A stretch of 64,000 nucleotides of DNA from Xanthobacteraceae bacterium 501b (GTDB lineage Bacteria > Pseudomonadota > Alphaproteobacteria > Rhizobiales > Xanthobacteraceae): contig KB899087.1 of the NCBI GenBank assembly GCA_000378025.1, positions 4,335,501 to 4,399,500 on the forward strand. Direction: 5' to 3'. Below the pieces are notes generated by a model. That model was not told the origin of the DNA and searched no databases. It saw only the letters and a program-made list of their open reading frames with translations. The position numbers and the translations under genes were made by a program. Shown piece after piece: positions 1-64,000 of this stretch; position 1 is the stretch's first letter, and every line of letters begins with the position of its first letter.

Positions 1-1194
<1,194 letters not shown>

Positions 1195-1204
1195 GGCCGC
1201 GCCC

Positions 1205-2116
1205 TCAATAGCCGAGCAGGAACGGGTTGAAGGCGGCGCGGCGATACGGCCCCTGCCGCATCATCAGATCGAGCGCCAGCGTGCCGATATCGTCGGCCAC
1301 CGGCTCGATGGTGACATCCTTGTTCTGGTACATCACCTTCACATAGGTGTGGCACTCGTCGCAGGTTTCCGCCTTCACCGTGCCGGGGCTGCCCTCGATT
1401 TCCTGATAACCGATGCCCTTGGTGGTGCCGCAGGCGCAGCAGCGGATGCGGACATAGTTCCAAAGCGTGGAGCAGAGCGAGCAGGCGCAGAAGCGGTTGC
1501 CATGGGCGTTCGGCCATTCAACGATGAGCGAGGCCACCGGCGGGCCGCCGCAGGCGGGGCACACCCCATCGCCCACCGGCACCAGCCTCGCTGCGTCCAG
1601 CGCGGCGGCGCGGCGGGCGAAATGCACCTGCAGGGCGCTCGCGACATAGACATGCTCGGCCAGCCGCTCCACCGGCAGGTCATGAGCCAGCACATCGCGC
1701 ACCATCTGCGCCCGCACCGGGCCATCGGCGAGGCGGACGCGGGTGAGGGCGGCGCCGGCCTCCTCCGGCATCTTCACGCCGGCGGCGGCGTCGAACAACT
1801 GGTCGAGCGTTGCCTCCAGCGTGTCGTCGAGCAGGGTCGTGGCGCGGTCCAGCGCCGGCATCTCGAAGGCGCGGGCGCGCTCCAGCGCTTCCGGGTCGGG
1901 CGGCGCCACCGGCGGCAGGCCGGGGACGATGGCGTGCTGCGCCTCGATGAGGCCGGCGACGAAATCGAGATAGGGCTTGAGCGGGCTGACCGCCGCATAG
2001 ATGCGCAGTCGCTTCGCCCGCACGCCGAACAGGCGCGCGGGATCAGGCAGGACCGCGAAAGGCGGGGCGGAGACGGCACCGATCACGGTGGGATCGGGCT
2101 GGAGATCCTGCGACAT
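1205..2116 (-). CDS. fdhE: Formate dehydrogenase accessory protein FdhE
   Basis: Cytoplasmic maturation factor needed for activity of respiratory formate dehydrogenases. The product is 303 residues (E. coli FdhE is 309). The C-terminal half holds the family's rubredoxin-like cysteine pairs: CPACGG, CSLC, CCACG and CDEC. An upstream extension of the frame to 2281 runs through an intergenic palindrome and is not believed. Of two adjacent ATGs, 2116 is chosen because GAGG lies 5 nt before it; 2119 is the alternative. It lies between fdoI (388 nt upstream) and selA (10 nt downstream), the usual place for fdhE beside fdo/fdn operons. Confidence 0.93.
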   Translation of the reverse strand: MSQDLQPDPTVIGAVSAPPFAVLPDPARLFGVRAKRLRIYAAVSPLKPYLDFVAGLIEAQHAIVPGLPPVAPPDPEALERARAFEMPALDRATTLLDDTLEATLDQLFDAAAGVKMPEEAGAALTRVRLADGPVRAQMVRDVLAHDLPVERLAEHVYVASALQVHFARRAAALDAARLVPVGDGVCPACGGPPVASLIVEWPNAHGNRFCACSLCSTLWNYVRIRCCACGTTKGIGYQEIEGSPGTVKAETCDECHTYVKVMYQNKDVTIEPVADDIGTLALDLMMRQGPYRRAAFNPFLLGY

Positions 2117-2119
2117 CAT

Positions 2120-2503
2120 CACCTCACGAACCGCACGGGCCACGTGTTCCAGACAGGAAGGCACGTTGAACCCTGGCATCCGTCTCTGGCGGACCAGGGT
2201 TCGTTTTCTTGGCCGACCCCACGCGACGTCATCCTGAGGTGCCGCCAAAGGCGGGCCTCGAAGCTGGCATGTTACGGGCATCCTTCTGCTTCAACATCCT
2301 TCGGGGCACGCTGCGCTCGCACCTCAGGATGACGTCGCACGGGGTCGGCCCTTGGCTCAGGCACGTCATCACGGCCAGGCGCGGCGCGCGCAAGGGCCGG
2401 GATCGGCATTTCGTCGTGGTGCGCGATCCCGGACAGGCCTGCGGCCCTTCCGGGATGACGGCAACGGCACGTCGCCCGCCGCGCGCCGTCCTGTCGCCCG
2501 TCC
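2120..2503. other. Gene-free spacer between fdoI and fdhE filled by palindromic repeats
   Basis: No convincing gene. The spacer holds the large inverted repeat described separately (2211-2350) and, around 2396-2460, a second unit with arms GATCCCGG / CCGGGATGAC. It separates fdhE-selA from fdoGHI, so the two groups may be partly uncoupled in transcription. A small dyad CCCTGG...CCAGGG lies at about 2171-2199 just before the large repeat. Confidence 0.6.
2211..2350. repeat. Long inverted repeat, REP-like intergenic element
   Basis: Arms of 31 nt (2211-2241 and 2320-2350) are reverse complements with two mismatches. They contain the CGTCATCCTGAGGTG / CACCTCAGGATGACG signature common in intergenic repeats of Hyphomicrobiales. 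The 78-nt centre carries GGCGGGCCTCGAAG (2250-2263), whose reverse complement recurs at 50990-51003. It would fold as a very long hairpin on either strand and may damp transcription between fdoI and fdhE. Confidence 0.85.
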
Positions 2504-3235
2504 TTACTCTGCCGGCGTCGGCGGGCGCTTGCCCGGCCGCGTGCCGACGAGCTCGCGCAGCCATTTGCGGTGGTGCCGCCACGCCCAGCCGCCCGTCACC
2601 TTGCCGCGCGTCATCGCGCCGATGGTGCCCTTGACCCAGATGGCGGCATAGACGTGGATGATCCACACGCAGATGATGCAGACCGCCGCCACCGCATGGA
2701 CAAGGACGGCGACGCGCTTCTGCTCGATGCTGGTGAAGGCGTAGAAATACTGGTCCCACATCGCGATGCCGCTGGCGATCAGCACGATGATGAGGCCCGA
2801 CATGCCCCAGAACACGAACTTCTGGCCGGCATTGTACTTGCCGATTTCCGGCAGCCTCTCCTCCCGCCCGCGCAGCACATCGCTGATACGGGCGAGCCAG
2901 GTGCCGTCTTCCCGTGCGGGCAGGTTCGCCTTCCAGAAGCGCAGGAACAGCCCGGCGAAGGAGAAGAACAGCACCACGCCGATCCAGGGATGCAGCGCCC
3001 GCGTCCACTGCCCGCCGCCGAACAGGCCGGTGAGGAAGAACAGGCTCGGCGTGAACAGCGCCATGCCCGACAGCGCCAGCAGGATGAGGCTCAGCGCCGT
3101 GACCCAGTGGTTGATGCGCGCGGCGACCGTGTAGCGCGACACCTGCACCGGGTGGCCCGGGCGAACGGAATCGCCCGGTTCCACATCGTCGGGGGTAGGT
3201 TGTTGGTGACGGGACTTGAGGTTTCCGGCGCTCAT
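2504..3235 (-). CDS. fdoI: Formate dehydrogenase gamma subunit, cytochrome b556 type
   Basis: Membrane anchor that carries two b hemes and passes electrons from the iron-sulfur subunit to quinone. The 243-residue product has four hydrophobic segments (about residues 45-65, 85-105, 140-160 and 180-200). Likely heme ligands include the His in [10 protein letters not shown] and in LVHAVAAV / WIIHVYAA. The start ATG overlaps the fdoH stop by 4 nt, so the two are translationally coupled. E. coli FdoI is 211 residues; the extra length is at both polar ends (Pro-rich N-terminus, basic C-terminus). The fdn/fdo name follows E. coli usage; which isozyme it matches cannot be decided here. Confidence 0.92.
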
Positions 3236-4218
3236 GGCGTCCTCCCCTCTTGCAGGCCGGCGGGCGGCGCCGGCGGCGGGGTGCCATCGGCGAGCCGCTC
3301 GGCGTTCTCCTCGTCCTCCTCCGAGACCTTGTTCGGGCCGGCGACGACATAGTGCAGGAAGCCGGCGGCGGCGGCGAAGCCCATCACCGCCAGGCCGACA
3401 TATTTGGTCACGCCCTTCCAGGCGTCGACGAGCGGCGAGATGCGCGGATTGTCCGGCAGGCCGGCATAGATCGACGGCGTGTCGGCATGGTGCAGCACAT
3501 ACATCACGTGGGTGCCGCCAACGCCCGGCGGGTCATAGAGCCCGGCATTGGCGAAGCCGCGCGACTTGAGGTCGGTGATGCGCAGCTCGGCCCAGTCCTT
3601 CATCTCGTCCTTGGTGCCGAAGACGATGGCCTGGGTCGGGCATGCCTTCTGGCAGGCCGGGCCCTGGCCCACCGCGACACGGTCGGAGCAGAGCGTGCAT
3701 TTATAGGCGGTGTGGTCGACCTTGGAGATGCGCGGGATGTTGAACGGGCAGCCCTTGATGCAGTAGCCGCAGCCAATGCAGTTGTCGTGCTGGAAGTCCA
3801 CGATGCCGTTGGAATACTGCACGATGGCGCCGGGGGCCGGGCAGGCCTTGAGGCAGCCCGGGTCTTCGCAATGCATGCAGCCATCCTTGCGGATGAGCCA
3901 TTCGAGATTCTCGGTCTCGGGATTCACCCATTCGGTGAAGCGCATCAGCGTAAAGGTGTCCGGCGTCAGGTCCATGGGGTTGGTGTAGACCCCGTGATTG
4001 AAGCCGATCTCCTCGGTGAGGTTGTTCCATTCCAGGCACGCGGCCTGGCAGGCCTTGCAGCCGATGCATTTGGAGACGTCGATCAGCTTGGCAACCTCGG
4101 TCAGCCGCTGGGCGGGCGGCGTGACCTCGGAGGCGCTGCGGCGGAGAATGTCCTTCTCGCCGAAGCGCGGCGTGGCGGCGTCGGAGGCGACCGAGGGGTT
4201 GGGGATGGGTGGGAACAT
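3232..4218 (-). CDS. fdoH: Formate dehydrogenase beta subunit, four-cluster ferredoxin with C-terminal anchor
   Basis: Electron-transfer subunit between the catalytic subunit and the cytochrome b. The 328 residues carry four Cys clusters: [37 protein letters not shown] and CTLC...CQKACP, consistent with four [4Fe-4S] centres. A single C-terminal hydrophobic helix (about 285-308) matches the transmembrane anchor of FdnH. There is no N-terminal signal, as expected if it is exported together with the Tat-signalled FdoG. It starts 12 nt after fdoG and overlaps fdoI by 4 nt. Confidence 0.95.
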
Positions 4219-4230
4219 GCTGCCGCCTCC

Positions 4231-7200
4231 CTATGCCACCACCGGCCCGGTGGAGGGCTCGATGTTGACCATGAACGCCTTGAACTCCGGGGTCTCGATG
4301 TTCGCGTCGCCCACGAAGGGGGTCAGCGTGTTGGCGGTGAAGCCCTTGCGGGCGGCGCCGACGAAGCCCCAGTGGATCGGCACGCCGACGATGTGGACGG
4401 TCTTGCCGTCGATCGTCATCGGCTTGATGCGCTTGGTGACGACCGCCTTGGCGTAGAGCTCGCCGCGCTTCGACCACACCCGCACCCAGCCGCCGAGCGC
4501 GATGCCCTTCTCCTTCGCCAGTTCCTCGGAAATCTCGACGAACTGTTCCGGCTGCAGGACCGAATTCACATGGTTGTTCTTGGTCCAGTAGTGGAAATGC
4601 TCGGTGAGACGGTAGGAAGTGCCGGCATAGGGATAAGCCGGATCGCCGATATCGGCGAAGGTCTTCCAGTCGTCGGGGAAGACGCGCGCCACCGGGTTGC
4701 CCCGCACCTTCGGCGCGATGACATTGGCGACCGGGCTCTCGAACGGCTCGTAATGCACCGGGAAGGGCCCGTCCCGCATCATCTTGCGCACCCACAGGCG
4801 GGACGTGCCCTCGGGGTTCATGATGAAGGGACCGACATCCCTGGGCTTGGCGGTGGGCGGAATGTCCGGCACGTCGTAGCCGGTCCATTTCGTGCCGTCC
4901 CATTCGATCAGCTTGCGCGAGGGGTCCCACGGCTTGCCGTCGAGGTCGCAGGAGGCGCGGTTGTAGAGAATGCGCCGGTTCGCCGGCCAGGCGAACGACC
5001 ATTTGAGGAACATGCCGGCGTCGCCGGGGTCGGAATTGTCCCGCCGCGCCATCATGTTGCCGGCCTCGGTCCAGCAGCCGGAGAAAATCCAGCAGCCGCC
5101 GGCCGTGGTGCCATCGTCGCGCATCTGGCCGAAGCCGGACAGTTGTTTGCCGGCTTCCAGCACCTTCTTCGTCGGGTCGGCTGGGTCGAAGACATCGACC
5201 AGCACCGAGCCGTTCATCTCCCGTGCCAGCTCTTCCGGCGTCGGCTCGCCCGGGTCCTTGTAGGACCAGTTGAGATTGACGATCGGGTCGGGGAAGGTGC
5301 CGCCTTCCTTCTTGTAGAGCTCCTTCAGCCGCAGATGGATCTGCGCCATGATCCAGATGTCGGTCTTGGCCTCGCCCGGAGGCGAGCCGCCCGGCCAGTG
5401 CCATTGCAGCCAGCGGCCGGAATTGACCAGCGATCCCTCATCCTCGGCAAAGCAGGTGGTGGGAAGCTGGATCACCTCGGTCTGGATATCGGCCGGGTTC
5501 ACCTTGTTGAAGGTGCCGTGGTCTTCCCAGAAGCGGGCGGTCTCGGTCTGCAGCGGGTCCATGATGACCAGCATCTTCAGCTTGGCGAGGCCGGCGGCGA
5601 GCTTTCCCTTGTCCGGGAATGCCTGAAGCGGGTTGAACCCCTGGCAGAAATAGAGGTTCACCTTGCCCTGCTTCATCATCTCAAAGACGCGCAGCACGTC
5701 GTAACTGGCGACATCGAGCTTGGGCAGGTAGCTGTAGGCCCAGTCGTTCTCCTTGGTGGCAGCGGAGCCGTACATTGACTTCATGAAGCTGACGAAGAAC
5801 TTGCGGTAGTTCTGCCAGTAGCTGGTCTGGTTTGGCCGCAGCGGCTTGAAGGCGCGCGTCGACATATAGGTGGTGAAGTCGGGCTCCTTCTGGGTGGGGA
5901 TGTTGAGATAGCCGGGGATGAGATTGCTCATCAGCCCGAGATCGGTCAGCCCCTGGATGTTGGAATGCCCGCGCAGGGCGTTCATGCCCCCGCCGCGCAC
6001 GCCGATATTGCCCAGGATGAGCTGGAGCATCGCCATGCCGCGAATATTCTGCGCGCCCTTGGAATGCTGGGTCCAGCCGAGCGCATACATGCTCGTCATG
6101 GTCTTGGTCGGGGTCGAGCATTCGCCCACCATCTCGGCCACCTTGAGGAAGGCGTCCTTCGGCGTGCCGCAGATGCGCTCGACCATGTCGGGCATGTAGA
6201 TGGCGACGTGCTCTTTCAGCAGGTTCCACACGCAGCGCGGATTCTGCAGCGTCTCGTCGACCACGGCATAGCCGTCCGGGCCGATCTCGTACTCCCAGGT
6301 GTCTCTGACGTAATCGCGCTTGCTCTCGTCATAGCCGGTGAACAGGCCGTCCTGATAGGCATAGCCCTCGCGCACCACGAAGGTGGCGTTGGTGAAGGGC
6401 TTCACATAGTCCCACTGCACCTTGTCATGGCTGATGCAGTAATTGATCAAGCCCATCAGGAAGGCGATGTCCGACCCCTGCCGGATCGGCGCGTAGAAAT
6501 CCGCCACTGCCGCCGAGCGGTTGTAGCGTGGGTCAACGACGATGAGCTTGGCGCCGCGGGTGGCTTTCGCCTCCGTGACCCATTTGAATCCACAGGGATG
6601 CGCTTCGGCGGCATTGCCGCCCATAATGACCACAAGGTCGGTATTCTTGATGTCCGTCCAGGCGTTGGTCATAGCGCCACGGCCAAATGTTGGGGCGAGA
6701 CTCGCCACCGTCGGGCCGTGTCAGACGCGCGCTTGGTTATCGAACGCTAGTATGCCGGTCGAGCGCACGACCTTGTAGGTCGCGAACGCGGTTTCATTTG
6801 TCGTCGCGGAGGCCGCGAGGAAGCCGGTGGTGAGCCAGCGATTGACCGTCACGCCGTCGGCATTGGTGGCGACGAAATTGGCGTCGCGGTCGTCCTTCAT
6901 GGCGCGGGCGATCTTGTCGAGCGCCACATCCCAGGAGACGGCCTCGAATTTGTCCGAGCCGGCCTTGCGCAGCATCGGCTGGGTCAGCCGGGTCTGCGAC
7001 TTCACGATGTCGCGCAGCGCCGAGCCCTTGGGGCAGAGCGTGCCGCGATTGGTCGGGTGGTCGGCGTCGCCCTCGATATGGACGATGTCGGCCTTCTCGC
7101 CCTTTCGCAGATCACCCTTGGAATAGATGATGATGCCGCAGGCGACCGAGCAGTAGGTGCAGGTGTTTCGCGCTTCCGTGGTGTTCACCAGGTGGAACGG

Positions 7201-7320
7201 CTTCACGGCAGCGGCGACGGCCGCCTCCGCCTCGCTGAAGCCGAAGGCACCCAACGTGGTGCCGGCAATGCCGGCGCCCGACGTCTTGAGGAACGTACGG
7301 CGCGAGAGCTCCATATTCAT
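4231..7320 (-). CDS. fdoG: Formate dehydrogenase major subunit, selenocysteine-containing, Tat-exported
   Basis: Molybdenum or tungsten bis-MGD enzyme that oxidises formate to CO2 on the periplasmic side. Read through the UGA at 6721-6723 as Sec200, the product is 1029 residues (E. coli FdnG is 1015, Sec196). Sec sits in NQARV-U-HGPTV, identical to the E. coli context as I recall it. The Tat motif SRRTFLK is at residues 5-11, and the [4Fe-4S] ligands Cys54, Cys57, Cys61 and Cys96 are at the N-terminus. The sequence stays collinear with the family on both sides of the UGA. The start at 7320 follows GGGAGGG by about 5 nt. A standard gene caller would report two genes or a pseudogene here. First gene of fdoGHI-fdhE-selA. 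Confidence 0.96.
6678..6723 (-). promoter_or_regulatory. Bacterial SECIS element with UGA(Sec) codon of fdoG
   Basis: On the minus strand the UGA (6721-6723) is followed at once by CACGGCC (6720-6714). This pairs perfectly with GGCCGTG (6684-6678), enclosing a second hairpin GGCGA-GUC-UCGCC (6706-6694). Position and shape match fdnG/fdhF-type SECIS elements, which sit in the coding region next to the UGA and bind SelB. The paired outer stem is a strong sign that UGA is decoded as Sec. Confidence 0.9.
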
Positions 7321-7345
7321 CGTGGCCCTCCCGTAGTCTCCAAAT

Positions 7346-7369
7346 AAAGCCCATCGACCGATAGGCTTT
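7346..7369 (-). promoter_or_regulatory. 24-nt near-perfect dyad in the fdoG leader
   Basis: AAAGCC-c-ATCG-ac-CGAT-a-GGCTTT, with one mismatched pair. It lies 26 nt before the fdoG start, downstream of the predicted promoter. It could be an operator or a leader hairpin just ahead of the ribosome binding site. Confidence 0.5.
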
Positions 7370-7378
7370 GCCGATCAC

Positions 7379-7407
7379 AGGCTATTTTTTAGTTCCTCCA
7401 AAGTCAA
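7379..7407 (-). promoter_or_regulatory. Predicted sigma-70 type promoter of the fdo operon
   Basis: On the minus strand TTGACT (7407-7402) is followed after 17 nt by TAGCCT (7384-7379). The -35 is good and the -10 is fair. Transcription would begin about 50-55 nt before the fdoG ATG, leaving the 7346-7369 dyad in the leader. Confidence 0.4.
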
Positions 7408-7440
7408 ACAGACACAGACACCGGGCGATAAGAAAAATCC

Positions 7441-7461
7441 CTTTAAGTGCAGGACTTTAAG
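7441..7461. repeat. CTTTAAG direct repeat upstream of the fdo promoter
   Basis: Two exact CTTTAAG copies (7441-7447 and 7455-7461) with a 14-nt period, in an AT-rich stretch 34 nt upstream of the predicted -35. This is a plausible activator site. A separate dyad ATGCTGC-GGC-GCAGCAT (7484-7500) lies nearby, and its right half GGCGCAGCATC recurs at 7544-7554. Confidence 0.4.
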
Positions 7462-7607
7462 AATGTTGCCGTGCGATCTTGCAATGCTGCGGCGCAGCAT
7501 CGATGGTTTTTCCCGATCGCCCAATTGACGATTTTGCAACCCCGGCGCAGCATCACGGCGTGCTCGCATCTGCGGCTCCCGCGTGTCGGGGCGGAAAGAA
7601 CCACTTC

Positions 7608-8177
7608 TTGCTGGTTACTGTTGCTTCCCTTGCGTCACTGACGCTTGGCGGGGCGCAGCCGGTTCATGCCGCCGCGCCACTGCCGCTGGGTGCCGCGCCG
7701 CCGGCGCTGGTGCTGGATTCGCTTGATCACGGCCCACAGGACCTTGCCACGCTGCACGGGCGCCCGGTGCTCGTTCACTTCTTCGCGACCTGGTGCGCGC
7801 CCTGCCGGGAGGAGATGGCGGGGCTGGCGCGGCTCGCCGCGCGACAAAGCGAGGGGCCGCTCGCCGTTCTCGCCGTCGATGTCGGCGAGGTGCGGGTGCG
7901 GGTGCGCCGCTTCTTCGAGGCCCATCCTGTGCCCTTCCCCGTGCTGCTGGACGAGGACCGCGTCGCGCTGAAGGCGTGGAAAGTTCCCACCCTGCCGGCG
8001 AGCTTCGTGCTCGACGCCTCGCACGTGCTGCGCCTTTACGCCGATGGCCCGGTCGACTGGGACGACCCGGCCGCCGACCGCTTGCTCGACACGCTCGCCG
8101 ATCCCGCCGCCGCGCCCCTCGGCGCGGGGCTGCCGCCCCTCAACGACGATCAACCGACCCGGGAGAATGCGCCATGA
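7608..8177 (+). CDS. Secreted TlpA/ResA-like thioredoxin-fold protein
   Basis: Thioredoxin-fold oxidoreductase with WCAPC (Cys63, Cys66 from the start used here) followed by REEM, the pattern of TlpA/ResA proteins that act on the periplasmic side. A hydrophobic stretch ending in PVHAAAP looks like a signal peptide. The start is uncertain: the frame is open from ATG 7479, but the best signal-peptide fit is TTG 7608, preceded by GGAAAG, giving about 189 residues. GTG 7560 is also possible. Its stop overlaps the next start (ATGA). The position, divergent from fdo and upstream of selD, suggests a role in periplasmic thiol chemistry linked to formate dehydrogenase, but that is only inference. Confidence 0.75.
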   Translation: MLVTVASLASLTLGGAQPVHAAAPLPLGAAPPALVLDSLDHGPQDLATLHGRPVLVHFFATWCAPCREEMAGLARLAARQSEGPLAVLAVDVGEVRVRVRRFFEAHPVPFPVLLDEDRVALKAWKVPTLPASFVLDASHVLRLYADGPVDWDDPAADRLLDTLADPAAAPLGAGLPPLNDDQPTRENAP

Positions 8178-9319
8178 CAAGCCCTGCCCAGAACAGCCGT
8201 CGTGAGTTCCTCAAAGCCGGCGTCGCCCTCGCCGCCGTTGCCGCCGTCCCGCACGCCGCCTTCGCCCAGGCCGCAGGCCCGGCGGCGGCCGCCGCCTTCG
8301 CCCCGAAACCCGGCAAATGGCGCGACTTCGAGGTGGTAACGGTGCTCGATGTGAAGCCGGTGGAGAGTAAGGCCGGCCCGGCTCAGGCCTGGGTGCCGCT
8401 GCCTTCCTACACCGCCTCCGACTGGATGAAGCCGGGCGAAAGCACCTGGAAGACCAACGCCGCCACCGCCGAAGTGGTGAAGGACCCGCATTATGGCGCG
8501 CAGATGCTGCACCTGACCTGGGCCGAGGGCGAAGAGAAGCCCACGGTCGAGATCACCTCGCGCTTCTCCACCCGTGACCGCGCCACCGATTTCTCCAAGC
8601 CCGGCACAGTGGCCGCGCTCACGCAGGATGAGCGGGCGCTGTTCCTGGCCGCTACCGACCTCATTCCCACCGACGGCATCGTCAAGGCGACCGCCGACAA
8701 GATCACCGCCGGCAAGGCGAGCGACCTCGACAAGTCGCGCGCCATCTATGAATGGGTGGTCGAGAACACCTATCGCAACGCGGCGACGCGCGGCTGCGGC
8801 ACCGGCGATGTCGGCTCGCTGCTGGCGAGCGGCAATCTCGGCGGCAAATGCGCCGACCTCAACGCCTTGTTCGTCGGCCTCAACCGCGCCGCCGGCATCC
8901 CCGCCCGCGACCTGTACGGCATCCGCGTGGCGCCTTCCGCCTTCGGCTATAAAAGTCTCGGCGCCAATTCGCCGACCATCTCCAAGGCGCAGCACTGCCG
9001 CGCCGAAGTGTGGCTCGACGGCTTCGGCTGGGTCGCCACCGATCCGGCCGATGTGCGCAAGGTCGTGCTGGAGGAGCCGCCGGGCAAGAATGCCATGGAC
9101 GACGCCAAGGTGCTGGCGGCGCGCAAGGCGCTGTTCGGCTCCTGGGAGGGCAATTGGCTCGCCTATAATGACGGCCACGATATCGCCCTGCCGGGCTCCG
9201 CCGGGCCGAAGCTCGGCTTCCTCATGTACCCGCAGGCGGAGGTGGCGAGCCTGCGCCATGACTGCCTCGACCCCGACGCCTTCGCCTATGTGATCAAGGC
9301 GAATGAAGTGGCGGCGTGA
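8174..9319 (+). CDS. Tat-exported transglutaminase-like cysteine protease family protein
   Basis: A 381-residue protein with a Tat signal (SRREFLK at about residues 8-14, cleavage near AFAQA) and a transglutaminase-like core. The catalytic triad is visible as Cys226 in GGKCADLN, His274 in QHCRAEVW and Asp290 in VATDPAD. In bacteria this fold is usually a cysteine protease or peptide-modifying enzyme; the substrate is unknown. The start overlaps the thioredoxin-like gene by 4 nt, so the two are co-translated. The pairing of a thiol oxidoreductase and a Tat-exported cysteine hydrolase between fdoG and selD is unexpected. Confidence 0.85.
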   Translation: MTSPAQNSRREFLKAGVALAAVAAVPHAAFAQAAGPAAAAAFAPKPGKWRDFEVVTVLDVKPVESKAGPAQAWVPLPSYTASDWMKPGESTWKTNAATAEVVKDPHYGAQMLHLTWAEGEEKPTVEITSRFSTRDRATDFSKPGTVAALTQDERALFLAATDLIPTDGIVKATADKITAGKASDLDKSRAIYEWVVENTYRNAATRGCGTGDVGSLLASGNLGGKCADLNALFVGLNRAAGIPARDLYGIRVAPSAFGYKSLGANSPTISKAQHCRAEVWLDGFGWVATDPADVRKVVLEEPPGKNAMDDAKVLAARKALFGSWEGNWLAYNDGHDIALPGSAGPKLGFLMYPQAEVASLRHDCLDPDAFAYVIKANEVAA

Positions 9320-9450
9320 GGGGGCCTGCATGCTCGACGCCGCGGGGCGCTGCCCCGCTCCTCAGCATGACGGGCGTCTGGGGCTGCCGTCATCCTGAGG
9401 CGCCCGGCAAAGCCGGGCTCGAAGGACGCAGACGATCGCCGCGCCCGTGT
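9320..9450. repeat. REP-like palindromic repeats between the transglutaminase gene and selD
   Basis: CTCAGCATGACG (9361-9372) followed by CGTCATCCTGAGG and an inner CCCGGC-AAA-GCCGGG hairpin near 9404-9418. This belongs to the same repeat family as the element at 2211-2350, in a shorter form. It separates selD from the two genes upstream. Confidence 0.7.
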
Positions 9451-9470
9451 GTGCCAAAAGGAAGACGTCA

Positions 9471-10532
9471 ATGCTCGACACCCCTGCCACCGTCGCTCCG
9501 TTCCGCCTCACCAGCCTCGCCCATGGCGGCGGGTGCGGCTGCAAGCTGGCGCCCTCGGTGCTGCGCGAATTGCTGGCCGAGCAGCCTTCCAGCGCCGGCT
9601 TCACCCGGCTGCTGGTCGGCACCGAGACCGGCGACGACGCGGCGGTCTACCTTCTCGACGACGACACCTGCCTGATCGCCACCACCGATTTCTTCATGCC
9701 GATGGTGGACGACCCCTATGAGTTCGGCCGCATCGCCGCCACCAACGCCATTTCCGACGTCTACGCCATGGGCGGCAAGCCGCTGCTGGCGCTGGCCATT
9801 CTCGGCATGCCGCTCGGCAAGCTGGAGCCGGCGATGGTGCGCGAGATTCTGAAAGGTGGCGCCGCCATCGCCGCCGAGGCCGGCATTCCCGTGGCGGGCG
9901 GCCATTCCATCGATGCGCCGGAGCCGATCTACGGCCTCGCGGTGATCGGCACGGCGCGGCCGGAGCAGATCCGCAAGAACAGCACCGCCTTCGCCGGCGA
10001 CGTGCTGATCCTGACCAAGGCGCTGGGGGTGGGGGTCTATTCCGCGGCGTTCAAGAAGGAGAAGCTCTCGTCATCCGCCTATAACGAGATGATCGCCGCA
10101 ATGACGACGCTCAACCGCATCGGCACCGCGCTCGGCCGGGACGCGGCCGTGCACGCGGTGACCGATGTCACCGGCTTCGGCATCCTCGGCCACGGGTTGG
10201 AGGTGGCGCGGGGCTCGGGCCTTGCGCTGGAAATCGAGGCGGGCGCGCTGCCGCTGCTCACCGAGGCGCGCGCGCTGGCGCAGGCGGGCTTCATCACCGG
10301 CGCCTCGCACCGCAACTGGGCGAGCTATGGCGAGGGCGTGCGGCTACCCGAGGGAATCGCGGAAGCGGAGCGCCACCTTCTCACCGACCCGCAAACCTCC
10401 GGCGGGCTCTTGGTGGCGGTGGCGCCCGAGGCGGCCGAGCGGGTGCTGGGCGAAATCCGCGCCGCCGGTTCCTCCCGCGCCGCCATCATCGGGCGGGCGG
10501 TGGAGGGGGCGCCGTCGGTCACGGTGGTTTGA
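9471..10532 (+). CDS. selD: Selenide, water dikinase (selenophosphate synthase)
   Basis: Makes selenophosphate from selenide and ATP, the donor used by SelA. It is 353 residues, with the catalytic GCGCK motif (Cys22, Lys25) near the N-terminus; the catalytic position is Cys, not Sec. Further motifs are [40 protein letters not shown] and [13 protein letters not shown] 9471 is chosen over GTG 9447 because AGGAAG precedes it by 5-6 nt. It is followed by a probable terminator and then the lar genes. Confidence 0.96.
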
Positions 10533-10574
10533 TCGGGCACGCGCGCGGCGCCAGCCCTTCGGGATGCCGGCAGA

Positions 10575-10625
10575 GCGCGGATCAGGCTTCGGCGGAAGCC
10601 CGCCTGACCCGTCGCGCGGCTTTTT
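10575..10625 (+). terminator. Probable rho-independent terminator of selD
   Basis: Nested stems GCGCG (10575-10579) / CGCGC (10613-10617) and TCAGGC (10582-10587) / GCCTGA (10602-10607), then GGC and five T residues at 10621-10625. It lies 42 nt after the selD stop. Confidence 0.55.
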
Positions 10626-10636
10626 GTTGTCGGCTT

Positions 10637-10691
10637 GCCGGTTTAAGACCGGCCTCCAGCGGGATATCCTCCCCCTCGACCGACCGGGAGG
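10637..10691 (+). promoter_or_regulatory. Two hairpins in the larA leader
   Basis: GCCGGT-TTAAG-ACCGGC (10637-10653) and CCTCCC...GGGAGG with a 12-nt loop (10668-10691) lie in the 100 nt before larA, whose ribosome site AAGGAG is at about 10718. The structure could be regulatory, but I do not recognise a known riboswitch. Confidence 0.3.
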
Positions 10692-10728
10692 GTGAGCCTC
10701 CTGCGGCGGACAACCTCAAGGAGCGGCC

Positions 10729-12036
10729 ATGTCTCACACGGGTCTCGAACTCGCCTTCGGTCGCGGTGCGCTGCACCTCACCTTGCCGCCGGGGGCCAAG
10801 CCGACCGTGCTGCGCAAGGCGGAACTGCCCAAGCTGCCGGACAATGTGGCCGCCATCCGCCACGCCTTCGAGCATCCCGTCGATTCGGCGCCGCTCGCCG
10901 AACTCGCCAAGGGCCGCAAGAGCGCCTGCATCCTCATCTGTGACATCACCCGCCCGGTGCCGAACCGGCTTTTCCTGCGGCCGATGATCGAAACACTGAT
11001 CGCTGCCGGCATTCCTGCCGATGCCATCACCGTGCTTGTCGCCACCGGCCTGCACCGGCCGAATGAGGGCGCGGAGCTGGCGGAACTGGTCGGCGACCCC
11101 TGGGTGCTGGAGACGGTGCGGGTGGAGAACCACTTCGCCCGCGACGAGGCCGCCCATGTCGATCTCGGGGCCACGTCGACGCGCGGAACGCCTGTCTTCA
11201 TTGACCGCCGCTTTGCGCAAGCCGATCTGCGCATCGCCACCGGGCTGGTCGAGCCGCATTTCATGGCCGGCTGGTCGGGCGGGCGCAAAGTGGTGGCGCC
11301 TGGAGTCGCCGGGCACCAGACCATCCGCACCTTCCATTCCGCCCGCTTCATGGAAGACCCGCTGGCGGTGCAGTGCAACCTTGTCGGCAACCCACTGCAC
11401 GAGGAGCAATTGGAGATCGTGCGCAAGCTTGGCGATGTCTACGCGCTGAACACGGTGCTGGACGAGGCGCGCGACCTGGTCTTCGTGTCCTTCGGCGAGA
11501 TCATCGCCAGCCATCTCGCCGCCGTGGCGTTCGTGGAGAGCTCGACCGTCATCGAGGCGCCGCGCCGCTACCACACGGTGGTGACATCTTCAGCCGGCTA
11601 TCCACTCGACAAGACCTATTATCAGACGGTGAAGGGCATGGTGACGCCGCTCGACATTCTGGAGCCCGGCGGCACGCTGATCATCGCCTCGGAATGTTCG
11701 GAAGGCTTTGGCAGCGAGGAGTTCCGCGCCGCGCAGGAGCGGCTGGTGGAACTGGGGCCGGAGCGGTTCCTCGCCACGCTCACCGCCAAGACTCTGGCCG
11801 ATGTCGACGAATGGCAAACCGAGATGCAGCTGAAGCCCATGCGGGTCGGGCGCATCCAACTCCACACCACGGGGCTGACCGAGGAGGAGCGGCGCATCAC
11901 TGCGGTGGAGATCGTCGCCGACATCAATGAGGCGATCGCGGCCAGCCTGCAGCGTTCCGGCGACAACGCGCTCGCCATCATTCCCGAGGGACCCTATGTG
12001 ATCCCGGTGTGCCGCGACCGACAGGCGGCGGCGTGA
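10729..12036 (+). CDS. larA: LarA-family nickel-dependent racemase
   Basis: Member of the LarA family, which interconverts lactate enantiomers or other 2-hydroxyacids by hydride transfer to a nickel-pincer nucleotide cofactor. It is 435 residues. Expected active-site residues are present: Asp72 and Arg75 (CDITRPVP), His109 (TGLHRP), His177 (EPHFMAGWSGG), Lys187, the cofactor-tether lysine (GGRKVVAPG), and His203 (TFHSAR). It is the first gene of larA-larC-larE-larB. The family contains enzymes for many 2-hydroxyacids, so lactate itself is not proven. Its stop overlaps the larC start (GTGA). Confidence 0.9.
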   Translation: MSHTGLELAFGRGALHLTLPPGAKPTVLRKAELPKLPDNVAAIRHAFEHPVDSAPLAELAKGRKSACILICDITRPVPNRLFLRPMIETLIAAGIPADAITVLVATGLHRPNEGAELAELVGDPWVLETVRVENHFARDEAAHVDLGATSTRGTPVFIDRRFAQADLRIATGLVEPHFMAGWSGGRKVVAPGVAGHQTIRTFHSARFMEDPLAVQCNLVGNPLHEEQLEIVRKLGDVYALNTVLDEARDLVFVSFGEIIASHLAAVAFVESSTVIEAPRRYHTVVTSSAGYPLDKTYYQTVKGMVTPLDILEPGGTLIIASECSEGFGSEEFRAAQERLVELGPERFLATLTAKTLADVDEWQTEMQLKPMRVGRIQLHTTGLTEEERRITAVEIVADINEAIAASLQRSGDNALAIIPEGPYVIPVCRDRQAAA

Positions 12037-13559
12037 GGCGCATCCATCTCGACGCGGTGGGCGGCGTTGCCGGCGACATGTTCGTCGCGGCGCTGCTGGA
12101 CGCCTTTCCGGACCTCACCCCCCGCGTGCTGGCGGATGCCCGTGCCGTGCTGCCGGAAGGAGCGGGCACGCCCGTGCTGCGCGAGGGGTTGAGCGGGGGC
12201 ATCGCCGTGCGCCGCTTCGGGCTGGAGGGTGAGGACGCCCATTCTCACGCTCACGCGCATTCCCACACGCACCCTGCCGACGCGGCCCGCTTCCTCAGGA
12301 CCGGGCTTGACCCGGCCACCCAGGCATCCACGGGAGTTCGGGCGGAGGGGCTGGGTCCCCGGGCCGAGCCCGGAGATGAGGGCCGTGATGGGGATGAGGG
12401 AGGGCATGAACACGTCCACCACGCCCATTCTCACACCCACAACGCTCACCCTCCTTCCGCCTGCATGGCCGGGCTTGACCCGGCCACCCAGACTTCGGCT
12501 GCGGTTCTCGTGGAAGCGCTGGTTCCCCGGGTCGAGCCCGGGGGTGAGGGGGGGTGTGAACACGCGCACGCGCCCCACCCCCACGCTCACTCCCACCCCC
12601 ACGCCGGCTCCTATCGCGACATGGTGGACCGCATCGAGGCCGCCTCGCTGAGCGCGGGGACGGCGGGCCATGCGGTGGCGATCCTCGCCCTTCTCGCCGA
12701 GGCGGAGGCCGCCATCCATCGCGTGCCGGTGGAGGAGGTGCATTTCCACGAAATCGCCGACTGGGATTCGCTGCTCGACGTGGTCGCCGCCGGCAGCCTT
12801 GCCGCCGCGCTGGAAGGGGCGGAGTGGACCGTATCCCCCCTGCCGCTGGGCGGCGGGCTGGTCAAGACCCAGCACGGGCTGCTGCCGGTGCCGGCGCCGG
12901 CGACCGCCGCCCTTCTTGCCGACTTCGACTGGCGCGACGATGGCATTGCCGGCGAGCGCGTGACCCCGACCGGCGCGGCGATCCTCAAACATCTGGCGCG
13001 CTGCGGGCGCCCGGCCGGCGGGCGGCTGGTGGTCTCCGGCACCGGGGCGGGCACGCGCGACCTGCCCGGCATGCCCAATATGCTGCGGGCGCTGGTGTTC
13101 GAGGAGACGCTGGCGGAAGCTGAGGTGCTGAGCGGCGATGTGGTGGCGGTGATCGAATGCGAGATCGACGACATGACCGGCGAGGAGATTGGCACCGCCA
13201 CCGAGCGGTTGAGGGCCGAGCCGGGCGTGCTCGATGTCAGCCTCAGTCATCGCTTCGGCAAGAAGGGGCGGCCGGTGGTGGCGCTGCGGCTGCTGGTGCG
13301 GCCGGACTGCATAGACGCGGTGGCGCGGGCCTGCTTCGCCCAGACTTCGACGCTGGGGGTGCGGCTGCGCGAGGAGCGGCGTTTGACACTGAAGCGCACG
13401 GCGGGCGAGAGCGCGGGGGTGGCGGTGAAGCGTGCGGCGCGCCCGGGCGGCGCCACGGTGAAGGCGGAGAGCGATGCGCTCACCGGCGATACGCTGGCGG
13501 CGCGGCGGGCGCTGAAGCAGCGGGCGGAGCGCGGCGACGCGGAGTGTGGCGATGCGTGA
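12033..13559 (+). CDS. larC: Nickel insertion protein LarC with His-rich insert, single-frame form
   Basis: CTP-dependent enzyme that inserts nickel into the pyridinium dithiocarboxylate cofactor. It is 508 residues from GTG 12033, which overlaps the larA stop. The N-terminal HLDAVGGVAGDMF motif and the C-terminal LarC2 domain (ECEIDDMTGEEIG) are in one frame; in Lactobacillus plantarum larC is made by a programmed frameshift. Residues about 69-192 form a large low-complexity insert with clusters such as HSHAHAHSHTH, likely for nickel binding. Within this insert two stretches (about 88-116 and 145-172, including GLDPATQ) are encoded by copies of an otherwise intergenic palindromic repeat. Translation continues through both. 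Confidence 0.9.
   Translation: MRRIHLDAVGGVAGDMFVAALLDAFPDLTPRVLADARAVLPEGAGTPVLREGLSGGIAVRRFGLEGEDAHSHAHAHSHTHPADAARFLRTGLDPATQASTGVRAEGLGPRAEPGDEGRDGDEGGHEHVHHAHSHTHNAHPPSACMAGLDPATQTSAAVLVEALVPRVEPGGEGGCEHAHAPHPHAHSHPHAGSYRDMVDRIEAASLSAGTAGHAVAILALLAEAEAAIHRVPVEEVHFHEIADWDSLLDVVAAGSLAAALEGAEWTVSPLPLGGGLVKTQHGLLPVPAPATAALLADFDWRDDGIAGERVTPTGAAILKHLARCGRPAGGRLVVSGTGAGTRDLPGMPNMLRALVFEETLAEAEVLSGDVVAVIECEIDDMTGEEIGTATERLRAEPGVLDVSLSHRFGKKGRPVVALRLLVRPDCIDAVARACFAQTSTLGVRLREERRLTLKRTAGESAGVAVKRAARPGGATVKAESDALTGDTLAARRALKQRAERGDAECGDA
12295..12380. repeat. REP-like palindrome embedded in larC, copy 1
   Basis: Left half CCGGGCTTGACCCGG and right half GGTCCCCGGGCCGAGCCCGG show the organisation of the CATGGCCGGGCTTG...CCCCGGG...GATGACG intergenic family seen at 39711-39800 and 45162-45255. 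It is in frame and encodes ...TGLDPATQ...GPRAEPGDE between His clusters. Confidence 0.75.
12465..12548. repeat. REP-like palindrome embedded in larC, copy 2
   Basis: ATGGCCGGGCTTGACCCGG followed about 40 nt later by GGTTCCCCGGGTCGAGCCCG. It is similar in sequence, length and reading frame to copy 1, and encodes MAGLDPATQ...VPRVEPGGE. The two copies are 170 nt apart, a multiple of 10 bp but not of 3, so copy 2 is read in a frame set by the sequence between them. Confidence 0.75.
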
Positions 13560-14361
13560 GGCGCAGCTTCATACGCCGCCCGCCCTTCGGCTTGCGCGCG
13601 TGCTGGACCGGTTTCCCGCACTGGCCGTGGCGGTGAGCGGCGGCGTCGATTCGCTCACTCTGGCCAGCTTCGCGCACGCCCATGGCCTGCCGCTCAGCGT
13701 GATTCATGCCGTTTCCCCCGCTGTGCCGTCGGAAGCGACGGCGCGGGTGCGAGAGCTGGCGGCGGCGCAGGGCTGGGCGCTGACCGTCACCGGGACCGGC
13801 GAGTTCGATGATCCGCGCTACCGCGACAACCCGGTGGACCGCTGCTATTTCTGCAAGACCAATCTCTATGACCGCATCGCCGGCCTGACCGAATGGCCGA
13901 TCGCGTCAGGCGCCAATCTCGACGATCTCGGCGACTACCGTCCCGGCCTGATCGCCGCCGCCGAGCGGCGGGTGGTGCATCCGCTCATCGAGGCAGAGAT
14001 GACCAAGGCCGATGTGCGCGCGCTCGCCCGCGCGCTCGGCCTCGGCGTGGTGGCCGAGCTGCCGGCGCAGCCCTGCCTCGCCAGCCGGGTCGAGACCGGC
14101 ATTGCCATCGACGCCGACGATCTCTCCTTTGTCGAGAGGGCCGAGCGCCAGCTCGCCGCCCTCACCGGCGGCGGCACGCTGCGCTGCCGCATCACCCATG
14201 AAGGCGTCGCGGTGGAACTGGGGCCCGAGGCGATGGGGATGGAGCGCGCGGTGGACGCGCTGATGGCGGGGCTGTGCGCCGGGGCGGGGCGGATCTATGC
14301 CGGCAGCCGCGCCTATCGCCGGGGCGCGATGTTCGTCGGCGCACCCGCCATGGGGGCCTGA
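13552..14361 (+). CDS. larE: ATP-dependent sulfur transferase LarE
   Basis: Adds sulfur to the LarB product to form the dithiocarboxylate of the nickel-pincer cofactor. It is 269 residues from ATG 13552, which GGAG precedes by 7 nt and which overlaps the larC stop by 8 nt. The PP-loop SGGVDS is at 29-34. Cys175 in PCLASR is the site equivalent to the sacrificial cysteine of L. plantarum LarE. A further pair, Cys98 and Cys101 (RCYFCK), gives three cysteines, a pattern reported for LarE proteins that use a [4Fe-4S] cluster instead of a sacrificial thiol; assigning this one to that class is inference. Confidence 0.93.
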   Translation: MREAQLHTPPALRLARVLDRFPALAVAVSGGVDSLTLASFAHAHGLPLSVIHAVSPAVPSEATARVRELAAAQGWALTVTGTGEFDDPRYRDNPVDRCYFCKTNLYDRIAGLTEWPIASGANLDDLGDYRPGLIAAAERRVVHPLIEAEMTKADVRALARALGLGVVAELPAQPCLASRVETGIAIDADDLSFVERAERQLAALTGGGTLRCRITHEGVAVELGPEAMGMERAVDALMAGLCAGAGRIYAGSRAYRRGAMFVGAPAMGA

Positions 14362-14364
14362 GCC

Positions 14365-15030
14365 GTGGATTTCACCTTCGACTGGAGCCGCGCGGTGCGC
14401 ACCGGCCTGCCTGAGGCGGTGCTGTGCAGCGCCAAGTCGCCGGCGCAGATCACCGAGATTCTGGCCGCCGCCCGGGCGCGCGGGGCACGGCTCTTGATGA
14501 CGCGCCTGGAGCCGGCTGCCTTCGCGGCGCTGGACGCGGCGGCGCGCGCCGGGCTCGACTATGACCCGCTCGCGCGCACTGCCGTGCTGGGCGGGAAGGT
14601 GGCGCTCGCGGACGCCCATGTGGCGGTGGTGGCGGCCGGCACTTCGGACCTGCCGGTGGCGCGCGAGGCGATGCAAACCCTCGCCTTCAACGGGCAGGGG
14701 GCGCTCCTCGTCGCCGATGTCGGCGTGGCCGGGCTCTGGCGCCTGATGGAACGGATCGAGCAAATCCGCGCCTGCCGGGTGGTGATCGCGGTGGCGGGGA
14801 TGGAGGGCGCGCTGTTCAGCGTGCTCGGCGGGCTGGTGAGTGCGCCCGTTATCGCGGTGCCGACATCGGTCGGCTATGGCGTCGCCGAGGGAGGCCGGGC
14901 CGCGCTCACCTCGGCGCTGGCGAGCTGCGCGCCGGGCGTGGTGACGGTAAACATCGACAATGGCTTCGGCGCGGCCTGCGCCGCGCTCAAGATGCTGGGC
15001 GCGGCTTTGCCGGCGAACGGGGAGCGGTGA
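14365..15030 (+). CDS. larB: LarB, nicotinic acid adenine dinucleotide carboxylase/hydrolase
   Basis: Carboxylates the pyridinium ring of NaAD and releases AMP, the first step of nickel-pincer cofactor synthesis. The 221-residue protein is related to PurE (AIR carboxylase). PurE-like motifs include VVAAGTSDLPVAREA, ADVGVAG, VAGMEGALFSVLGGL and PTSVGYG. It starts at GTG 14365, 3 nt after larE, and its stop overlaps the next start (TGATG). The gene order larA-larC-larE-larB completes cofactor synthesis except for nickel uptake, which is not present in the window. Confidence 0.92.
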   Translation: MDFTFDWSRAVRTGLPEAVLCSAKSPAQITEILAAARARGARLLMTRLEPAAFAALDAAARAGLDYDPLARTAVLGGKVALADAHVAVVAAGTSDLPVAREAMQTLAFNGQGALLVADVGVAGLWRLMERIEQIRACRVVIAVAGMEGALFSVLGGLVSAPVIAVPTSVGYGVAEGGRAALTSALASCAPGVVTVNIDNGFGAACAALKMLGAALPANGER

Positions 15031-16061
15031 TGGCGCGTGTTCTCGTCACTGGCGGCTCGGGCTTTATCGCCGCTTATGTGATCCTCGCTTTGCTGCGCGC
15101 AGGCCATGAGGTGCGCGCCACGCTGCGTGACATGGCGCGCGAGGACGAGACGCGCGCCCGTCTGGCGGTGGGCGGCGCCCTGCCGGGGGCGGCGCTGAGC
15201 TTCCACCGCGCCGACCTGCTCGACGATGGCGGCTGGGATGCGGCAATGGCGGGCTGCGAGTATGCTCTGCATGTGGCCTCGCCGGTGCCGGCGGGCCTGG
15301 TGGCGGATGATGAGGCCGCGCTGATCGCCGTGGCGCGCGAGGGCACGGTGCGGGTGTTGAAGGCGGCGCGGGCGGCGGGCGTGCGGCGGGTGGTCGTCAC
15401 CTCGTCCTTCGCGGCGGTGGGCTATGGCCATGCGCCGCGCACGGGCCCCTATGACGAGTGCGACTGGAGCGACCCTGACGGCGCTGATGTCGACGCCTAT
15501 ACGCGCTCCAAGACACTGGCGGAGCGGGCGGCGTGGGACTTCATCGCCGGCGGGGGCGCCGGCATGGAGCTGGCGACCGTGAACCCGGTGGTGGTGCTCG
15601 GCCCGGCGTTGGGGCCTGACATGTCGGCCTCGCTGGATCTGATACGGGCGCTGCTGGATGGCGCCATGCCGGCGACCCCGCGCATCTATCTCGGCCTGGT
15701 CGATGTGCGTGATGTCGCCGAGCTGCATCTCAGGGCGATGAGGGCGCCGGAAGCGGCGGGCGAGCGCTTCCTTGCTACGGCGGGCGCGGCGGTATCACTG
15801 CACGAGATGGCGAAGGTGTTGCGCGCGGGGCTCGGCCCGGCGGCGCGGCGTGTGCCGCGTTTCCAGCTGCCGGATGTGATGGTGCGCCTTGCCGCCCTCG
15901 CTTTGCCGATGGCGCGGATGGCGGTGCCTCGCCTCGGCATCCGCCGTAACGCCGCCAACGAAAAGGCCCGACGCGTGCTCGGCTGGTCGCCCCGAGCGCC
16001 GGAGGAGGCGATCCTCGCCACTGCGGAAAGCCTGATCCGGCTGGGGCTGGTGAAACCCTGA
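15030..16061 (+). CDS. NAD-dependent epimerase/dehydratase, dihydroflavonol-4-reductase type
   Basis: Extended short-chain dehydrogenase of 343 residues. The N-terminal nucleotide motif is VTGGSGFIAAYV (about 6-17). The catalytic set is Ser125 (VTSSFAAVGYG), Tyr157 and Lys161 (YTRSK). Family members reduce aldehydes or ketones next to hydroxy groups; the substrate is unknown here. The ATG overlaps the larB stop by 1 nt, so it is translated as the fifth gene of the lar operon. This makes a hydroxy-carbonyl compound related to the LarA substrate a reasonable guess. It converges with aguA, with only 3 nt between the stops. Confidence 0.85.
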   Translation: MARVLVTGGSGFIAAYVILALLRAGHEVRATLRDMAREDETRARLAVGGALPGAALSFHRADLLDDGGWDAAMAGCEYALHVASPVPAGLVADDEAALIAVAREGTVRVLKAARAAGVRRVVVTSSFAAVGYGHAPRTGPYDECDWSDPDGADVDAYTRSKTLAERAAWDFIAGGGAGMELATVNPVVVLGPALGPDMSASLDLIRALLDGAMPATPRIYLGLVDVRDVAELHLRAMRAPEAAGERFLATAGAAVSLHEMAKVLRAGLGPAARRVPRFQLPDVMVRLAALALPMARMAVPRLGIRRNAANEKARRVLGWSPRAPEEAILATAESLIRLGLVKP

Positions 16062-16064
16062 GCG

Positions 16065-17156
16065 TCAGCCCGGCGTGCCCAGCGGTTGCTGCTGGGTGAT
16101 GCAGTGGATGTTGCCGCCGCCGAGGATGACCTCATGCGTTGGCACGCCCACCACCTCGCGTTCCGGGAACAGGCGGGCGAGGATGTCCCGCGCCGCGCCG
16201 TCCTGCGCCGGGTCGAGCAGCGGCATCAGCACGAAGCCGTTGCCGAGGTAGAAATTGGCATAGGAGGCGCCGAGCCGCTCGCCCGGCCGCCGCGACATGG
16301 TGCCGGGTTCGGTGCCGAGGTCGAGCGCTTCCTCAGCAGTCCGAAACAGCGGGCCGGGCAGCGGCAGGGTGACGATCTCAAGCGCGCGCCCCCGGGGGTC
16401 GGTCATCGTCGACAGGCGCTCGCGCGCATCCTTCGAGATGAGATATTGCGGGTCGAGCGGGTCCTCGCAACCGGTCAGCGCCACCACGCCGGGCCGGATG
16501 AAGCAGGCGAGATTGTCGATATGGCCTGAGGTTTCGTCGTCGACGAGGCCGGCGCCGAGCCACAGCACCTTGGAGACGCCGAGATAATCCTTCAGATGCT
16601 GCTCGATTTCCTCCCGCGAGAGGCCGGGGTTGCGGTTGGGGTTGAGCAGGCACTCCTCAGTGGTGAGCACCGTGCCCTCGCCATCGACATGGATCGAGCC
16701 GCCTTCCAGAACAATCGGCGCAGCGTAGCGGGGCGCGCGCTCGATCTCCAGCATCTTGGCGGCGATCGCTTCGTCCTGGTCATACGGGCTGTAGAGCCCG
16801 CCCCAGGCATTGAAGCCCCAATCAACGCCGCGCAGCCGGCCGGCCGAATCGGTGAGGAAGGTGGCGCCGCAGTCGCGGCACCAGGAATCATCGGAGGTCG
16901 CCTCCACCACGCGCACCGAAGGCGGCAGGGCGGCGCGGGCATGGCGCCACTGGCGCGGGCTGGCCAGCATGGTGACGGGCTCGAAGCGGGCGATGGCGCT
17001 GGCCACGGCCACAAAAGCGTCCTGCGCCGGCTCGGCATCGGCGCGCCAATTGTCCGGCCGCTCCGGCCAAATCATCCAGGTGCCGGCATGCGGCTCCCAT
17101 TCGGCCGGCATGCGGAAGCCATCGGCGGCGGGAAGGGTGGTGAGGGTTTCGCTCAT
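16065..17156 (-). CDS. aguA: Agmatine deiminase
   Basis: Hydrolyses agmatine to N-carbamoylputrescine and ammonia. It is 363 residues, with the guanidine-modifying-enzyme motifs MPAEWEPHAGTWMIWP, DSWCRDCGATF (family DxWxRDxG-like), GGSIHVDGEGT, GHIDNLACF and the catalytic Cys352 in GGGNIHCITQQQP. The start overlaps the aguB stop by 1 nt (TGATG), so the two-step agmatine-to-putrescine pathway is translated as a unit. A peptidyl-arginine-deiminase-family enzyme with a different substrate is the alternative, but the partner gene argues for agmatine. Confidence 0.93.
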   Translation of the reverse strand: MSETLTTLPAADGFRMPAEWEPHAGTWMIWPERPDNWRADAEPAQDAFVAVASAIARFEPVTMLASPRQWRHARAALPPSVRVVEATSDDSWCRDCGATFLTDSAGRLRGVDWGFNAWGGLYSPYDQDEAIAAKMLEIERAPRYAAPIVLEGGSIHVDGEGTVLTTEECLLNPNRNPGLSREEIEQHLKDYLGVSKVLWLGAGLVDDETSGHIDNLACFIRPGVVALTGCEDPLDPQYLISKDARERLSTMTDPRGRALEIVTLPLPGPLFRTAEEALDLGTEPGTMSRRPGERLGASYANFYLGNGFVLMPLLDPAQDGAARDILARLFPEREVVGVPTHEVILGGGNIHCITQQQPLGTPG

Positions 17157-18061
17157 CAGATGCTCCGGTCGCTGGCGGAGGTGCGGGTCGGCGCCCGACC
17201 GTCGAGCGAGAGCAGGGGGCGATAGAGGTCCGGCCGGCGGTCGCGGAACACGCCCCAGCTCTGGCGCTGGCGGGCGATGCCGTCGAGATCGAAGGTTGCG
17301 GTGAGCACCGATTCGTCGTCACGCCCGGCTTCAGTGACCTTCTCGCCGGTGGGGCCGGCGATGAAGGAGGAACCGTAAAAGGTGATCGATGTGCCGTTGC
17401 GGCCCTCTTCCCGGCCGATGCGGTTGGAGGCGATGAGCGGCATGAGGTTGGCGCCGGCATGGCCCTGCATCACCCGCTGCCAGTGGCCGGCGGAATCCAG
17501 GCCCGAATCATGCGGCTCGGAGCCGATGGCGGTGGGGTAGAGCAGCACTTCGGCGCCGAGCAGCGCCATGGTGCGCGCGCATTCCGGGAACCACTGGTCC
17601 CAGCAGATGCCCACCCCGATGCGCCCGACCGCCGTGTCCCACACCCGGAAGCCGGTGTCGCCGGGAGAGAAATAGAACTTCTCGGTGTAGCCCGGCCCGT
17701 CCGGAATGTGGCTCTTGCGGTAGAGGCCAAGCACCTCACCATCGGCGTCGACCATGGCGAGGCTGTTGAAGGTGGCCTGCCCGGCGCGCTCGAAGAAAGA
17801 GACGGGCAGCACCACGCCCAGCTCCTTCGCCAGCCGGGCGAAATGAGCGATCAGGCGGTTGCCTTCAAAGGGCTTGGCGAGGTCGAGGAACTCGTGCAGC
17901 TGGTCCTGGCAGAAATAGGGGGTCTCGAAAAGCTCCTGCAGCAGGATGAGCTTTGCGCCGCGCCCGGCCGCCTCGCGCACGAGGGCTTCGGCACGGGCGA
18001 TATTGCCCTCGATATTCCAGTCGCAGCGCATCTGGGTGGCGGCGACGGTCAGGCTCCGCAT
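17156..18061 (-). CDS. aguB: N-carbamoylputrescine amidase
   Basis: Nitrilase-superfamily amidase that converts N-carbamoylputrescine to putrescine, CO2 and ammonia. It is 301 residues with the Glu-Lys-Cys triad visible: Glu43 (LLQELFE), Lys116 (YRKSHIP) and Cys153 (GICWDQWFPE). YTEKFYFSPGDTGF is characteristic of this subgroup. It is encoded just upstream of aguA with a 1-nt overlap, and 31 nt downstream of the DUF2794 gene on the same strand, which may therefore share its transcript. Confidence 0.95.
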   Translation of the reverse strand: MRSLTVAATQMRCDWNIEGNIARAEALVREAAGRGAKLILLQELFETPYFCQDQLHEFLDLAKPFEGNRLIAHFARLAKELGVVLPVSFFERAGQATFNSLAMVDADGEVLGLYRKSHIPDGPGYTEKFYFSPGDTGFRVWDTAVGRIGVGICWDQWFPECARTMALLGAEVLLYPTAIGSEPHDSGLDSAGHWQRVMQGHAGANLMPLIASNRIGREEGRNGTSITFYGSSFIAGPTGEKVTEAGRDDESVLTATFDLDGIARQRQSWGVFRDRRPDLYRPLLSLDGRAPTRTSASDRSI

Positions 18062-18092
18062 GGAAATCTCCGAATCGACATGAAGGCAGCTG

Positions 18093-18434
18093 TCAGTTGA
18101 CGGCGCGCAGCGGCTTTTCCAGCACCGCGATCACCCGCGCAAGCTCGTGCCCGCGCTTGAGGATGAGGCCGGTTTGCGACACCACCGTGTAGGCGCCCTG
18201 TTTGCGGGCGAGGCGCGGGTCCTTCTCGATGCGATAGATCGGCACCTCGGTGGCGCGGCGGAAGATCGAGAAGATGGCCTTGTCGCGGGTGAAGTCGATG
18301 GCGTAATCGCGCCATTCGCCCTGTGCGACCATGCGGCCATAAAGATCGAGGATGCGGTCGAGTTCGCGCCGGTCGAAGGTGACGCGGTCGGAGCGGGCGC
18401 CGACCGGCAAGGCTATGGGGTCAATTTCCGCCAC
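18093..18434 (-). CDS. DUF2794 family protein
   Basis: Small soluble protein of 113 residues, in a family of unknown function restricted largely to alphaproteobacteria as far as I recall. Visible family traits are VTFDRRELDRILDLYGRMVAQGEWRDY and the conserved FRRATEVPIYRIEKDP segment. GTG 18434 is chosen because GGGAGG lies 6 nt before it; the longer frame to 18488 has no ribosome site. It lies directly upstream of aguB-aguA, but no functional tie to polyamines is known. Confidence 0.85.
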   Translation of the reverse strand: MAEIDPIALPVGARSDRVTFDRRELDRILDLYGRMVAQGEWRDYAIDFTRDKAIFSIFRRATEVPIYRIEKDPRLARKQGAYTVVSQTGLILKRGHELARVIAVLEKPLRAVN

Positions 18435-18834
18435 GCGGCGCCTCCCGCCTCTGAGGCCCGCCGCGTGCGGGCCTGCGGATTCAAGCATGTCATGTCGGCG
18501 TCATGATCCACCGGGCGGCGTGCCGCTTCAAGCGGCTTTCGCGCCGGGCTGCCCGCGAGCGGTCTGCGCGGGGAGGCGGAGGGGGCCGCCAGACACAAAA
18601 AAGGGCCGGCAATGGAGCCGGCCCTGAAGAGCAATTCGGGGATTGAACCTAGAGATAACGTCAGGCCGGTCCACAAGCACCGCGGGGGGCTGGGGGGCTG
18701 GGAAACCGATGCACTCGCGAACCGGCCCAACGCTATGAAGAGGAGATTGGCCGGCACAAGGGGCGTCGCAACGGCCGAAATCGGGCAGCCTTGTGTTTTC
18801 GGTTAACGAGCGCGTGATCCGGTTGCCGGGGATG
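18435..18834. other. 400-nt intergenic region between the DUF2794 and DUF1223 genes
   Basis: No supported gene. It holds the minus-strand terminator at 18597-18624 and, to its left, the presumed promoter region for the DUF2794-aguBA unit. A G-rich stretch at about 18683-18702 and the remaining sequence up to 18834 show no structure I can name. Confidence 0.5.
18597..18624 (-). terminator. Rho-independent terminator reading leftward
   Basis: Stem GGGCCGGC (18603-18610) / GCCGGCCC (18617-18624) with a 6-nt loop. On the minus strand it is followed by six T residues (18602-18597). It probably ends transcripts of the DUF1223 gene about 210 nt upstream and insulates DUF2794-aguBA. Confidence 0.8.
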
Positions 18835-19638
18835 TCAGTCGAGCGGCTGCAGTGTGGCGCCGAGTATTGCGCCCGGCTCGGTGGAGGAGCCGGACTGCAC
18901 GAAGACCGCAACCGCATCGACGGCATCGCCCGGCTGGCGGTGCAGCCTGGTCTCGAAGCTCGCTTCGGTTCCGTCCCAGCTGCCGAGCCGGATCCAGCCG
19001 CGCACTACATTGTGGTAGGCGACCTTGGTGCCCTCATTCTCGCCGCGGCCGATCTCGACATCCATCCGGCTCGCCACCGGGCAGAGCCAGATCTCGCCCT
19101 TCGCCGCGCCGGGGACGGCAGCGATACGGACCTTGACCGTGCCGCCGGCGCTCGCCACCGAAATCGGCACGGGCGGCGGGGCCGTGGCGGCCAGCGTGCG
19201 CTCCAGCGCCGCCCGGTCCGAGCCGATCATCATGGCGTGGCCATTGACCACCGCCTGCGGGGTGAACATCTTGCCGTCGCCGCGCATATGGGCATAGGCC
19301 TTCTGGCGCAGCGAGTGGCCGTGCTTGGCGAGCGTGTCCTTCCAGCCGAGATAATCCCAATAGTCCACCGCCAGGGTGAGCGCGATCACGTCGGAGCGGG
19401 CGGCGAGCTCGCCCATCAGCTGGTCGGCGGGCGGGCAGGAGGAGCAACCCTGGCTGGTGAAAAGCTCGATCATCGCCTTCGGCGCGGTGACGGCCTTTAC
19501 CGTCGCGGCCTTCTCTACCGCCGGGGCCTCTTCTGCCCGGACAGTGCCCGGCAGCGCCAGGGTGAGGGCGAGCAGCGCCAGCGCCGCCGCACGGGCGGAG
19601 GGGGCAGGCAGGCGCGGGGCGATAGCGGTCACGAACAT
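18835..19638 (-). CDS. DUF1223 family secreted protein, thioredoxin-like
   Basis: 267-residue protein with an N-terminal signal peptide (hydrophobic at about 17-32, cleavage near VRAEE), so probably periplasmic. The family hallmark is MIELFTSQGCSSCPPAD, with a CSSC pair in a thioredoxin-like fold, followed by VDYWDYLGWKDTLA. The function is unknown; such proteins are sometimes linked to envelope stress or copper, but nothing here supports that. It is a single gene with its own terminator downstream. Confidence 0.88.
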   Translation of the reverse strand: MFVTAIAPRLPAPSARAAALALLALTLALPGTVRAEEAPAVEKAATVKAVTAPKAMIELFTSQGCSSCPPADQLMGELAARSDVIALTLAVDYWDYLGWKDTLAKHGHSLRQKAYAHMRGDGKMFTPQAVVNGHAMMIGSDRAALERTLAATAPPPVPISVASAGGTVKVRIAAVPGAAKGEIWLCPVASRMDVEIGRGENEGTKVAYHNVVRGWIRLGSWDGTEASFETRLHRQPGDAVDAVAVFVQSGSSTEPGAILGATLQPLD

Positions 19639-19863
19639 GTCGGGCGGGGGTCCTTGGGCGCGGACGCTCGGTTACAGGCGGGCCGGTCGCGGGGCTCGGG
19701 GCGGAGCCATCACCGAAGCCTGCCGGCCGGTCCGCCCCCAAGGCAATAAGACGGCAGCCGCGCCCCGACCAGTCACATTCGGGTGTCGCCGCGCACGCCG
19801 GCGTGACGGGCGGTAGCGCGGCGGGCGGCTGAGGAGAGCAGGCGCGCGGGGCGCCCGGATGTG

Positions 19864-19899
19864 GAAAAGCCGGCGCGGGTGGAGGCCCGCGCCGGCTTT
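19864..19899. terminator. Strong terminator hairpin of acnA
   Basis: Perfect 15-bp stem AAAAGCCGGCGCGGG (19864-19878) / CCCGCGCCGGCTTTT (19885-19899) with a 6-nt loop and four T residues on either strand. It is 23 nt past the acnA stop. No rightward gene needs it. Confidence 0.88.
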
Positions 19900-19921
19900 T
19901 CACAGAGGCAGGGCCACCCGA

Positions 19922-22606
19922 TCAGGCGGCGAGATTGCGCAGCACGAAGGGCAGGATGCCGCCATTGCGGAAGTAGTCCAGCTCGTCCAGCGTATCGATG
20001 CGGCAGGTGAGCGGAACGTTCTTGATGGTGCCGTCGGCGAAGGTGATCTCGGCGATCAGCGTCTGGCGCGGCTTGAGGTCGCCCTCAATGCCCTTGAGGG
20101 TAACGACCTCATCGCCCTTGATGCCGAGCGACTGCCAGGACTCGTCGTTCTGGAACACCAGCGGCACCACGCCCATGCCGACCAGGTTCGAGCGGTGGAT
20201 GCGCTCGAAGCTCTGGGCGATGACGGCGCGGATGCCGAGCAGCGCCGTGCCCTTGGCCGCCCAGTCGCGCGAGGAGCCGGTGCCGTATTCCTTGCCGGCG
20301 AAGACGACGGTGGGCACGCCTTCCTGCTTGTAGAGCATGGCGGCGTTGTAGATCGGCATCTCGGTGCCATCGGGCCAGTGACGGGTGAAACCGCCTTCCG
20401 TGCCGCTCAGCATCTGGTTCTTGATGCGGATATTGCCGAAGGTGCCACGCATCATCACCTGATGGTTGCCGCGCCGCGTGCCGTACTGGTTGAAGTCGGC
20501 CGGGCGGACCTGATGATCGCGCAGATAGGCGCCGGCGGGGCTGGCTTCCTTGATCGAGCCGGCCGGGGAAATGTGGTCGGTGGTGATCGAATCGAGGAAA
20601 AGCCCGATCACCCGCGCCTTGAGAATGTCGGTGACAGGCTCCGGCTCCATCCGCATGCCCTCGAAATAGGGCGGGTTCTGCACATAGGTGGAGCGGTCGT
20701 CCCAAGCATAGGTCTCGCCGAGCGGAATGGCGATTTTCTGCCAGTTCTCGTCGCCCTTGAAGACGTCGGAATATTTTTCCTGGAACATCTTCTTGGTGAC
20801 GTTGGCGCGGATGAACGCGGCGATCTCCTGGTTGGACGGCCAGACATCCTTGAGGAACACCGGCTGCCCGTCCGAACCGATGCCGAGCGGCTCGGTGGTA
20901 AGGTCGATCTGCAGCGAGCCGGCAATGGCGTAGGCGACGACGAGGGGTGGGGAGGCGAGGTAGTTCGCCTTCACGTCCGGGTTCACGCGGCCCTCGAAAT
21001 TGCGGTTGCCGGAAATGACGGCACCGGCGATGAGGTCATGCGTGTTGATGGCTTCCGAGATCGCCTCCGGCAGCGGGCCGGAATTGCCGATGCAGGTGGT
21101 GCAGCCGAAGCCGACCAGGTTGAAGCCGAGCGCGTCGAGATCGCCCTGCAGGCCGGCGGCGTTGAGATAGCCCTCCACCACCTGGCTGCCGGGCGCCAGC
21201 GAGGTCTTCACCCAGGGCTTCGACTTCAGGCCCTTGGCCACCGCGTTGCGGGCGAGCAGGCCGGCGGCGATCAGCACGCTGGGATTGGAGGTGTTGGTGC
21301 AGGAGGTGATAGCGGCGATGGTGACGTCGCCATGGCCGAGATCATAATCGGTGCCGGCCACCGGCACGCGCTTGTCGGTCTCGCCGGCCTTCTTGAATTC
21401 GCCTTCGAGCGCGGCGAGGAAGCCCTGCTTGGTACCGGAGAGCAGCACGCGGTCCTGCGGGCGCTTGGGGCCAGCGAGCGAGGGCAGCACGGTGGAGATG
21501 TCGAGCTCCAGCACGTCGGTGAACACCGGGTCGGCGGTGCCGGCGGTCCGCCACATGCCCTGGGCCTTGGAATAGGCCTCGACGAGGGCGATGCGCTCAT
21601 CCGTGCGGCCGGTCTCGTCGAGATAGGCGATGGTTTCCGAATCGACCGGGAAGAAGCCGCAGGTGGCGCCATATTCCGGCGCCATGTTGCCGATGGTGGC
21701 GCGGTCGGCGAGGGTGAGGTGGTCGAGGCCGGGGCCGAAGAACTCGACGAACTTGCCGACCACACCCTTCTTGCGCAGCATCTGGGTGACGGTGAGCACC
21801 AGATCGGTGGCGGTGATGCCCTCCTTCATCTCGCCGGTCAGCTTGAAGCCGATGACCTCGGGGATGAGCATGGAAACCGGCTGGCCAAGCATGGCCGCCT
21901 CCGCCTCAATGCCGCCGACGCCCCAGCCGAGCACGCCGAGGCCGTTGATCATGGTGGTGTGGCTGTCGGTGCCGACACAGGTGTCGGGATAGGCGACGGT
22001 CTCGCCGTCCTCATCCCTCGTCCACACGGTCTGGGCGAGATATTCGAGGTTCACCTGGTGGCAGATGCCGGTGCCGGGCGGCACCACGCGGAAATTGTCG
22101 AAGGCCGACTGGCCCCATTTCAGGAAGCGGTAGCGCTCCTGGTTCTGCTTGTATTCCTCATCGACATTCTTGCCGAAGGCGGCGCTGTCGCCGAAGAAAT
22201 TGACGATCACCGAATGGTCGATGACGAGGTCGACGGGGACCAGCGGGTTGATCCGCTTGGGGTCACCGCCCAGATGCACCATGGCGTCGCGCATGGCGGC
22301 GAGGTCGACCACGGCGGGAACGCCGGTGAAGTCCTGCATCAGCACGCGGGCGGGACGGTAGGCGATCTCGTTCTCGACCTTGCCGCGATTGATCAGCCAG
22401 TCCTTGATGAAGACGATATCCTTCTTCGAGACGGAGCGGCCGTCCTCGAAGCGGAGCAGGTTCTCCAGCAGCACCTTCATCGAGAAGGGCAGGGCCGAGA
22501 CGCCGTCGAGGCCGTTCTTCTCCGCCTCCGGCAGGCTGTAATAGACGTAGGTCTTGGACCCGACGGTGAGAGTTTTCCGGCTTTTGAAGCTGTCGAGCGA
22601 CGTCAC
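19922..22606 (-). CDS. acnA: Aconitate hydratase A
   Basis: [4Fe-4S] dehydratase of the TCA cycle, converting citrate to isocitrate. It is 894 residues, normal for AcnA/IRP-type aconitases. Visible cluster ligands are the Cys in [11 protein letters not shown] and the [12 protein letters not shown] pair. Other motifs are [34 protein letters not shown] and, in the swivel domain, [18 protein letters not shown]. It is a single gene facing away from ccmA, with 221 nt between the starts. Confidence 0.97.
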
Positions 22607-22827
22607 GGCTGGCAGGTCCCCGCTAACAAAGTGACAGGATGCGCTGGGCCTTGGAGGGAAGCAGGCCCGCGGGCTATAGCTCAGCTCGGGCGGGCCCCTG
22701 GCACGGCACGGGGCGCATCGTTCAGATTTCTATATAGAGCCATTTCAAACTCCGATCCTAGAGGGCTTGACGCGATGCATCGGAAAATTGTGCGGCGCGT
22801 CGGCAACGGTAGGGGGCGGCAGGGGTG

Positions 22828-23466
22828 ATGCGGCTTGTGGTGCAGAACCTGGCCTGCCGGCGCGGCGTGCGGACGCTGTTCGCCGGCCTCGGCTTCACGC
22901 TGGAGGCCGGACGGGCGCTGATCGTGACCGGGCCGAACGGCACGGGAAAGTCCTCGCTCCTGCGCATCCTCGCCGGGCTGGCGCGGCCGGAGGCGGGCGT
23001 GCTGCGGCTGGAAGGGGCGCCAGAGCCGGACGATTTTGCCGAGGATGTGCATTATCTCGGCCATCTCGATGCGCATAAGGGCGCGCTGAGCGCGCAGGAG
23101 AACCTCGCCTTCTGGCGCGCCATGCTCGGCCGCCCGGCGCTCACCGTGGGCGAGGCCATGGAGGCGGTCGGGCTCGGCGGGCTGGAGCGGCTGCCGGTGG
23201 CGGTGCTCTCGGCCGGGCAGAAGCGCCGGCTGGCGCTGGCCCGCCTGCTGGTGGCAGAGCGCCCGCTCTGGCTGCTGGACGAGCCGACCACGGCGCTTGA
23301 TGCGGCCGCGCAGGCGCGCTTTGCCGAACTGGCGCGGGCGCATGTGTCGGCGGGCGGGCTGATTGTCGCCGCCACCCATGCGCCGCTGGATTTCGGCCCC
23401 TGCGACGGGCTCGACCTCGGCGCCTGGCGGCCGACGCGGCCTGTTGCCGAAAGGGTGGACGCATGA
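22828..23466 (+). CDS. ccmA: Heme exporter ATP-binding protein CcmA
   Basis: ATPase of the CcmABCD complex, which drives release of holo-CcmE during cytochrome c maturation. It is 212 residues with Walker A GPNGTGKSS (about residue 36), the ABC signature LSAGQKRRLALARL, and Walker B LWLLDEPTTALD. ATG 22828 is preferred to the abutting GTG 22825, because AGGGG sits directly before it. It overlaps ccmB by 4 nt (ATGA). Confidence 0.94.
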   Translation: MRLVVQNLACRRGVRTLFAGLGFTLEAGRALIVTGPNGTGKSSLLRILAGLARPEAGVLRLEGAPEPDDFAEDVHYLGHLDAHKGALSAQENLAFWRAMLGRPALTVGEAMEAVGLGGLERLPVAVLSAGQKRRLALARLLVAERPLWLLDEPTTALDAAAQARFAELARAHVSAGGLIVAATHAPLDFGPCDGLDLGAWRPTRPVAERVDA

Positions 23467-24134
23467 GCCGGGCCTTTCTGGCGCTGCTCGCCCGCGACCT
23501 GCGCCTCGCCCTGCGGGCCGGCGGCGGGGCGGGGCTGGGCGTCGTCTTCTTCCTCGCCGTGGTGGTGGTGACACCCTTCGCCATCGGGCCGGACCTCGCC
23601 TTGCTCGCGCGCATCGGCCCGGCGATCCTGTGGATCGGCGCGCTGCTCGCCTCGCTGATCGGCCTCGACCGGCTTTTTTCCGCCGATGCTGAGGATGGCG
23701 CGCTCGACGTGCTCGCCATGGGGGCGCTGCCGCTGGAGCTGGTGGCGGCGGCCAAGGGGCTGGCGCACTGGATCGCCACCGGCCTGCCGCTGGTGGTGGC
23801 CGCGCCGGTGCTGGCACTGCTGCTGAACCTCGCGCCCGCCTCGATCGGCGCCTTGACGCTGACGCTGCTGGTGGGCACGCCGGCCATCACCTTCCTCGGC
23901 CTGATCGGCGCCGCCTTCGCTGCCGTGTTCCGGCGTGGCGGCCTGTTGGTGGCGGTGCTGGTGATGCCGCTGACGATTCCCGTGCTGATCTTCGCGGTGG
24001 CGGCCACCTCGACCGCGCTCGGCGGCACGGTGCCGTTCGGCACGCCGTTTCGCATCCTGCTCGGCCTGTCGCTGGCGGCGATGGTGCTCGGTCCGATCGC
24101 GGCGGCGGCGGCGCTGCGGGTGGCCCGCGACTGA
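23463..24134 (+). CDS. ccmB: Heme exporter membrane protein CcmB
   Basis: Integral membrane subunit of 223 residues with six hydrophobic segments; partner of CcmA in cytochrome c biogenesis. Family motifs are FLALLARDLRLALR, GALDVLAMGALPLELV (CcmB has LDxL...LPLE) and the central LLNL helix. The N-terminal arginines and the ATGA overlap with ccmA fit the family. ccmC, commonly the next gene in alphaproteobacteria, does not follow; the atp operon does. Confidence 0.93.
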   Translation: MSRAFLALLARDLRLALRAGGGAGLGVVFFLAVVVVTPFAIGPDLALLARIGPAILWIGALLASLIGLDRLFSADAEDGALDVLAMGALPLELVAAAKGLAHWIATGLPLVVAAPVLALLLNLAPASIGALTLTLLVGTPAITFLGLIGAAFAAVFRRGGLLVAVLVMPLTIPVLIFAVAATSTALGGTVPFGTPFRILLGLSLAAMVLGPIAAAAALRVARD

Positions 24135-24509
24135 GCCGCCGCCCACGGGCCGGCGGAGGCGATCGGGCTCTGGTATGCCAGAAGGCGCGACATCCTCGCG
24201 CAGGGGTGGAAAACCCTGCGCCGGCATGGGGAAAAGGCGCGGTGCAACAATGCGCCGCAGGCCTCGCAAAGCCTTGCGACAGCGCGATATGGCGCGTGAG
24301 CGGGCATTATCCGGCCGCTACGTCATTTGCCCCGGTTTTTCCCTCACGCCCTCGTGTTGCAGCATGCGGAGAGCCGTGTTAGGGAACCGCCGACTTCGCT
24401 GTGGGGTAAGGGAAATCCCTACGCCGCCTTGAGTTCACATCCTTCCAGTCTGGAAGAGGCGTCCCCTGCCGGGTGACGCGTGCTTCGGACAAGCCCCGAG
24501 AGAGGCAAA
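24135..24509. other. 375-nt spacer between ccmB and the atp operon
   Basis: No supported gene. It should contain the atp promoter. Structures seen are AGGGA-AA-TCCCT (24409-24420) and the perfect palindrome at 24442-24456. A short open frame at 24175-24432 has no ribosome site or recognisable product and is not called. Confidence 0.5.
24442..24456 (+). promoter_or_regulatory. Perfect palindrome upstream of atpH
   Basis: CTTCCAG-T-CTGGAAG, with 7-bp arms around one base, 53 nt before the atpH start. It is a candidate operator or leader hairpin; no regulator is assigned. Confidence 0.35.
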
Positions 24510-26593
<2,084 letters not shown>

Positions 26594-26633
26594 GCGGCAG
26601 AGCCGAGCACCGGGGCACGGGAGTCCAAGTTAG

Positions 26634-28974
<2,341 letters not shown>

Positions 28975-29043
28975 TCCGCGCGCCCCGGCCGCTGACGGCA
29001 CGGGGCGTCGATCATTGACGCTGACGCATCCCCTGGAGGATCC

Positions 29044-29460
29044 ATGGCCACCTTCCCGTTTGAACTCGTCTCCCCCGAGCGCCTCGTCTATTCCGGCGCG
29101 GTGACGGAAGTCATCGTCCCCGGCGCCGAGGGCGAGTTTGGCATCCTTGCCGGCCATGCGCCCTTCGTGTCGACGCTGAAGCCCGGCGTGCTGACGATCA
29201 AGGGCGATGGCGGCCCGAAGAAGCTCTTCGTGCGCGGCGGCTTCGCCGAAGCCAACCCGCAGGGGCTCACCGTGCTGGCGGAGACGGCGATCCCGCTCGC
29301 CGAACTGCGCGCCGAGAACCTCGCCAAGATGATCCGCGATGCGCAGGAAGACGTCGAGGACGCCCGCGACGAACTGACCCGCGCCAGCCGCCAGCAGTTC
29401 CTGGAACAGCTGACTTCGGCGGCGGCGGCAATCGAGGCGGACGCACGGACCTCGCACTGA
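29044..29460 (+). CDS. atpC: F1-ATPase epsilon subunit
   Basis: Regulatory rotor subunit, 138 residues. The N-terminal beta-barrel shows FPFELVSPERLVYSG and PGAEGEFGILAGHAPFVSTL. The C-terminal helical part is short and acidic (AQEDVEDARDELTRAS). It ends the F1 operon and is followed by a terminator. No F0 genes (atpB, atpE, atpF) are nearby, as is usual in this class, where F0 is encoded elsewhere. Confidence 0.96.
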   Translation: MATFPFELVSPERLVYSGAVTEVIVPGAEGEFGILAGHAPFVSTLKPGVLTIKGDGGPKKLFVRGGFAEANPQGLTVLAETAIPLAELRAENLAKMIRDAQEDVEDARDELTRASRQQFLEQLTSAAAAIEADARTSH

Positions 29461-29523
29461 CGCAGTTCGCACTGAACCGCGCGACCGCCGGTTTTGCAGC
29501 CACCATAGAGACGATTATGATCC

Positions 29524-29547
29524 GGGCCGCTGTCACCAGCGGCCCTT
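29524..29547 (+). terminator. Rho-independent terminator of the atp operon
   Basis: GGGCCGCTG-TCAC... pairs with CAGCGGCCC (29537-29545), followed by four T residues. It is 64 nt after atpC and 23 nt before tenA, so tenA needs its own promoter or read-through. Confidence 0.85.
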
Positions 29548-29569
29548 TTCATGTCCGGAGGAAACGCTC

Positions 29570-30244
29570 ATGAGCGACGGCTCGACCTTCAGTTCCCACG
29601 CCTGGGGCCGGAACTTGCCGACCTATGAGGCGATCCGCACCATGCCGTTCAATGCGGCACTGGCGGATGGCACGCTGTCGCTGGAACGCTTCCGGCACTA
29701 CATGCTGCAGGACGCGCATTATCTGATCGCCTTTGGCCGGGCGCTGGCCATCGCCGCCGCCAAGGCGGACGATCCGGACGGGCTGGTGCAGTTCGCCGAA
29801 GCCGCCAAGGTCGCGGTGGTGGTCGAGCGTTCGCTACATGCCGATTTCTTCGAGAGCTTCGGCATCAATGCGGACGAGTTCGAACGCACCGCGATGTCGC
29901 CGGTGTGCCACCATTATTCCAGCTTCCTGATCGCCACCGCCTATAGCGAGCCCTATCCGGTGGCGCTGGCGGCGCTGCTGCCGTGCTTCTGGATCTATGC
30001 CGAGGTGGGACGCGACATTCTCGGGCGGGCGGTACGGCCGAACCCGTATGATGCCTGGATCGACACCTATGCCGGCGAGGAGTTCCACGAGGCAGTGCGG
30101 GCGGTGATCGCCACGACCGACCGCGCGGCGATGGGTGCGTCGCCGGCCGTGCTCGCGCGCATGCACGCGGCCTATAAGCGGGCCACGGAACTCGAATGGA
30201 TGTTCTGGGATTCGGCCTGGCGCCTCGCCGACTGGCCGGTCTGA
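29570..30244 (+). CDS. tenA: TenA-family thiaminase II / aminopyrimidine aminohydrolase
   Basis: All-helical enzyme of 224 residues that salvages the pyrimidine moiety of thiamine breakdown products. Conserved active-site residues are Asp48 (LQDAHYL), the catalytic Cys139 (LLPCFWIY) and Glu145 (YAEVG), plus a C-terminal Glu in ELEWMFWDSAW. FESFGINADEF is typical of TenA_C. No other thiamine gene is nearby. GGAGG lies 9 nt before the start, directly after the atp terminator. Confidence 0.93.
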   Translation: MSDGSTFSSHAWGRNLPTYEAIRTMPFNAALADGTLSLERFRHYMLQDAHYLIAFGRALAIAAAKADDPDGLVQFAEAAKVAVVVERSLHADFFESFGINADEFERTAMSPVCHHYSSFLIATAYSEPYPVALAALLPCFWIYAEVGRDILGRAVRPNPYDAWIDTYAGEEFHEAVRAVIATTDRAAMGASPAVLARMHAAYKRATELEWMFWDSAWRLADWPV

Positions 30245-30300
30245 ACGGACCGGGCGCGGCGCGGGCGGACAAGGCAAGCCCGCGCGCGGCGGGGAGAGGG

Positions 30301-30320
30301 GCCGGGCGGCGACGCCCGGC
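30301..30320. other. Stable hairpin between convergent tenA and infA
   Basis: GCCGGGCG-GCGA-CGCCCGGC, a perfect 8-bp stem with a GNRA-type tetraloop, midway between the two stops. It has no T-run on either strand, so termination is possible but not shown. Confidence 0.4.
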
Positions 30321-30323
30321 TGC

Positions 30324-30605
30324 TCAGCGTCGACGACCGGGAGGCGGGCGACGCTGGCCGCTGCCGATCGGCGGGGTCGGTCCACCGGTCTTGTGACGGA
30401 AATTAATGCGTCCACGCTCTAGGTCATAGGGCGACATCTCGACGACGACACGGTCGCCGACGATGGTGCGGATGCGGTTCTTCTTCATCTTGCCCGCCGC
30501 ATAGGCGAGTATCTCGTGTTCATTGTCGAGCACGACGCGGAAGTTGCCGTCGGGCAGAACTTCCGTCACGGTGCCGTCGAACTCGAGCAGTTCCTCTTTC
30601 GCCAT
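30324..30605 (-). CDS. infA: Translation initiation factor IF-1 with basic C-terminal tail
   Basis: OB-fold protein binding the ribosomal A site, 93 residues. The core [20 protein letters not shown]...[19 protein letters not shown]...[13 protein letters not shown] is canonical. The family norm is about 72 residues; here a Pro/Gly/Arg tail ([13 protein letters not shown]) is added after RINFRHK, a form known from rhizobial genomes. It lies 159 nt downstream of the DEAD-box helicase gene on the same strand; both types of gene are often cold-induced, so co-regulation is possible. Confidence 0.95.
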
Positions 30606-30764
30606 TAATGGCTCTCCTCGTACAGGCTGCTGCCGGCCTTGCCGCTAGGCCAATACCCTGCCGGCCGGCATTTGTCTTGTCCTGATAATGCTGCGGCGCC
30701 GTACATGCCAGCCTGCGCAGCACCCCGCGCACCCTTATCGGGGCGCGGGGTGGTTTTCAGGCGG

Positions 30765-32177
30765 TCACGGGGCGGCGCGATAGGCCTTGCGGCGCGGGGG
30801 CCGGCGGCCTTCGAGCGGCGGGCCATCCCGGCGCACGACGGCGTCGAGGCGCGGGCCTTCATGGCGCGGGCCGTCCTTGCGGGCGTCACCCTCGGGGCGC
30901 GGGCCCCGGTTGAACGGGCGGGCGCCACGCGGGGCGTCGCTGCGCGGACCACGGGCATCGCGCGAGGGACGGGCGCCCTCCGGGCGGCCTTCCGAGCGGA
31001 AACCTTCGAGGCGCGGGGCGCCTTCACGACGGCTCTCGCCACGACGGTCGACCGAGGGGATGGTGATCTTGATCAGCCGCTCGATGTCACGCAGGAAGGC
31101 GCGCTCCTCGCCATCGCACAGCGAGATGGCGATGCCTTCGCGGCCGGCGCGCGCGGTGCGGCCGATGCGGTGGACATAGCTCTCGGGCACGTTGGGCAGG
31201 TCGTAATTGATGACGTGGCTGACGCCCGGCACGTCGATGCCGCGGGCAGCGATGTCGGTCGCGACAAGCACCTTGACGACGCCCTGGCGGAAGGCGGCCA
31301 GTGCGCGCTCACGCTGCGGCTGCGACTTGTTGCCGTGGATCGCCTCGGCGGCGATGCCGGCTCCGGCCAGCCCCTTCACCACACGGTCGGCGCCGTGCTT
31401 GGTGCGGGAGAAGACGAGGGCGCGGTCCATGTCCGGCTCGGACAGCAACTCGACCAGCAGGTTCGGCTTGCCGGCGCGATCCGTGAACATCACCTTCTGC
31501 TCGACCCGGTCGGCGGTCTTGGCGACCGGCGTCACCGCGACACGCACCGGATCGGTCAGCAGCGAATCCGCCAGCTTCTCGATTTCGCGCGGCATGGTGG
31601 CCGAGAAGAACAGGTTGCGGCGCTTGGCCGGCAGCCGGGCGCAGATGGCGCGGATGGCATGGATGAAGCCCATGTCGAGCATCTGGTCGGCTTCGTCGAG
31701 GACGAGCACTTCGACCATGTCGAGCCGAACGGCATTGTTCTCAAGCAGATCGACCAGGCGGCCGGGGGTGGCGACGAGGACGTCGACGCCATTGGCCAGC
31801 GCGCGCGCCTGGCGGCCGATCGGCACGCCGCCGATGGCGAGCGCCGTCGAGGGGCGCACATGCTTGCCATAGAGGCGGAAGCTCTCAAGGATCTGGCCGG
31901 AGAGCTCGCGGGTCGGGCTCAGCACCAGCGCGCGGGCCGAGCGGCGCTCGGGGCGGAAGCGGTTGGTGACGAGATGCTGCAGGATCGGCAGCGCGAAGGC
32001 GGCTGTCTTGCCGGTGCCGGTCTGGGCGATGCCGATGAGATCGCGCCCGGCCAGCACCTGCGGCACGGCCTGGATCTGGATCGGGGTGGGGGTGGTGTGG
32101 TTCGCTTCCGCGAGGGCTTTCAGGATCGGTTCGGCAAGGCCGAGTTCGTTGAAGGAGATCAAGTAAAATTCTTTCAT
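30765..32177 (-). CDS. DEAD-box RNA helicase, RhlE type
   Basis: ATP-dependent RNA helicase of 470 residues. Ordered motifs are the Q motif PTPIQIQ, AQTGTGKT (I), PTRELSGQ (Ia), TPGR, LDEADQML (II), FSATMP (III), VFSRTKHGADR (IV), TDIAARGIDV (V) and HRIGRTARAG (VI). Residues from about 385 on form an Arg/Gly/Pro-rich tail (repeats of PRxEG, RPEGxxR) expected to bind RNA. RhlE-like helicases act in ribosome assembly and mRNA decay, often in the cold. A leader hairpin lies 45 nt before the start. Confidence 0.93.
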   Translation of the reverse strand: MKEFYLISFNELGLAEPILKALAEANHTTPTPIQIQAVPQVLAGRDLIGIAQTGTGKTAAFALPILQHLVTNRFRPERRSARALVLSPTRELSGQILESFRLYGKHVRPSTALAIGGVPIGRQARALANGVDVLVATPGRLVDLLENNAVRLDMVEVLVLDEADQMLDMGFIHAIRAICARLPAKRRNLFFSATMPREIEKLADSLLTDPVRVAVTPVAKTADRVEQKVMFTDRAGKPNLLVELLSEPDMDRALVFSRTKHGADRVVKGLAGAGIAAEAIHGNKSQPQRERALAAFRQGVVKVLVATDIAARGIDVPGVSHVINYDLPNVPESYVHRIGRTARAGREGIAISLCDGEERAFLRDIERLIKITIPSVDRRGESRREGAPRLEGFRSEGRPEGARPSRDARGPRSDAPRGARPFNRGPRPEGDARKDGPRHEGPRLDAVVRRDGPPLEGRRPPRRKAYRAAP

Positions 32178-32221
32178 GGGCGATTGCGTTCGCGCTCACA
32201 TCGGGCGCAAACCGCGAATCA

Positions 32222-32241
32222 CGGGGTGTTGAGACACCCCG
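32222..32241 (-). promoter_or_regulatory. Leader hairpin of the DEAD-box helicase gene
   Basis: CGGGGTGT-TGAG-ACACCCCG, a perfect 8-bp stem with a 4-nt loop, 45 nt upstream of the helicase ATG on the minus strand. It has no T-run, so it is more likely a leader structure than a terminator. Confidence 0.45.
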
Positions 32242-32434
32242 CGTGGCCTGGGACGTCGGCGATTTCAGGTGATGAAGGGCCGAAGACTGCCGCGGCTCAG
32301 AAGTGGAGGCGGAAATTCGATCAGGAAAAACCTGAACAAATCCGGCTCCCAGCCGAAGCGGACATCGAGCGACGCGGCCCCGATGCGGACGAAACGCCCA
32401 CATGCACCGCCTATGTGGCCTAAAAGGGTGGTGA

Positions 32435-32470
32435 TTTCAAGGCGTCATCGCTCAGGCTATAAGCTATAGC
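32435..32470 (+). promoter_or_regulatory. Possible promoter with palindrome abutting the methyltransferase start
   Basis: TTTCAA (32435-32440), 17 nt, TATAAG (32458-32463). The -10 is part of the palindrome GCTATA-AGC-TATAGC (32456-32470), which ends 1 nt before the ATG. If used, the mRNA would be nearly leaderless. Confidence 0.3.
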
Positions 32471-32471
32471 G

Positions 32472-33200
32472 ATGTATCCTGATGTTGTCGGCCTTCGCAG
32501 CTTCTATGCCCAGCCCATCGGCGTGGTGACGCGCCGCCTTGTCGGCCGCGCCATTCGCGCGCGTTCCGGCAATGTGCGCGGCCTGTCGCTGCTGGGCATC
32601 GGCTATGCCACGCCCTATCTCGGCATGTTCCGCGAGGAATGCGAGCGGGCGCTGGCCTTCATGCCGGGTGCGCAGGGGGTGACGCGCTGGCCTTCCGCCG
32701 CGCCGACGCTGGCCGCGCTGGTCGACGAGACCGAACTGCCGCTGCGCGACGGCATGATCGACCGCGTCATCGCCGTGCATCTACTGGAGATGACCCCCGA
32801 GGCCGGGGAAGTGCTGCGCGAGGTCTGGCGGGTGCTGGCGCCGGGCGGGCGGCTCATCTGCGTGGTGCCGAGCCGGCGCGGCATCTGGGCTCGCACCGAG
32901 AACAACCCGTTCGGCCATGGTAGGCCGTTTTCCCGCACCCAGATCACCGACCTGCTGCGGCAGGCGCTGTTCACGCCCGTCGGCTGGGATGAGGCGCTGT
33001 ACATGCCCCCGGTGCCGCGCAACTGGTTCCTGCGCTCGGCGGTGGCGTGGGAGCGGGTGGGGTCGACGCTCGCGCTGCCCTTCGCCGGGGTGCACATCGT
33101 CGAGGCGACCAAGCAGGTCTACAAGCCGGTGCCGACCAAGCGCCGCGCCCGGCTGCGGGTGTTCGAGCCGGTGCTGGCGCCGCAGCCCATGGGGGGGTGA
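32472..33200 (+). CDS. Class I SAM-dependent methyltransferase family protein
   Basis: 242-residue protein with a methyltransferase-11-like fold. SLLGIGYATPYL replaces the usual glycine-rich SAM loop, and LLEMTPEAGEVLREVWRVLAPGGRLICVVPSR is the post-motif region. The first motif is degenerate (GIGYAT, not GxGxG), so SAM binding is likely but not certain. In Hyphomicrobiales this protein is often found near gloB and metWX; metWX is indeed nearby, gloB is not. Substrate unknown. There is no clear ribosome site before ATG 32472. Confidence 0.75.
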   Translation: MYPDVVGLRSFYAQPIGVVTRRLVGRAIRARSGNVRGLSLLGIGYATPYLGMFREECERALAFMPGAQGVTRWPSAAPTLAALVDETELPLRDGMIDRVIAVHLLEMTPEAGEVLREVWRVLAPGGRLICVVPSRRGIWARTENNPFGHGRPFSRTQITDLLRQALFTPVGWDEALYMPPVPRNWFLRSAVAWERVGSTLALPFAGVHIVEATKQVYKPVPTKRRARLRVFEPVLAPQPMGG

Positions 33201-33201
33201 C

Positions 33202-34044
33202 GTGCTGGAACCGAAGATCCTGCGCAGTATTGCCCCCGGAATGGATGGTCAGGTTGTCGCTTCAATCGATGTTCGACTCGCGCGCATTTGCGAGGCGCAT
33301 GGCGTGCGGATTCCGCTCGCGATCGAAAGCGGAAGCCGCGCCTGGGGATTTCCCTCGCCGGACAGCGACTATGATTGCCGCTTCATCTTCGTCCGCCCGA
33401 GCCACGACTATCTCGCGCTGTTCCAGAAGCGGGATGTGATCGAAACGCCGATTGATCGCGTGTTCGACGTCGGGGGGTGGGACCTGAAGAAGGCGATAAC
33501 GCTGCTGCTGAAAGGCAATGCGGTCGTCGTCGAGTGGCTTACATCGCCGATCATCTATGCGGCGGACGAACATTTCCGCGCCGAGTTTTCCGCGCTGGCC
33601 GACCGGGTGCTCGACCGATCGCGGATCGCCCGGCACTATCTCCATCTGGGCGAGCGCATCCGGCGCAGCGATCTATCCGATCCCTCGGATGCGCCGCTGA
33701 AGACGTTGTTCTATGCGCTTCGCCCGGCCGTGATGCTCCGCTGGCTTCAGCTTCACCACGCACGGGCCTATGGGCCGATGCATTTTCCGACCCTGGTGCG
33801 CGAGGCTGAACTCCCCGCCACGCTCTGTTCCCTCATCGCCGATCTTCTCACTCGCAAGGCGCAAACGCGGGAACTCGGCCGGGGCGCGCTGCCCGGCCCT
33901 ATCAGCGCGTTCATGGACGCCGAGTTCGAGGCGGCCCGCCAATGGGCGTCGCCAAGGGAGCAAGGCCCCTCCGATGCGGCGCATCGGGACGCGGATGACT
34001 TCTTCCGGCGGATGGTTCGGGAATTCGGCGAAGGGCCCGGTTAG
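33202..34044 (+). CDS. RlaP/YcgL-like predicted nucleotidyltransferase
   Basis: 280-residue member of the DNA polymerase beta nucleotidyltransferase superfamily (COG3541 / RNA-ligase-associated type). The catalytic loop is ESGSRAWGFPSPDSDYDCRF, i.e. GS-x9-DxD, near residues 47-60. The rest (DLKKAITLLLKGNAVVVEWL, HYLHLGERIRR, LKTLFYALRPAVMLRWL) matches the family. The start is GTG 33202, 1 nt after the methyltransferase stop; ATG 33241 is an alternative. Its usual partner, an RNA ligase, is not present. It separates the methyltransferase gene from metWX and looks inserted. Confidence 0.8.
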   Translation: MLEPKILRSIAPGMDGQVVASIDVRLARICEAHGVRIPLAIESGSRAWGFPSPDSDYDCRFIFVRPSHDYLALFQKRDVIETPIDRVFDVGGWDLKKAITLLLKGNAVVVEWLTSPIIYAADEHFRAEFSALADRVLDRSRIARHYLHLGERIRRSDLSDPSDAPLKTLFYALRPAVMLRWLQLHHARAYGPMHFPTLVREAELPATLCSLIADLLTRKAQTRELGRGALPGPISAFMDAEFEAARQWASPREQGPSDAAHRDADDFFRRMVREFGEGPG

Positions 34045-34091
34045 GCGGGCCCGGTCGCGTGCTTTCGCCCTCTCCGCAGGTGCGCCCGGCC

Positions 34092-34742
34092 TCACCCCTT
34101 CCGCGAGAGCAGGAACACCGCCTGTTCGCCCAGCAGGTTCCACACCGCCCAGGGCAGGTTGAACCGCACGGGGTGCCCGTAGCCGTTCAGCGCTGCCGCG
34201 CGGTCGATCTGGGCGCCGACCTCCTCCACCAGCGCCACGAAGTCGCGAATGGTGCAGAAATGGATATTGGGCGTGTCGTGCCAGCTATAGGGCAGGTTTT
34301 CCGTGCTCGGCATCCGCCCGTTCAGCAGCAGGTCGAGCCGCATGCGCCAGAAGCCGAAATTGGGAAACGAGACGATGGCATGGGTCCCTACGCGCAGCAT
34401 CTGCTCCAGCACCCATTTTGGCCGGCGCGTCGCCTGAATGGTCTGCGAGAGGATCACATAATCGAAGGAATTGTCGGGGTAGTCGGCCAGATCGACATCG
34501 GCGTCGCCCTGGATGATCGGCAGGCCGCGTGCCACGCCGGCATTCACCCCCTCGCGCGACAATTCGATGCCGCGCGCGTCGCAGCCGCGCGTGGTGGCGA
34601 GCAGTTCCAGCAACTCGCCATCGCCTGAGCCGACATCGAGCACCCGCGAGCCGGGCCGCACCATCTCGGCGATGAGCAGCAGGTCGACGCGGGCGCCGGC
34701 GACACGGGCGGCTTCGCTCATGGTGAGGTCGCGCGGGGCCAT
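34092..34742 (-). CDS. metW: Methionine biosynthesis protein MetW
   Basis: 216-residue SAM-methyltransferase-fold protein that pairs with MetX in proteobacteria and is needed for homoserine acetylation in some species. Motifs are VLDVGSGDGELLELL, GIELSREGV, DYVILSQTIQAT and IVSFPNFGFWRMRLDLLLNGRMP. The start overlaps the metX stop by 1 nt (TAATG), so translation is coupled. Confidence 0.94.
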   Translation of the reverse strand: MAPRDLTMSEAARVAGARVDLLLIAEMVRPGSRVLDVGSGDGELLELLATTRGCDARGIELSREGVNAGVARGLPIIQGDADVDLADYPDNSFDYVILSQTIQATRRPKWVLEQMLRVGTHAIVSFPNFGFWRMRLDLLLNGRMPSTENLPYSWHDTPNIHFCTIRDFVALVEEVGAQIDRAAALNGYGHPVRFNLPWAVWNLLGEQAVFLLSRKG

Positions 34743-35929
34743 TACAGTGCCCCCACGGCGCGGGCGGCGGCATCGATGAAGCCGCGGGTGATGGCTGAGA
34801 ATTCCGGCTCGTCGAGCAGGAAGGAATCGTGGCCCTTGTCGCTCTCGATCTCGGCGAAGGACACCTGAGCCCCCGAGGCGTTCAGCGCGTGCACGATGGC
34901 CCGTGAATCCGCCGTGGTGAATAGCCAGTCGGAGGTGAAGGAGACGAGGCAGAACCGCGTCTTGCTGCCCTTGAAGGCATTGGCCAGCACGCCGCCATAA
35001 TCCGCCGCGAGGTCGAAATAATCCATTGCGCGGGTGACGTAGAGATAGGAATTGGCGTCGAAACGGTCGACGAAGGCCTCCCCCTGATGGCGCAGATAGG
35101 ATTCCACCTGGAAATCCGCGTCAAAGGAGAAGGTGTGCCCGTCGCGATCCTGCAGCCGCCGGCCGAATTTCCGATGCAGCGAGGAATCCGACATGTAGGT
35201 GATGTGCGCGGCCATGCGGGCGACGGAGAGGCCGCGCCGCGGGCTGGTGCCCTCCTGCAGATAGCGCCCGCCGCGCCATTCCGGATCGGCCATGACAGCC
35301 TGCCGGCCGACCTCGTGGAAGGCGATGTTCTGCGCCGAATGGCGCGCGGCCGTGGCAATGGGCATGGCAGCGAAGACGCGCTCGGGATAGCTCGCCGCCC
35401 ATTGCAGAACCTGCATGCCGCCCATGGAGCCGCCGACCACGGCGAGCAGTTTCTCGATGCCGAGATGGTCGATGAGCATGGCCTGCGCCCGCACCATGTC
35501 GCGGATGGTCACGACAGGCAGGTCGAGGCCATAGGGCTGGCCGGTGGCGGGATTGGTCGAGGAGGGACCCGTCGTTCCCAGGCAGCCGCCCAGCACATTC
35601 GAGGCGATGACGAAGAAGCGCTCGGTGTCGATCGGCTTGCCTGGGCCGACCAGCGTCTCCCACCAGCCCGGCTTGCCGGTGACGGGGTGGACATTGGCCG
35701 CGTGCTGATCGCCGGACAAAGCGTGACAGAGCAGAATGGCGTTGGAGCGGGCCGCGTTCAGCGTGCCATAGGTCTGGTAGGCGATCTGGAACGGGGTCAG
35801 CACGCCGCCGGCATCGAGCTGGAGCGGCGTGTCGGCGCCGAAGCGCACCACCGCGGAATGCGGGTGGTCCGCTTCGCCGCGGGCCGCCTCATAGGCCGGA
35901 AGATCGCGCAGGGCCGTGCTATCGGACAT
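34742..35929 (-). CDS. metX: Homoserine O-acetyltransferase
   Basis: Alpha/beta-hydrolase-fold enzyme that activates homoserine for methionine synthesis. It is 395 residues from ATG 35929; ATG 35941 would add four residues. Motifs are [25 protein letters not shown], the nucleophile Ser in [14 protein letters not shown] and the catalytic His in [12 protein letters not shown]. The frame stays open to 36379 across the divergent promoter, which is not coding on this strand. Some enzymes of this family use succinyl-CoA; the acyl donor cannot be fixed by eye. Confidence 0.94.
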
Positions 35930-35939
35930 GGGAACCGTC

Positions 35940-36001
35940 ATACCGGACGAAGAGTTCGTTATACCGGACGATCGGATGATCCCACAGTCGCCACTTGTCA
36001 A
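35940..36001 (-). promoter_or_regulatory. metX promoter region with phased direct repeats
   Basis: On the minus strand TTGACA (36001-35996) is a consensus -35; the -10 is unclear. Between it and metX lie two exact ATACCGGACGA copies (plus strand 35940-35950 and 35961-35971), 21 bp apart, i.e. two helical turns. They overlap a 13-bp dyad ACGAA-GAG-TTCGT (35947-35959). This looks like an operator for a dimeric regulator. The conserved SAM-II riboswitch pattern often found before metX/metA was not seen. Confidence 0.45.
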
Positions 36002-36062
36002 TAGAGCCGGCCCCCCGATTTTCTTTTGCGCGCGACGCGCGCGAGAGGTACGACATCGCGCG

Positions 36063-36965
36063 ATGGACATGAAAGCCGATAGGCCCGAAGGGCCGCAAGC
36101 CGCCCTTTCGCCGGTCTGTGCGCCTGCAGCGCCGGACCTCGGGACCCTGCGCGCGGAGATCGACCGCATCGACGCCGCGATGCACGCGCTTTTGATCGAG
36201 CGCAGCCAGATTATCGACCGGCTGGTGGCGGTGAAGCGGGCGCAGGGGACGGAAAGCGGCTCGGCCTTCCGGCCGGCGCGCGAGGCCTCGATGATGCGCC
36301 AGATCGTCGACCGGCACCGTGGCATCCTCCCGCTCGACACCGTCGAGGGAATATGGCGGGTCATCATCTCCACCTTCACCTATGTGCAGGCGCCCTATGC
36401 GGTGCATGCCGACCTTGCCTCGGGCGAGGCGGCGATGCGCGATGCCTCGCGCTTCCATTTCGGCTTCACCGTGCCGTTCATCGGCCATATGGGCGCGGCG
36501 GGCGTGGTGGCGGCGGTGGCGCGCTCGCGTGGCGATCTAGGCCTGGTGCCGGCCTTCGCCTCGCCCTCCGCCGGGGCGTGGTGGACGGCGCTGGAGGGCG
36601 CCCACGCGCCCAAGATCATCGCCCGACTTCCCTTCGTCGAGCGCGCCGACCACCCTGCCGGCCTACCGGTGTTCTGCATCGCCCATCCGGTGACGGACGG
36701 GGCGGTGACGGAAGTCGAGACCTGGAGCCTGCATGTTTCGGGGTGGAACGCGCAGGCGGCCCGCGCACTGGCGCCACTCGCCGACGTGATCGCCGTGCCC
36801 GATCGCGGCCTTGACGGGGCGGCCCTGCTGGCCTCGATCCCGGTCGGCGGCGCGGCCAGTCTCGACACCGTGCTGGCGGCGCTGCGCGAAGGCGGCGCCT
36901 CGGTGCGTGCGGCGGCTCTCGTCGGCAGCCATGCGAGCCGCTATACCCACTCGCCGCAGGGCTGA
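36063..36965 (+). CDS. Chorismate mutase (AroQ) domain fused to a C-terminal domain
   Basis: 300-residue protein. Residues about 25-110 are an AroQ chorismate mutase helix bundle ([34 protein letters not shown]...[19 protein letters not shown]). The remaining 180 or so residues are of uncertain fold; segments such as [19 protein letters not shown] loosely recall prephenate dehydratase. It would supply prephenate to TyrC and HisC encoded downstream. ATG 36063 is chosen because similarity begins after it; the nearest GAGAGG is 15 nt upstream, so the start is unsure. Confidence 0.8.
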
Positions 36966-37043
36966 TCGGCCCTTCCGGATTCCGCCCTGCCTTCCGTCTC
37001 CTGCCATCCACATCTGAGAACCGCCGCCCTTCGGAGCCCCGTC

Positions 37044-38174
37044 ATGTCGTCCCCCGCCAGCCGTCCCACCCGTCCTGTCCCGCGCGCCAGCGTTCTGGCG
37101 ATCGAGGCCTATGTGCCGGGCAAGTCGCACGGCGGTCCGGGCGTGAAGGTGCATAAGCTGTCGGCGAACGAGAATCCGCTCGGTCCCAGCCCGAAGGCAG
37201 TTGCCGCTTTCCAGTCGGCCACCGCGCTGGAGCTGTATCCCGACGGCTCGTCGACCAAGCTGCGCGAGGCCATCGGCGCCGCCTATGGGCTCGACCCGGC
37301 CCGCATCGTCTGCGGCACCGGCTCGGATGAACTGCTGATGCTGACCGCCGCCGCCTTTGCCGGTCCCGGTGACGAGGTGCTGTTTTCCCAGCATGGCTTC
37401 CTCGTCTACCGCATCGCCACGCTGGCGGCGGGCGCGACCCCCGTGGTGGCGCCGGAGAAGGACTATCGTTCCGATGTCGACGCGCTGCTGGCGGCGGTGA
37501 CGGACAAGACGCGCGTGGTCTTCCTCGCCAACCCGAACAACCCGACCGGCACCTATATTCCCTTCGACGAGGTGAAGCGGCTGCAGCGTGGCCTGCCGCC
37601 GCATGTGCTGCTCGCGCTCGATGCTGCCTATGCTGAATATGTCCGCCGCAACGACTATGAGTCCGGCATCGAGCTGGTTGCGACCTCGCCGAATGTGGTG
37701 ATGCTGCGTACCTTCTCGAAGATCCACGGCCTCGCCGCGCTGCGGGTCGGCTGGCTCTATGGGCCGGCCGAGGTGGTGGACGCGGTGAACCGGATTCGCG
37801 GGGCGTTCAACGTCTCGGCGCCGGGCCTGGCCGCCGCCGTGGCGGCGATCGAGGACACCGGCCATGTTGAGCGCGCCATCGCCCATAATGAGCACTGGCT
37901 GCCCTGGCTGGCACAGGAACTGACCACGCTCGGCCTCACCGTGACGCCGAGCGTGACCAATTTCCTGCTGGTGCATTTCCCCGAGACGCCCGGCCGCACG
38001 GCGAAGGAGGCCGACGCCTTCCTCGCCCACCGCGGGCTGATCCTGCGGCGGGTGGATTCCTACGGCCTGCCGGGCGCGCTGCGCGTCACCATCGGTACCG
38101 AGGAGGCCAACCGCCTGCTGGTGGCGGCGCTGACGGCGTTCATGGGCGGGAAGGAGACGGGCGATGGTGCTTGA
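37044..38174 (+). CDS. hisC: Histidinol-phosphate aminotransferase (HisC), also likely acting in aromatic amino acid synthesis
   Basis: PLP-dependent class I/II aminotransferase of 376 residues. The PLP lysine is Lys226 in [15 protein letters not shown]; other motifs are [33 protein letters not shown] and LDAAYAEYV. HisC-like enzymes also transaminate phenylpyruvate or prephenate; its place between chorismate mutase and tyrC supports this second role. It overlaps tyrC by 11 nt. Confidence 0.93.
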
Positions 38175-39099
38175 TCCGCCCCTCGCTCATCCGCTCATCG
38201 GCCGGCTTACCGTCATTGGCATCGGGCTCATCGGCTCGTCGATCCTGCGCGCGGTTAAGGCGCGCGGACTGGCCGGCACGCTGGTCGCCTATGACGGCGC
38301 CGAGGCGGTTCGCGCGCGCGCCGAGGCGCTTGATATCGCCGATCTCGTCGCGATGACGCCAGCGCAGGCGGTCGAAGGCGCCGACATCATCATCCTCTGC
38401 GTGCCGGTCGGCGCCATGGGCGCCGTGGCGGAAGCCATCGCCCCGCATGTGAAGGCGGGCGCCATTGTCTCCGATGTCGGCTCGGTGAAGGGGGCGGTGG
38501 TAAGCGCGCTGCGCGCCCATCTGCCGGAGAGCGTCCACATCGTGCCGGGCCATCCGGTGGCGGGCACGGAGTATTCCGGGCCGGATGCGGGCTTCGCCAC
38601 GCTGTTCAAAAACCGCTGGTCGATCCTCACCCCGCCCGAGGGCACCGATCCGGCGGCGGTTGCGGCGCTTTCCGGCCTGTGGAGCGCCATGGGCGCCAAT
38701 GTTGAGACCATGACGCCCGAGCACCACGATCTGGTGCTGGCGATCACCTCGCACGTCCCCCACCTCATCGCCTACAACATCGTCGGCACGGCGGCGGATC
38801 TGGAGGCGGTGACACAGTCCGAGGTGATCAAATATTCCGCCGGCGGCTTTCGCGACTTCACCCGCATCGCCGCTTCCGACCCGACCATGTGGCGCGACGT
38901 GTTCCTCAACAATCGCGAGGCGGTGATCGAGGTGCTGGGGCGCTTCACCGAGGACCTGATCGCGCTGCAGCGGGCGATCCGCTGGGCGGAGGGCGACAAG
39001 CTGTTCGACCTGTTCACCCGCACCCGCGCCATCCGCCGCTCGATCATCGAGATCGGCCAGGAGACGGCGGCGCCGGACTTTGGCCGCTCGCACGACTGA
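38164..39099 (+). CDS. tyrC: Prephenate/arogenate dehydrogenase (TyrA/TyrC family)
   Basis: NAD(P)-dependent oxidative decarboxylase in tyrosine synthesis, 311 residues. The Rossmann motif is [15 protein letters not shown] at about residues 17-31. SDVGSVKG and [17 protein letters not shown] (His in the catalytic motif) are typical, as are [15 protein letters not shown] and [15 protein letters not shown]. It overlaps hisC by 11 nt and completes the chorismate mutase-hisC-tyrC set. Whether prephenate or arogenate is the substrate is not decided. Confidence 0.93.
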
Positions 39100-39128
39100 G
39101 GCGCGAGGGGCCTTCAGGGACGCTGCGG

Positions 39129-39647
39129 ATGGATCGGCTGGCGAACGATGAACTCATGATGGCCGAGGCACTGGCGGAGGCGGCCGGGGCCCTGGAAGCG
39201 GGCGTGTTCCCTGTCGGCGCCGTGCTGGCGCAGGGAACGCAGGTTCTCGGCCGCGCGCGCAAGACGATGGCGTCCAATCATCTCAACCATGCGGAGATGA
39301 ACCTGTTCCATCAGGTGTTCATAGGCGACTATCGTTTCGCCCGCGCGGACGGCCTCACCCTCTACACCACGCTGGAGCCCTGCGTGATGTGCTTCGGCAC
39401 GCTGCTGCACCTGCCGATCACGCGGCTGGTTTTCGCGATGGAGGACGCCTATGGCGGCTGCGCCTCGGTGATCCTCACAGGCGCGCCGCCGCGCCACCAG
39501 CACCGGCCGGTGGAAATTGCCGCAGGCGTTCGCCGCAGCGAGGCGCGGGCGCTGTTCGCGGCTTTCCTCGACACGACGTCGGAGTCGTTCTGGCGGGAGG
39601 GCGGCGCCTCGCCTTTCCAGGCGACGGTGCGGGGCGAGCCGGGCTGA
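39129..39647 (+). CDS. Cytidine/nucleoside deaminase family protein
   Basis: 172-residue zinc deaminase. The zinc site is NHAEMNLFHQ (His and catalytic Glu) with TLEPCVMCFGTLL (two Cys), and VGAVLAQG precedes. This layout resembles guanine/tRNA-adenosine deaminases, but the second motif PCVMCFGTLLHLPI and the missing TadA tRNA-binding tail make a free-base or nucleoside substrate more likely. ATG 39129, preceded by AGGGAC, is preferred to the long upstream frame inside tyrC. It is 29 nt after tyrC and may be co-transcribed. Confidence 0.82.
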   Translation: MDRLANDELMMAEALAEAAGALEAGVFPVGAVLAQGTQVLGRARKTMASNHLNHAEMNLFHQVFIGDYRFARADGLTLYTTLEPCVMCFGTLLHLPITRLVFAMEDAYGGCASVILTGAPPRHQHRPVEIAAGVRRSEARALFAAFLDTTSESFWREGGASPFQATVRGEPG

Positions 39648-39654
39648 CCGTCAG

Positions 39655-39800
39655 CCGTCATCCCGGCCGCAGCGGACCTTCGGCCGTCCGGGACGACGAC
39701 CGGACGTGACGGCCGTCATGGCCGGGCTTGTCCCGGCCATCTACGTCTGCGGGGCGTCGGCAAAGGCGTGGATCCCCGGGCCAGGCCCGGGGATGACGCC
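39655..39800. repeat. Tandem intergenic palindromes
   Basis: Two units. The first is CGTCATCCCGGCCGC...CGTCCGGGACGACG (39656-39700). The second is GTCATGGCCGGGCTTGTCCCGGCC followed by a spacer and GGATCCCCGGGCCAGGCCCGGGGATGACG (39716-39799). The second is the intergenic parent type of the two copies inside larC. It fills the gap between the convergent deaminase and mmsA genes, so it may serve as a terminator for both. Confidence 0.8.
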
Positions 39801-39811
39801 GTCTTTTATCT

Positions 39812-41302
39812 TCAGCCGCTGGTGGGCATGACGAACTGGGCGCCCTCGCGGATGCCGGTTGGCCAGCGGGCGGTGGTGGTCTTCATCTTGGTGTAGAAGC
39901 CCACGCCCTCCATGCCATAGACGTTGCGGTCGCCGAACACCGAGCGCTTCCAGCCGCCGAACGAGTGGAACGCCACCGGTACCGGGATCGGCACGTTGAT
40001 GCCGATCATGCCGGCCTTGGCGTCGCGGTCGAAGGCGCGGGCGGCATCGCCGTCGCGGGTGAAGATGGCGGCGCCATTGCCATATTCGTGCTCGTTGACC
40101 AGCTTGAGCGCGTCATCATAGCGGTCGACGCGCACCACGGAGAGCACCGGGCCGAAGATCTCTTCCTTGTAGATCTTCATATCGGGCGTAACCTTGTCGA
40201 ACAGGCAGCCGCCGATGAAATAGCCGTTCTCATAGCCCTGCAGCTTGAGGCCGCGCCCATCGACCACCAGCTCGGCGCCGGCGGCGACGCCGGCATCGAC
40301 ATAGCCGGAGACCTTGGCGAGGTGCTCCTTGGTGACGAGCGGACCCATCTCGCTGTCGCGGTCGAGGCCGGGGCCCACTTTCAGCGCGCGCACCTTCGGT
40401 ACCAGCTTCTCCATCAGCGCGTCGCCGACGCCGCCGACCGCCACCGCGACCGAGACCGCCATGCAGCGCTCGCCGGCCGAGCCGTAGCCGGCGCCCATCA
40501 GCGCGTCGACGGTCTTGTCGAGATCGGCGTCGGGCATGACAACGAGGTGGTTCTTGGCGCCGCACAGTGCCTGCGCCCGCTTACCGTGGGCGGCGGCGGT
40601 CTTGTAGACATATTCGCCGATGGCGGTGGAGCCGACGAAGCTGACCGCCGCGACGTCGGGATGGGTGAGGAGGGCGTCAACCGCCTCCTTGTCGCCCTGC
40701 ACGACGTTGAACACGCCGGCCGGCAGGCCGGCTTCCGTCAGCAACTCCGCCAGCATCAACGAGGGGGTCGGGTCCTTCTCGGAGGGCTTCAGCACGAAGG
40801 CGTTGCCGCAGGCCAGTGCTACCGGGAACATCCACATCGGCACCATGACGGGGAAGTTGAACGGCGTGATGCCGGCGACCACGCCCACCGGGTGACGGGC
40901 GGAGAACACGTCGACGCCGCGCGCCACCTGCTCGGTGAAGTCGCCGCGCAGCAGATGCGGGATGCCGCAGGCGAACTCGACCACCTCGATGCCGCGGGTG
41001 ACTTCGCCCTTGGCGTCCTCGAAGGTCTTGCCGTGCTCACGGGTGATGGCTTCCGCCAGCGCGTCGATGTCGCGCTCCAGCAGCGCCTTGAACTTGAACA
41101 TGATGCGCGCGCGCGACAGCGCCGGCATGTCGGCCCAGGCGGGAAACGCCTTGGTGGCGGCGGCGACCGCCTCGCCCACCGTGGCCGTGGTGGCGAGCAG
41201 CGTCTCGCCGGTCTGCGCGCCTGTGGAGGGATCGAACACCGGGGACGTGCGTCCCGCCGTGGTCACCACCTTGCCGCCGATGTAATGCCCGATGACCGCC
41301 AT
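39812..41302 (-). CDS. mmsA: Methylmalonate-semialdehyde dehydrogenase (CoA-acylating)
   Basis: Aldehyde dehydrogenase of 496 residues that converts methylmalonate (or malonate) semialdehyde to propionyl-CoA (acetyl-CoA) in valine and inositol breakdown. Motifs are ITPFNFPVMVPMWMFP, FVLKPSEKDPTPS, FVGSTAIGEYVY, the catalytic Cys in GSAGERCMAVSVAV and EEIFGPVLSVVR. The Arg before the last segment and the ERCMA context fit MmsA instead of generic dehydrogenases. It is divergent from a lysR gene that probably controls it. Confidence 0.93.
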   Translation of the reverse strand: MAVIGHYIGGKVVTTAGRTSPVFDPSTGAQTGETLLATTATVGEAVAAATKAFPAWADMPALSRARIMFKFKALLERDIDALAEAITREHGKTFEDAKGEVTRGIEVVEFACGIPHLLRGDFTEQVARGVDVFSARHPVGVVAGITPFNFPVMVPMWMFPVALACGNAFVLKPSEKDPTPSLMLAELLTEAGLPAGVFNVVQGDKEAVDALLTHPDVAAVSFVGSTAIGEYVYKTAAAHGKRAQALCGAKNHLVVMPDADLDKTVDALMGAGYGSAGERCMAVSVAVAVGGVGDALMEKLVPKVRALKVGPGLDRDSEMGPLVTKEHLAKVSGYVDAGVAAGAELVVDGRGLKLQGYENGYFIGGCLFDKVTPDMKIYKEEIFGPVLSVVRVDRYDDALKLVNEHEYGNGAAIFTRDGDAARAFDRDAKAGMIGINVPIPVPVAFHSFGGWKRSVFGDRNVYGMEGVGFYTKMKTTTARWPTGIREGAQFVMPTSG

Positions 41303-41350
41303 GGCGATCTCTCCCTCTGGTTTTCCTGCCTGCGGTTGTGCTTGTCGAAA

Positions 41351-41367
41351 GTCGTCACTTCAACGAC
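41351..41367. promoter_or_regulatory. Candidate LysR operator between mmsA and lysR
   Basis: GTCGT-N7-ACGAC dyad in the 117-nt divergent gap. A second dyad TGTGC-N6-GCACA lies at 41385-41400, nearer the lysR start. The sizes fit LysR-type recognition and activation sites. Confidence 0.4.
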
Positions 41368-41419
41368 GATGTTTTCGCATCCGTTGTGCGGCTGCGCACA
41401 TTGCGCTAGGCAGGGTGCC

Positions 41420-42343
41420 ATGGATTGGGACCATCTGCGCATCTTTCTCGCGGTCGCCCGCGCCGGCCAGATGCTGGCGGCGGCGCGCCAGCTCGGGTTG
41501 GACCACGCCACCGTCGGCCGCCGGCTTGGCGCGCTGGAAGCGAGCCTCGGCTCCAAGCTTCTGGAACGCCGCACCACCGGCAGCGAGCTGACCCCCGCCG
41601 GCGAACGCCTGCTCGCCCATGCCGAGCGCATCGAGACCGAGATGCTGCAGGCGCAGGCGGCGCTGGGCAATGTCGATCTCGCGCTGGCCGGGGCGGTGCG
41701 GATCGGCGCGCCGGATGGTTTCGGCACCTATTTCCTCGCCCCGCGCCTCGGCCGGCTGGCGGAGGAGCATCCCGGCCTCTCGATCCAGCTCGCTCCCCTG
41801 CCGCGCAGCTTCTCGCTGCCCAAGCGCGAGGTGGATATCGCGGTCACGCTGCAGCGGCCGAGCGAGGGGCGGCTGGTGGCGCGCAAGCTCACCGACTACA
41901 CGCTCGGCGTCTATGCCTCGCGGGTCTATCTCGCCCGCACCGGCCCGGTGGAGAGCCTGCGCGATGTCGCCGGGCGGCTGCTGGTCACCTATGTGCCCGA
42001 TCTCGTCTATTCTCCGGCGCTCGACTATTTCGAGGTGTTTCGCGAAGTGGAGGCCCGCCGGCTGGAATGCGCCAGCGTCGTTGGCCAGATGGAGGCGGTG
42101 CGGGCGGGCGGTGGCATCGGCATCCTGCACGACTATGCCGCGTTGGAGCACCCCGAACTGGTGCGGGTGCTGCCCGAGCTGAACTTCCGCCGAGCCTATT
42201 GGCTGGTGACGCATGCCGACATCCGCGACCTCAGGCGCATCCGCACGGTGGAGGACTTCATCGCTGGGGCGGTGCGCGAGGCGCGGGCGGGCTTCACCCA
42301 GGAGCCGGCAGCGCGCGACGAGGCGCGCCTGGCGCAGGCCTGA
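41420..42343 (+). CDS. LysR-family transcriptional regulator
   Basis: 307-residue regulator. The N-terminal winged helix-turn-helix is MDWDHLRIFLAVARAGQMLAAARQLG...VGRRLGALEASLGSKLLER (residues 1-55), followed by a periplasmic-binding-protein-like effector domain (about 90-290). ATG 41420 has AGGG just upstream; the frame upstream of it is not coding. Divergent transcription from mmsA suggests it controls that gene in response to a catabolic intermediate. Effector unknown. Confidence 0.9.
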   Translation: MDWDHLRIFLAVARAGQMLAAARQLGLDHATVGRRLGALEASLGSKLLERRTTGSELTPAGERLLAHAERIETEMLQAQAALGNVDLALAGAVRIGAPDGFGTYFLAPRLGRLAEEHPGLSIQLAPLPRSFSLPKREVDIAVTLQRPSEGRLVARKLTDYTLGVYASRVYLARTGPVESLRDVAGRLLVTYVPDLVYSPALDYFEVFREVEARRLECASVVGQMEAVRAGGGIGILHDYAALEHPELVRVLPELNFRRAYWLVTHADIRDLRRIRTVEDFIAGAVREARAGFTQEPAARDEARLAQA

Positions 42344-42358
42344 GCGGCGCCCGAGAGA

Positions 42359-42793
42359 TCAAGCGCGCCCGCCCTCATGATGCGTGCATTCGCCATGGTC
42401 GGCGAGGATCTCAATCACCCGGCAGCTGGCGACATGGCCGTGCGAGCAGCCCTCGACCATGCGCGCCAGCTCTTCACGCAGCGCCGTGAGGCTGGCGATA
42501 CGCCGCTCCACCGTGATGAGGTGGTCGCGTGCGATGGCGTCGGCGGCGGCGCAGGATTGGTCGGGCTCGTCCTGCAATTGCAACAGGGTGCGGATGGCGT
42601 CGATCTCGAAGCCGAGCTCGCGGGCATGGCGGATGAAGGCCAGCCGGCGCAGGTCCTGCGCACCATAGGCGCGGCGCCCGCCCTCGGTGCGCGGGGGTGC
42701 GGGGAGCAGGCCGATCTCTTCGTAATAGCGGATGGTCGGTACCTTCACGCCGCTGTCCCGCGCCGCCTCGCCAATGGTAAAAGTACCCGTCAT
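42359..42793 (-). CDS. MerR-family heavy-metal regulator (CadR/ZntR/PbrR-like)
   Basis: 144-residue metal-responsive regulator. The N-terminal MerR helix-turn-helix is FTIGEAARDSGVKVPTIRYYEEIGLL, followed by a dimerisation coiled coil. Metal ligands are Cys81, Cys116, His118, His120 and Cys124 (GCSHGHVASC), with Cys136 and His138-His139 in a C-terminal GECTHHEGG tail. Cys81 and Cys116 correspond to the ZntR/CadR ligand pair. It is divergent from the P-type ATPase gene, with the operator between; zinc, cadmium or lead are the likely inducers. Confidence 0.92.
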   Translation of the reverse strand: MTGTFTIGEAARDSGVKVPTIRYYEEIGLLPAPPRTEGGRRAYGAQDLRRLAFIRHARELGFEIDAIRTLLQLQDEPDQSCAAADAIARDHLITVERRIASLTALREELARMVEGCSHGHVASCRVIEILADHGECTHHEGGRA

Positions 42794-42800
42794 TTCACGC

Positions 42801-42831
42801 TTGCTCCTCTAGTCGCTAGAGGAGCTAGGGT
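42801..42831 (+). promoter_or_regulatory. MerR-type promoter/operator of the metal ATPase gene
   Basis: TTGCTC (42801-42806) and TAGGGT (42826-42831) are separated by 19 bp. The spacer carries the perfect 10-bp-arm palindrome GCTCCTCTAG-TCG-CTAGAGGAGC (42803-42825). The over-long spacer with an internal dyad is the hallmark of MerR-family promoters, which are untwisted by the metal-bound regulator. Confidence 0.9.
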
Positions 42832-42873
42832 CTGCCTGCCGCCGACGCAAGGGCGAGCGCAGGAGAGATGATC

Positions 42874-45144
<2,271 letters not shown>

Positions 45145-45161
45145 CGCCGATCGAAAAGGGC

Positions 45162-45255
45162 AACGTCATCCCCGGGCTTGGCCCGGGGATCCATGACTTT
45201 GAAGGCGGAGGCAAAGCAAGGCTTGGATGGCCGGGCCAAGCCCGGCCATGACGGA
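45162..45255. repeat. Intergenic palindromic repeat between zntA and argH
   Basis: CGTCATCCCCGGGCTTGGCC...GGGGATCCATGAC, a spacer, then GGATGGCCGGGCCAAGCCCGGCCATGACG. Same family as 39716-39799. It lies between convergent genes and may act as a terminator for both. Confidence 0.8.
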
Positions 45256-45266
45256 AGACGGCCGGC

Positions 45267-46649
45267 TTATTTCGCCAACTGCTTCAGCCAGCGCCTGGCC
45301 TGGGTACGCACATTCTTCGGCGCGGTGCCGCCATAGGAGACGCGGCTCGCCACCGACTTCGACACCGAGAGCACGCCGAAAACCTCCTGCGTGATGCGCG
45401 GTTCCACCGATTGCATCTCGGCCAGCGTCAGCTTGTGCAGCGGGGCGTCCTTGGCGGAGGCCAGCGCGACGATGCGGCCGGTGACGTGGTGCGCCTCGCG
45501 GAAGGGCAGGCCGAGCACCCGCACCAGCCAGTCGGCGAGATCGGTGGCGGTGGAATAGCCGGAACCGGCCGCCGCCTTCATCCGCTTCTCGTCCGGGACC
45601 ATGTCGCGGACCATGCCGCTGGTGGCGGCAATCATCAGCGAGAGGGTGGAGAGAGCATCGAACGTGCCTTCCTTGTCCTCCTGCATGTCCTTCGCGTAGG
45701 CCAGGGCGAGACCCTTCATCACCATCAGCAAGCCATTGAAAGCACCGGCAATTCGGCCGATCTTGGCCCGCACCAGCTCGGCGGCGTCCGGGTTGCGCTT
45801 CTGCGGCATGATCGAGGAGCCGGAGGTGAAGCGGTCGGAGAGCTTCATCAGCCCCACCAGCGGGGAGGTCCAGATCACGATCTCCTCGGCAAAGCGGGAG
45901 AGATGCATCGCCGCGATGGACGCCGCCGCCAGCGTCTCCAGCACGAAGTCGCGGTCGGAGACGGAATCGAGCGAATTCGCCGTCGGCCGGTCGAAGCCGA
46001 GCGCGCCGGCGGTGGCGAAGCGGTCGATCGGGAACGAGGTGCCGGCCAGCGCGGCAGCGCCCAGCGGGCACTCGTTGAGCCGCGCGCGGGCGTCGCGGAA
46101 GCGGCCGCGATCGCGCCCGAGCATCTCGACATAGGCCAGCAGATGGTGGCCGAAGGTCACGGGCTGGGCGGTCTGCAGATGGGTGAAGCCGGGCATCACC
46201 GTGCCGGAATGGAGCAGCGCCTTCTCGGCAAGTGCCTGCTGCAGATCGCGAATCTGCGCGTCGAGCGTGTCGATCGTGTCGCGGACATAGAGGCGAAAAT
46301 CGGTCGCCACCTGGTCGTTGCGCGATCTCGCGGTGTGGAGGCGGCCGGCGGGGGCGCCGAGTAGCGTGGCGAGGCGGGATTCCACGTTCATGTGGATGTC
46401 TTCCAGCGCCCGCTGGAAGGTGAAATCGCCGGCTTCGATCTCTGACAGGATCGTGTCTAGACCGGCGGCGATCTTTTCGGCATCAGCCTTGTCGATGATC
46501 CCCTGCGCCGCCAGCATCGAGGCATGCGCCTTCGATCCCGCAATGTCCTGCGCATACAGGCGCTGGTCGAAACCGATGGAGGCGTTTATCTCCTCCATGA
46601 TCGCATCGGGCCCGGTCTCGAAGCGGCCGCCCCACATCTTGTTGCTCAT
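45267..46649 (-). CDS. argH: Argininosuccinate lyase
   Basis: Last enzyme of arginine synthesis; splits argininosuccinate into arginine and fumarate. It is 460 residues starting at [15 protein letters not shown] (ATG 46649, preceded by GGAG). The superfamily signature [12 protein letters not shown] is intact; [17 protein letters not shown] and [20 protein letters not shown] are typical. It is divergent from tlpA, with only 27 nt between the starts, an arrangement common in rhizobia. Confidence 0.97.
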
Positions 46650-46676
46650 GTTAGACTTTTCTCCGCGAGGACGGCC

Positions 46677-47489
46677 ATGACCGAACGACCTGAGGACGCA
46701 GGCGGACCCGAAACAGAGGGCTCGCCGCGCCGCACGGGACGCTTCGCCCTCCTTCTGGCGGCCGCCGTGGTGGCGGGCGCCGTCGCCGGGCTGGCAGGCG
46801 TATACGGGATAGGGGGCGGGCCGCGCAATGTCGTTGCCACGGGGCCGGCCACCGGGCCCGCGTCCCCGCCCTTGCCGGCCGTGGCCGGTGTGGCCAGTCA
46901 GGCCAGTGGGGTGGACGATCAGTGCAGTGTGGCCAGCGCGGCCGGCAAGCGCCTCGCCGCCCTCGCCACCGGGGAACTCGCCGCCTTCGCCCCGACGGAG
47001 AAGCCGACCCGGATTCCCGACCTCGCCTTCCTCGCCCCCGACGGCCAGCCGACCCGGCTGTCGCAGGTGGGCGGCGACGGGCTGAAGCTGGTCAACATCT
47101 GGGCGACCTGGTGCGTGCCCTGTCGCAAGGAGATGCCGGCGCTCGACGAGCTGCAGGCGACGCTCGGCAGCAAGGGCGGCGATGGCGCGCCGGGCTTCGA
47201 GGTGATCACGGTCAATATCGACACCCGCGACCCGGCCAAGCCGAAGACCTTCTTCACGGAGACCGGGCTGACGCACCTCGCGCTCTACACCGACCCGAAG
47301 GCACAGGCCTTCCAGGATCTGCGCGTGGTCGGGCGCGGCTTCGGCCTGCCCACCACCATGCTGATCGATGCGCAGGGCTGCGAGCTCGGCCATATCGCCG
47401 GCCCGGCCGAATGGGCGAGCCCGGACGCGGTGGCGCTGGTGAAGGCGGCGCTGGCCGACAAGGGGCTGGCGGCGACGGCGGCGCCCTGA
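46677..47489 (+). CDS. tlpA: Membrane-anchored thiol:disulfide oxidoreductase TlpA
   Basis: Periplasmic reductant for cytochrome oxidase assembly and cytochrome c maturation in rhizobia. It is 270 residues: an N-terminal anchor helix (about 23-43), a Pro/Ala linker, then a thioredoxin domain with [13 protein letters not shown] (Cys146, Cys149). An additional Cys pair (DDQC at about residue 82 and AQGCELG near 228) matches TlpA, whose second disulfide stabilises the domain. The argH-tlpA divergent pair supports the assignment. Confidence 0.92.
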
Positions 47490-47493
47490 GGGC

Positions 47494-48354
47494 TCACGCG
47501 AACCGCTTGGCGGCGGCGACGCACAGCACGATGAAGCCGGTGACGGCCACCATCGCCATGGGCACGGGTTCGTCGAGCAGCAGTCCCGCCAGTAGCAGGC
47601 CGAAAAAGGGCTGGAGCAGCTGCAGCTGCCCGACCTTGGCGATGCCGCCCAGCACCAGGCCGCGATACCAGAACACGAAGCCGACCAGCATGCTGAAGAC
47701 CGAGACATAGGCGAGGCCCAGCCAGGCCGGGGCGCCGATGCCGTGCCATGTCGGGGGCTGGGTGGCGAGGGCGATCGGCGCCATGACGGGAAGCGCCAGC
47801 GCCAGCGCCCAGCAGATCACCTGCCAGCCGCCCAGCCGGCGGGAGAGCACCGCGCCTTCCGCATAGCCCAGCCCGCAAATGATGACCGCCGCCACCATCA
47901 GCCCGTCACCCACCAGCGAGCCCGCACCGCTTTGCGAGAGGGCGAAGCCGACCACCGACAGGCTGCCCAGCGCTGAGAAGATCCAGAACCCCAGCCTTGG
48001 CCGTTCGCCGCCGCGCAGCACGCCGAAGGTCGCGGTGGCCAGCGGCAGAAGGCCGATGAAGACGATGGAATGGGCCGAGGTGACGTGCTGGAGCGCCAGC
48101 GCCGTCAGCAGCGGAAAGCCGACCACCACCCCGACCGCGACAATCAGCAGCGAGAAAAGGTCGGAGGCGGCCGGGCGGGGCTGGCGCAGCGCCACCAGCA
48201 GCGCCCCGCCGAGCAGCGCGGCGATCACCGCGCGGGCGCTGGTGAGGAAGACCGGCTCGAATCCGCCGACCGCGACCCGCGTGGCGGGCAGCGAGCCGCT
48301 GAAAATGAGCACGCCGACAAGGCCGCTGCCCCATCCTTTTGATGTCTGTTCCAT
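47494..48354 (-). CDS. EamA/DMT-family transporter
   Basis: About 286-residue membrane protein with ten hydrophobic segments in two EamA repeats (second beginning near residue 140, [15 protein letters not shown]). The substrate is unknown; the family exports amino acids and other metabolites. The start is taken at MEQTSKGWG (48354); ATG 48381 is possible, and neither has a clear ribosome site. It is divergent from a MocR-type regulator across a gap holding three ACAGTT motifs, a typical regulator-exporter pair. Confidence 0.88.
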
Positions 48355-48407
48355 CGGCCCGCCCGCGTGAATGAGCGGCATCCATAGCGGCTGCGGCCTT
48401 GGCCGGG

Positions 48408-48464
48408 ACAGTTACACCCCGTACAATCCATAGCGAACTGTAGGCCTTTTGGAGCCATACAGTT
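48408..48464. promoter_or_regulatory. Candidate MocR operator
   Basis: AACTGTA (48436-48442) and TACAGTT (48458-48464) form an inverted repeat with a 15-nt spacer. A third copy, ACAGTT, is at 48408-48413. All lie between the divergent transporter and the MocR regulator, so the site probably controls both. Confidence 0.5.
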
Positions 48465-48475
48465 GGGGTGACGCG

Positions 48476-49912
48476 ATGGCCAAGAATGCGACCCGAACCG
48501 GGCAGGTGATGGCGGCGATCCTCGACCAGATCGCCCGCCGCACCTTGGCGCCGGGCGACAAGCTGCCCTCGATCCGTCGCGCCGCCGCAAGCCTCAAGGT
48601 GTCGCCCTCGACGGTGGTGGAAGCCTATGACCGGCTGGTGGCGGAGGGGGTTGTGCACGCGCGGCCGGGGTCGGGCTTCTATGTCGCGTCCGGGATGGCG
48701 TCTCCGGCCGTCAACGAGCTGCAGCCGAGGGCGGACCGCGCCATCGATCCGCTCTGGGTCTCGCGCCAGTCGCTGGATGCCGCTACGCAGACGCTGAAGC
48801 CGGGATGCGGCTGGCTGCCGCCGGACTGGATGCCCGGCGCGATCCTCCGGCGGGCGCTGCGCGGCCTCGCCCGCGCCGATGACGCCCTGCTGGCCAATTA
48901 TGGCGGCACAAGGGGGCTGCTGCCGCTGCGGCAGTTTCTGGCCCGCCGCTGCGCCAGCGAGGGGCTGGACCTCAGCCCGGACCAGGTGCTGCTGACCTCG
49001 TCCGGCACGCAGGCGATCGACCTCATCTGCCGGTTTCTGCTGCGGCCCGGCGACACCGTGCTGGTCGACGATCCCTGCTATTTCAATTTTCAGGCGCTGC
49101 TGCGCGCCCATCAGGCCCGGATCGTCAGCGTGCCCTATACGCCGGCCGGGCCCGACATGGCGCGCTTCGCCGAGATCCTGACCGAGCATCGGCCGCGGCT
49201 CTACATCACCACTTGCGGCCTGCACAACCCGACCGGCGCGACGATGTCGGCGCCGACCGTGCACAAGGTGCTCACCCTCGCCTCGGCCCACGGGCTGGTC
49301 ATCGTGGAGGACGACATCTTCGCCGAGTTCGAGCCCGAGCCCTCGCCGCGGCTGGCGGCGTTTGACGGCCTCGTCAACGTCATCCGCATCGGCAGCTTTT
49401 CCAAGACGCTGTCGGCTTCCGTCCGCTGCGGCTATATCGCGACGCGGCCGGACTGGATCGAGGCGCTGGTCGATCTGCAGGTGGCGACGCAGTTTGGCGG
49501 GGCAAGCCCGCTCGCCTCCCAGCTGGTGTTCGACAGCCTGATGGACAGCTCCTATCGCCGGCACCTGGCGGCGCTGCGGGGGCGGCTTTCCCGCGCCCGG
49601 CGCGACACGCAAGCCCGGCTGGCGGCGCTGGGCTTTCGAACGTGGGTGACGCCGCGCGGCGGCTTCTATCTCTGGTGCCAGCTGCCCGATGGCCGCGACG
49701 CGGCCCGCCTGGCACAGTTCGCGCTTGGCGAGGGCGTGATCCTGGCGCCGGGCAATGTCTTCAGTCCGGCGCAGCAGGCCACCGACTTCATGCGCTTCAA
49801 TGTCACCCAGATGGACGATCCCCGCGTCTATGCCGTGCTCAAGGCCGGGCTGGGCGCGGAGGGGCCCCGCCGCCTGCCGCCCGCAACGGACGACCCGCCT
49901 CTCCTCTCCTGA
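48476..49912 (+). CDS. MocR-family regulator (GntR helix-turn-helix with aminotransferase domain)
   Basis: 478-residue chimeric regulator. The GntR winged helix is residues 1-70 (LAPGDKLPSIRRAAASLKVSPSTVVEAYDRLV). The class I aminotransferase-like domain, about 95-465, has the PLP lysine Lys310 in GSFSKTLSASVRCGY and NPTGATMS. MocR proteins sense PLP or an amine. ATG 48476 with GGGGTG 5 nt upstream is used. It sits between two DMT transporter genes, one divergent and one co-directional. Confidence 0.93.
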   Translation: MAKNATRTGQVMAAILDQIARRTLAPGDKLPSIRRAAASLKVSPSTVVEAYDRLVAEGVVHARPGSGFYVASGMASPAVNELQPRADRAIDPLWVSRQSLDAATQTLKPGCGWLPPDWMPGAILRRALRGLARADDALLANYGGTRGLLPLRQFLARRCASEGLDLSPDQVLLTSSGTQAIDLICRFLLRPGDTVLVDDPCYFNFQALLRAHQARIVSVPYTPAGPDMARFAEILTEHRPRLYITTCGLHNPTGATMSAPTVHKVLTLASAHGLVIVEDDIFAEFEPEPSPRLAAFDGLVNVIRIGSFSKTLSASVRCGYIATRPDWIEALVDLQVATQFGGASPLASQLVFDSLMDSSYRRHLAALRGRLSRARRDTQARLAALGFRTWVTPRGGFYLWCQLPDGRDAARLAQFALGEGVILAPGNVFSPAQQATDFMRFNVTQMDDPRVYAVLKAGLGAEGPRRLPPATDDPPLLS

Positions 49913-49991
49913 GGGGGGCGCCGGCGAAATCGGGTGGCGCGCAACCCTGGGAAGGACTAAAAGGCGGCACCCACCTGCAGGAGCGTGCCCC

Positions 49992-50954
49992 ATGTCCGCG
50001 TCGAGCCCCGTCCACCGCACCGGGCTCGCCACGGCGCTCGCCGGGCCGCTGCCGATGGCGCCTTCCGACTGGGCGGCGCTGGCGCTGCTCGGGGTGATCT
50101 GGGGCGGTTCCTTCTTCTTCGGCAAGGTGGCGATCGCCGAGATTCCCCCGCTGACCATGGTGCTGACGCGGGTGGCCATAGGCGCGCTGGCGCTGTGGGT
50201 GATCGCCCGGGCGCGCGGCATCCACATGCCGATGAACCGGCGGCTGGCGGGCGAGTTCCTGCTGCTGGCGGTGATCGCCAACATCATTCCGTTCGGGCTG
50301 ATCGCCTGGTCGCAGCAGCATCTGCCGAGCGGGCTGTCCTCCATCCTCAACGCGGCGACGCCGCTGTTCACCGTGCTGGTGGCGCAGGCCTTCACCCATG
50401 ACGAGAAGTTCACCGTCGGCAAGCTGGCCGGGGTGAGCCTCGGCTTTCTCGGCGTGGCCGTGATGATGGGGCCGGCGCTGCTCGGCCAGCTCGGCGGGCA
50501 CGAACTGCCGGCGCAGCTCGCCGCCCTCGGGGCGACGGTGTCCTATGGCTTCGCGGCGGTCTATTCCCGGCGCTTCCGCCATCTGCCGCCGCTCGGCATC
50601 GCCATGGCGCAGCTGGCGACCTCCAGCCTGCTGCTGCTGCCGGCGGTGGCGCTGATCGACCAGCCGTGGAACCTGCCGGCGCCCTCAACGCCTGTTATCG
50701 GCGCGCTGCTCGGCCTCGGCGTGCTCTCCACCGGGCTCGCCTATATCCTGTATTTCCGCATCGTCGGCCGCAATGGCGCGACCAATATCTCGCTGGTGAC
50801 GTTCCTGGTGCCGGTGAGCGCGATCCTGCTCGGCGCGCTGGTGCTGGGCGAGGCGCTGGAGCCGCGCGAATTCGCCGGCTTCGCCATCATCGCGCTGGGG
50901 CTGGCCGCGATCGACGGAAGGCCGGCGCGGTGGGTGCGGGGCAGGATAGGGTAG
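49992..50954 (+). CDS. EamA/DMT-family transporter, second copy
   Basis: 320-residue membrane protein with ten hydrophobic segments in two EamA repeats. The first repeat begins LLGVIWGGSFFFGKVA and contains FGLIAWSQQHLPSGLSSILNAATPLFTVL; the second contains GLGVLSTGLAYILYFRIVGRNGATNISLVTFLVP. It begins 79 nt after the MocR gene on the same strand. It differs strongly from the divergent transporter, so the two are not a recent duplication. Substrate unknown. Confidence 0.9.
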   Translation: MSASSPVHRTGLATALAGPLPMAPSDWAALALLGVIWGGSFFFGKVAIAEIPPLTMVLTRVAIGALALWVIARARGIHMPMNRRLAGEFLLLAVIANIIPFGLIAWSQQHLPSGLSSILNAATPLFTVLVAQAFTHDEKFTVGKLAGVSLGFLGVAVMMGPALLGQLGGHELPAQLAALGATVSYGFAAVYSRRFRHLPPLGIAMAQLATSSLLLLPAVALIDQPWNLPAPSTPVIGALLGLGVLSTGLAYILYFRIVGRNGATNISLVTFLVPVSAILLGALVLGEALEPREFAGFAIIALGLAAIDGRPARWVRGRIG

Positions 50955-50979
50955 GGGGCCCGTTACCGCTTGCGGAGGG

Positions 50980-51010
50980 CATCCGCCTCCTTCGAGGCCC
51001 GCCGGTGCCG
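50980..51010. repeat. Truncated REP-like fragment at the edge of an AT-rich stretch
   Basis: CTTCGAGGCCCGCC (50990-51003) matches the inner part of the 2211-2350 element in reverse orientation, but the outer arms are absent. GC-rich sequence gives way to AT-rich sequence at about 51014, just after this fragment. Confidence 0.5.
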
Positions 51011-51080
51011 ATGCAACTTTAAATAGGACGAAGAGAGGCACTATAGTACGCTCACCTGCGTTTACGAAGGGGGGCTGAGC

Positions 51081-52211
51081 ATGTCGACCGCCTTATTCAA
51101 TCTGCATGATGTCCGGGAAATAATAGACGCGGTTAAAACCCCCCTTGGGCTAGCTGCTCTAGCCTTGGCTGTTATGGCTATCTCCTTTGCAGCTATAATT
51201 TCAGCCCGCAGACAGAATAAGGTGGTGCAGGATATATCTAAATATTGCTTTATAATTGGTCTTGTATTTGGAGTTTTGTCAATAAGTTCGTATGTATACG
51301 AAAAAATAAACCCTGATTACGTAAAGATAAGTGGTCTCGTCGTAGACCAAAAAACGGGTGGCGCTGTTGATTTTGCCAACGTTTCCATTGTTGGAGGTCC
51401 CCAGCGGGACGCTGACGGGGGTAAGTTCGAGTTTTTGCTTCCTCGTGCTGAGTTTGCAAACGGGGTCGATATTCATGTAAGCGATACGGCATATGTGTCG
51501 CAATCGGTTCGTCTGAACGAGGGCGACGCGAAAGCGCTCGTCATTCGTCTGGAACCTAAGCTGAACGAGAAGTCGATCATCGACCGTATCGACTTCATAA
51601 ACGTCGGACACTGGATCGGTCTTCCGTTTATATTTATTGATTTAAAATTCTACAATAAAAATGATCAATCTATTAAAATCTCGAGCATATCTATTTCAGT
51701 AAAATCAGCAAACTCAAATAATAATATAAAAGATCTAGGTTATCCGAAGCAGGTAGCGATTCAGCCACCTCAAGCAGGTCCTGAAATCAGGTTGCGAATG
51801 AACGCTCAGATCGCGCTTCAGGCATCTTTTTTCCAGCCAAGTGACGAGTTTTTGCTTTTTGCCACGCAGGTGAATGACTGGGTTTTGCGGCATCCGGTTC
51901 CGCTTGATGCCCAAAGGGAGACTGACAGGATATCGCCCAGCTTAACCGCAGCTCTGCAGGCTTCCGCCAGGAAGAACTTCTTTTGGATGGAAGGCGATTA
52001 TGTCCTCGCATTGAAGTTCACCTGCGACGACAAAGACAGAGCTTATCAGATAAAATTCAGTCTTACCAAAGAACAGATCGGTCGTATGAAGGGTAACGTG
52101 CCGTTCTATCGATATGGATTTGGCGTTCTGGACACTATGATCTTCGCAGCGCCCGCGCCAGATAGCGGTATAGTGCGTGTCGACAACGTGGTTTTTGAAG
52201 AAGCGCAATAA
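51081..52211 (+). CDS. Unknown two-TM membrane protein, AT-rich
   Basis: 376-residue protein I do not recognise. Two hydrophobic helices (about 20-41 and 55-74) are followed by a long soluble part that begins with KISGLVVDQKTGGAVDFANVSIVGG, resembling a carboxypeptidase-regulatory-like beta sandwich. Farther on are Lys/Asn-rich segments. Codon use and base composition are markedly AT-richer than all neighbours, suggesting recent horizontal acquisition. It is a lone gene with a G-rich ribosome site (about 51068-51074) before ATG 51081, and runs to within 30 nt of the convergent hbd gene. Function unknown; an envelope or defence role would be a guess. Confidence 0.8.
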   Translation: MSTALFNLHDVREIIDAVKTPLGLAALALAVMAISFAAIISARRQNKVVQDISKYCFIIGLVFGVLSISSYVYEKINPDYVKISGLVVDQKTGGAVDFANVSIVGGPQRDADGGKFEFLLPRAEFANGVDIHVSDTAYVSQSVRLNEGDAKALVIRLEPKLNEKSIIDRIDFINVGHWIGLPFIFIDLKFYNKNDQSIKISSISISVKSANSNNNIKDLGYPKQVAIQPPQAGPEIRLRMNAQIALQASFFQPSDEFLLFATQVNDWVLRHPVPLDAQRETDRISPSLTAALQASARKNFFWMEGDYVLALKFTCDDKDRAYQIKFSLTKEQIGRMKGNVPFYRYGFGVLDTMIFAAPAPDSGIVRVDNVVFEEAQ

Positions 52212-52238
52212 CCCTGAGGTGCACGCACCAATTCACCT

Positions 52239-53120
52239 CTACCTTGTCGGCACCGGCTTTTCGCCGCGATAATCGTAGAAGCCGCGCTGGGTCTTACGCC
52301 CGAGCCAGCCGGCCTCGACATATTTCACCAGCAGCGGGCAGGGGCGGTATTTGGAATCGGCCAGACCCTCATGCAGCACCTGCATGATCGACAGGCAGGT
52401 ATCCAGCCCGATGAAATCGGCCAGCTGCAGCGGGCCCATCGGGTGGTTGGCGCCCAGCCGCATGGCGGTGTCGATGGCGTCCACCGAGCCGACGCCCTCA
52501 TAGAGCGTGTAGATCGCCTCGTTGATCATCGGCAGCAGGATGCGGTTGACCATGAAGGCGGGGAAATCCTCCGCCACCGCATAGGTCTTGCCCAGCCTTG
52601 TGATGAAGCCCTTGGACAGCTCGAAGGTCTCGTCCTCGGTGGCAATGCCGCGCACCAGCTCCACCAGCTGCATCAGCGGCACCGGATTCATGAAGTGAAT
52701 GCCGATGAAGCGCTCCGGCCGGTCGGTGGAGGCGGCCAGCCGGGTGATGGAGATGGAGGAGGTGTTGGTGGCGAGGATCGCCTCCGGCTTCAGGAACGGG
52801 CAGATGGAGGAGAAGATACGGCGCTTGATCTCTTCCTTTTCCACGGCCGCCTCGATGACGAGGTCAACCTCGGCGAGGTCGGCCGCCTGGTCGGTGCCGT
52901 GGATGCGGGAAAGCGCCGCCTTCTTCTCGTCCTCGGCATAGAGGCCCTTGGAAACCTGCCGGGCCATGTTGCCATTGATGGTGGCGAGGCCGGACTTGAT
53001 GCGGTCCGCCTCAAGGTCGTTCAGCACCACGTCATAGCCGGCGAGCGCGCACACATGCGCGATGCCATTGCCCATCTGGCCGGCGCCGATGATGCCGATG
53101 CGCTTGATCTCGAAAGCCAT
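52239..53120 (-). CDS. 3-hydroxybutyryl-CoA (3-hydroxyacyl-CoA) dehydrogenase
   Basis: 293-residue NAD(P)-dependent dehydrogenase of the Hbd/PaaH type, oxidising 3-hydroxyacyl-CoA in beta-oxidation or acting in PHB metabolism. The nucleotide motif is GIIGAGQMGNGIAHVCALAGYDV; the catalytic region is FIGIHFMNPVPLMQLVELVRG (His). The C-terminal domain has NRILLPMINEA and GANHPMGPLQLADFIGLD. ATG 53120 is preferred to GTG 53126. It is 48 nt downstream of etfA on the same strand; ETF and this enzyme are a common operon in alphaproteobacteria. Confidence 0.93.
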   Translation of the reverse strand: MAFEIKRIGIIGAGQMGNGIAHVCALAGYDVVLNDLEADRIKSGLATINGNMARQVSKGLYAEDEKKAALSRIHGTDQAADLAEVDLVIEAAVEKEEIKRRIFSSICPFLKPEAILATNTSSISITRLAASTDRPERFIGIHFMNPVPLMQLVELVRGIATEDETFELSKGFITRLGKTYAVAEDFPAFMVNRILLPMINEAIYTLYEGVGSVDAIDTAMRLGANHPMGPLQLADFIGLDTCLSIMQVLHEGLADSKYRPCPLLVKYVEAGWLGRKTQRGFYDYRGEKPVPTR

Positions 53121-53167
53121 TGCCACGTCCGTTCTGCCCCTGCGGAGGGCGGCAGTATAGTGTCCCG

Positions 53168-54124
53168 TCAGGCTTTTGCCTTAGCTATTTCAGCCTGCAG
53201 CGCCGGCACGATCTCGAACAGGTCGCCGACCAGCCCGTAATCCGCCACCTGGAAGATCGGCGCGTCCTCGTCCTTGTTGATGGCGACGATGACCTTGGAA
53301 TCCTTCATGCCGGCGAGGTGCTGGATGGCGCCCGATATGCCGAGCGCGACATAGAGGTCGGGCGCCACCACCTTGCCGGTCTGGCCGACCTGCCAGTCAT
53401 TCGGGGCGTAGCCGGCATCGACCGCCGCGCGCGAGGCGCCCACCGCCGCGCCGAGCGCATCGGCCAGCGGCTCGACAATGGCGTGGAAGTTCTCGGCTGA
53501 GCCGAGCGCCCGGCCGCCGGAGACGATGATGCGGGCGGCGGACAGGTCCGGGCGGGCGCTGGCGGCGATTTCCTCGCCGAGGAAGCTGGCGCCGCCGGCG
53601 GGCGCGGCGTCCTCAACCGCGCGGATCGGCGCGGCATTGCCCTCGCCGGCAGCGGCGAAGGAGGCGGTGCGGATGGTGAGCACCTTGGTGGCGTCGGTGG
53701 CGCGCACCCGCTGCAGGGCGTTGCCGGCATAGATCGGCCGGTCGAACGTATCGGGCGCGACCACCGCGATCACGTCGGAGACCTGCATCACGTCGATCAG
53801 CGCGGCGATGCGCGGCATCACGCTCTTGCCGAAGGCGGTGGAGGGGGCGATGAGCGCGCCATAGGCCGGGGCCAGCGCGACGCCGAGCGCGGCGACCGGC
53901 TCGGCGAGGCGGTGGGCATAGGCGGGGCCGTCGGCGAGCAGGACTTCCGCCACGCCGTCGAGCTTGGCGGCGGCCTCGGCCGCAGCGCGGGCGTTCTCGC
54001 CGGCGACAAGCACATGCACCGGGGCGCCGAGCGCCTTGGCGGCGGTGAGCGCGCGGGCCGTCACCGGGTTGAGGCTGGCATCGTCATGTTCGGCGAGCAG
54101 CAGGGTGGGAAGGGTGTCGGCCAT
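53168..54124 (-). CDS. etfA: Electron transfer flavoprotein alpha subunit
   Basis: FAD-binding subunit of ETF, 318 residues. The C-terminal FAD domain shows [22 protein letters not shown]-like segments read as [22 protein letters not shown], and [29 protein letters not shown] with [17 protein letters not shown]. It accepts electrons from acyl-CoA dehydrogenases and feeds ETF-ubiquinone oxidoreductase. It begins 2 nt after etfB. Confidence 0.96.
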
Positions 54125-54126
54125 GG

Positions 54127-54876
54127 TCAGAGCACTCCCGCCGTCTTGAGATGGCCGACCAGCTCGGCGGCGGAGGCCAGCTTGATGCCGCCGGTGCGGC
54201 CCGAGGGCTCGGAGGTGGAGAGGATTTGCAGCCGGGGGGCGAGGTCGACGCCCAGCTCGGCGGCGCTCTTTTCCTCGATCGGCTTCTTCTTCGCCTTCAT
54301 GATGTTGGGCAGCGAGGCGTAGCGCGGCTCGTTGAGGCGCAGATCGGTGGTCAGCACGGCGGGCAAAGCGAGGCGCAGCGTCTGCAGCCCGCCATCGATC
54401 TCGCGGGTCACGTCCACCGCGCCCTCGCCGACGACGACCTTGGAGGCGAAGGTCGCCTGCGGCCAGCCCAGCAGGGCGGCGAGCATCTGGCCGGTCTGGT
54501 TGCAGTCATCGTCGATCGCCTGCTTGCCGAGGATGACCAGCGACGGCCCCTCGGTGGCAATGATCGCCTTCAGCAGCTTGGCGACGGTGAGCGGCTCGAT
54601 GCCGGCCTCCTCGGTCTTCACCCAGATGCCGCGATCGGCGCCCATGGCCAGCGCGGTGCGGATGGTCTCGTCGGTCTTCACCGGGCCGATGGAGACGGCG
54701 ATGACCTCGGTGGCCTTGCCCGCCTCTTTGAGGCGCAGCGCCTCTTCGACCGCGATCTCGTCGAACGGGTTCATCGACATCTTGATATTGGCCAGTTCGA
54801 CGCCGGAGCCGTCGGCCTTGACCCGAATCTTGACGTTGTAGTCGACCACCCGCTTCACGGGCACGAGGATCTTCAT
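54127..54876 (-). CDS. etfB: Electron transfer flavoprotein beta subunit
   Basis: AMP-binding subunit of ETF, 249 residues, starting [19 protein letters not shown]. It has [37 protein letters not shown] and [12 protein letters not shown], all family signatures. ATG 54876 follows GGAG by 7 nt. First gene of etfB-etfA-hbd. Confidence 0.97.
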
Positions 54877-55083
54877 CACCTGTCTCCCCCGGCAGGGCAG
54901 CGACCCCGCCTCTGGCAGCCATCGGCGCCGGCGGCGCCGCCTGCCAGGGCCGCGCGGAAAGCCGGAAGAGGGGGCTTGGGGGCGGGAATCTGGGGGGAGC
55001 GGGAGCAGCCGGCGAAAAGCGCCGGCAAACTAGGATTCGGCCCCGGCACTGTCAACGCCGCGCGCGGCGTGCGCGGGCCTCGA

Positions 55084-55803
55084 TTACACCGGCGGGCGCC
55101 CGTCCGGCGTGCCGTCGCGCGTCATCACCCACAGCGGCACGCCCGGGCGGCGCAGGAAGACGATGAGCACCGCGCCGGCGGCGAGCCCGGCGACATGCGC
55201 CCACCACGCGGTTTCCTCGTCGCCGGACTGGAACAGGCTCCACAGCTGGAAGCCGATCCACGCGCCCAGCGGCCAGATCGCCGGCACACGCAGCGGCACG
55301 CGCAGGAACATCAGCACCCAGATCCGCACATTGGGGTGCAGCATGAGATAGGCGCCGACGAGCCCCGATATCCCCGCTGAAGCGCCGACCAGAGGCGACG
55401 CCGAATCAGGCACGGCGAGGGAATGGGCCAGCCCGCCGGCGATGCCGCACAGCACATAGAACAGCAGGAAGCGGGCATGGCCGAGCGCGTCCTCGACATT
55501 GTCGCCGAACACCCAGAGGAAGGCCATGTTGCCGGCCAGATGCAGCCAGCCGCCATGCAGGAACATGTAGGTGACGAGGGTCAGCTCGGCCGGCACGCGC
55601 ACATATTCCTGCGGCAGCACGGCGGCATGCGTGACCACGGCGGGAATGGCGCCGAAGCCGAAGGCGGAGGGAATGTCGAGCTCGGCGCGGTAGCCATGCT
55701 GCAGCAGCACGAAAACCAGCACATTCACCGCGATCAGCGCCCAGGTGACATAGGCGTGGGTGATGCCCTCCAGCGGGTTGTCGTCGTTGAAGGGGATCAG
55801 CAT
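55084..55803 (-). CDS. Rhomboid-family intramembrane serine protease
   Basis: 239-residue membrane protein with about six to seven helices. The catalytic Ser lies in LVGASAGISGLVGAY (GxSG), the His in WWAHVAGLAAGAVL; LTLVTYMFLHGGWLHLAGNMAFLWVFGDNVED carries the conserved H-x-x-x-N region. It cleaves membrane proteins within or near the bilayer; substrate unknown. Start at ATG 55803, where PFNDDNP, the common N-terminus of this subgroup, begins. A hairpin GCCGGCG-AAAAG-CGCCGGC (55008-55026) lies downstream, between it and etfB, without a T-run. Confidence 0.92.
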   Translation of the reverse strand: MLIPFNDDNPLEGITHAYVTWALIAVNVLVFVLLQHGYRAELDIPSAFGFGAIPAVVTHAAVLPQEYVRVPAELTLVTYMFLHGGWLHLAGNMAFLWVFGDNVEDALGHARFLLFYVLCGIAGGLAHSLAVPDSASPLVGASAGISGLVGAYLMLHPNVRIWVLMFLRVPLRVPAIWPLGAWIGFQLWSLFQSGDEETAWWAHVAGLAAGAVLIVFLRRPGVPLWVMTRDGTPDGRPPV

Positions 55804-55892
55804 GGAGCTACAGCGAATCTCGGAAAGGGCGCGGCGCGCGACGCGCCACGACAATGCCGCGCCGCGCGCGAAAACGCCACCGCGCCGGTGGC

Positions 55893-56555
55893 TTACGCGG
55901 CGCAGAGGCCGAGCTGGTTCAGGGACGGGCGCGCCGCCATGCGGGCCCACCACGCGGCGAGGCCGGGGTGGGCGGCGAGGAGTTCCGCCCCTTCCGGTGC
56001 CTGCCTGACATAATCGACCATCGGCGCGAGATAGAGATCGGCGAGGCTAAGCTCATTGCCGGCAAGGTACGGCGCCCCGGCCATCAGCGCCGCGATGGCG
56101 GCCAGACACTGGCGGGCCTCGGCGAGCGCGCCCACGAGGCGGGCCTCATCGCTCGGCACGCCCTGCGCGGGCTTTTCCACCCGCTCGACATAGACCCCCC
56201 AGACCAGCGCCCGATAGGCATAGGAATCGGCGATGCTGATGATCTGGTTGGCGCGGGCCCGGGCCCGCACTTCGGCGGGAAGCAGGGGAGCGCCGGCGAA
56301 GGCCTCGTCGACATAGCGGGTGATGGCGCCGGTCTCGTAGAGACGGAAGCCGTCATGCTCGAACGCCGGAATCCGGCCGAAGGGGTGGCGCTCGCCATAG
56401 GAGGGCGGCAGCCCCTCCGGCGCGAAGGGATCGACCGGCACCAGATCGTGGTCGACGCCCTTTTCCGCCAGCGTCAGGCGGACGATGCGGACATAGACGC
56501 TGTCCGGCGTGCCGAAGACGCAGGGCCGCGCGGCCGGGCCGTCCGGGGCGGTCAC
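55893..56555 (-). CDS. Glutathione S-transferase family protein
   Basis: 220-residue protein with an N-terminal thioredoxin-like domain (CVFGTPDSVYVRIVRLTLAEKG...FGRIPAFEHDGFRLYETGAITRYVDEAF) and a C-terminal helical domain (residues 95-210; LAGNELSLADLYLAPM). SVYVR suggests a Ser/Tyr active site. GTG 56555, overlapping the stop of the cobalamin gene by 4 nt (GTGA), is chosen over the in-frame GTG at 56579. The functional link to the neighbour is unknown. Confidence 0.88.
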   Translation of the reverse strand: MTAPDGPAARPCVFGTPDSVYVRIVRLTLAEKGVDHDLVPVDPFAPEGLPPSYGERHPFGRIPAFEHDGFRLYETGAITRYVDEAFAGAPLLPAEVRARARANQIISIADSYAYRALVWGVYVERVEKPAQGVPSDEARLVGALAEARQCLAAIAALMAGAPYLAGNELSLADLYLAPMVDYVRQAPEGAELLAAHPGLAAWWARMAARPSLNQLGLCAA

Positions 56556-57157
56556 TCCCGCCCCGCTGCCGGCACCCACAAGACGTCACCCGGCTCGCCC
56601 TCGCCCGCCGCGCGGGCATTGGCAAGGCGGCTCATGACGAAGAGCAGGTCGGAGAGGCGGTTGAGATATTTCACCGCCTCCGGGGTGACGAATTCGCCCA
56701 GCGTGGCGGAAAGCTCCACCGCCATGCGCTCGGCGCGCCGGCACACGGTGCGGGCGACATGCAGATGCGCCGCCGCCGGGGTGCCGGCCGGCAGCACGAA
56801 GGAGCGCAGCGGCTTGAGGTTGGCGTTCAGCGCGTCGATGTCGCGCTCCAGCTTGTCGACCTGCGCGGCGACGATGCGCAGCGGGGTGTAGCCGAGGTCT
56901 TCGCCCGTCTCCGGCGTGGCGAGGTCGGCGCCGAGGTCGAACAGGTCGTTCTGGATGCGGGCCAGCATCGCTTCCATGTCGGCCAGCGCCGGCTCGGCGC
57001 CGGTGTGCAGCCGGGCGACGCCGATCACCGCATTGGTCTCGTCCACCGTGCCATAGGCGGCGACGCGCAGATCATATTTCGGCCGCCGCTCGCCGGTGCC
57101 GAGCGCGGTGGTGCCATCGTCGCCGGTGCGGGTGTAGATGCGGTTGAGGACGACCAT
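56552..57157 (-). CDS. Cob(I)yrinic acid a,c-diamide adenosyltransferase, PduO type
   Basis: Transfers the adenosyl group of ATP to cob(I)alamin, giving coenzyme B12. It is 201 residues with the signature TRTGDDGTTALGTGERRPKYD at the N-terminus and FVLPAGTPAAAHLHVARTVCRRAER (RTxCRRAER is active-site helix). YLNRLSDLLFVMSRLAN ends the bundle. Overlaps the GST gene by 4 nt. Confidence 0.95.
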   Translation of the reverse strand: MVVLNRIYTRTGDDGTTALGTGERRPKYDLRVAAYGTVDETNAVIGVARLHTGAEPALADMEAMLARIQNDLFDLGADLATPETGEDLGYTPLRIVAAQVDKLERDIDALNANLKPLRSFVLPAGTPAAAHLHVARTVCRRAERMAVELSATLGEFVTPEAVKYLNRLSDLLFVMSRLANARAAGEGEPGDVLWVPAAGRE

Positions 57158-57167
57158 GAAAACCCTC

Positions 57168-57371
57168 TCAGCCCTGGTTCATCAGGATGATGGTGAGCAG
57201 CACGAAGCACAGCGCCACCGCCTGCAGCAGCACGCGCCACTGCATCAGCTTCTGCGAGCGCGCCGGCGGGCCGCCGCGCGCCATGTTGGCGAGGCCGAGC
57301 ACCAGCACCAGCGCCACCGAGCCGAGGGCGATGGGCAGGACGATGAATTTGGCGATGGTGACAAGGTCCAT
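57168..57371 (-). CDS. Small twin-transmembrane protein (HIG1-like)
   Basis: 67-residue protein with two hydrophobic helices (about 5-27 and 45-63) around a short basic loop (ARSQKLMQWRVLLQ), the pattern of bacterial twin-transmembrane / hypoxia-induced-gene-domain proteins. It lies 10 nt upstream of the adenosyltransferase gene on the same strand. Function unknown; a role in respiratory complexes has been proposed for the family. Confidence 0.78.
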   Translation of the reverse strand: MDLVTIAKFIVLPIALGSVALVLVLGLANMARGGPPARSQKLMQWRVLLQAVALCFVLLTIILMNQG

Positions 57372-57416
57372 CAGGGTCTCCGGCAGTGCCCGGGCGGCCG
57401 CGTCACGCGGGGCCGC

Positions 57417-57893
57417 TCAATTCAGGACGACAATGGCAGCGTTCAGCGTGATGGCATAGGACACCCAGGCGAGATAGGGAACCAGCAGCCACGCGGCGAT
57501 GCGGTCGATCCGCAGGCAGGCCCAGATGGTGGCGGCGATGGCGAGCCACAGCGCCAGCACCACGACCAGCGCCGCGCCCGGCGCCTCCAGCCCGAAGAAC
57601 ACCGGCGACCAGATGGCGTTGAGCGCCAGCTGCGCCAGCCACAGGCCGATGGCGCGGCGGCGCGCGGACGAGGGCGCGTGCAATTGCCACAGCCGCCAGA
57701 GCGCCACCGCCATCAGCACATAGAGCGTGGTCCAGGCGATGGGGAAGGCGGCGGGTGGCGGGGTCCAGGACGGCTTCACCAGCCCGGCATACCAGGTGGG
57801 AATCTGCGGCGTGGTGACGAGCGAGCCGAGCGCCCCGACGCCAAGGCAGAGGCCGACCGCGACGACAAGGCGGAAGAAGGAGAGGGTTTTCAT
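57417..57893 (-). CDS. tspO: TspO/MBR family protein
   Basis: 158-residue tryptophan-rich membrane protein with five helices. Typical features are LVTTPQIPTWYAGLVKPSWTPP (TPxWY...KPxWxPP), AFPIAWTTLYVLMAVALWRLW and LNAIWSPVFFGL. The family binds porphyrins and responds to oxygen, light or stress. It lies 45 nt upstream of the twin-TM gene on the same strand. Confidence 0.95.
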   Translation of the reverse strand: MKTLSFFRLVVAVGLCLGVGALGSLVTTPQIPTWYAGLVKPSWTPPPAAFPIAWTTLYVLMAVALWRLWQLHAPSSARRRAIGLWLAQLALNAIWSPVFFGLEAPGAALVVVLALWLAIAATIWACLRIDRIAAWLLVPYLAWVSYAITLNAAIVVLN

Positions 57894-58020
57894 CGGGGCA
57901 CCTTCAGGGCTCGTGGGCCTTTCTGGCCGGCGGCAGGCGGGCGATCCGCGTCGCAGGGCAATACGGGCGGGAGGCGCATCGGTTCACCGGCACGGCAGCG
58001 CGCACAGCACCGCCCCGACG

Positions 58021-58054
58021 CAAAACCCCGCCGCCGGGCGGGCCGGCGGCGGGG
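58021..58054 (-). terminator. Rho-independent terminator reading leftward
   Basis: Perfect 12-bp stem CCCCGCCGCCGG (58026-58037) / CCGGCGGCGGGG (58043-58054) with a 5-nt loop. On the minus strand it is followed by TTTTG. It is about 40 nt after the stop of the host-attachment-family gene. Confidence 0.8.
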
Positions 58055-58094
58055 AGAAGGTAATCTTCTTTTTCCCTGCGGGGAAACCGGCGGC

Positions 58095-58553
58095 TCAGGC
58101 GGCCAGATGTTTCTCGATCTCGTGGATCGGCAGCTTGACCATGTCGCGGTCCACCTCGGCGGCAAGGATGTCCTGCACGCCCTTGGACAGATGCGGGCGC
58201 AGCGCGCCGAGCGAGCGCGGGGCGGCGACGATGACCAGCGACTTCACCTCGCCCGCCGTCACCGCGGCGTCCAGCCGGGCGGCGAGCTGACGCATGAAGG
58301 CGCGCTCGCCCTCTTCCTGCCAGTCGGTCGGCTCCACCGAGGAGCGCGCCGAGCCCACCGACTGGTGCACCCGGCCGGGCTGGTCGGTGCCCTGCTCGCG
58401 GGTGGGCGGGTTGTCCTGCTCATGCACCTCGTGGGACCGCAGGTTCGGGAAGAGGGCGTCGCCCTTGTTGCACAGGATCAGCGCCTTGCGCCCGTCGCAG
58501 ACGACGACCCACGCGCCTTCCTCGATTTTCATCTTGTCGTAGCTGGTGCTCAT
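58095..58553 (-). CDS. Host-attachment-family protein (baeRF-like)
   Basis: 152-residue protein of the family named for an Agrobacterium attachment protein, now linked to archaeo-eukaryotic release factor-like (baeRF) domains. Seen: WVVVCDGRKALILCNKGD at the N-terminus, and KSLVIVAAPRSLGALRPHLSKGVQDILAAEVDRDMVKLPIHEIEKHL at the C-terminus, the conserved block. A strong ribosome site (AAGGAGG, 5 nt) marks ATG 58553. Such genes often travel with stress or translation-quality genes; none is adjacent. Confidence 0.82.
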   Translation of the reverse strand: MSTSYDKMKIEEGAWVVVCDGRKALILCNKGDALFPNLRSHEVHEQDNPPTREQGTDQPGRVHQSVGSARSSVEPTDWQEEGERAFMRQLAARLDAAVTAGEVKSLVIVAAPRSLGALRPHLSKGVQDILAAEVDRDMVKLPIHEIEKHLAA

Positions 58554-58668
58554 GCGAGCCTCCTTGCCATCTCGAACCCAATACGCCATTGGGCGCCCGG
58601 AACGCGCCCGGGCGCCTTGACGAGGGTCAAGCGATGGGAGAGCGGGGAGGTTCCGCCGAGAGGTCGCC

Positions 58669-59502
58669 CTAGAGCCGCCCTTCGCGGGCGCGGCGGATCG
58701 CGGCGTTGAGTTCGCCGCCATACACGAAGATCGAGGCGGTGGTGTAGAGGAAGACCAGCGCGATCATCACCGAGGCGAGGCCGGCATAGGTGGTGACATA
58801 ATTGCCGGCGAATTCCGCGAGATAGCGGCCGAAGGCGGCGCCAGCGGCTAGCCACAGGCCGAGCGTCACCAAGATGCCGGGCGCCACATCGGCCAGGGAG
58901 CGTCGTCCCGCCGGCAGCCACATATGCGCCACGACAAGCGCGACGATCAGGATCGCCGAGGTCGCGGCATAGCGCAGGAAGGTGATAACCCAGCCGAACG
59001 GTTCCAGCGCCGGTACATAGCGCACGGCGGCGAGCCACAGCACCGGGCCGAGCACGACCAGGAAGGACAGCGCCAGCAGGCCGGCGGCGCCAACCACGAC
59101 ATAGCCGATGGATTCGAGGCGCAGCCAGTACCAGGAGCGCGCCTCGCGCATGCCATAGGCGCGGTTGAGGCCGATGCGCAGGCTCTCAATGCCGTTGGAG
59201 GAGAAGTAGATCGCCAGCACCACACCGATGGTCAGCACGTCGGTGCGGACCTGGGTCAAGACGTTGCGGATTTCGCGGCCGATCGGGTCGGCCACCTGCG
59301 CCGGCCACGCCTCCAGCATCAGCTGCACCGTCTCGTCGGCGAGGTTCTTGAAATCGAAGAACGCCGCCAGCGCGGTGACGAAGATGAGGAAGGGGAAAAG
59401 CGACATCAGCGCGGAAAGCGCGATGTGGCTGGCAATCGCCCAGCCATCATCCTCGACGAAGCGCCAGAAGGCGTCCCAGGCAATGTCGAAGGCGCGAAAC
59501 AA
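58669..59502 (-). CDS. YihY/BrkB-family inner membrane protein
   Basis: 277-residue protein with six hydrophobic helices. Family traits are DDGWAIASHIALSALMSLFPFLIFVTALAAFF, YFSSNGIESLRIGLNRAYG and VTTYAGLASVMIALVFLYTTASIFVYGGELNAAI. It was once annotated as ribonuclease BN in error. The cellular role is not settled; a transport or envelope function is likely. Confidence 0.93.
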   Translation of the reverse strand: MFRAFDIAWDAFWRFVEDDGWAIASHIALSALMSLFPFLIFVTALAAFFDFKNLADETVQLMLEAWPAQVADPIGREIRNVLTQVRTDVLTIGVVLAIYFSSNGIESLRIGLNRAYGMREARSWYWLRLESIGYVVVGAAGLLALSFLVVLGPVLWLAAVRYVPALEPFGWVITFLRYAATSAILIVALVVAHMWLPAGRRSLADVAPGILVTLGLWLAAGAAFGRYLAEFAGNYVTTYAGLASVMIALVFLYTTASIFVYGGELNAAIRRAREGRL

Positions 59503-59718
59503 GGGCGGCGGTCTCCTCGCGGAAGCGCCTCAGCGGGCGGGCATGTGGGCGTGACATCGGATGCCCGGGGGCAAATGGCAAGTCGCAAATGCGATTCACG
59601 CCGGCGCGTCCTGGTAAAGAGCGCGGCACTTGCCATTTCGCTTTGGTGCCGGAAGCCCCGGCTGTGCTAGACAGGGCGCCCGCTTTAACCACCCCCGAAA
59701 AAACTGATGGGTGACGTC

Positions 59719-61053
59719 ATGACCGCCTCCTCCGCCCTGCGCGACGCTTCCGCCACCGAGACCACTCTCGGCGCGCCGGCGCCGCGTGTTCCGGCGGATG
59801 TGCACGCGGTGATGGCCGCTATCGGCCAGCGCGCCCGCGCCGCCGCCCGCGCGCTGGCGCTCGCCCCGGCGCAGGCGAAGGCCGACGGGTTAATGGCGGC
59901 CGCCCGCGCCATCCGGGCCCACGCCCCCGCCATTCTCGCCGCCAATGAAGACGACCTCGCCGCCGCCCGCGCGGCGGGCATGAGCGCGGCGCTGCAGGAC
60001 CGGCTGGTGCTGAACGAAGGCCGGCTGGAGGCCATTGCCGGCGCGGTGGAGGAGATCGCCGCGCTGCCCGACCCGGTGGGGCAGGTGACGGAAAGCTGGG
60101 AGCGGCCGAACGGGCTGCGCCTGGAGCGGGTGCGCACCCCGCTCGGCGTCATCGGCGTGATCTATGAGAGCCGGCCCAATGTGACGGCCGATGCCGGCAG
60201 CCTGTGCCTGAAGGCCGGCAATGCAGTGATCCTGCGCGGCGGCTCGGACAGTTTCCATTCCTCCCGCGCCATCCATGCCGCCATGGTGGAAGGGCTCATC
60301 AGCGCCGGCCTTCCCGCCGACGCGATCCAGCTGGTGCCGACCCGCGACCGCGCGGCGGTGGGCGAACTGCTCGCCGGGCTCGGCGGCAATCTCGACGTGA
60401 TCGTGCCGCGCGGCGGCAAAAGCCTCGTCGCCCGCGTGCAGGCGGAGGCGCGGGTACCGGTCTTCGCCCATCTGGAAGGGCTGGTGCACATCTATGTCGA
60501 CAAGGGCGCCGACCTCGGCAAGGCGCTGTCCATCGTCAAGAACGCCAAGCTGCGCCGCACCAGCGTGTGCGGGGCGGCCGAAACCCTGCTGGTGGACCGG
60601 GCCGACGCCGCCCGCCTGCTCGCCCCGCTCGTCACCATGCTGCTCGATGAGGGCTGCGCGGTGCGCGGCGACGCCGACACCCAGGCGGCGGATACGCGGG
60701 TGAGCGCGGCAACGGAAGAGGACTGGCGCACCGAATATCTCGACGCCGTGATCTCGGTGAAGCTGGTGGACGGGGTGGGCGCCGCCATCGACCATATCGA
60801 GACCTATGGCTCGCACCACACCGACGCCATCCTGACCGAGGACGCAGAGGTGGCCGAGCGGTTCCTGAGTGAGGTCGATTCCGCCATCGTGGTGCACAAC
60901 GCCTCGACCCAGTTCGCCGATGGCGGCGAGTTCGGCTTCGGCGGCGAGATCGGCATCGCCACGGGCCGCATGCATGCGCGCGGCCCGGTGGGTGCCGAGC
61001 AGCTGACCTCGTTCAAATACCGCGTGCGCGGCACCGGCCAGATCCGGCCGTGA
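59719..61053 (+). CDS. proA: Gamma-glutamyl phosphate reductase
   Basis: NADPH-dependent reductase of proline synthesis, 444 residues from ATG 59719 (GGGTGA 5 nt upstream; ATG 59707 is an alternative). Motifs are [37 protein letters not shown], the catalytic Cys in [16 protein letters not shown], and [29 protein letters not shown]. The stop overlaps the nadD start. proB, its usual partner, is not present nearby. Confidence 0.97.
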
Positions 61054-61727
61054 GCGAGAGCGACGACGCTCCTCCTCTCCCCATCGGGGAGAGGGTTGGG
61101 GTGAGGGGCCTTGGCGCCGCCCCGGCGACGCCCTTCGCCCGCATCCCCCCGCTCGCGCCGGGCATGCGGATCGGGCTCTATGGCGGCAGCTTCAACCCGG
61201 CGCATGAGGCGCACCGCGCCGCCAGCCTGCTGGCGCTGAAAAAGCTGCGGCTCGACCGGGTGTGGTGGCTGGTGACGCCCGGCAACCCCTTGAAGGACAA
61301 CCGCGCGCTGCCCCCCTTGGCCGAGCGGCTGGCACAGGCGCGCGCGGTGGCGGACCATCCGGCGCTGCTGCCGACCGGGCTGGAGGCGGGGCTCGGCACC
61401 CGCTACAGCTTCGACACGGTGGCGGCGCTGGTGCGGCGCTTTCCCCGGGTGCATTTCGTCTGGCTGATGGGGGCGGACAACCTCGCCACCTTCCACCGCT
61501 GGCAGCACTGGCGCGACATCGCGGCTCTGGTGCCCTTCGCCGTGATCGACCGGCCCGGCTGCACCTTCCCCGCCATGGCCGGCCCCGCCGCCGCCGCGCT
61601 GGCCCGCTGGCGGGTGCCGGAGATTGAGGCCGCCGCGCTCGCCACCATGCGCCCGCCGGCCTGGGTGTTCCTGCACGGGCTGAAATCGCCGCTGTCCTCG
61701 ACCCGGATCAGGCAGGCCGGCGGGTGA
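61050..61727 (+). CDS. nadD: Nicotinate-nucleotide adenylyltransferase with repeat-encoded N-terminal segment
   Basis: Makes NaAD from nicotinate mononucleotide, a branch point for NAD and here also the substrate of LarB. It is 225 residues if started at GTG 61050, which overlaps the proA stop (GTGA). The core has [15 protein letters not shown] (HxGH-like motif, with AHEAH), the STxxR-type SSTRIRQ at the C-terminus, and [14 protein letters not shown]. Residues about 9-20 ([12 protein letters not shown]) are encoded by an intergenic-type palindrome. ATG 61164 (MRIGLYGG) is an alternative start that would skip it, but it has no ribosome site and homologues carry a similar 'PPLAPGM' lead-in. Confidence 0.92.
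61072..61110. repeat. REP-like palindrome within the 5' end of nadD
   Basis: Hairpin CTCTCCCC-ATC-GGGGAGAG (61075-61093) followed by GGTTGGGGTGAGG, the form of a very widespread intergenic repeat. It lies in frame between the GTG start and the Rossmann core of NadD. Confidence 0.7.
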
Positions 61728-61816
61728 GCGCGCGGCTGGGCGACACCGGCCGGCTGGCGATATCCGATCCGCGTGCGAGGCAAGCTATCGGCGCGGGCTC
61801 CCGGTTTTTGCTCTCA

Positions 61817-61862
61817 CGCATTTTCGTCACGTGAACCGGAGTCCCCGTCGCTCGAAAATGCG
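61817..61862. repeat. 10-bp inverted repeat upstream of the ClpP-like gene
   Basis: CGCATTTTCG (61817-61826) and CGAAAATGCG (61853-61862) around a 26-nt centre. It lies in the 196-nt gap after nadD. It could be an operator, a transcription boundary or the scar of an insertion. Confidence 0.5.
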
Positions 61863-61923
61863 CCCGACATCGTAATCTGGCGGTCATCATGGCATCCTTT
61901 GGTTGTGTGCTGGAGGCCGTGTC

Positions 61924-63894
61924 GTGACTGCTCAAATGGTCGGCTACATAATTGGCCTTCTGTCCATCAATGCCGTCTTGACCTGGTTCAGCTTCGTGTG
62001 TCTGCGGGGCATTATTTCCCCCTACCTGGCGGCTCTTGTGTCGTCCGGTCTGGTTCTGGCCGTCAGATCCCTGACCTACCAGGGAGATTTCATCGAAGGG
62101 CTGGTTCTTTACGCCGCGCCTCAAGCGGCCTGTCTGGTCCTTCTGTTGCTGCATGCGCGCCGCACGGCCGTGAGGCAGCGGCTCGCCTTGCCGGCGCCAG
62201 TCGCAAGCGCCGAGTCCGATCCGGACGGCGACGCCGAAACGGCGCTTTCGGCGCCGGTGCTGGCGCTGGCGTCTCGGCACGATGCGACGGCCGGCGACGC
62301 CAATCCGGTCGCCGCCGACCCGGCGCCCGCCGCGAAAGCCGTTCGAAGCTGGAATATCCTGGGCAATTACTGGCGGGGATACTATTCGCTCGGCGTTACC
62401 TATTGGGTGTTCGGCGCGGCCATTTTCGCGGCTGTATTCGCAGTAACCGTTGCGATCACGGTTTTTATTCAAATTAATCAGGGATATTATCCATATGTGA
62501 TATTTGGGTACTTTGTCTATTTCTGGATATTCCTGCTGTTCGTGACGATCTGGCAATATGTCGGTGTGTGGCGCTCGGCCAATAACAACATCGCCAAGAG
62601 GACGTCGGTCGGCAAGAAAGCGGTGTGGGCCAATCTTGCGAAGCTCAGCATCGTATTTGGGACGTTTTTTACCGTCGTTTTGTTTATTGAGAGCGGTTTT
62701 CCGCAGCTCAAGGAAGGCTATTCCGTTGCCTTTCGCGGAGACCCGACGATACCGGATTACGGCTTGCGGATCATGCGCAACGGCACCGAAGTCGAAATCA
62801 CCGGCGGATTCAAATTCGGCCTGACAGACGACTTCCTGACGATTCTGAAGGCGTCGCCACAGATCAAGGTCGTTCACCTGAACAGCATTGGCGGCCGCAT
62901 CGGGGAAGGTATCCGATTAAGCAAGGCCATCAGGGAGGCCGGGCTGCAGACCTATGTATCCAACCTCTGTGCCTCGGCCTGCACCGTTGCCTTCGCAGGA
63001 GGGACGGAACGCTGGATGGTGCCGAAAGCGGTGCTCGGATTCCACGGGCCGGCCTTCCCGGGCATGTCGATCAGCGAGCTTGAATCGGTCAGCCGTCAGC
63101 AATCGGCGCTCATGGTTGCGTTCGGCTATGATAAGGCGTTTGTGGAAAAGGCGGTCGCCATACCCAGCGATGATGTATGGAAGCCGACCCTTGCGGAACT
63201 GCAGGCGGCCCATGTTGTTACCGACGTTTCAGATGGATCCGACTTTGCGTTGTCGGGACTTGGTCAGAACCTGACCGATGCATCCTTCGTCGACTACATA
63301 ACGGGGAGTGCGCCTATTCTCGATCGGCTGAAACAGCATGACCCCGATGAATTCGAGGTGGTGGTGGAAGCGTATCACCAGAATTACATCGATGGTGGAA
63401 CGCTCGATGATGCCAATGATGTACTCAAATTCTACTCGTTTGACGCGGTTGTGAATCATGTGATGTCGGCAGACGACGCCGCTCTGGTCGATTTGGGGCG
63501 TCTTCTGATTGATGAACTAAAGATACTTCAAGGCCGGAACGTGCGGCAATGCGCGACATTTGGCGCGAGCGGCGGCGCCCATTTTCGCATCCAGTACGCG
63601 CTCCCCTCCGCCACTCTCAAAGAATATCAAGCGATCGGGGCGCGCCTTGTGGAGACGGCGACGGAGCGTCCCGCAGATGATGAGGCTGCGGTCGCGCGGA
63701 TGCTTGCGCGCACCATCGACCAGATGCGCCCGCGCTACACGCCGGAACAGATCTCCCTGCTGAAGGCGAATGACCCGAACCGCGAGCAGGCGGCGGATTT
63801 CTGCGCGGCTGTGATCGGGCTCTATCAGGCCATCGTGGAAGCCCCCCAGACGGAGGCCGCCGCGATGCTGCGTTCGGCGATGGGCGGCGAGTGA
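61924..63894 (+). CDS. Multi-pass membrane protein with C-terminal ClpP-like serine protease domain
   Basis: 656-residue protein. Three N-terminal helices (within about 5-80) are followed by an Ala/Pro/Asp-rich linker, three more helices (about 161-184, 191-214 and 240-258), then a soluble domain. The soluble part has VVHLNSIGGRIGEGIRLSKAI and LCASACTVAFAGGTERW (Ser351) and GFHGPAFPG (His374), the pattern of ClpP/crotonase-fold proteins such as COG3904; the third catalytic residue is not obvious. Residues about 420-640 match nothing I recognise. GTG 61924 is used, with TGGAGG 8 nt upstream. Base composition is AT-richer in the 62390-62720 part than in its neighbours. Probably an intramembrane or envelope proteolysis system of unknown target. 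Confidence 0.78.
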   Translation: MTAQMVGYIIGLLSINAVLTWFSFVCLRGIISPYLAALVSSGLVLAVRSLTYQGDFIEGLVLYAAPQAACLVLLLLHARRTAVRQRLALPAPVASAESDPDGDAETALSAPVLALASRHDATAGDANPVAADPAPAAKAVRSWNILGNYWRGYYSLGVTYWVFGAAIFAAVFAVTVAITVFIQINQGYYPYVIFGYFVYFWIFLLFVTIWQYVGVWRSANNNIAKRTSVGKKAVWANLAKLSIVFGTFFTVVLFIESGFPQLKEGYSVAFRGDPTIPDYGLRIMRNGTEVEITGGFKFGLTDDFLTILKASPQIKVVHLNSIGGRIGEGIRLSKAIREAGLQTYVSNLCASACTVAFAGGTERWMVPKAVLGFHGPAFPGMSISELESVSRQQSALMVAFGYDKAFVEKAVAIPSDDVWKPTLAELQAAHVVTDVSDGSDFALSGLGQNLTDASFVDYITGSAPILDRLKQHDPDEFEVVVEAYHQNYIDGGTLDDANDVLKFYSFDAVVNHVMSADDAALVDLGRLLIDELKILQGRNVRQCATFGASGGAHFRIQYALPSATLKEYQAIGARLVETATERPADDEAAVARMLARTIDQMRPRYTPEQISLLKANDPNREQAADFCAAVIGLYQAIVEAPQTEAAAMLRSAMGGE

Positions 63895-63916
63895 TGCGAC
63901 TGGCGCGCGCCGCGCC

Positions 63917-64000
63917 TCACGGGAGCGTGCCGATGACGCCCTGGAGGAGATAGTCGGTGCGCTGCAGCTCGTCGGCATAGGGGCCATAGCTGGTGCCCGC
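63917..64000 (-). CDS. 3' end of an unidentified gene, cut by window edge
   Basis: The last 27 codons of a leftward reading frame end at TGA 63917-63919; the peptide ends ...YADELQRTDYLLQGVIGTLP. The GPYADELQRTDYLLQ segment reads like a real protein C-terminus, but it is too short to name. It converges with the ClpP-like gene, leaving 22 nt between the stops. Confidence 0.45.
   Translation of the reverse strand, partial: AGTSYGPYADELQRTDYLLQGVIGTLP

Follow-up and report, generated by a model that had tools for sequence, protein, structure and literature searches.

Probable near-neutral capture of REP dimers, in frame, inside the histidine-rich linker of an Ancylobacter LarC

Two palindromic repeats lying in frame within the larC gene of an Ancylobacter genome are best understood, with a probability that we place at about 0.88, as the outcome of near-neutral in-frame capture of REP dimers inside a disordered, His-rich linker of the LarC protein. 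The evidence for this reading comprises the identity of the repeat, the open reading frame, the absence of the insert from homologues, the prediction of disorder, the weak constraint on the encoded residues, the states of decay in sister species, and comparable captures in the CobN, GlcE and PolA linkers. The features concerned are located as follows in the window, that is, the whole stretch of 64,000 nucleotides that was analysed.

12033-13559, + strand: larC, a single open frame with LarC1 and LarC2 domains, its GTG start overlapping the larA stop
12240-12272, + strand: His-rich cluster 1, a sequence feature, repeat family D2
12293-12381, + strand: REP dimer copy 1, 89 nt, with both tags CCTC...GAGG; reads ...LRTGLDPATQASTGVRAEGLGPRAEPGDEG, residues ~87-117
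12405-12449, + strand: His-rich cluster 2, a sequence feature between both repeats
12461-12549, + strand: REP dimer copy 2, 89 nt, left tag decayed to CTGC; reads ..CMAGLDPATQTSAAVLVEALVPRVEPGGEG, residues ~143-173; alignable to the one copy present in G029, G014 and G013
12561-12602, + strand: His-rich cluster 3, a sequence feature
39714-39798, + strand: REP dimer of the CGTC-tagged type, outside genes
45164-45253, - strand: REP dimer of the CGTC-tagged type, outside genes

The gene is part of a selD-larA-larC-larE-larB cluster, and its product is recognised by family matches to NCBIfam TIGR00299 (169.7 bits, cut-off 90) and NF052512 (97.5 bits, cut-off 50) as well as to Pfam PF01969. LarC, LarE, LarB and SelD pass their NCBIfam cut-offs; LarA stays below its own (335.8 bits vs 460). 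Three His-rich clusters and the two REP repeats alternate between the N-terminal part of LarC and the LarC1 core. Elsewhere in the window, an Rfam match to SECIS_3 at 6668-6726 (- strand, 86.4 bits, ~2.8 kb from selD) suggests a putative selenoprotein gene, and the sRNA BjrC174 is matched at 18599-18818 (- strand, 70.6 bits).

The original prediction had placed two copies of a repeat in frame inside larC and further copies between genes near 39.7 and 45.2 kb. The larC copies are positioned as claimed and the frame runs uninterrupted across both; compared at 12296-12382 and 12464-12550, they are 79% identical over 87 nt, lie 168 nt apart and share the same phase. Four occurrences of the core GGCCGGGCTTGACCCGGCC are found in the window at up to 3 mismatches vs 0.19 expected, the match being exact in larC copy 2 and having one mismatch in each of the other three copies. 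The two copies outside larC are intergenic as described, with no open frame of at least 40 codons on both sides. An artefact of assembly or base calling, which had been named as a finding that would speak against the whole proposal, can be rejected with near certainty, given that three named Ancylobacter assemblies carry the repeat in the same linker, that the larC copies differ from one another by 21%, and that the frame is open.

The larC repeats consist of CGTC/CCTC-tagged REPs joined head to head as dimers; passages of PMC3733652 have described this superfamily before, its intragenic copies included. The consensus from 54 own-genome copies consists of CCCTCATGGCCGGGCTTGACCCGGCCACCCAG, a variable spacer and CTGGGTCCCCGGGTCAAGCCCGGGGATGAGGG; it begins with CCCTCA, ends with TGAGGG and has a CGTCA...TGACG subtype alongside, and the sister type tagged CGTC...GACG includes both window copies outside larC. 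A terminal CGTC, CCTC or TGTC tag is present at both ends of larC copy 1 and at the right end only of copy 2. The stem of 8-9 bp with a loop of 4-5 nt is recognised by eye as (A)TGGCCGGG-CTTGA-CCCGGCCA(T), and the CCA or CCCAG that follows the stem-loop in the 54-copy consensus is, likewise by eye, a CCA-type tail. A strict dimer pattern, which leaves single REP units outside the count, returned 51 rows in the own genome (some places appearing on both strands) vs 0 in the backward control. REPIN/RAYT systems are defined by a GTAG tag and a Y1_Tnp gene in the genome; the larC repeats lack this tag. PF01797 (Y1_Tnp) gave no match in 30 of 30 genus genomes, in a search whose positive control matched 5 of 14 known genomes, and mobilisation by a RAYT via PF01797 in Ancylobacter was dropped on this account. 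Assignment of the repeats to an Rfam family was dropped as well, no match above the gathering score covering the larC repeats.

A genome-wide count of intergenic against in-gene copies, as the original prediction had envisaged, places three of 68 repeat places of the own genome (whole or partial) inside genes, two in larC and one in cobN. The total combines 54 places with 14 found by the dimer pattern and is to be read as at least 68, the first search having scored 40 of 110 candidates. A place was counted as in-gene when an uninterrupted frame ran through it with coding signal in both flanks, the signal being derived from codon statistics trained on 30 long window ORFs and not from a gene caller; the cobN copy failed with short flanks and passed with longer ones. 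The larC and cobN copies lie wholly inside real genes with the frame kept, as is characteristic of intragenic REPs. Loci L160, L165 and L166 have a coding score on both sides and were left out of the count of captures; by eye, they resemble opposite-strand shadow frames. Among 26 regions picked from the other frames, L289 alone scored on both sides; it coincides with L165, seems to be located upstream of polA and was likewise left out. Empty sites were sought for 30 REP dimers by way of joined flanks, and none of the 16 junction-spanning alignments obtained was clean to the base.

The distribution of the repeat within the genus was examined in 30 Ancylobacter genomes, in which G000 denotes the genome of the window. 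LarC is present in 16 of them and all 16 linkers were read. Two copies are found in G000, one whole copy in each of G029, G014 and G013, a single copy without its left end in G017, and the right half only in G005 and G027; the remaining nine linkers (G021, G025, G024, G011, G020, G007, G009, G012 and G002) are free of the repeat, and most of these are still His-rich, those of G002 and G012 being His-poorer. Homologues lacking one or both inserts had been predicted and do exist. The same alignment check fell short on its other part, in that the His linkers vary too much to be aligned and larC therefore yielded no clean, base-exact empty boundary; the empty site in glcE is clearer. A wider LarC motif scan, in which 73 of the 80 loci retained from 478 confirmed ones were read, located a repeat at 3 of 73 loci, all from Ancylobacter: A. 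vacuolatus, A. rudongensis and A. polymorphus. In a tree of PolA and CobN, all carriers of the larC repeat belong to one clade (support 0.998, inner support 0.55 to 1.0). The repeat-free G002 falls inside this clade, so that a loss in G002 must be assumed, which counts against the reading favoured here.

The two copies in G000 could have originated from tandem duplication of one 168-nt unit, consisting of repeat and His cluster, as opposed to two insertions, and we consider this to have slightly less than even odds. The spacing of 168 nt in phase is as duplication would have it, the His-coding DNA around both copies is alike (D2), on its right side copy 1 is flanked by DNA that by eye resembles the right flank of the single G029 copy, and the spacer of G005 is similar to copy 1 as well as to copy 2 (0.767 and 0.733, values that 3 and 7, respectively, of 630 unrelated pairs from the genome reach). 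However, the similarity between the spacers of the two copies is only 0.60, a level attained by 175 of the 630 unrelated pairs, and each copy finds its closer counterpart in another genome: copy 1 matches G017 larC (0.867) and copy 2 matches G029, G014 and G013 (0.806, 0.90 and 0.933), with 0 of 630 unrelated pairs as alike in every case. Spacers were obtained from 38 of the 54 own copies, 36 of them outside larC, and those of G005 and G027 were cut by hand-chosen motifs.

A structure prediction with AlphaFold2 (29 sequences; mean pLDDT 79.4) assigns values below 50 to residues 70-81 and 83-179, and both larC repeats are thus placed in a predicted disordered linker of residues 70-179. The pooled pN/pS of the repeat is 0.80 (pS 0.149, pN 0.119; G000 copy 2, G029, G014 and G013), compared to 0.13 for the LarC core (pS 0.334) and 0.27 for the N-terminus in the same four sequences, these values being based on 27 repeat codons and non-independent pairs with no significance test. 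Constraint on the larC repeat at the codon level looks weak. The pS of the repeat is nonetheless less than half of the LarC core value. Such a deficit is not expected under pure neutrality and, within the bounds of 27 codons in four sequences, counts against the near-neutral reading.

The low pS speaks for a rival reading in which the element is kept for a hairpin in the lar mRNA that affects pausing, stability or the differential expression of larA-larC-larE-larB, as does the folding of both larC copies into long RNA hairpins, at -55.7 kcal/mol (z -2.9) and -51.9 kcal/mol (z -2.1). Their z-scores are, however, weaker than those of the more distinctive intergenic copies of the window (-4.1 and -5.2), and the hairpin was not kept in three relatives, G017 having lost the left end and G005 and G027 the left half, so that we judge retention for the hairpin improbable. 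Similarly improbable, in our assessment, is co-option of the repeats to set the spacing of the His clusters and so tune the buffering of nickel by LarC. Alternation of the repeats with three His clusters, in a protein that by its family match inserts nickel, speaks for it; against it stand the repeat-free LarCs (9 of 16 in the genus), most of which retain His-rich linkers, the pN/pS of 0.80, and the similar repeats in CobN, GlcE and PolA. The original prediction had left the choice between a mere spacer and an altered nickel buffering: the former agrees with a linker that is predicted to be disordered and with constraint that is weak at the protein level, and the latter finds no support. Since REPs also occur in the CobN, GlcE and PolA linkers, and three more repeat families in the CobN linkers, the linkers appear to tolerate insertions and nothing points to nickel.

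Near-neutral capture is thereby placed in the wider setting of these other proteins. Eight of 20 long frames picked among the GLDPATQ matches listed lie in cobN (four), glcE (two) and polA (two); the remaining 12, to which L160, L165 and L166 belong, do not enter the count. The cobN linkers were delimited as linker 1, before FYRS, and linker 2, before LxxYRxHL (loci L175-L204), and the polA loci are L235-L264. An in-frame REP is present in cobN linker 1 of G000, G017, G013, G020 and G002 (5 of 28 linkers read, from 30 loci); in glcE of G013 and G027 as a whole copy and of G002 as the right half (23 of 30 read); in polA of G013 and G027, and of G016 as another subtype (22 of 30 read); and, as a CGTC REP, in cobN linker 2 of G023 and G016 (14 of 30 read). 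The NCBIfam cut-offs are passed by G000 CobN and G013 PolA, one protein each, and G013 GlcE is just under its own (263.1 vs 284 bits). Peptides resembling GLDP...PGDE are read from the captures in larC, cobN linker 1, glcE and polA; that all captures use one frame was considered and discarded, since in cobN linker 2, where G023 and G016 hold a CGTC copy, a different frame is read.

Three other dispersed inverted-repeat families, b (PSPNPLP...PSPRRGEG), c (LILRC...LAALAPQDE) and d (ASGRSGIA...SPSAGMT), also occur in frame. As judged by eye, among the 28 cobN linkers 1 that were read, family b is found in 11 genomes and c in two, with seven linkers short and empty and three left unassigned; remnants of b lie beside the REP in G000 and G020. 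Linker 2 has b in four genomes, c in one and d in two, glcE has b in two and polA has b in one, again by eye. For the nine inserts tested, the searched loci gave matches at 30 to 110 binned places each, some of them orthologous sites of the same gene; 2 to 26 of these places fell in own-genome regions. When linker 2 is taken by itself, four repeat families (b, c, d and the CGTC REP) are in frame in 9 of the 14 linkers read.

It is conceivable, although we think it rather unlikely, that the linkers of LarC, GlcE and PolA and the two of CobN serve as landing pads, at least four unrelated families having been recaptured there within the genus under the guidance of short target matches. GAGG is found at the right junction of aligned empty alleles in 5 of 6 cases for glcE, 3 of 4 for cobN and 3 of 6 for polA. 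Of the 27 polA loci that lack a REP at this position, 13 have a stretch near the REP core GCCGGGCTTGACCCGG at the insertion point (seven with one mismatch, six with two); for comparison, 470,985 bp of the 80 LarC loci contain 1, 1 and 7 matches at 0, 1 and 2 mismatches. Both are leads only, because the polA stretches go back to common ancestry, such matches could be picked freely in aligning, and the figures carry no test of significance. The same 13 polA loci encode AGLDP-like residues where G013, G027 and G016 hold REPs.

The course of events envisaged under near-neutral capture is that REPs would arrive widely in the genome, most in-gene arrivals being removed. Selection would purge insertions that break the frame or hit a folded domain, so that only linker copies survive. 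The REP insertion into larC may have occurred at the base of the group of A. polymorphus, A. vacuolatus and A. aquaticus; copies that keep the frame in a disordered linker would persist and then decay, and the peptide encoded by the insert would be a tolerated spacer without a nickel role. A single enzyme shows the empty, filled, doubled and decayed states of a mobile palindrome, and the fate of an insert can therefore be followed. What stands out as most novel is that four repeat families have colonised a small set of linkers again and again. If it holds, several families keep adding disordered sequence to a few linkers in free-living bacteria, and the evolution of linkers by repeat capture becomes directly testable. 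Were the linkers indeed landing pads, captured DNA would be reworked into linker protein and repeats would constitute a regular source of new disordered sequence.

S. novella is now placed in Ancylobacter. Passages of Di Nocera et al. 2013 (PMC3733652) list S. novella among REP-rich species and describe CCTC variants, the lack of a linked transposase and copies within genes. The larC repeats share with the CGTC-tagged REPs of these passages the terminal CGTC/CCTC, the 8-9 bp stem, the 5-nt loop, the CCA-type tail and the head-to-head dimers, along with a mostly alphaproteobacterial distribution and intragenic copies, some of which lie in DNA polymerase I or come as two inserts per gene. They differ in the genes concerned: LarC, CobN and GlcE are absent from those passages, the main text is without "cobN" or "chelatase", and the supplementary gene list, outside that check, may name them. 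Within the open-licence literature no paper was found on REPs in LarC or CobN, and nothing relevant on histidine-rich LarC or on palindromes in Ancylobacter.

The likeness to protein-invading palindromic elements of Rickettsia, drawn in the original prediction, holds, in that RPE-4 and RPE-6 of Rickettsia conorii are equated with CGTC repeats in the passages of PMC3733652 and hence belong to the same superfamily; in-frame palindromic inserts in many proteins are common to both, RPE-1 being a longer insertion according to the same source, and the likeness to RPEs is one of description and not of sequence comparison. GTAG REPINs with RAYT transposases (PMC3116915, with the tag from PMC3733652) similarly comprise inverted REP pairs with a spacer but are distinguished by the tag, here CGTC/CCTC, and by Y1_Tnp (PF01797), without a match in the 30 genomes. 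Enterobacterial small mobile repeats, as portrayed in passages of PMC2759123 and PMC2229807, are likewise small, mobile and inverted and can be intragenic; they reside in other hosts, and are likened by description, not sequence. In-gene capture of REPs is thus a known kind of event, of which the larC case is a new and well-resolved member.
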